A stretch of DNA of 31,068 nt from Chrysochromulina parva (Eukaryota > Haptophyta > Prymnesiales > Chrysochromulinaceae), in NCBI GenBank assembly GCA_002887195.1, contig PJAB01000277.1, positions 1 through 31,068 of the forward strand. Reading direction: 5' to 3'. Shown piece by piece: positions 1 to 31,068 of the stretch. A model generated the notes under the pieces. That model was not told where the DNA came from. It saw only the letters and a list, made by a program, of their open reading frames with translations, and did no database searches. Within the stretch, counting starts at the first letter, position 1. Every line of letters begins with the position of its first letter. Both the position numbers and the translations under genes were made by a program.

Positions 1-38
1 CCGCCGCCACCGCCGCCGCCGCCGCCGCCGCTGCCGCT

Positions 39-80
<42 letters not shown>
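1..80. repeat. CCG trinucleotide microsatellite
   Basis: Almost uninterrupted CCG/CGC repeat with two CTG interruptions. On the minus strand it encodes a poly-glycine tract (GGC codons with AGC serine interruptions) in exon 2 of the RAD5-like gene. The window edge cuts it. Confidence 0.9.
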
Positions 81-89
<9 letters not shown>

Positions 90-1356
90 GCTGTCGGCTC
101 CCACGTCGACGCCTGCGTGCGGATCGGTGGCGGGGGCGATTTCGGGCGGCAGCCGGAGCTGCTGGACCAACCGACTGAGCGCGTACCTGTGGGGAGCAGA
201 GCGTCGTGGTGAGCACATGCATGCTGGGCCAGCCGACGCATGCATGCTGGACCAGCCGACTTAAAGCGAGCGCGTACCGACGCGCCGTGGCCGCGGCCGC
301 CGTCTCGCTTGCATCGACGCCCGCGGACGCGGCGGCGGCGAGGTCGTCAGTGAACGCCGCGCGCTCGAGCCAGATCTTGATGCGCAGCGGGAATGCGTCC
401 ATGATGCCCAGGCCGCCGGGGGGCAGCCGGCCGGCCGAGAGCTCGACTGAGGCCCGGTGCGTGTCCAAGAGCGGCGCGAGGCACTCTGCGAGCTCAAGAG
501 GCAGTCGGCCGAGCTCCGACCCTCGCGCCGAGCAGAAGCGAAGGATGCTGTTCGTGGGCGGCGCCGCAGCTTTGAAGAAAGGACCTCTGGAGGCTCCGCT
601 GCCGCGCGCGCCGCCGCCACCGCGCGCGCCGCCGCCACCGCCACGCCCGCCGCCGCCGCCGCTGCCGCCGCCTCCACCCCCTCGCTTGGCGGCGGGCTTG
701 GAGGGCGCGGCTTGACGTTTCAGGGTGAGAGGCTCGTCCTCGAGCACCTCGCCCTCACGGATGCGCGAGAGAGAAAGGGCTCGTACCTCCGCTGGTGGAG
801 CGAGCAGCTTGGGCCACACGGCCGCGGCGGCAGCGCTCGCGCCCGTGACCGCGCTTGCGCCCGTGAAGGCCGCACCACCATCAGCGTACGCGCAGGCGGA
901 GGCCGAAGCGGAGGCCGAGGCGGAGGCTGAGGCGGAGGCCGAGGCGGAGGCAGGGCTGCCACCATCTCGCGGCTGCAGCGCTGCCGGTGCCGGCGCTGGT
1001 GCTGGTGATGGTGCTGCGGCAGGCGGTGCCGAGCATGCGACGAGTGGCGGGACACGCACAGCTGGCACGCTGTCATCTATGTCGTCCAGGTCGATGGCGT
1101 TAGCCGCGTGGGCTCCGGAGGCGCCAGCCGTGGCGGCAGCGTGATCTGCCGCAGGCGCCGCATACGGCGAGAACGAGGGCGGCGGTGGCGGCGGAGAGAA
1201 GACTTCCTCTGGCTGTGCATCGAGTAGCAGGTTGAGCGCCGTGCCCACGTCGCCGCTCGAGCGGCGCAGCGCATCCTCAACAATGTGCCGCGCGGGAGTC
1301 GCGGCGCCCATGATGGCATGAATGGTGTTCGCGCCGACGCGGATGAGCGCGTTCAT
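1..1356 (-). CDS. RAD5/HLTF-like protein, N-terminal part (UBA-like + HIRAN), partial
   Basis: Exon 1 is 1356..278 and exon 2 is 186..1, running off the window, so only the N-terminal ~420 residues are present. Residues 1-47 read as a UBA-like helical bundle (IHAIMGAATPARHIVEDAL then GDVGTALNLLLD). Residues 181-332 hold a split HIRAN-like region with a poly-Gly/RGG insert at about 231-257; its end (RFCSARGSELGRLPLELAEC, then GGLGIMDAFPLRIKIWLE) matches my memory of plant RAD5A, where the equivalent is ...IGRIPNEWARCLLPL...ALGIMD. Family members are SWI2/SNF2 ATPases with a RING finger that poly-ubiquitinate PCNA in DNA damage tolerance; those catalytic domains would lie beyond base 1. Start chosen at 1356 because the UBA-like fold begins there; 1311 is an alternative. 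Odd: Ser-Ala hexanucleotide repeat (901-960) and long glycine tracts. Head to head with the MYB gene. The family call rests on recognised motifs, not a search. Confidence 0.72.
187..277 (-). repeat. Intron 1 of the RAD5-like gene, with exon-derived tandem copies
   Basis: GT-AG intron of 91 nt (donor GTACGC at 277, acceptor CCCCACAG ending at 187). The first ten bases of the intron, GTACGCGCTC, are also the first ten of exon 2, and the next block AGTCGGCTGGTCCAGCA of the intron (261-245) matches AGTCGGTTGGTCCAGCA of exon 2 (176-160) with one mismatch, after a 6-nt insertion. A third copy of the second block lies at 237-222, 23 nt from the other intronic copy, separated by GCATGC runs. Splicing here restores R-YALSRLVQQLRLPPEI. 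Confidence 0.75.
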
Positions 1357-1576
1357 CGCGCGCCCAAGTGAGGAACCTCGAGCGAAAAGGCGCGGAAATC
1401 GCGCCCCAAAATTCACATATGTCCGTCGAGAGGGTCTTCGCAAAAAAATCGTGCGCATCATCCTTGATTTTTCGGATCCTCGAGAGCGCAACGGCCAACC
1501 TAAACAGGCATTGCCGTCGTCTCACCGTGACTGGAGCCGGAGGGCAGGGTCAGGTACAACTCTCACCTGTTGGCGC
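1357..1576. promoter_or_regulatory. Shared divergent promoter, RAD5-like / MYB
   Basis: 220 bp between the two chosen start codons. It is locally less GC-rich (CCCCAAAATTCACATATG at about 1405-1422 and a run of seven A near 1441) than the flanking coding sequence. No TATA box is evident. Role inferred from the head-to-head layout only. Confidence 0.45.
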
Positions 1577-2977
1577 ATGGTCTTATCGCACGCCCCGCTC
1601 GAGCCGCTCTCGATGAGCGAGCAGGACTCCATGACGTCGTCGGGCGAGTCCGAGATGGTGACGCCCACCGACGAGAGCATGCCCTCGGCGGGGCTCGGCC
1701 TGCTCGCCGCGGCCGCGAGCGCGCCGACCTCGAGGGTTGGCGCGGTGCATGGCAAGGACGAGGAGGAGCTCGACGCGGACGAATCGGACGACGACGAGGG
1801 GCTTGTGGTTGCGAGCGCCGTCGTCGAGAGCTTGCATCACGCGCCGCCCACCGACGTCGAGCAGGGCCAGATCATCGCACGGCAGCAAAAGGAGATTGCG
1901 GCCCTCCGCGAGCTTGTCGCCTCGCAGGCGGCGGCGATCGAGCACCTGCGCGCGGCCGCCGCGTGCGTGGCGCCGCACGGCCCGCACCCACCGGGCACCT
2001 CGCCGCCGCCACCCTACGGCCCGGCCTCGCCCAGCTCGGAGCTCATCTCGGCCGCCGAGGAGCTCGACGCGCTCTCCCCCTCGCACGCAAGGCACACCTC
2101 GCGCCTACCGTCGGGGTTGGGGCACTCGCAGGGCTTCTACCTGCCGCAGCACGCGCTCTCGGACGGCTCGGCTAAGCAGCACTCGGACGCACGCGCTCTG
2201 CCCACGCCGCAGCAGCACCGCACCGCCACGCCCACGAGCGAGCGTCACCACCCCCACCACTTTGCCGCCGGTCCCTCCTACAACGCGCTGCTCGACGCGC
2301 CGCCGGCGGCGAAGCGACTCAAGAGCCACGAGGCGTCGTCGGCGCCCTCGCCGCGCGCCGACGCACTCCCGTACGCCGCCGTCACGCTCTCATTGCATCC
2401 GTATCGGACGACCGTCATGGGCAAGGCGCAGCCAAGGATGGGGCGCACGAACACGCACGTGCTATGGACAGTCCAGGAGGACGAGTGCTTACGACGGCTG
2501 GTGGCGGAGCACGGCGAGCAGGCGTGGGCGCTCGTGGCGAGCCGCATGCCCCACGAGCGCAACAATAAGCAGTGCCGCGAGCGCTGGCGTAACCACCTGC
2601 GCCCTCAGTGCAACAAGGGCCCGTGGACGGATGCGGAGGATCTGAGGATCCTTGAGATGGTGCAGCAGCACGGTACCAAGTGGGCGAAGATCTCGAGCTT
2701 GTACCTGCCCGACCGCCCCGAGAACGACATCAAGAACCGCTGGCACATCCTAGCGCGCCTCCACCAGCACACAGCCAACGGCGCCCAGCACGGCGCCTCG
2801 GCGGCGGGCACGGCTATGGCGATGGCCGGTGGCGAGCTGGCATTCTCCTCGTTGGCGCGCCCCGGCTCGGCCTTGGGCGCCGCCTTGGGCGCCGCCTTGG
2901 GCGCCGCCACGTCCGCGCTGCCACCCGAAACCGCCGCCCTCGCCGCCGTCGCCCTCGCGTCCCTCGACGGGGTGTGA
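1577..2977 (+). CDS. R2R3 MYB transcription factor
   Basis: A 466-residue single-exon protein. Two MYB repeats lie at about residues 292-395: R2 begins at VLWTVQEDECLRRLVAEHG and R3 at GPWTDAEDLRILEMVQQHG, each with the three regularly spaced tryptophans (W..QAW..RERW and W..TKW..KNRW) that form the helix-turn-helix core. This is the DNA-binding unit of nuclear R2R3 MYBs, whose recognition helices are in QCRERWRNHL and ENDIKNRWHIL. Upstream there is an acidic stretch (DEEELDADESDDDE) and a short possible coiled coil (QIIARQQKEIAALRELVASQ). The open frame extends to 1322, but those first 85 codons overlap the RAD5-like gene and look like 5' leader, so 1577 (MVLSHAP) is preferred; 1613 (MSEQDS) is also possible. 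The C terminus is Ala/Gly-rich with a repeated LGAA unit. Target genes unknown. Confidence 0.9.
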   Translation: MVLSHAPLEPLSMSEQDSMTSSGESEMVTPTDESMPSAGLGLLAAAASAPTSRVGAVHGKDEEELDADESDDDEGLVVASAVVESLHHAPPTDVEQGQIIARQQKEIAALRELVASQAAAIEHLRAAAACVAPHGPHPPGTSPPPPYGPASPSSELISAAEELDALSPSHARHTSRLPSGLGHSQGFYLPQHALSDGSAKQHSDARALPTPQQHRTATPTSERHHPHHFAAGPSYNALLDAPPAAKRLKSHEASSAPSPRADALPYAAVTLSLHPYRTTVMGKAQPRMGRTNTHVLWTVQEDECLRRLVAEHGEQAWALVASRMPHERNNKQCRERWRNHLRPQCNKGPWTDAEDLRILEMVQQHGTKWAKISSLYLPDRPENDIKNRWHILARLHQHTANGAQHGASAAGTAMAMAGGELAFSSLARPGSALGAALGAALGAATSALPPETAALAAVALASLDGV

Positions 2978-3136
2978 ACGTGGGGTGTGAATGTGGGGTG
3001 TGAACGTCGCCCTCGCGTCTCTCGACGCACGCGCCATTGAGACCGCCTGAGGACGGGAAGGCGCGGGGCACCTCCCTTCACGGCGGGTGTCTTCTCCGTA
3101 GGCTCGAGAAGAGCCCCCCCCCCGACCCGTCCCTTG

Positions 3137-3146
3137 CCATATTAGG
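3137..3146. promoter_or_regulatory. CArG-type box CCATATTAGG
   Basis: Perfect CC(A/T)6GG decamer, the binding consensus of SRF-type MADS-box factors. One of four in this gene-free stretch; function is inferred. Confidence 0.35.
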
Positions 3147-3804
3147 GCTGGGCGCGTCCCTCGATTGACGAACACAGCAGCAGCAGCAAAGACTCGAGGA
3201 CACAGAGACTCCAGGACACAGAGACAGAACAGCATGCAAACACCGCTGAGAAGTGTGTGCCGTCGGCTCCATTTGGCATGGTGTGGAGCATGGTGGATGC
3301 TCACCGGAGGCTACCTGGCTACTACGCCGCCGGCGAACGATACGGCGCATGCGCGTCGCGCGGCGGGCAGCCCTCGTGCCTCGAGGTGAATATACGAGGA
3401 CGGCGGGGAGCGCGGCGAGACCGCGTATGTCGGTAGCCGGAGGCCGCCGCCATTCCGCACCCGAACCGCCCTCCGTGCGCGCCGGTTTAGCGTCCGCATA
3501 AATATCGCGATTTAAGTATTAAGACGACGTGATGATTGCACTTCCGCAGAACCGGATTGAATCATTGGGGATTGCGGATAAGAAACGTAATAGAACCTGC
3601 CTCCACTCGCGTCCGGTCGTCGTCCCGCCGCGGCGCGTCTCGCGAGGCGCCCCGTGCGCCGGCCGGCGCACTAAGAGCGCTGGCTTGCGCAGGACGTTGG
3701 AGGAGCACTCGCAACTGGCCAGAGTGTTCCCACATGCCGTGCGCAGGAGGTTTGGCACCGCCTTGTACCCGGTGTCTTCGTCGGGCGTCGCCCGCTCGTG
3801 GCTC

Positions 3805-3905
3805 CCATATTTGGAAGATGGGCATTGGCTCGGTGACGTGGCCGTTGGCCGCACCAGTCCGATCCCGCGTCCTAATATGGGAGCCCGCCCATCGTCCTAA
3901 TATGG
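3805..3905. promoter_or_regulatory. Cluster of three CArG-type boxes
   Basis: CCATATTTGG at 3805-3814, CCTAATATGG at 3871-3880 and the same decamer again at 3896-3905. All fit CC(A/T)6GG exactly. The first and second sit inside an inverted repeat (GCTCCCATATT at 3801-3811 against AATATGGGAGC at 3874-3884), with GATGGGC and GCCCATC inside and outside as a second short inverted pair. Confidence 0.4.
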
Positions 3906-3932
3906 AATTCCGGTCATGCCGATGGGCCGGCC

Positions 3933-5524
3933 TCAACGGGCGAACGGCAGGCACAGGTACGCGCCATAAAAGTACTTCCAGAGCTCCATGTACAGGGCGT
4001 AGACGGCTGGGGGGTCATCGGGCGACACGCTCGCGGCACGACGGCGGATGGCGACGACGGAGGCGGCGCAGGCGAGGCTGACGGCGAGGCGACGCACGGC
4101 GAGCGCCGCGGTGGGCGCGAGCGTCGCGGCCGCGCCGAGTGCCACTCCGGTTAGCGCGAGCGTCGTCGTGAGCAGATTGAGTCCCAGCCGCAGAACCGCC
4201 GCGGCCCCGATGCGCACCTGATGAGGGAGGTCATCGAGTGGCCATCAATGGCCCTCAGTGGTCATCGAATGGCAATCAGTGGCAATCAGTGGCACTCGGC
4301 AGCACTCGGTAGCACTCAGCGGCAATCCATCTCTGATGAAGGAGGCCATCAGATCCACTCAGCGGCAATCAGCGGCAATCCATCTCTGATTAAGGAAGCC
4401 ATCAGATCCACTCAGCGGCACTCGACTCAGCGGAAATCCATGGCAACCAGTGGCGCGCTCGCACCGAGAAGGAGCGGATTCCAAACTGTCGGTCGCCCTT
4501 GATGTCGGGCACGTCTTTCAACAACGCGATCACGAGGCCGAAGAGGCTGAAGAAGCCAACGGGCGCCCAGCAGCGAAGCGGCAGCGACGACCAGCCGAGC
4601 GCCGCCGACGGCAGCGAGCCTGCCGCGGCCGCGGCGACGGAGATCGCGTGTGCGCAGAAGCCCCAATTGACCAGCGCACCGCTGCGGGCGGCATGGGGCG
4701 TGGGGGCGAGTGTGAGTGCGAGCCGGGAGGGCGCGTGCAAGGGGATCCATCGGCCGAGGACTGGCTGGCACACGCGCATGCATGCATGCAAGGGGATCCA
4801 TCGGCCGAGGACTGGCTGGCACACGCGCATGCATGCACCGGACGGTGATGATGCAGGCGCTAGCGAGGAGCGGGAAGCGCTTGAGACGGAAGGGCGGCGC
4901 CGAGTAGAGCGTGCCAAGCACCGCCGAGCCCAGCAGCGTGATGCGCAGCGCGTTCGTAGAGAGCCAGGGATGCCACCAGCCGAGGCCGAGGGAGAGGACG
5001 AGAGCTCCAGCCACGAGCAGGCTGCCGGCGAACGGACTGAGCTCGCCCGAGGCCAGCGGCAGGTCGGGTTTGTTGATGCGGTCAATCTCGATGTCGAGCA
5101 GCTGGTTGAGGCCGGTGATGTACACGTTCATGAGCAGCGCGGCGGGCAAGGCGTACAGCACGCCTTGGAGCAGTGGCAGCGACAGCGCCGCTCCCGCCGG
5201 CGCCGCGTACAACGTGAGCGCAGGAATGCACACCGCGGAGCCGAGCATAGTATGCGGTCGCGAGAAGCGCCAGAGCACGTGCAGCAGCGACGATGGCCGC
5301 GGCAGCGCAACTGCGATGTCAGCAGGGAGCGGCTCGCTGTCGTCCTCGCTGTCGTCCTCGCTGTGCTGGGCGAGAGCACTCCGTGGCGGGCTGGCGACCG
5401 CGACGCTCCGACGGCAGCGCGGCGCAAGGGTCGGTCGAGCAGCAGAGGTAGCGGAACCGGTTGACAGCGCGTGGACGCGCACTCCCGACAGTAGGAGTGC
5501 AGACAATACGAAGCGCGCCGACAT
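3933..5524 (-). CDS. Homogentisate prenyltransferase (UbiA family), plastid-targeted
   Basis: Three exons: 5524..4839, 4681..4465, 4217..3933; 395 residues. It should condense homogentisate with a prenyl diphosphate (phytyl for tocopherol, solanesyl for plastoquinone) in a plastid membrane. The first Asp-rich motif is N140-QLLD-IEID148 followed by RINKPDLPLASGELS; the second is KDVPDIKGD (284-292) followed by FGIRSFSVR. The ending YMELWKYFYGAYLCLPFAR is typical of the homogentisate branch. Splices restore TVR-GALVNWGF and RSFS-VRIGAA, both conserved. Residues 1-19 look like a signal peptide (SALLLSGVRVHA) and 20-75 like a transit region, as expected for a secondary plastid. Phytyl versus solanesyl use cannot be decided here. 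Both introns are repeat-rich. Head to head with the PB1 gene. Confidence 0.9.
4218..4464 (-). repeat. Prenyltransferase intron 2: sense-oriented 10-12-nt repeats
   Basis: 247-nt GT-AG intron. In gene sense it is mostly degenerate units such as CGCTGAGTGC, CACTGATTGC and CATTGATGGC, ending CCTCCCTCATCAG before exon 3. A 53-bp longer-period duplication is superimposed (copies starting near 4323 and 4376 on the plus strand). The donor GTGCGA and the exon 3 start GTGCGC share GTGCG. The 16-mer GATTGCCGCTGAGTGC also occurs in the intron at 15246-15327 of an unrelated gene. Confidence 0.85.
4682..4838 (-). repeat. Prenyltransferase intron 1: 51-bp tandem duplication
   Basis: 157-nt intron (donor GTGCAT, acceptor CCGCCCGCAG). 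It holds two near-identical copies, period 51 (plus-strand starts about 4741 and 4792), each containing CGGCCGAGGACTGGCTGGC and ending in GCATGCATGCA. The exon 1 end plus intron start reads CGGTGC, and exon 2 also starts CGGTGC. Confidence 0.85.
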
Positions 5525-5752
5525 CTCCGCCGCCGACGCGGAAGGTACACAAGGAGCAATTCCTCAAAGGGATGTGGGGAATTCGGCACAAAGACCCACA
5601 TCTTGTCCGACGCACCTCCCTCAGATGTGGGGACCAGACCTGCTACTCTCTTTGAGCGATGCATGCGTGGTTTTCATTTTTCTAACAGATTTTCTCGAGA
5701 AGAGACGCACACTTGTGCACATCCGCACACGGGTCCCTCGCGGTCCCTCTCC
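5525..5752. promoter_or_regulatory. Shared divergent promoter, prenyltransferase / PB1 gene
   Basis: 228 bp between start codons. Contains GATGTGGGGA at 5571-5580, its inverted core CCCACATC at 5595-5602, and GATGTGGGGA again at 5624-5633, giving alternating hairpin or paired binding sites. No TATA box is visible. Confidence 0.45.
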
Positions 5753-6978
5753 ATGCCCCCGTCCCCCATCAGCGACGACGACTTCGAGCGACTTCCCCCG
5801 AACTCGACGGCGGCGGCGGCGCGGTGCCCCCTCGCGCCCCTTGGCGCCAGCTCGCAAGTGGCGGCGCAGGCCAGCTCGCAAGCGGGCGCCAAGGGCTGTC
5901 GCCAGCCGCCCGAGACTGTGGAGCGCGTGCACGAGCTCTGCCGCGAGGGGCGCAGCCTGAGCGGCATCCGCAACAAGCTCAACGAAGAGGGCTTCAAGAA
6001 CTCCCGAGGCCAAGTCTGGCCCATCAACAATGACCACGCAGTGGTCATTCGCATCATCACGAAGAAAGGCTACACGGTCCCGCCGCTCGATTCCGACGGC
6101 GAGGAGGAGGACGAAGGAGAGGGCGATGAGGCGGCTGCGGTGACGGCGGCGGGCGACGATGGCGAGGCGGCGGCCGAGGGCGAGGGTGGTGACGAGCCGA
6201 GAAGCCGCCGCGGCACCGGCAGCGCTGCGCCACCGCCAATCTACAATGAGCGCCAGCTGAGCAAGGCAGCGCAGGCTGTTGCGACCGCCAAGGCGGCCAA
6301 GCCAAGCCAAGCCAAGCCGGGCGACGGCACCAAGAGACGTGGCCGTCCACCCTCTAGCCAGCTCCGTCCGCCCGCGAGCCAGCCGGTGGCCAAGTACCCT
6401 CGTGTCTACCGTGGTGCCGCTGGCGCCGCAGCGCTGGCTGAGGACTCCAACCTGATCGCATTCAAGCTGAAGCTCGAGAATGGCGAGAAGTGCCTGCTCG
6501 ATCGATCGCTCTCATTTGACGCGCTGTGCGACGAGGCGCGCAAGGCGCTCCACCCAGGCTTGCCGCCTGCCGAACAGCCGCTCGTGCGCCGCTTCACCTT
6601 CGTCGACCATGAGGGTGACATGATCGCCATCATGAACGACATGCAGCTCAAGAGCGCGGTGAGAACCATCAAAGCCGCACCCTCGTCCCGGACCCTCGTC
6701 CGCACAGCACAGCAGCACACTCGTCCGCAGAACCCCTTCCGAATCTAACCGCGCGCGCCCGCGCGCGCTCATTTGCACGACGCGCTCACAAGCCACGCCT
6801 TTCTAACGCCACTATGCCGACTGAATGCCGACTGTCTTTGTTGTGCACAAAGATCCTCTCCTTCAAGTTTGACGAGGCGCGCTACCTGCAGCTCAAGGCC
6901 GACACCACAAGCGGGCCCATGCCGGCCGCCTCGGCCTCCGTGCAGGAGCTCGACGATGACGAGGAGCCCGCCGAGTGA
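5753..6978 (+). CDS. HTH / AT-hook / PB1 domain protein, probable DNA-binding regulator
   Basis: Exons 5753..6658 and 6853..6978, 343 residues. Residues 54-108 (ETVERVHELCREG, then SLSGIRNKLNEEGFKNSRGQ and WPINNDHAVV) look like the helix-turn-helix segment of serine-recombinase C-terminal domains. Residues 193-200 (TKRRGRPP) are an AT-hook. Residues about 233-316 are a PB1-type fold: a basic first strand (FKLKLENGEKCLL), then the acidic OPCA-like loop FVDHEGDMIAIMNDMQLKSA, completed by exon 2 (ILSFKFDEARYLQLKADT). PB1 domains pair head to tail with other PB1 proteins. Splicing at GCG/GTGAGA to CACAAAG/ATC is needed to complete the domain; reading through the intron leaves it unfinished. Start 5753 is preferred over upstream in-frame ATGs at 5603 and 5663, which lie in the promoter region. 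Acidic linker at 113-150. No named family recognised. Confidence 0.72.
6659..6852 (+). other. Intron of the HTH/PB1 gene
   Basis: 194-nt GT-AG intron with donor GTGAGA, a canonical-looking branch site CTAAC at about 6803-6807 and an 11-nt near-tandem unit ATGCCGACTGA/ATGCCGACTGT at 6814-6835 close to the acceptor. Confidence 0.7.
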
Positions 6979-7333
6979 ACGGTTAAACTGAACGGACGAG
7001 CTACGGACGAGCAGCTGTGCAGCGCGCTAGCGCTACGCGCGTCGCGGCGGCGGCGCGGCGGCGCGGGCGCGGGGGTTTGCGCAGATCAACATTCTTTGCC
7101 TGATGGCAAAACGGGCCGATTTCATTCGTGCGCCTCTCGGTTGCGCCTCGGTTGTTGTCGTTGTCGTGTGTCCCACCGCCAACCCTTGCGGTTTGTGATA
7201 CGAGGGTTCGTCAACAGTACAACTGAACTGTGAAGGTGAAACGTGTATCGTTTTCATGCTTGCCACAGTGCTGGGTGCTGCTGCCGTGCGCTCATTTGTT
7301 CATGTGACAAGGAAGTAGTCTGAGATACAATAC
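6979..7333. other. Intergenic, no feature seen
   Basis: 355 bp between the HTH/PB1 stop and the next start. It includes a GC-only patch (7040-7075) and a T/G-rich segment with GTTGTTGTCGTTGTCGTG near 7151. A possible signal-peptide-like start lies at 7258 (ATGCTTGCCACAGTGCTGG), but no phase-consistent splice to the next gene was found. Confidence 0.5.
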
Positions 7334-8525
7334 ATGAGCAGGAATACCGAGCCCTGTGGCCCGATTGTGCTCTTGAAGCAGATGAGCCTCTCTCCGTGCG
7401 CATTCACTTCTTCTTTTGGAATGGTTGCTAGTGCAAGCGCTGGCTCAGTCATGTGGGTCGGCAAGGGCTGCCGTGGTGTGTTCTGCTGCGCTGGTCGTTT
7501 TGTTTCGTGCGGCAGCAAGGGCGAGCGGGGAAGGCAGCATTGCGGATGCAACACCACAAAATCATGCGCGCCTGTAACGCGTGCTTGGCCTGACCAGCGG
7601 GAGCATGGCCGTGCATGCTATCGTAGCCAGACATTCGACAGCGCCATGGCCGCAGACTCTGCACGTCCACCACGAATGTGGACACAGCGTGGCTGCGGCG
7701 GCTTCTTCTGCTGCGGGGGTGCATTGGTTCGCTGCACATCCACAGCACGTTATCGGCAGGAGTGCTCGTGCTTGCCGTCACCAGATGCCGGTAAGACGGC
7801 ACAGCAGCTAACGCATGCCACCACGTTCAATAATCTGACCGAATTGCGAGACGAGACCTCCATCTACCAGCATTACGTGCAGCCTCCCGCGTTTGACGCT
7901 GCGTTGCGACGCGTGTCCTCCCCCGTCGCCGAGGGCGACTGTATCGAGGTGCTCCACGTCTTCTACATGTACGATGGTCGCACTGACGCGGCGTGGCTCT
8001 ATCCTCTAACCGGCACCGGCGTGTGGCTCAGGATAGGTCGAGTACTCCATTTCGCCGAACACTTCGAGTTCAACCGTCGGTTCAATCGCTCGGCTACGGC
8101 AGGCGTCCCTTGTTCCCTCTCCAACAAGTGCCGATTCGTCTCGTCGGGCGCCGTCCACGAAGCTCGGGCTGGCGGATGGGACGTACGTGCTGCCTTTGGA
8201 TGGCCCCTTGATGGCCTCTTGATTGCGTCTTGATTGCGTCTTGATTGCGTCTTGATCGGCCAAATCCTTTTTGTCCATTCAGATGGTTCACTTCACTCGG
8301 CACACACAGGATTTGGCCGACGTGCGTCACGGGACGCCGGTGCCCAAGACTGAGCTCATGGACTTGCGCCCGGCCTTGTCCTTCGAGCCTGGGACACGGC
8401 CTTCGATGTACTATGCTGACCCGGCTTGCACTCGCGCGTGCGAAGTGGTCGCACATCGCGCAGCGGCCCTCCGCTGCAAGCCAGAGTGGCTCCCTATCGA
8501 ACCGTCAGTGCAAATCATGGACTGA
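7334..8525 (+). CDS. Cysteine-rich protein with two GC-x-G-x-F modules, function unknown
   Basis: Exons 7334..8182 and 8283..8525, 363 residues. Two modules share the pattern (M/L)W-x4-GC-x-G-x-F-x-C-x-G-x2-V-x-C...C-x-C: module 1 about 12-72 (MWVGKGCRGVFCCAGRFVSC) and module 2 about 78-146 (MWTQRGCGGFFCCGGALVRC). The WV-x2-GCR core recalls DUF3011, but that link is from memory. The rest contains VLHVFYMYDGRTDAAWLYPL and GTGVWLRIGR (206-236), which I do not recognise as a named domain. The cysteines suggest a disulphide-bonded, secreted or lumenal protein, yet no signal peptide follows the chosen ATG, so an upstream exon may be missing. The adjacent GT61 gene carries the same module, which suggests a common extracellular or Golgi setting. 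Confidence 0.65.
8183..8282 (+). repeat. Intron of the cysteine-rich gene: 11-nt repeats
   Basis: 100-nt intron (GTACGT...CATTCAG). Units GATGGCCTCTT (8210-8220), GATTGCGTCTT at 8221, 8232 and 8243, then GATCGGCCAAA give a strict 11-nt period. Three copies are identical. Confidence 0.85.
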
Positions 8526-8988
8526 GATCGTCGACCCAAGCCCCAAGAGTTTGCGCGCCCAAGAGAGCGTCGTTCATACGTCGTTCATTGATCGTCCGCC
8601 CACGGGACAGCCATAGGGCCGCATCTCAGGCGCCATCCGCATCCCACGCTAATCCCACGCGGCCACGCGGCGCGGTTACGTTACATGTCAATGGCAATCT
8701 ATGGCCGGGAGCGCCGTAAACGCCGTACGAGGTATGTGCTCTCACAGGCAACAGGTAGTTTAGTATAATCGGGGTTAGACTTTGACGACCGCGGGACCGT
8801 ACACCCATGTCTCTTGTCTGCACCACGCCATTTACACGCCATACGCCCATGCCGCAAATTCTGCCGGGATGCGATGATGCATAACAGTCGTCGGCTTGTG
8901 TGAGTCAGAGGAGACGTTCTCTCCTCAGAGACTGACACGAGAGACGCACGGAGTCGTCTTGACATTGGACTAAAATTACACATGATAA
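8526..8988. other. Intergenic, no gene seen
   Basis: 463 bp. Contains an imperfect hairpin near 8903-8938 (GTCAGAGGAGA against TCTCCTC...TGAC) and CATACGTCGTTCATTGATCG-type short repeats near 8575. No RNA gene is recognised. Confidence 0.5.
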
Positions 8989-10470
8989 ATGGCGAAACAC
9001 ATGATTGCATGCTCCTCATTTCTAAGTTTGGAGCTCCTGACGTTCCCTTTTGAGCGAGCACTCGCGATGTCTCTCATCTGCGAGGTTGCGGAGCAGACTA
9101 GCTCAACTCCGTGCGTATTCCAACGCAGTTTTGGTTGCCGCGTCGGAGATGACGGGGTACGACAACTGTGGATCCGCCATGGATGTCGTGGGACGTTCGA
9201 CTGTGATGGGAAACGCGTGCTTTGTACAAGACCAAGAGCCCTTCCGAGAGCTGATGAGGTGCATCATTGTTCATGCGAACGCTCGTTCCTAGACACGCTT
9301 CCGGGCGGAGTTTGCGTTCGTGGAGGGCATGCACTCAGCAGCTCAGTTGCATTCTGGCACTTTATCCATGGTCACTTGCTGCCAACGTTCCAGCTGATAT
9401 CCACGCAAGGGCATTACCGGCCAGATCTGCAGGTCCAATTCGAGCAAAAGATGTTCAACACATGGACTAGACGATATATGGACTTCTACCTTGCCCTCTT
9501 CGATCTACCTGTTCGAATTGGCACACGTTGCAGTGGCATGCCGAGTAATTGGCTTGTAAAGACATATCCACGGTTTGACATGACGATCATGCGACGTGAC
9601 AATATTGAAGAGTTCAAGCATGCGGACAACAGCTCGATTGCTGCCATGTGTGAGCACATCCCGTCATTGCATATGGTCGCCGCTGCGCGTCGCTATGCCC
9701 GGCCTCGCACCCAGAGGCCGTTGCAGATCGTGTTTGTACATCGCAACGCCACCGCCGAGTCGACACCGGAGGGGACGGTCCGAGGCATCGAGAACGTGGA
9801 GGAGGTAGTCGCTGATTTGAAGAGCTTGGCGAGAGGACGAGGAGCGATCCTCAAGCAGGTGGTCTTGGAGCGCTTGCCACCGCTCGCGCAGGTGGACCTA
9901 CTCCTGGAGACCGACGTGCTCATCTCGTACCACGGCTCGGGACTCGGCGGTGGTCACGTATGGATGCCTCCCGGGGGAGTCGTCGTCGAGATCTTGCCAC
10001 ATAAGTTTGACTACTGCGTCGTGGCTACCTGTGTGGCACACTCTGGCAAAGCCCACTTCTTGGTGACCACGGCAGCCACACGGCTGGCAAGGAGGTGGAA
10101 GCCTGGGGGATGGCATACCAGGGCTTGGGGTCCGCCTGGTCTCCGCAAGGTCCACTTGCCGTCGACCTTGCTCACCATGCTCAGCCTTGCTCTTGCGGTT
10201 CCAAAGGAGATCACACCGCGCGAGGCCATTCAAACTGCGGCTGCGCACCTGTGCACGGAATCTGTCGGCAGAGGCCTCAAGGATGCTATTGGCGTAAGGC
10301 GCAACGAGACGTGTAGACTCGCTTGCCAAGGCAAAAGCCTTCAAGTCTGGGAGGTTTCGAAGAAAACTGGGAACCGTCACGACGAGCCGCCCGCGCAGAG
10401 ACCTGCTATCGAGACTTACTACGTACGAACTAACACAACGTACATCGATGTACCCACGATAACAACGTAG
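8989..10470 (+). CDS. GT61-family glycosyltransferase with N-terminal cysteine-rich module
   Basis: Single exon, 493 residues. Residues about 28-96 repeat the cysteine module of the previous gene (SLICEVAEQTSSTPC, then LWIRHGCRGTFDCDGKRVLC and CSC). Residues about 110-345 fit GT61 (DUF563): IENVEEVVADLKSL, LERLPPLAQVDLLLETDVLI, the hallmark HGSGLGGGHVWMPPG (315-329) and VVVEILPHKF. GT61 enzymes are mostly inverting transferases that add xylose, arabinose or GlcNAc to glycans in the secretory pathway; the donor here cannot be told. The usual type II membrane anchor is not clear: the N terminus (MIACSSFLSLELLTF) is only weakly hydrophobic, so the true start may be in an upstream exon. The C-terminal ~100 residues are unassigned. 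Base composition here is closer to balanced than in most neighbouring genes. Confidence 0.82.
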   Translation: MAKHMIACSSFLSLELLTFPFERALAMSLICEVAEQTSSTPCVFQRSFGCRVGDDGVRQLWIRHGCRGTFDCDGKRVLCTRPRALPRADEVHHCSCERSFLDTLPGGVCVRGGHALSSSVAFWHFIHGHLLPTFQLISTQGHYRPDLQVQFEQKMFNTWTRRYMDFYLALFDLPVRIGTRCSGMPSNWLVKTYPRFDMTIMRRDNIEEFKHADNSSIAAMCEHIPSLHMVAAARRYARPRTQRPLQIVFVHRNATAESTPEGTVRGIENVEEVVADLKSLARGRGAILKQVVLERLPPLAQVDLLLETDVLISYHGSGLGGGHVWMPPGGVVVEILPHKFDYCVVATCVAHSGKAHFLVTTAATRLARRWKPGGWHTRAWGPPGLRKVHLPSTLLTMLSLALAVPKEITPREAIQTAAAHLCTESVGRGLKDAIGVRRNETCRLACQGKSLQVWEVSKKTGNRHDEPPAQRPAIETYYVRTNTTYIDVPTITT

Positions 10471-10676
10471 CACATAACGTAAGAAGAAAGACGTCGCGTA
10501 TCCGCGAAGTACGGTACGTTGACCGTTTGGTAACGTAAACGTTAACCTAGAGACAGTCTAGAGAGTATCGCTCCACGCTCGACCGTCGGGTAGTCTACCC
10601 GACCGTAGTACGCCGTTCAACCTTAAATGAACAATTAAATACGTATCAAGAGGGCGGGGGTGACGATTCGATTTGG
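10471..10676. other. AT-richer, palindrome-dense intergenic spacer
   Basis: 206 bp between convergent genes. Contains the perfect hairpin GTCGGGTA-GTC-TACCCGAC (10585-10603), CTAGA-GACAG-TCTAG (about 10548-10562), and several TAACGTAAACGTTAAC-type palindromic runs. These could help 3' end formation, but no terminator consensus is known to apply. Confidence 0.5.
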
Positions 10677-12593
10677 CTACCCTCCTTGATGTCTATCAGC
10701 CGGCGAGGCGGCGGCCGCCCGCTTCGCGCCGCACCCAAGCGGGCTGAGCGGCGGCCAGGGCTTAGGCAACGTCGCCGGCGCGCGGATGCAGGCTGGCTGG
10801 CCCTTTCGGAAGCTGTGCCCATCACGGCGCCCACAGCCGTGGCTGCCGCTGCTGCTGCTGCTGCTGCGCGTGTGGCTCGCTACGCGCACTCCTTCCCCTC
10901 CGCCGCCCCAGCCATCGCGCCCGTCACGGCGCGTGTGGCTCGCTACGCGCACTTCTTCCCATCCGCCGACCCAGTCATCGCGCCCGTCACGGCGTCGCGA
11001 AGGTTGTTGGTGCCGTTTGCCCATAACGCCCTTTCGCTTGGGCAAGGGTACGTCTTCGCCTTCCTCCTTTCGCTTGGGCGCGTCTTCGCCTTCCTCTGGT
11101 GTTCGACCTCGAAACACGCGCGGCACGCGGAGGCGCCAGTCTGGCTTCGAGAGCCGTTGTGGCTGCGGCGGCTCGGCGGGCGGCGGCGGCAGCGGCGGCG
11201 GGCCGTTGGGCGTCTCATCGGCGGCGTCTGTCGGCGCCGTAGGCGGTGCGCCCTCGGGAGGGGCGAGCGCCGTGATGGGCGCCGTCGCGGGTCGCCATCG
11301 GCGACTGCTGTGTGCGCGGAGATCTCGGATGTGATCTCGGATACTATCTCGGAGATTCCAACCTCGGACCAAGCTCGAGCGCGCGCTGGGCTGGGGCGGT
11401 TGCCCCGCCAGCGCCGTCGCGGGCGCCAGCTCGGGAGCGGCCTGTGGCGGCCGAGGCGCCTCCATCTCTGCCTCGCTCGGCGGCATCAGCTCGTCGCCTG
11501 GGCCGTTAAACGCGGCTCCGCGGGGCCCATGAGGCGAGGCGCCTTGGCCGTGAGGGCCGTGAGGCGCGGCGCCTGGGCCGTTAGGACCGTTAGGGCGGCC
11601 GTTAGGGCGGCCGTTAGGGCGGCCGTTAGGGCGGCCGTTAGGCGTGGCGCCTTCGTCTGGCGGCGCTAACGGCCGCCCTAACGGCCCTAACGGCCGCCCT
11701 AACGGCCGCCCTAACGGCCCTAACGGCGTGGCGCCTTCGTCGTGCGGCGGCGCGCGCGGCGCTTGCGGCGAGAGCCAGCACGGCAGCTCGAGCGGCGCAC
11801 GGGGAGGCCAGCGCAGCTCGCCCGTGCGCCCGCGCAGCCTCTCCTGCTGCTCGAGCATCCGCTGTCGCATCTGCTGCCGCAGCTTCTCAAGACCACTCGC
11901 CTTCTCCATCCTCGACTTTTCAGCAGTCCAGGCGCGCACCGCCTCCACATCGAGCCACGAGGTGGTCTGCTTGAGCGCTGCCTTGGTGATGAGCGCGTAC
12001 ACCGGACCGGGTACCCACCCTCGGAGTTGAGTCACGCACGAGTAGTACACGCGGCACTCCTCCGGGCCACGCGGCTGAACGTACCAGTAGCCGACCGTGT
12101 CATCCAAGTCCGAGCGCCGGTCGTAGTCGAGGCGGAAGGTCATGCAGCGATCCGCGGGCGAGTATATGTGCTCGAGGTAGTACGTAAACTTCACGTGCAG
12201 CGCCGAGATGTCATAACGCGTCTTGATCGTGCGCAGGCCCGTGCTCGCGTCCTCAGACATTGAGTAGGTCGCCGTGCTGTCAACGCCCTTGACCATCGCC
12301 GGGTACGCGTCGATGTCCAAGATCTTGCGCGTAATCACGCTGGGAGGCGCGCGCACGTCCTTAACCATGATCAGCCGGCGCGCGACGCCATCCTCCTGCA
12401 CGATCGCTTGCATGAGCGCCTCACCCGCAAGCAGCCGCTGCTCGTCGCCGTGCGATAGCAAGATCGAGGGTGGGCCAATCTCGTACGGCGGCAGCTTCCC
12501 CCGATGGAAGTGACGCATCCGTGGGTCATGGGCCGCCGTGCCGGCGACGGAGCACAGTAGAAGGAGTTTGCGCCAAAGCGTGCCCCTCGCCAT
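10677..12593 (-). CDS. SRPBCC/COQ10-like (polyketide cyclase fold) protein with repetitive C terminus
   Basis: Single open frame, 638 residues. Residues 1-21 form a signal peptide (WRKLLLLCSVAGTAA). Residues about 55-230 match the START/COQ10-like SRPBCC fold: ARRLIMVKDVRAPPSVITRK, ILDIDAYPAMVKGV, YDISALHVKFTYYLEHIYSP, MTFRLDYDRRSDLDDTVGYW, then a C-terminal helix (VPGPVYALITKAALKQTTSW). These proteins bind a hydrophobic ligand such as a quinone or lipid in a helix-grip cavity. The rest is Pro/Arg/Gly-rich low complexity: PLGR/NGRP repeats (about 289-339) from an inverted repeat, a KRKEEGED-type duplication, and a duplicated ~21-residue block containing VRVASHT. The region after residue ~260 may include mis-called coding sequence, since GC-rich DNA keeps frames open by chance. 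Head to head with the gene at 12731. Confidence 0.72.
   Translation of the reverse strand: MARGTLWRKLLLLCSVAGTAAHDPRMRHFHRGKLPPYEIGPPSILLSHGDEQRLLAGEALMQAIVQEDGVARRLIMVKDVRAPPSVITRKILDIDAYPAMVKGVDSTATYSMSEDASTGLRTIKTRYDISALHVKFTYYLEHIYSPADRCMTFRLDYDRRSDLDDTVGYWYVQPRGPEECRVYYSCVTQLRGWVPGPVYALITKAALKQTTSWLDVEAVRAWTAEKSRMEKASGLEKLRQQMRQRMLEQQERLRGRTGELRWPPRAPLELPCWLSPQAPRAPPHDEGATPLGPLGRPLGRPLGPLGRPLAPPDEGATPNGRPNGRPNGRPNGRPNGPNGPGAAPHGPHGQGASPHGPRGAAFNGPGDELMPPSEAEMEAPRPPQAAPELAPATALAGQPPQPSARSSLVRGWNLRDSIRDHIRDLRAHSSRRWRPATAPITALAPPEGAPPTAPTDAADETPNGPPPLPPPPAEPPQPQRLSKPDWRLRVPRVFRGRTPEEGEDAPKRKEEGEDVPLPKRKGVMGKRHQQPSRRRDGRDDWVGGWEEVRVASHTRRDGRDGWGGGGEGVRVASHTRSSSSSSGSHGCGRRDGHSFRKGQPACIRAPATLPKPWPPLSPLGCGAKRAAAASPADRHQGG
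10866..10993 (-). repeat. 63-bp tandem duplication in the SRPBCC gene
   Basis: Two copies, each containing GTGTGGCTCGCTACGCGCAC on the plus strand (starts about 10870 and 10933) and ending ATCGCGCCCGTCACGGCG. They keep frame and encode the duplicated RRDGRD...VRVASHT block near the C terminus. Confidence 0.8.
11577..11727. repeat. Large inverted repeat of GTTAGGGCGGCC units
   Basis: Left arm 11577-11642 is a tandem array of TTAGGGCGGCCG units; right arm 11665-11727 is its reverse complement with one mismatch and one small indel; the loop is 22 nt (11643-11664). It lies inside the SRPBCC reading frame. The loop sequence GGCGTGGCGCCTTCGTC recurs just past the right arm, so the block also looks like part of a direct duplication. 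Confidence 0.88.
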
Positions 12594-12730
12594 GCTCGCC
12601 TATCCTTCGCCAAGCGCCGAACGAACCCACGACGCCGCCCGCCACTCCAGCCGATTTCAAGTTTCGTCGGAGATGCTCGAGATCGTCTCCGGACGTTTGT
12701 GCCGCACGTGGAAGACCCCCTTTCCGTGCA
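12594..12730. promoter_or_regulatory. Shared divergent promoter, SRPBCC / 12731 gene
   Basis: 137 bp between start codons, the shortest of the six head-to-head spacers. No recognised box. Confidence 0.4.
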
Positions 12731-13651
12731 ATGTCTTCGTCAGCAGTCGCCGATCTACAGACGGTTTCGCAAACAACTCTACCATATGAACGACAAACTC
12801 TGAACTTCACGACTTTTGGGGCCAAACCGCGCGCGGTGCGACCCGCGAGCCTCAGGCTTTCGTTTTTTGACATGGGACACAAGCGCTTCGGCGTCCTGAC
12901 ACGCCCGTCGGGAACGGCCTTATCCTCGCCGACAGCGAGTGAGCCCAAGCTGAAGAAGTCCCCAAAATCCCCCAAGACTCCCAAGCGCCCCAAGTCCCCC
13001 AAGGGTAAACGATCGGGATCGCCAAGGAAGGGGGGTCTCACCGATAGGCAGTCAGGCACAGCGGTGCTGCACATCATTGCGAGCGACGAGGACAGACCTC
13101 TGTCCCCCTCTACGAGCGAGCCCGAGGCAACGGGCGCGCCCGTTCCTTCAGGCGCGACATCGTTGGCGGCGCGCTTGGCGCGCAGGCGGTTGGAGCGCTC
13201 GGAGGCACTGCATTCCCTTGTTGCTGAGCAGCTGTCAGTGGCCGACAGCGAACAAGGCAGCGACGAGATCTCTGAGCGTGCGAGTGCGCGCGAGCTGCTC
13301 GACGACGTCTTCGGGACGAGCCTGCGAGATGCTTGGGACGCAGAGACTCCGCGATACTCCTACCGGCGGCACGGGGCTGCCGAGGCGGGCGATGAGGGTG
13401 TGAGGAGCGCGGCGGGCGATGCGCTTGACGCCGCCGCCGCCTCATCCTCCGCCGCCGCCCCCTCGACCAATAGGAAGCGCGCGGTCGCCAAGCGTGTGAC
13501 CAAGCCGCTTGCGGAGCCCGCGTATGAGCAGAACGTTCCGTGGATGGAGGATTCGGATGGCCGGCGGACGGCCAAGCAGGAATGGGTCGAGGATCAAATG
13601 AAGCTCACCCTCGAGCTGCAACGGCAGTACGGCCTGCCCATCAGCAAGTAG
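12731..13651 (+). CDS. Hypothetical protein with basic SPK-repeat segment
   Basis: 306 residues, single exon. Features seen: a Lys/Ser/Pro repeat at about 78-102 (KKSPKSPKTPKRPKSPKGK) that could be a phosphorylation or nucleic-acid-binding tail, a helical segment SLAARLARRRLERSEALHSL, an acidic/polar region, and a conserved-looking C terminus (PAYEQNVPWMEDSDGRRTAK, then QMKLTLELQRQYGL) with good helical character. Start 12731 (MSSSAVADLQ) is preferred to the frame opening at 12470, which overlaps the divergent gene. I do not recognise the family. Confidence 0.6.
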   Translation: MSSSAVADLQTVSQTTLPYERQTLNFTTFGAKPRAVRPASLRLSFFDMGHKRFGVLTRPSGTALSSPTASEPKLKKSPKSPKTPKRPKSPKGKRSGSPRKGGLTDRQSGTAVLHIIASDEDRPLSPSTSEPEATGAPVPSGATSLAARLARRRLERSEALHSLVAEQLSVADSEQGSDEISERASARELLDDVFGTSLRDAWDAETPRYSYRRHGAAEAGDEGVRSAAGDALDAAAASSSAAAPSTNRKRAVAKRVTKPLAEPAYEQNVPWMEDSDGRRTAKQEWVEDQMKLTLELQRQYGLPISK

Positions 13652-13961
13652 CCATGCGATTGGTTCCTCACAGAGACGACGCGGGGGAGTGTGGACCACA
13701 TCTTTTCCGTTCACTCAGGGTCGAGATTATTCCGTAAGCGCCTACTTTATTGAATACGGTGTGTGTCGTACCGAGGAGCGATTGCAAATGATTACTGCTT
13801 TCAATCGAAACCGGGTTTCGTGAGGACGCACGTCCGATTATTCACAGCCAATTCACACGAAAGCAATGGCGAGCGTCAGCAGGTGGCCAGCAATCAACAA
13901 TAGCCGCTTTCACACTCGCGAGTCTGGCCGCCGCCCAAGCGGAGGCACTATTTGCTTGTAA
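13652..13961. other. Intergenic with two palindromes
   Basis: 310 bp. Contains the palindromes CGAAACCGGGTTTCG (13806-13820) and GGACGCACGTCC (13824-13835), four bases apart, within an AT-richer background. It separates tandem genes, so it covers a 3' end and a promoter. Nothing else is seen. Confidence 0.5.
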
Positions 13962-16125
13962 ATGTCGAGCAAGAAGGCCACAGCAGCGACGAAGCCTGCA
14001 AATTCGAAGGCCACAGCAGCGGCAAAGCCTGCCATTCTGACTTCGCCACCAGCGGTCCAGGACGGCAAGTCTTCGCCTCCGGCGGCGGCCCAGAGCAGCC
14101 CGACGGCGTCCAAGCCGACGGCCACTGCCGTGGCGAAGCCTAAGCCTAGCTTGGCCGCGGTGGTGAAGGCCGCCACGCGAAAGCACGACCCGAATGAGAG
14201 CGCGCCTCGCGTGCTGATTGAGCGCAGGGAGCTGCAGTCGCTGCACGCGGAGAAGAGCCGGCTCTTCTCGCGCATCGACGAAGAGAATGCCTTGAGCCGC
14301 CAGCTGCAGAGCGACGTACGCGAGCGCGAGGAGCTGCTGGCCGCTGTACGCGTCGAGCTGGCGCAGGTGCGCGAGGTTGCGGCGCGGCAGGAGCAGCTCC
14401 GGTGCGAGGAGCGCGACCGGGCAACCGCCGAGGCGGCGGCCGCCAAGGAGCGTGCGAACGCCGCCAACGAGGCGCGCGCGGCCGCGGAGGCGGAGATGCG
14501 CTCGATCCGCGAGCAGTCCAAGGTGGCCGAGGCCGAGGCGCGTCGCTCGAGCGAGGCCCTCATTCGAGCCACCGAGATGCTCCACTCGTCACAGAACGAG
14601 GCGCGGCGCCTCGAAGCCTCGAGCCTCGCGATGCAGCGCGAGCTCCGGGACGAGCTCGCGCGAGAACGCGAGCGCGCGGCCGCCGCCGAGGCTCGGCAGC
14701 GCGAGCTGGAGTCCGAGCGCGAGGCCGCGCAGCGCGAGCGCGAGGCCGCGCAGCGCGAGCGCGCGGCGCTCAGCGAACGACTCGCAGCGAGCGCCTCCGA
14801 GGCCAAGGGTCTCGTCGAATCCGTCAAACGGTCCGAGGAGCTCCATCGCCACGTGGCCGAGGAGCGAGATCGGACGAGATTACGCGCCGAGGCGGCGGAC
14901 GCGCGCGCCGCGGAGATGGCCAAGGCGCGCAGCATGGCGCAGGAGACGGTCGCGCTGCTGCAGGTGCGTGTGGCGGCGCTTGAGGCGGAAGGCGTGGCGG
15001 CGCTCGAGGCGGCGCGTTATGCAGCCGAGCGGCTCCGCTCGGAGACAGGCGAGCTGCGCACCCGATGCGAGTACGCGGAGCTGCAGGCCAAGGAGCTCGA
15101 GCAGCAGCGGCGCGCGACGGCGGAGCGGTTCGAGCTCGAGCGTGCCGAACGGTTGCGGATGGAGCTCTTGATGCGGCGGTCGGAGGAGAAGCTGCTTGAA
15201 GAGCAAGTCCGCGCCGCGGTGGCCGAGGAGCGCTGGCAGCCGCTGGTGCGTTTGACGAGGACCACTCATGATGGCTCATGATTGCCGCTGAGTGCCGCTG
15301 AGTGCCTCGAATTGCCCCCTTCATCAGGTGCGCCAGCGCGACGAGGCGTTGCGTGAACGGAGCCGCGCCGCGCGCGCGCTCAATGCGCTGCACGCAGAGA
15401 AGCGCGAGCTCCAATGGGCCCTCGGCGACCTACGCACCTCGCCCCTGCGCGCGTGGGAGTCGCCCAGCACGGCGCGGGACGCGCCCAACACGGCGCCGAG
15501 CGCGTATCCGAGCGCGGCGGGCGCGCGCGCCGCGTTGGGCGCGGGTCTGGGGATGCCCGTCACGGCGCCGCGCAGCACCGCAAGCTTCGCGAGCAGCCCC
15601 TTTGGGCACTCCGCGAGCATATTAGGCAATCCGCCTGCCTCGTTTGGAAGGACCTCCACGCCGAGCGCCGTGGCGAGCGCGTACGCTCATGCGGCGAGCG
15701 CCGCCTTGGGCGCCACGAGCTACTCGTGCGGCGGCAGCGTCGGGGCAAGTCGCGGCGCCGGCGACGTCTTGGGCGGATGGCGCGGCGCGGCAGGGGCTTC
15801 AGCGGCGGCGACGGCGACGGCGACGACGGCGCGCGAGGCAACGTCGGCTCCGCCCAACTGGCAGCACGCTGAGACGTCGCTGGCCTTTTCCGAGGGCCAC
15901 GTCGTGCTGCGCTCCCCGGGTGCCTTGGGGAGCGAGATGGCACCGAGATTGCACCGAGATGGCACCGGTGCCTTGGGGAGTGAGCAGCAGCTCACGTCGC
16001 GCGACAACACAGAGGTGGCAAAGGAGGCGCTCGCAGCGGCGAAGACACCGAGCACACCGCCGAAGAGCGTCAGCTTGGGCGACGGCGAGGCTGAGGTCAG
16101 CTTGGGCGACGGCGAGGCTGAGTGA
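13962..16125 (+). CDS. Long coiled-coil protein
   Basis: Exons 13962..15245 and 15328..16125, 693 residues. Residues 1-75 are Ala/Lys/Pro/Ser-rich and basic. Residues about 83-465 form an almost unbroken heptad-rich coiled coil, for example LIERRELQSLHAEKSRLFSR and LVESVKRSEELHRHVAEERD, with a near-exact seven-residue repeat EREAAQR. The C-terminal third is low-complexity Ala/Ser/Gly and ends with a duplicated SLGDGEAE. The coil continues across the splice (EERWQPL-VRQRDEALRERS), which supports the intron. A scaffold, cytoskeletal or flagellar role would fit but is not shown by any diagnostic motif. Confidence 0.75.
15246..15327 (+). repeat. Intron of the 13962 gene: 10-nt repeats
   Basis: 82-nt intron (GTGCGT...TTCATCAG). 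From 15261 it runs as strict 10-nt units: ACCACTCATG, ATGGCTCATG, ATTGCCGCTG, AGTGCCGCTG, AGTGCCTCGA, ATTGCCCCCT, then TCATCAG. The intron start GTGCG...GACGAGG is similar to the exon 2 start GTGCG...GACGAGG with a gap. Confidence 0.87.
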
Positions 16126-16276
16126 AGCCACGTCCATGAGCAGCCGAGCGAGATGCCGCAGGTGCTGCTGTGAAGTTGGTAGCTCGAAGCTGCGTTTTTC
16201 GTTTTGAGCGTGCGATTTTATCATACTGCGTCTACCGATGTGACCACATCCAACGTTCCAAAAGACATCATCTACG

Positions 16277-16585
16277 CTAAAAGGTCGCCCCAAGAGACTG
16301 TTTGGCGAGAGCTGATCGACGAGGCGACTGCTGCACCGTGTCGAGTTGAGCCGTCAAGCGAGCCAGCTGCGCCTCCTCCACAGAGCACCACTCTTCAAAC
16401 TCCTGGAGCTCGGTCTTCTTGGCCGCCGCCGCCGCCGCCTCCCTCCGCTGCTGCATCTGGAGCTCGAATTTCGATGGTGTCGGCTGCGTGAGTGGATACA
16501 CGTTCGTGTGCCGCACGCTGGCAGGTGGCTGCCATCGTCGTGGCTCTCTCTCGGCAGCAGGCCTTGAGAGCCGTTCGTCTGACAT
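16277..16585 (-). CDS. Small helical protein, function unknown
   Basis: 102 residues. It has a conserved-looking N-terminal half (WQPPASVRHTNVYPLTQPTP) followed by a long charged helix (KFELQMQQRREAAAAAAKKT, then ELQEFEEWCSVEEAQLARLT). Balanced composition with aromatic residues in place makes it more convincing than the other frames here. Its start lies 146 bp from the divergent gene at 16732. No family recognised. Confidence 0.5.
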   Translation of the reverse strand: MSDERLSRPAAEREPRRWQPPASVRHTNVYPLTQPTPSKFELQMQQRREAAAAAAKKTELQEFEEWCSVEEAQLARLTAQLDTVQQSPRRSALAKQSLGATF

Positions 16586-16731
16586 CGCCGTCTATTCACG
16601 GCTTCGTCACAAGGAACAAAGCTGTGTGTGTTCAAAGGCTCGATTGGAATCTTGGAAACACACGAGAGCTTGTACAGCAACCCGTTCACAACAAACATGC
16701 AAGGATTCCCTTGGAACAGCTCCGAGAGAAA
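16586..16731. promoter_or_regulatory. Shared divergent promoter, small protein / 16732 gene
   Basis: 146 bp spacer between start codons, AT-richer than its flanks. No recognised box. Confidence 0.35.
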
Positions 16732-17688
16732 ATGGCTGACGATTCGGCCAGTGAGCCCAAGCCTCCGGGCTCAGTGACGAAAAAGGGAGGAGAGGCTTGG
16801 TGATACACATGCCGCTCTCACGCGTGCCTTGAACACGTGATACACAGCCGACCGCCGCACGCCTTCCTCCACCGGCCACAGGTTTATCGAGATCTCACGC
16901 GACTACGAGAAGCGGCGCGCCGCTCTGAAAGATTTTGCGGCGAAGGATGGCGACGGATGGGTGCCCAAGCACTTAGCAGAATCATATCGCACGGCGGCGG
17001 ATAGGATGCGCAAGACGTGGCGCAGCCACAGCGGCATGAGCCCAGGCCGGGACGGCTCCCTGCGCAGCGCCTTCACCTTCGATGAAGACGGGCGCGGCGA
17101 TGAGGAGGAGGCGCCGCCTCCCGCCGACAATGTGGGCGATGAGGAGCTCATGGCGATGATGCAGTCGCGATGGGTCGAGGTGGAGTGCTTGCTGCGCGTG
17201 CAGCTGCGCACCCCAGATGCGCTCTCCGAGGCGCGCCGTCGCGTGCTGGCGTCGCTGCGCTTTGACGAGGGCGTGGCGGCGCAGGCGGCGAGCAGTCATC
17301 AGCTCAAGGGTACCATCTTCCAGGCGCTCCTCGCCTTCGTCGACGGGCGTGCCGAGTCGACGGCGGCGTCCGTAGCGTGCGGGGTCGGCGATGCGGAGTG
17401 GGCGGAATTGGCCATGGGAGCCGACGCACTGCGCAAGCTCGTGCGGATCAAGGTTCAGGTACATCGCCCCGCTTTGCTGATTGCATTCTGATTGCGTGCT
17501 GATTGCATGCTGATAGCGTACTGATTGTATGTGACGGGCACGGACCTTGATGTCAGGACGACAACGACCTCAAGGCTGCGAACCTCGCTCTCAAGTCGTG
17601 CGCTGAGTTCTTCGACAATCTCGCAGTCTACGCACGGCGCCATGGTCTCGACGAAACAGAGGTGCTGCCGAAGCTCGAGTTCCGTTGA
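16732..17688 (+). CDS. Hypothetical three-exon protein
   Basis: Exons 16732..16799, 16882..17458 and 17557..17688, 258 residues. The first splice (phase 2) gives GGEAW-FIEISRDYEKRRAA, and the second gives LVRIKVQ-DDNDLKAANLAL; both produce smooth helical sequence. Contents: a helical N-terminal part (residues 23-60), an acidic Pro-rich linker (GDEEEAPPPADN), and a mainly helical C-terminal half (ELMAMMQSRWVEVECLLRVQ, SSHQLKGTIFQALLAFVDGR, LALKSCAEFFDNLAVYARRH). I do not recognise the family. Intron 1 is a degenerate ~37-nt duplication starting GTGATACACA (16800 and 16837). Confidence 0.62.
17459..17556 (+). repeat. Intron 2 of the 16732 gene: 11-nt repeats
   Basis: 98-nt intron (GTACAT...GATGTCAG). 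Five exact 11-nt units occupy 17476-17530: GCTGATTGCAT, TCTGATTGCGT, GCTGATTGCAT, GCTGATAGCGT, ACTGATTGTAT. Each carries a CTGAT branch-point-like core. Confidence 0.9.
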
Positions 17689-18092
17689 GACGAGGGACCA
17701 TCGGAGACGTCGGGCGGCGCGGGTCCGCGGGTCCCCGCCGGCCGACGGCGCGCGCGCGACGGCGCGACGGCGCGAGCAGCCACCTCCCTAAAACCGTCGA
17801 TTACCGCCACCAACCTCTCCGATGATCACCATCATCATCACCGGCGCGCGCCAGGTGCCAATAGCCAACGTCATCATCACGTCCGGACCCAGCTGTCCGG
17901 ACAGCACCACCGTCGCTCCTCCAAGACCACCAGTTTATGTGTTTTAATGAACATGCAGTGATGCCGGTGGCATGGCGCTGCCGGTACCGCCCGGGTGCAA
18001 CATAGAGACGTGCGAGGCTGAGTAGACGAAGTGCGAAGATATCAAACGTAACCGTACCGGTACCGGGTACTCGCATTCACACGAAGACCCCG
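17689..18092. other. Intergenic, tandem genes
   Basis: 404 bp. Contains CATCATCATCAC-type repeats (17828 and 17870), the palindromic pair GTCCGGAC (17881 and 17896), and a GGTACC-rich stretch (18050-18068) just before the next start. No RNA gene is seen. Confidence 0.45.
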
Positions 18093-19274
18093 ATGGGCGG
18101 CGACAGCGAGGCCAAGGCCGAGGCGAATCCGTCCGTGACCGCGCTCCTGCGGGTGCGCATGGCGTGCTCCGCGCTGTGCGCCTTCGTGCGCAAACGGCTC
18201 GCGTGGCTCGTGGCCGTCGCCGCGCTGCTGAGCAACGTGCTCGTCTACCGGAAAATGTCCTTCAGATGCCCGGCAATGCACCTGTGCGTGCCCAACCATG
18301 TAGGCGGCAGCCCGTCGTCCGCCACACCGTACATTGAGTACTCCGAAGTGACGAGCAGCGCCGCCATCTACCGCGTATCGGCGCTCCTCAAGACGGTGCA
18401 GACGCCATACCAGCTCGTGCAGGTGTACGAGACGTTTTTCTTCGGCAAGATCCTGACCATTGATGGTGCGCTCATGATCACCGAGCGCGACGAGTCCAAC
18501 TATCACGAGAGCCTTGTGCACACGACGCTCGCGTACCTGCCCGAGGCGCGGCGGGTGCTGGTCGTGGGTGGCGGCGACGGCGGCACCGTGACGCAACTCG
18601 TGAAGTACCCTAACCTCGTCGAGGTCGTATGGGTCGAGATCGACGAGGTGGTGATCCAATTCGCCAAGGATTTCTTCCCACGCCAAACCCGCGCGCTCCA
18701 AGACCCGCGCGTGCGCCTGGTCGTTCAGAACGCCGCCACGTTTGTGCAGGAGGCGCGATATCCAATAACAGGCGTCAACAATGGCACCTTCGATGCCATC
18801 CTGATCGACTCCACCGACTTCAACGCGGCCCAGCCGCTCTTCACGGGCAACTTCTACGCCGACTGCAAGGCGCTACTCGCGCCGCGTGGCGTGCTCGCCT
18901 TCAACCTGGATTCGCCGCAGTGGGGGCAGGTGCGTGTGGCGTCAGGCGCGGATCAAATGAGCCGGCTGTTTCGTCATGCCTATGTCTTCCAGGTGTACCA
19001 GCCTACCTACGCCTCGGGGCACTACTCGTTCATGATGGCCTCTGACCAGATCCACCCCTTCCAGACAAAGCTGGATTGGGAGGCCTGGGAGCGAAAGCGG
19101 ATCCAGACCAAGTACTACAACCCTGATGTGCACTACGCGTCCTTTCTGCTGCCCACGCAGCTCCAGACTGTGCTGCCTGGCGTACCGCGGCTGCATCAGC
19201 TCGCCCCCACACTCTTCCCCAACTATGCCGTGCCCGGAGTGTTGCAGTGGCCAGTGCGAAGCAGTAGTGAGTAG
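18093..19274 (+). CDS. Spermidine-synthase-like aminopropyltransferase with N-terminal membrane anchor
   Basis: 393 residues, single exon. A hydrophobic segment at 36-52 (LAWLVAVAALLSNVLVY) precedes the catalytic region, so the enzyme is probably membrane-bound or targeted. The PABS core is clear: YQLVQVYETFFFGKILTIDG, ITERDESNYHESLVH, the nucleotide-binding VLVVGGGDGG (155-164), VEIDEVVIQFAKDFFP and FDAILIDSTDF (233-243). Family members move an aminopropyl group from decarboxylated SAM to a polyamine. The usual catalytic D-S-(S/T)-D-P continues with P-V/I-G-P-A; here Pro is replaced by Phe and the next residues are NAAQPLF, so the acceptor may differ or activity may be altered. The C terminus (KYYNPDVHYASFLLP) is typical of the bacterial-type subgroup. 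Confidence 0.85.
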   Translation: MGGDSEAKAEANPSVTALLRVRMACSALCAFVRKRLAWLVAVAALLSNVLVYRKMSFRCPAMHLCVPNHVGGSPSSATPYIEYSEVTSSAAIYRVSALLKTVQTPYQLVQVYETFFFGKILTIDGALMITERDESNYHESLVHTTLAYLPEARRVLVVGGGDGGTVTQLVKYPNLVEVVWVEIDEVVIQFAKDFFPRQTRALQDPRVRLVVQNAATFVQEARYPITGVNNGTFDAILIDSTDFNAAQPLFTGNFYADCKALLAPRGVLAFNLDSPQWGQVRVASGADQMSRLFRHAYVFQVYQPTYASGHYSFMMASDQIHPFQTKLDWEAWERKRIQTKYYNPDVHYASFLLPTQLQTVLPGVPRLHQLAPTLFPNYAVPGVLQWPVRSSSE

Positions 19275-19875
19275 AAGCAGCCATAACACATGTACGCATG
19301 GCGAAGCAACGCTGTACGCTCCCGCCATGGCTCCCGCGCGGGCGCGGGCGCACGAAAAGAATCCGCATTCAGATTCGAGATTGGTGATTGCAGTTTGCAC
19401 GGTTCGGCGCTCGAGCTCGGACGCACCCGTCGCGGCGCGTCACCGTTTCTCGACTCCGTTTCGGGACCGATTTAATCGCGATGTTTCATAGATCCGCAGG
19501 CGCCGACCGGCACGAAGCCGGCCACGATGCGCCATCGCGGTCCGTTGTATTACCAACGACAGCGGCACACACACGCTAGAACACACGTCGTAACATCACG
19601 CAGGTTGATTGACCGGTCGAATTCGCCACCGGGCGCGACTCGTGACCGACACGCACCGACCCCCGTACAGCGGACTACAGAAGAAGATGCTCACGCGGCT
19701 CCCAGGTGCTGGTTCCTACTCCCTGAGTGTGCTCCAAACGCAGTTATGCAAAGTGCCCTTCTACGTGACCTGTCCATGTTCCGTTCCGTCCAAAGGGCCC
19801 TCACGGCAAGCACACATGCCACCTGCGGAAGCACAACTGGCAGCCTTCCGCCCACATACCGCGCTGAAGGGGTGC
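19275..19875. other. Intergenic between convergent genes
   Basis: 601 bp holding the 3' ends of two convergent genes. Open frames in it are short, Arg/His-rich and lack domains. No repeat or RNA gene stands out. Confidence 0.5.
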
Positions 19876-20922
19876 TCATTGCATCTCCACCTCCGCGACC
19901 TTCTCCACCTTCGCGACTGTCTCCACTGGGATGCTGGTCGTCGCTGCGACTGGCGCGTCCTCGGCGATGTTGCGGAGCAGATTGCCAACCTTGAAGAGCC
20001 ACCACGGAAGGGCGAAAAAGTTGAGCATCAAGCACGTGATGATGACACTGTTCGTGGATCCACGCCAGTTGACGAAGCGCGTGACCTCGAAGGAAAAGTC
20101 AAGCACGCAGAAGAAGGCCACGACCAGCCCAAACCGGCCTACGTCCTTGGGGACCGTCGTGCTGCCCACACCGAGCCAGGCCGCGATGAGCATCGCAAAC
20201 AAGAGGAAGATGTCATCCATGGCAAACAGCCAGAGCGAACGGGACTGCACGACGATGTAGGTCATCTCGAGATTCTGTGCCGCGGTGATGCCACCATACT
20301 GGACTTCGTCCATAGCACTGCCATAGTCGCCGGCAGCGTCAGCGTCTGGACCAGGTGGGCTGAGCACTCTCCACGAGCTGGTAATCCATTCCGTCACCTG
20401 CGACGTGCCGATTTCAGAGACGAATTCCACCACGGTCAGCGCGGCCGTGAAGACGAACGCGAAGACGATGGAGTTGCCCGTGGTGACCTGTGCGTCGCCA
20501 TGGCCAAGATCGAGCAATTTGGCGAGGGCCGCCACCGGTGCGATGCTGAAGAACCAGCCCGCGATCGCGAAGGCCTGGCCGCATAGCAGGTTACCGCTGG
20601 CTTTGTGGCGCTGCTCCCAAACTTCGCGGAGCCGCGAGTCATCGAAGCGGTACTGGAAGCCGCAGTCCGTAAGTGAAGGATCGCCAAGGTTGACCGTATT
20701 GTACACCACCGTGCCGTTCGTGCCGTTACTGGCGACAACCACCGTGTTGTTCGGACACGTTAAGTCCGCGTAGGAGTCAAAGCTCAAGCCAATGCCGCCG
20801 TGTCCGTTTTCAAGCCCGCGGCCAACTGAGAACAGGAGCGCTCCAAAAGCAAAGCACATGGACGCGAGGTTCGCCTGGAAGGCGACAAAGCGAAGAGCTG
20901 CCTTCTCGTCCACTTTCGACAT
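19876..20922 (-). CDS. Six-span membrane protein, family not recognised
   Basis: 348 residues, single exon. Hydrophobic segments at about 14-34, 113-137, 150-170, 229-252, 262-280 and 291-312. The long first loop (35-112) carries two cysteines (56, 87) and three N-glycosylation sequons (58, 66, 69), which suggests it faces the lumen or exterior; a second loop (171-228) is polar. The C terminus is short with an imperfect VEKVAEVE repeat. Its layout could fit a small transporter or channel, but no signature is present. Head to head with the aquaporin gene. Confidence 0.75.
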   Translation of the reverse strand: MSKVDEKAALRFVAFQANLASMCFAFGALLFSVGRGLENGHGGIGLSFDSYADLTCPNNTVVVASNGTNGTVVYNTVNLGDPSLTDCGFQYRFDDSRLREVWEQRHKASGNLLCGQAFAIAGWFFSIAPVAALAKLLDLGHGDAQVTTGNSIVFAFVFTAALTVVEFVSEIGTSQVTEWITSSWRVLSPPGPDADAAGDYGSAMDEVQYGGITAAQNLEMTYIVVQSRSLWLFAMDDIFLLFAMLIAAWLGVGSTTVPKDVGRFGLVVAFFCVLDFSFEVTRFVNWRGSTNSVIITCLMLNFFALPWWLFKVGNLLRNIAEDAPVAATTSIPVETVAKVEKVAEVEMQ

Positions 20923-21221
20923 GGCAGCTCGCGCGCGCGGGGTGGGTGCAGGTCGAGAACGGCGGGTGGCTTCCTCGTTACCGGTAGGGACCTCCTCCTG
21001 CCCTGCGCGCCAAATCGAACGAAACGCAACGGCGGTTTCTAAAGATCGCCACTGTGCACTTCGAATCTTCAGGCGTCGTCATGGTCGTGATGTGTAAAAC
21101 AAGCGACTTCATCGTGTTAAATTGGATGAAACTCTTGCGTAAAAAATCCGAAATTCAATTTTCAAAAGCAGCGGCTGCCCGTGGGCTGCTGTGGGCGGCA
21201 GAAGGTCGAGAAACCAGTTCC
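20923..21221. promoter_or_regulatory. Shared divergent promoter, membrane protein / aquaporin
   Basis: 299 bp, the longest of the six head-to-head spacers. An A/T-rich patch at 21110-21170 (GTTAAATTGGATG, AAAAAATCCGAAATTC) lies about 50-110 bp before the aquaporin start. No exact TATA consensus. Confidence 0.4.
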
Positions 21222-22056
21222 ATGCAAATCTCCTTCGATTTGAGCCGCGAGCTCGTCATTGCCCTCTGGGCTGAATTCCTCGGGACCTTCATCTTCCAAT
21301 TCTTCGGTGGTACCGAGCAGGTTGGTCCCGTCAACGGCGTGGTCCTTACGGTGTGCATCTACATGACCGCAAAGTATTCGGGCGGAAACTTGAATCCGGC
21401 GGTGTCGGCGGGGCTCTGCCTGACCGGTATTCTGCCGCCGTTCAAGGCTGGGCTCTACGCTGTCGCGCAGATATCGGGCTCCATTGCCGCGGCCTTTCTC
21501 GCCGCTTTCATTGATCTTGATGAAAACCTGGACGCAGCAGGCCTCGACAACTGGGGAGAATACAAGATGCCATACCTTATTCCGCCTGGCTGCCACCGGA
21601 CGCTGCCCGACCGCGTACGTGGCTCTGTGTTCGTGCTCGAGATGCTCGGAACGTTCGTGCTGGTGGCCACCGTCCACGCCGTGGCAGTCGCGAAGCCTGG
21701 CTTCGGCGACCACGCCCCGTTTGCCATCGGTACGTGGCAAGTGACCAAACGCCGCCGGACCACCCGATCCCTTCTCACACCCCTTATGACGCTCCGGGAT
21801 TCGATGCCACGCTGCAGGTCTCGCGATCGTTGTAGTCGTTGGCGGCGCTGGCCACATTACGGGCGGTTTCTTCAACCCGGCGCGCTTCATCGGCCCTGCC
21901 CTCGTCTTCGGCTGCGATCTGCACAACGCGTGGCTCTACCTGATTGCGCAGCTTCTCGGCGGCGCACTCGCCTCCCTCAATCATACACGCATCCTCGAGA
22001 AGCTCACGCCCGCGCCACCACTCGCCAAGTCGGAAGTCGTTGTGGAGGTGCTGTAA
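21222..22056 (+). CDS. Aquaporin (major intrinsic protein)
   Basis: Exons 21222..21729 and 21818..22056, 248 residues. Two half-repeats are seen, each with an NPA box: GGNLNPAVSAG (N58-P-A60) and GGFFNPARFIGP (N189-P-A191, followed by the filter arginine R192). The second box is only reached by splicing ATCG/GTACGT to GCTGCAG/GTCTC, which restores PFAIG-LAIVVVVGGAGHITG. Helix 1 is ELVIALWAEFLGTFIFQFFGG; the helix 5 segment FVLVATVHAVAVAKPG carries a histidine at the position that lines the pore in water-specific aquaporins. Both boxes intact argues for water permeability; other solutes cannot be excluded. The loop at 98-135 is longer than usual. Start 21222 is chosen because the preceding in-frame codons are AT-rich promoter-like sequence. 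Confidence 0.93.
21730..21817 (+). other. Aquaporin intron, no repeats
   Basis: 88-nt intron with donor GTACGT and acceptor CACGCTGCAG, phase 1. It lacks the tandem units found in neighbouring genes and serves as an ordinary-intron comparison. Confidence 0.88.
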
Positions 22057-22462
22057 GAGCAGCCGACGAGGCCGGACTCGCTAAGATATGTTGAGGTCAC
22101 GCCGGCGTGCGGGCTTGAGCTCTGCTTATCGACGGCGTCGACTGCACGAAGGGACAGGGGGTAGGTTCCAACAATTGGCTCATGCATGCAACGGGGCACT
22201 TGCATGCAACGGGGCACTGTGCATATGTGCGCAAGATCATGTCGTGTGATGCAGGGAACGGGGCAGGTGGACCGGGGGCAGCTGGTTGCTCGGCAGCTTG
22301 GCGCCTTCGGCACGGCGTGTGTGAATCCTCTACACACCACATTTGGTTGAGAGGTTGACGGCTCGGAAGGGTCAAGGGTGTAGGCGCGTTTTTCTTTCCG
22401 TCTTTTGCGTCTAGATTCAGAGTTTTGCGCAAGCATTTTGAGCGGGCGCGCAAGCATTTTGA
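22057..22462. other. Intergenic with GCATGC tandem repeat and 21-bp direct repeat
   Basis: 406 bp. TGCATGCAACGGGGCACT is present twice in tandem at about 22182-22218. GCGCAAGCATTTTGA occurs at 22427-22441 and again at 22448-22462, so the second copy directly abuts the ATG of the next gene. A leader intron is possible but cannot be shown. Confidence 0.55.
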
Positions 22463-25400
22463 ATGCCGCCCGCTGTCCCTGACGCCTTTTTTATTCATGT
22501 GAATGGCTCTGGAAGCCAGGACGTAAAGATGTTGACCGACCAGAACGACATGGCGCTCATCAACGCCCTGCGACTTCTTGCCCGAGAAAAACAGGAAGCG
22601 GCTGGGCTGGCTGGTCCGGATGCAACCCAAGACCGAGCTGCCCATGCGCTACACATGACACGTTACGCCTCACTCGTGCGCGCAGGCGCGGAGCGGCTCA
22701 GGGCACCCACCGTGCTCGCGGCCGACGACGTGCACATGACGTCTCCGCGCACCCGGCTCATCGCCAATAGCCTGGCCTCGCGGCCGGCGACTTCGCGCTT
22801 GCAGAAGCCCATCGCGATATCGCGTCCGCTCTCGGCGCTCACCGCACGTCCATCGCTTTGCGAGTCCTCTATCTATCGGAACTTGGCCGGCAGCACGGCC
22901 AGCAGCGCGCTGCCGACGCCGGCAAAGCTTCGTCGGGGCCAGCGCGATCCCACAGATGCGAAGGAGCTCACCGACACGCTCACGATGAGCCTGTGCTCGG
23001 CGTCAGATTTGACATCGAGTGCGACGCTGCAGTACTCGCGGGCTGAGGCTGAGGGCGGCGCCCGCGGCGCCGGCGCGACCACAGTGAATGGCACGCCCTT
23101 CGGTGCGCCGTCATCGGCGTCGGCATCGGCGGCGCGCCAACCGCTGTCGCTGGCGCCGCCGAAGCCGTATTCGGTCGTGATGGCCTCCTGGCGCGAAGCC
23201 AACCAGACCGGCGACGAGCAGGTGCGCGCAGCCTTGGACGAGCTAGCCGCCACCGAAGAGAAGAAGCTCCTTGCGACCAAACGGCGCCTCGACGCGCTGC
23301 GTGAGCTCGCCGACGAGCGCCAGGCGGAGAAGAGGCTTTTGGAGCGCGAGTTCGAGGCCCTCAAGGAACGTCTCTTTGGCATGGGTGAGATGACAAGTGC
23401 CACTGATGACCTCGGATGACCTCGGATGATCTCTGATGGCCTCTGATGACCTCTGATGACCTCTGAGTGCCTCTCTCATCAGGCGTCGACCTGTCGGCCA
23501 CCGTCGACGAACGAGGAGAGGCCGAGGCGCGGTGCGAGGTGGCCTTGGAAGAGCTCACGAGTGTGGAGTCGGACTGTGCGACACTCATCTTCATGGAGGA
23601 GCGTCTGCGGCAGTATCGGCCGCACTACCCTCGAAAGCTCACGTACCTCCGCTCAAGCATACTCGAGGTCAACGAACGGCTCGAAAAGACGATCGTGGAC
23701 AGTGAGCTCGCGCTCGCGTCCGCGGAGCAATGGAAGGCGCGGCGGATGGCGGAGCACGTGCGCTTGAGAGCTCAGTCCGAGGAGCACGCGCGGCTGCGCA
23801 AGGAGCGCGCGGCCCAATTGCACGAAGCCGGCTCAGCGCGCCGTAAGAGGGCGATGGAACTGGTCGGCGCTGGAAATGGGAACATCATGGTCGGCGAGGC
23901 GACGACCGAGCGGCAGCGCGATGATCTCGGACAGGTAGTGGCCTTGGATAACGAAGCGCTCGAGTTCAACGTGACGGGCGAGGTAGCGAGGGCGGCCAAG
24001 CGGGCGGAACAAAACTACTATGACGCGAGCGTGCGCGTGGACTCAGCGCTGCGCGATTCGGGAGCGGCAGTGACCATCGCCCGAGCAGAGAAGCTCGAGC
24101 ACGAGCGCGGCTCGATTAGTCTTCGCACCGCGTTTGAGAAGATTGCGCTCGCGTGCGACGCGCCCGCAGCTCATGCGGCGCCCTTCAGCGCGCGCATGGC
24201 GCACGCGCTGCAGTACATTATGGACCAGCTCGAAGCACGAGAGACGTTTGAGGGGGTTGAGAGGGACCGCGTGGCCCTCATGGAACGGTCCAAGGAGAAG
24301 ATCATACGGCTGCAGCTCGATTTGGCAAGCGTCCGCGAGACGGGCGATGCGGCACGCGCCGAGTTTGACGAAACCCTCGACGCGGTCGCAGCGCGCATCT
24401 CGGCGGCAGAGGCGCGCTGCCGCGAGGCGCGCCGGGGGGTCGAGCGCGTAGAGGGGGTCGCCCTCGGGGCTGTCGCCTCCCTCGAGGCCTCGGCCGAAGT
24501 GCTCTCGAATCCCGTCGTGTGCAACCAGTTGCCCGACAAGGTGCGCGGTGCGGTGCTTCAGCGCACTCGGCAGCTGCTCGAGGTGCGCCGAGCGATGGAG
24601 AAGCTGCGCGCGCGCGAGACCGCTCCCGAGAAGACGGCGCGCTTTGCGGGCATCGAGCTCGGTGACTTGAAGCGGGAGGGCCATTCGCTCGACCAAGCTA
24701 CAGGTAGCAGCAGCGATGGCGGCGGCGGCGGCGGTGGCGCAGACTGTCGCGACACTCGCTCCGATGGCGGCTCAGTGATGGGGCCGCTGCGTCCGAATCC
24801 CCCGAAGCGCGCCCGATCGAATTGCTCGCAGTCAACGGTCGCTTCCTTTGCGTCGACGGCCGCGTCCTTGGCACTCGAGCAGACGCTCCCAGTCGAATCT
24901 TCGCGATCTTCGAGGCCCCAGCTCCGACGCCAAAAGTCGTCGGGGGCTAGCGACGGCAAGGCGAGCCTGAGCGTGCCATCGGACGGCAGTGCCATGACGT
25001 TCATCACACCGGCGCTCGCGGAGCTGCTCGGTATCAAACTGAGCGACGGTGACGAAGAGGGCACAGGCGTCGTCGACGGAGACGCGCAATCGGCCTCTGG
25101 GCCGACTCGACGTCGTCTGAGCTCGACCATCAGTCCGAGCAAAGCGCAGGCCACCAGCGGCGGCGCCAAGGGGGTAGATGCCGCCGCTGGGCCATCTGGC
25201 CAGCTCAAGAAGGTGAAGCTCTCGATGACGATGCCTCTGATGATCTCTGATTGCCTCTCTCATCTGGCCAGCTCAAGAAGGCGAAGCTCTCGATGAGTGC
25301 CCTCAAGATGGTCGAACCTGAGTGCATGCTGATTGCATGCTGATGGCCCTCCCTGATTGCATGCAGGTGAAGCTCTCGATGAGTGACCTCAAGATGGTCG

Positions 25401-25726
25401 AGGCCGTCATGTATGCCTCCGTCAACGAGAGTGCGCTGTGCGCGCTCATTCTGTCGATGGGCTGGGATGCTGACCAGATGGCCCAGCTGCGTCCGGAGCG
25501 CGCCCCTAGCCTGGAGGAGCCCAGTGCACGCGCCCGCAACAACCGCATCCCGCACCTGAGATTGCACGAGCTGCAACGGAATGGAGGGGCGACCTCGCCC
25601 ACCCAGCTGCCCGAGATCTCACCAGACGCCAAATTCAGCGCCCACGAGCTCAAGGCCTTTCAGGCGACCCTGCGCGCCGAGACTGCGGCCACAGCGGCAC
25701 AGGAGGCCAGGTGGCTCGAGGCGGAG

Positions 25727-25759
<33 letters not shown>

Positions 25760-26386
25760 GAGTACACCGAAGAGCCGGAGCCGGACAACGGCCAGTCCAT
25801 TGGCAGCAGCAGCAGCGCCGCCGTGCGCGCACCGGCCTCTGCCAGTTGGCAATACTCGGATCCCAAGCTGACGGATGCGCAGAAAAGGGCCCTTCTCGTG
25901 CCGATCGACACGGATGCCTCGAGCGGCTCGCTAGAGGCTCGCATGGCCTTTAAGCTACGCGAGTACAGCGTGCTGCGCGCCGAGCTCGGGGTGGCCGAGG
26001 CCAATAGGCGAGCCTCTCTCTCGCCCGAGCGCCGCACGCGCAGCAATCGGACCTCCAAGGAGGAGACGGGCGCTCAGCCAGGCGAGGCGCCGCCCGTCGC
26101 TGCGCCCTCGGCCGCCGGTGCTCAGGACGACGCGAATGGCGCCGTCGCGGGCGCCAGGATCCCCGTGCCGCCGGGCGGCACCGCGTCAGAGCGCCGTCGT
26201 GGGCGCCTCACCTCGATCGGCAGCCCTCGAGCTCTACCGACCGCCTCCGCACCCCCGCGGCGCCCTTTGCGCGCCACGCCGGAGAGAGGCGCCGCAGCGG
26301 GCGCCCCGCCACAGAGGCCAGCGGGTATCGGGGGGGGGCGGCCTCGCAGCCAGCAGACTCCCCGTGGACGCAAAGACGGGGACTGA
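22463..26386 (+). CDS. Large coiled-coil protein, three exons
   Basis: Exons 22463..23384, 23483..25212 and 25367..26386, 1,223 residues. The N-terminal ~230 residues are Ala/Ser/Arg-rich. A coiled coil starts near residue 255 (RAALDELAATEEKKLLATKR), crosses the first splice (EALKERLFGMG-VDLSATV) and continues through most of exon 2, with a notable block TLIFMEERLRQYRPHYPRKL and a helical pair around KVRGAVLQRTRQLLEVRRAM. Then comes a Ser-rich linker with a Gly run, and after the second splice (GQLKK-VKLSMSDLKMVEA) a helical segment NESALCALILSMGWDADQMA and an EAAAEAAAE repeat. The C terminus is Arg/Pro/Ala-rich. A cytoskeletal or ciliary role is possible, but I recognise no family. Intron 2 is exceptional (see repeat entry). 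Confidence 0.75.
23385..23482 (+). repeat. Coiled-coil gene intron 1: 10-nt repeats
   Basis: 98-nt intron (GTGAGA...CTCATCAG). From 23401 it is eight strict 10-nt units: CACTGATGAC, CTCGGATGAC, CTCGGATGAT, CTCTGATGGC, CTCTGATGAC twice, CTCTGAGTGC, CTCTCTCATC, followed by the acceptor AG. Confidence 0.92.
25193..25401 (+). repeat. Coiled-coil gene intron 2 with three copies of the exon junction
   Basis: Intron 25213-25366. Copy 1 (25193-25228) spans the exon 2 end and intron start. Copy 2 (25261-25315) lies wholly inside the intron and holds the complete unspliced junction; it matches copy 1 over 36 nt with a single difference, T25214 to C25282, which turns the donor GT into GC. Copy 3 (25367-25401) is the start of exon 3 and matches copy 2 over 35 nt with two differences. 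Between the copies lie CTGATTGC-type units, and GATTGCATGCAG forms the acceptor. Confidence 0.9.
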
Positions 26387-26881
26387 GAGGATGGTGCGCG
26401 GCGGTTCGAATTGTCAAATGGAAGAGAGCGGCAGGAGCGGGACGCCCGGGCGTGACGCCGTCGCGGACCCATCGCGCTTCTTACGCGCATGAGTACCCCA
26501 TGTGCCCATGCGAAGGTAATGCGAAGGATGCGACCACAGAGCACAGTGGACCCGGATGCCGGTGCGTCCACGTCACGTCGAGAAAGTGGTCATGCCTATG
26601 GCGTGATGCGGCGCGGGATAAGAAAACATGTTTTGACGATCAATGAGACCAGTTCGACACCCAAGCGTCCTCATACACACTACACAGCTCACAGCAGCTT
26701 GTACTCGCGCGCGACGTGTTACGCCAGCGGCCGTGCGCGAGCGCCGACCCGACCCGCTGGGCCCACACACACGGCCAGCCGTGGCCCGTGCCACTGTATA
26801 AGGAGGGGCCGCCAAGTGCAGAAGCTCATCGAAGAACCCATCTTTTGCGTCGAAGAACCCATCGGAGTGCCCTGTTCAAGT
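26387..26881. other. Intergenic between convergent genes
   Basis: 495 bp with no convincing frame, repeat or RNA gene. A TATAAGGAGG stretch occurs near 26797 with no gene start nearby. Confidence 0.5.
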
Positions 26882-27585
26882 TCACTCACCCTCGCCCGCA
26901 CTTCCCGCGACCCGTTTGAAATCTGCCATGTTCGTCTGCGCTAGGCCCGCACCCCACAGCTTGATGCCCGAGAGCGCCGTCGAGTCCTCGGCGCCCTGGT
27001 TGGCGTGGATGAAGAGGGTCAGCCGGTCGACGTTCTGGAACTTGACGAATTTGAGCTCCAAACGCTCGCCAAGCTGCTCCGCACCAATCAGCTCAATCTC
27101 CTGCTCCGCCACCTGTAGTTGACAGAAGCGTTCGCCGCAGTTGTGCAAGCACGAGTCGGGGCAAGCACGTCAGCAACTTCCCAACGGGGTGATGGGAACT
27201 CTTGAGCATGAGCACGCACCATGGACTCGCCGTCGCTGCAGTCCATTGACGGCTTGTTCACAAAGAGCTTCAAGCTCTTGGGCGCGCGGCCGTCGGCCGG
27301 GGCCTTGATGGCAATGGAGTGCACCTTCACCTTGGCCTTGAATGCAATTGATATTAGCAGCTGCTCGTCGGCATCCGACTCGACGATCATCAACTCCTGG
27401 TCACGAAGGCCTTGCTTGAGTAGAGACCCGACGGCGTCTGTCTTGGTCGCGTTCAACACCTCACAACCACTCCAATGGATGGACTCGAGCAGATCTTCCA
27501 TCGCGGCCGCGCCGTAGGCGGCGGGAGGTTGCGGAGCGGGAGCCGCCGGCCCGGAACTCGCCGCCGAGGCGACCTGCTTGGACAT
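26882..27585 (-). CDS. PITH-domain protein
   Basis: Exons 27585..27220 and 27112..26882, 198 residues. After an Ala/Pro-rich N terminus (1-28), the PITH domain fills residues about 30-185: DLLESIHWSGCEVLNATKTD, ESDADEQLLISIAFKAKVKV, LKLFVNKPSMDCSDGES, then (exon 2) KFVKFQNVDRLTLFIHANQG, SGIKLWG and the hallmark tail TNMADFKRVAGSAGEGE. In TXNL1 this domain docks on the 26S proteasome; here no thioredoxin domain precedes it, as in the PITHD1 type. The 107-nt intron (donor GTGCGT, acceptor AACTACAG) must be removed to join MDCSDGESM to VAEQEIELIG. Start 27585 (MSKQVA) is preferred; the frame is open to 27774, but that overlaps the divergent gene. Confidence 0.92.
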
Positions 27586-27731
27586 GGCCGCGATCGGTAC
27601 CGGTAAATCCTGCAAATCCCTTTTCGCACCGTGAAGTTCAGAGTTATACCCGTTGTCGATTCGCGCCGTCAATTCGAGCGGCTTTCGCGTCGCTTGTTTT
27701 GCGGCGGGAGAGAACCGCACCCGCCATACCA
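27586..27731. promoter_or_regulatory. Shared divergent promoter, PITH / Tudor-repeat gene
   Basis: 146 bp between start codons. No recognised box. Confidence 0.4.
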
Positions 27732-29800
27732 ATGCCAGCGACCAGAGCAGCAAACACGCCGCCGATGTCGGCATACGAGGCGCAGCGGCTCGCGACGATC
27801 AGCCAGAACCGCGCCGTGCTCGAGAGCCTCGGCTTGCTCGACGCTGTGGCGAGCATGAAAGAGGCGGGCTCGTCGGGCACCAAGCAGCAAAAGAATGGCC
27901 GGAGGAAGCCGCCGAAGCGCGCGGCGAGGCCGATGAACGTGCCTGCGCGCCCGGAGTCGGAGCGCTCCAGGATTCTCGCCGACATGGCCGCCAAGCAGGC
28001 GAAGGAGGAGGCTGATCGGCGCAAGGCCGAGGAGGCGGCCGCGGAGGCGCGCCGTGAGGTGCAGCGGAAACAGCGCTTGAAGCGCGAGGCCATCGAGCAG
28101 CGCGAGCGCGAGCGCGCGGCGCGAGAGCGCGTGAAGCGCGAGGCCGAGCGCAAGGCGCGCCAGCAGCTCGTCGCGCAGGCGCGACGCGAGCGCGACGCGG
28201 AGATGCGAGCGCTGCGCGCCGAGCGCGCCGAGCAGCAGAAGCGGGCACGGCAGGAGGCAAGAGCCGAGCGGGATGCGGCGACGGCGGCGGTGCTCGAGCA
28301 GGTCAAGGCGCGCAAGAGCTCGCTACGCACCGCGGATGATGCGAGCCTCGAGAGCGCCCTGCAGCGTCGCGCCGCCCTCGAGAAGGCCGTCGAACAACGC
28401 GCTCGGCTGCGCGGTAGCTCTCAAGGTAGCTCCCGCGGAGGCCGCCTGGCAGCCGCTGCTGTGGCCGAGGGCGTCGAGGTGTTTTGGCACGTGCCGGGCA
28501 TGTGCGACTCGCCCGGGTGCATGTTCCCGAACCACCACCTCGGCCCATGCTCTCATGAGATCGTCAAACCCGGCTCGCGCCGCGCCTCGTCGATCGGCAT
28601 CAACTATTGCGAGCCGGACGAGACGGACCTCAATCGTGAGTATGGCCTTCTCAAGCCGTATCGGCGGGGCGAGGGGGCGGACGAGGCGAAGCCGGCGCCG
28701 AAGAAGGCGAAGCCCGCGCCGCTCGCAGCTGATCGGATGCTTGCCACGGGCCACGTGTATATTGGCAGACGGGTCGCTCGACTCTTCGGTCGACGGCTGG
28801 TGCTCGGCACGATCGCGCGCTGGCTGCCTGGATGCAAGGCAAGCGGCGCGCCGGCCCTCTTCCGCGCCATTCATGACGATGGAGATGAGGAGGACCTCGA
28901 GGAGGCGGAGGTTGCGGACGCGCGTGGGGACTATGAAACCCTGGCACCGAGGGAGACGCGCTGGCTAAAAGTAAGCGCCATCGGAGTGCCATCGAAGCGC
29001 CTTCGGAGTGCCTTCGGATTGCCTCTCATGGTCCTCTCTGATCGCCTCTCTGGCCGCCTCTCTGGCCGCAGGTCGGCCACCGCGCGCTGCAGCAGCGCGT
29101 GTGTCGTATCTTCGAGGGAGCGCGCGTGTACGGTACCGTGGTCAAGTGGCTGCCGCCCGACCTTTCCGAAGGCGATCCTTCGCTCTTTTTGGTGCGACAC
29201 GACGACGGCGACAGGGAGGAGCTCGAGCAGAACGAGCTCGAGACGGCGCTCACGGCCTTCAGCGAGGCCGCGGCCGCCGAAGGCGTCGGCCCCTCGGCAG
29301 GCGCACCCGAGGTGTGGCGTCTCGAAGGCCATCGGTTCGTGGGCAGCCGAGTGGCGCGCCCGTTTGACGGTGCGCGCGGGGGAGTGCAGTTCGCGCTCGC
29401 GACGATCATCAAGTGGCTGCCGGCCGGGGAGAACCCCGAGACGGAGCCGGCTCTGTTCCGGGCCGTGCACGACGACGCGGACGAGGAGGACTTGGTGGAA
29501 GCCGAGGTGGAGGAGGGGCTTGCCTGTTTTGGCAGGCTCGCAATGGAGCGAGCCGAGTGGCGTCCAGATGGGCACAAGTTCGTAGGCGCCAAGATCGCGC
29601 GTCGCTTCGGCAAGCGCACCGTGCTCGCACGCATCTCCAAATGGCTCCCGGCCGACGAAACTGACGGCGAGCCGGCCCTCTTCCGCGCGGTCCACGACGA
29701 TGGAGATGAGGAGGACCTCGAGGAGGCAGAGGCGGCACAGGCGATCGCCATGTACCAAGCGATGCCTGAGCGTCGCACGACGCGCGTCTCGGCCGCCTGA
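27732..29800 (+). CDS. Coiled-coil protein with four PTM/DIR17-type Tudor-like modules
   Basis: Exons 27732..28970 and 29072..29800, 655 residues. Order: a motif AYEAQRLATISQNRAVLESL (14-33); a basic/charged helix rich in Ala, Arg and Glu (about 90-230); a short Cys/His cluster CDSPGCMFPNHHLGPCSHE (258-276) that may bind zinc; then four repeats of the pattern GH-x-(I/V)G-x2-(V/I)AR-x-F...WLP...ALFR-x-(I/V)HDDGDEEDLEEAE at about 340-394, 414-472, 495-563 and 576-636. Module 2 is more diverged (HDDGDREELEQNE). The pattern matches the PTM/DIR17-like Tudor fold as I remember it; Tudor folds usually read methylated histone tails, so a chromatin role is inferred. The intron falls inside module 2 (RWLK-VGHRALQQR). 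Start 27732 preferred; 27765 (MSAYEAQ) is possible. Confidence 0.8.
28971..29071 (+). repeat. Intron of the Tudor-repeat gene: 11-12-nt repeats
   Basis: 101-nt intron (GTAAGC...CTGGCCGCAG). Units: CATCGGAGTGC, CATCGAAGCGC, CTTCGGAGTGC, CTTCGGATTGC (28979-29022, exact 11-nt period), then CTCTCATGGTC, CTCTCTGATCGC, and CTCTCTGGCCGC twice, the last continuing into the acceptor AG. Confidence 0.88.
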
Positions 29801-30388
29801 GGCGCCGCGCAGATCGCAGACCTCAGATCTCAGATCGATTGCCCCCGTCCATACTGTGGAGCCTACACATGATGGCATTGAGGGTCGAGATCCATCGAGA
29901 TTGTTTCTTGACGACGCCTTGGACGCCTTGGACACCGGGCGTGGCACGTACCGAGGACGATACAGCACCCCTTCTCGTGCGGCTACGACTCGTCCGCCGT
30001 GTGTAGAATATCGTTTCCCGAGCCATGTAGCAGTCGCAGATATGTCGTCCCCGCTCTTGTCCGGATCGTTCGGTTCGGGGGGCTCTTCCATCGTTATGGT
30101 ACGTTTATAGTTACGTGGTCGCTCGCGACGGGGCGCGACGGGGGCGGAGCCCGTGGACCAGGCCGCGGATAGTCACGGTCACGCATACAATCATTTTACT
30201 GGTACGACGGGTGCGCGCGCCCCGTCACCGCCTTTCTGAGCACGAAGTACTAGCAGGAAAGGGTAAGGCTAAGCCTAAGGAAAGGGTGGATGGGGGGAGT
30301 GAACAACTGCTGTTACTACTACTTGCAGTTTCGAGTTTGTGAGTGAGGGAGGAGGTATGGGAAGGGGGTTTTGTGAACGCAAAGCGTG
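29801..30388. other. Intergenic, no gene seen
   Basis: Begins with short CAGATCGCAGACCTCAGATC-type repeats after the Tudor-gene stop. No frame has a recognised domain. A small palindrome AGGCTAAGCCT lies near 30267. Confidence 0.5.
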
Positions 30389-30870
30389 TGCCGTGCATGA
30401 CACACAGACCCTCACAGTCGGAATCAGAAGGCGGGCACGGTGTAAAGGAAGGGGTCAGTGGAAGGGAAGAAACGCAAAGTGCTGGTGCGAGGCCGTGCGC
30501 ATGACGCAAAGGCCCTCACTGCGTGTCCGGGGAAATCGTCGGAAATCAGAGAAGGCCGCGCCTGCCAAAGGGGTTGAGAAAATGACAGGTGAAAGGCGCT
30601 CGAAAAGAAAAGCGATAGGACGCAAAGGGCGTGATGCGCGAGACGCACAGATCCTCACGGCGTGTCCGGGAGAATCGTCGTCGTCGCAGCGTCGGAAATG
30701 AGAGAAGGCCACTCCTGCCAAAGGGGTTGAGAAAATGAATGGCTTCAAAAGAAGGCGAAAGGCGCTCGAAAAGAAAGGCGAAAGGACGTGGGACGCAAAG
30801 GGCGTAAGGGCGTGAGGGCGTGTGCGCGATACGCACAGACCCTCACGCCACGCGCGGGCGGCCGCGTAGA
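30389..30870. repeat. Degenerate long direct repeats, period about 140-165 bp
   Basis: Two clear copies (about 30502-30632 and 30633-30808) share GCGTGTCCGGG, CCTGCCAAAGGGGTTGAGAA, GAAAGGCGCTCGAAAAG and GGACGCAAAGGGCGT. Partial copies of CACAGACCCTCAC occur at about 30404 and 30835. Offsets between matching blocks are 139, 153 and 166, so copies differ by insertions. Long open frames here on both strands come from the repeat, not from a gene. Confidence 0.75.
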
Positions 30871-31068
30871 AGCGCTCCGTGCGCGCGGCACCACCCCAGG
30901 AGGGAGGGGCGCGCGGCAGGAGCGCGAGACGCGAGAGAGAAGAGAGCAAGAGACAAGCGTTGGGCGTCCGACGAGTGGGGTTGCCGCGCTGTGGCGACAA
31001 ATCGTCAGAACCAAGGCTGAATCTCAGCGGATCGTGGCAACAAGGCCACTCTGCCGCGTACAATACCC
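30871..31068. other. Window end, no feature seen
   Basis: 198 bp of purine-rich then mixed sequence. Nothing recognisable. Confidence 0.5.

Follow-up and report, generated by a model that had tools for sequence, protein, structure and literature searches.

The origin of new introns is still debated because most introns have lost their birth marks. Introners are intron-making sequences found at many places that carry one splice site and take the other from the duplicated target (PMC9860276). Previously characterised introners have duplications of 3 to 9 bp; an example from a Chrysochromulina sp. contributes its own 5′ splice site and shows a 4-bp duplication (PMC9860276). Direct repeats of 3 to 5 nt are described for Amoebophrya introners (PMC7789003). 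Neointrons of Daphnia pulex, attributed to the repair of staggered breaks, have terminal direct repeats of 4 to 12 bp and acquire secondary staggered insertions within the new intron (PMC4202315). In intron gain by tandem genomic duplication, a splice site comes from copied exon sequence, and the duplication of an AGGT alone makes both sites (PMC3443670). Fungal [D1,2] stwintrons comprise two introns at one place, one of which splits the donor of the other, and they can be removed together or stepwise; no site duplication is reported for them (PMC12403724). More generally, direct repeats of 4 to 30 bp near 213 introns of several kinds were reported by Rogers and Bendich (PMC11782384).

Many of the candidate introns in the genome analysed here keep birth marks, i.e., a common cassette and a duplicated exon stretch. 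Past the first two bases, which are those of the donor and are ignored by the search, the duplicates are free of mismatches at 18 of 35 measurable loci.

The predicted intron and its junction copies

The window, i.e., the whole stretch of 31,068 nt that was analysed, has a GC content of 64.5% and encodes a spermidine synthase 75% identical to that of Prymnesium parvum. The features of the target gene and its predicted intron are as follows.

22463-23384, + strand: exon 1 (predicted), open frame; its donor is one of three frame-keeping donors tried and was chosen for the joined product
23385-23482, + strand: intron 1 (predicted from the sequence), packed with CTGATGACCT-like units and ending in the cassette end CTCTCTCATCAG, without duplication of the exon start
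23483-25212, + strand: exon 2 (predicted), open frame
25193-25228, + strand: copy A (L+J), the last 20 nt of exon 2 and the first 16 nt of the intron, repeated at 25261-25296
25213-25214, + strand: donor GT, read from the sequence
25229-25260, + strand: f1, cassette piece (CTCTGATGATCTCTGATTGCCTCTCT) with its AG end missing; four own-genome BLAST matches (one in contig C387, three in C140)
25261-25315, + strand: copy B (L+J+R), a complete junction within the intron, recognised as a sequence repeat
25281-25282, + strand: internal GC, the possible GC donor of a second unit (25281-25366, 86 nt)
25316-25366, + strand: f2, cassette piece ending in CATGCAG, which supplies the acceptor AG at 25365-25366; recognised by own-genome BLAST matches and cassette counts
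25367-25401, + strand: copy C (J+R), opening exon 3, repeated at 25281-25315
25367-26386, + strand: exon 3 (predicted), open frame, stop included

The target intron is a predicted GT...AG intron of 154 nt (25213-25366). For the repeated exon pieces, L denotes the 20 nt at 25193-25212, J the 16 nt from the donor and R the sequence after J. The initial annotation had reported three copies of the exon junction, and all three are present (25193-25228, 25261-25315 and 25367-25401). Its statement that the internal copy departs from the donor copy by one base in 36 was likewise borne out, as A and B are identical at 35 of 36 positions and differ solely in GT (25213-25214) versus GC (25281-25282). Copies B and C agree at 33 of 35 positions, the mismatches being the GT/GC position and one other base. 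The repeats exceed chance: 11 exact 16-mer pairs and one 36-mer pair matching at at least 35 positions were found, and none of 200 two-base-block shuffles contained an exact 16-mer repeat. Own-genome BLAST, in which the best candidates were scored, gave no second copy of the exon part, and a paralogue as the source of copy B was rejected on this result.

None of the target gene exons matched a Pfam family. Four related proteins were found in the database (P0121, P0122, P0123 and P0124). The initial annotation had proposed that relatives be compared for an uninterrupted junction. In P0122 (353 aa, 99.4% identity, from a contig of 1075 bases), GQLKK-VKLSMSDLKM runs uninterrupted, and this entry would represent either a spliced transcript or an empty allele. 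P0123 (39%) is also continuous at the homologous place, its source being cDNA or DNA. P0121 (JGI, 609 aa, 98.5%) reads into the same intron and ends in RRRSSR, an ending that demands f1, copy B and a C rather than a T at 25282, as a GT would stop the frame four residues earlier. Since P0121 shares f1, copy B and the GC, an assembly error is unlikely. The sequence of P0124 resumes at VKLSMS; it is a gene model of Chrysochromulina tobinii, the nearest named relative with a sequenced genome and transcriptome, whose genome is reported to span 59 Mb, with a GC content of 63.4% and a mean of one intron per gene (PMC4580454). These relatives place the genome analysed here in Chrysochromulina, near C. 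tobinii, and the spermidine synthase of the window fits this placement. A protein search with the joined 1223-aa product gave no match at E 0.001 among 7993 scored candidates; three of the four later relatives lay outside the length limits of this search, and P0123 lay inside them yet was missed.

The cassette family and exon duplications at other loci

Neither f1 nor f2 is exon sequence, and both match a recurrent cassette. Own-genome BLAST of 25150-25450 (45 Mb, 2199 contigs) returned 78 matches including self, of which four fell on f1 and the majority on f2. Those matched loci that were inspected are intron-like 3′ parts with CTGATTGCATG- or CTGATGACCT-like units. The cassette consists of CTGAT repeats, pyrimidines and a CATCAG or CATGCAG end, and CTGAT fits a loose branch-point consensus. 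Exact counting in the genome gave 561 occurrences of CTGATTGCCTCYCTCATCAG, followed by GT in 361 cases and by GC in 73, and 1144 occurrences of CCTCCCTCATCAGG, with 36 for the CATGCAG form; the reversed-pattern controls for all of these counts were 0 each. The cassette had no match in viral and prokaryote collections, from which records near the own genome were possibly left out, and the junction pattern was found 0 times in viral contigs. Only two cassettes with full downstream flank occurred in 231 kb, both in sense orientation, and the coding score by a crude codon model was better downstream on the sense strand at 32 of 40 GT loci. Within the window, 17475-17531 holds a tandem array of TGCTGATTGCA units, which are of the cassette unit type; this is possibly another cassette intron.

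Duplication of exon sequence was scored at sampled cassette ends. The first 50 of the 361 GT places formed 40 clusters after merging of neighbours, and all were read. The exon start was repeated upstream in 25 of these 40 clusters at a score of at least 11 and in 20 at a score of at least 14, and permuted controls with exon starts swapped between loci (n=1560) reached the two thresholds in 0.13% and 0.06% of cases; a score-11 duplication was not reached in 15 of the 40 sampled GT clusters. The first 23 of the 73 GC places formed 22 clusters, 20 of which were fetched, and here a looser threshold gave a copy at 12 of 20 loci (permuted, 6.8% of 380), although the match at L096 is the cassette itself and some others are arrays. 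A GT- or GC-led copy was measurable at 35 of 60 loci, with duplications of 11 to 41 nt (median 20) and unit lengths of 43 to 174 nt (median 76). No trade-off between duplication length and filler length was observed (Spearman 0.05, p 0.79).

Complete internal junction copies, defined by an upstream exon end and a downstream exon start both lying inside the intron, were present at 6 of the 60 sampled loci (L047, L053, L060, L063, L068 and L080) in addition to the target, and in 5 of 3660 permuted cases. The target intron is one of a class and not singular. A scan of 231 kb without preselection found five direct repeats bounded by AG|GT. The other fifteen dinucleotides gave 0 to 11 apiece, so AG|GT was not enriched, which is explained by the abundance of all sorts of direct repeats in this genome. 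The evidence is thus confined to introns that were selected through their cassette.

Several further repeats were observed. At L048 (G000:C43:45575-46076), five upstream copies of the exon start are spaced 65 to 76 nt apart, most of them after CATCAG, and the chain resembles a series of complete intron-like units joined by exons of zero length. Stepwise splicing could naturally be tested on such chains. Another filler type (CTTGCATGC...GTGCTCACC) occurs at L026 (3152-3236) and L027 (777-858), in inserts that are bounded by direct repeats and end in AG|GT. On the minus strand of L027 (9219-9297), a TTAGGG-like filler with a terminal AG lies between the copies of an imperfect, GC-led direct repeat of 30 nt; this is possibly an intron from a captured telomeric repeat and would fit the capture of other DNA at a break. 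In the window, positions 4736-4837 hold a perfect 51-base tandem duplication (two copies at 100%).

When the donor copy was joined to the acceptor at L047, a protein kinase was restored (Pfam Pkinase, 2.7e-17) with no gap at the junction. Likewise, the joined product of L069 resembles P5C synthase, its best solved structure matching at 1e-21 with no junction gap, and is a short piece without a Pfam match. That of L049 is USP15-like (Pfam UCH, 2e-9), and its alignment has small gaps near the junction. Three more joined pieces gave weaker matches below the Pfam cut-offs (Arm repeat, methyltransferase and EF hand). The restoration of conserved proteins suggests indirectly that these candidate introns may be spliced from the mRNA.

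Proposed origin and rival explanations

The 154-nt predicted intron probably arose by two successive introner-like insertions, each of which duplicated about 35 nt of exon at its landing site. Staggered cuts or nicks, typically about 11 to 41 nt apart, would open the coding sequence, and a cassette of about 30 to 70 nt, made up of CTGAT repeats that resemble branch points, pyrimidines and a terminal AG, would be captured there. As the gaps are filled in, the exon sequence lying between the two cuts would be duplicated. The donor (GT or GC) would come from the upstream duplicate and the acceptor from the cassette, and splicing would remove the cassette together with one duplicate, leaving the mRNA unchanged. 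At the target, the insertion of f2 would account for the two flanking J+R copies of 35 nt, and that of f1 for the two flanking L+J copies of 36 nt, which straddle the exon-intron border and would thus place the complete junction B inside. The product would be either one intron of 154 nt or two abutting introns of 68 and 86 nt with a zero-length exon. As two insertions with site duplications suffice, A, B, C, f1 and f2 would all be explained without a further event. We slightly prefer an order in which f2 would have inserted before f1, since the acceptor that f2 brings along coincides with the splice point. Duplications this long and variable argue against a transposase that cuts at a fixed spacing.

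The internal donor had been described as disabled, which is not supported. The donor-side copy itself starts with GC at at least 8 of 20 sampled GC loci (L083, L087, L092, L093, L094, L100, L101 and L102), and GC-AG makes up 56% of 241 hand-mapped junctions in the haptophyte Emiliania huxleyi (PMC4028052). Among the seven complete copies, the internal dinucleotide is GC in two (the target and L060) and GT in five; L059, which lies outside the complete-copy filter, also reads GC. A recurring silencing by change of GT to GC was dropped in view of this distribution and of the usability of GC as a donor. The intron splits into a 68-nt GT...AG unit (25213-25280) and an abutting 86-nt GC...AG unit (25281-25366), both lengths being within the measured unit range, and the latter may be usable as an intron directly behind the 68-nt unit. 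Removal of the 68 and 86 nt in one step or in two would yield identical mRNA. If the GC donor were used while the first unit stayed in the mRNA, the message would be 68 nt longer and out of frame.

Other routes to the same arrangement differ in what they make of the fillers. Template switching in repair, with no mobile element involved, would copy a nearby or distant intron end and then resume at a more upstream point of the exon, so that a duplication and a templated filler are left behind. The cassette end CATCAG is cut short to CATC in f1, which thus lacks the AG, and copy B opens with CATC; this overlap also fits template switching, as do a similar overlap seen by eye in L053, the varying duplication lengths (11 to 41 nt) and the commonness of internal copies and chains. 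In the sampled loci, however, the cassette meets the duplicated exon at an AG, although an AG is often missing from the exon immediately ahead of the donor copy; the weight of this is limited, since splicing would select the same position and the search pattern required it. We consider template switching unlikely. Target-primed reverse transcription of an excised intron RNA at a nicked exon would leave insertions that agree at the 3′ end but differ at the 5′ end, with site duplications that are long and of varying length. Cassette starts indeed vary by locus, the AG end is shared and the duplications are long and variable. However, the shared 3′ end was built into the search pattern and is therefore no independent evidence of constancy, and f1 is without the AG. 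We regard this route as quite improbable. Break capture, reverse transcription and template switching could be distinguished by the lengths of the duplications, the ends of the cassettes and the nested cases.

The initial annotation had favoured a tandem duplication of a coding AAG-GTGAAG segment that later diverged, with the internal donor silenced, and had named the insertion of an exon copy into an older intron as the alternative. That the duplicated junction is tied to the origin of the intron stands, and the three junction copies agree with a tandem duplication, in which the AAGAAG before B could serve as the acceptor of the 68-nt unit. A plain duplication is nevertheless very unlikely, because f1 and f2 match the genome-wide cassette and not the exon, because this recurrent cassette between the copies brings the acceptor in a layout that recurs at other loci, and because GC is usable as a donor. 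The named alternative, in which a cassette intron already in place received B as a pasted copy of exon or mRNA sequence, came nearer, as B is a complete junction of the spliced type and relatives have uninterrupted versions. It would need an extra kind of event, though, where nested site duplications yield B without one, and the internal donor is not preceded by AG in two of the seven complete copies (L047 and L063), so an acceptor function does not account for the retention of the copy. The most fitting reading is that the insertions themselves produced the copies as site duplications, and we give pasting next to no credence.

Comparison with known systems of intron gain

As with introners, one intron-making sequence is found here at many places (361 cassette ends followed by GT, 561 in total), the similarity covering the cassette and not the whole intron. 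One splice site is carried and the other comes from the duplicated target, and at 25 of 40 sampled GT clusters the presumed donor is located within the upstream copy of exon sequence. In contrast to the short duplications of previously characterised introners, those observed here measure 11 to 41 nt, a comparison that covers the lengths of some of the families in PMC9860276. The 3′ site is carried, unlike the 5′ site of the Chrysochromulina sp. introner. As repeats of 4 to 30 bp have been described near introns generally, the argument from length is softened. Part of the introner families are also marked by terminal inverted repeats.

The Daphnia neointrons share with the target the terminal direct repeats, by which the exon end reappears at the other end of the intron, and the secondary staggered insertions in a new intron. 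The repeats are longer here, and the insert is a recurrent cassette; to our knowledge, the inserts of Daphnia-type neointrons form no recurrent family. In tandem genomic duplication, as here, a splice site derives from copied exon sequence, but in the present case the copies are separated by foreign sequence, f1 and f2 being members of the cassette family, and it is the cassette that brings the acceptor. As in the [D1,2] stwintrons, two introns at one place would be removable together or stepwise. However, instead of one intron splitting the donor of the other, two units abut at the target, each complete as judged from its sequence (GT...AG and GC...AG), and site duplications accompany them.

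Among the titles and abstracts listed from openly available papers on intron gain, none describes the present cassette family. As a tentative generalisation that may hold, recently active cassettes in a haptophyte would contribute no more than a branch point and an acceptor, obtain GT or GC donors from unusually long exon duplications of 11 to 41 nt, and repeatedly re-insert at their own junctions, giving chains of complete introns with zero-length exons that could be removed stepwise. Overall, the cassette family appears to act like an introner while departing from introners in the length of its duplications, and would thus represent a new variant.
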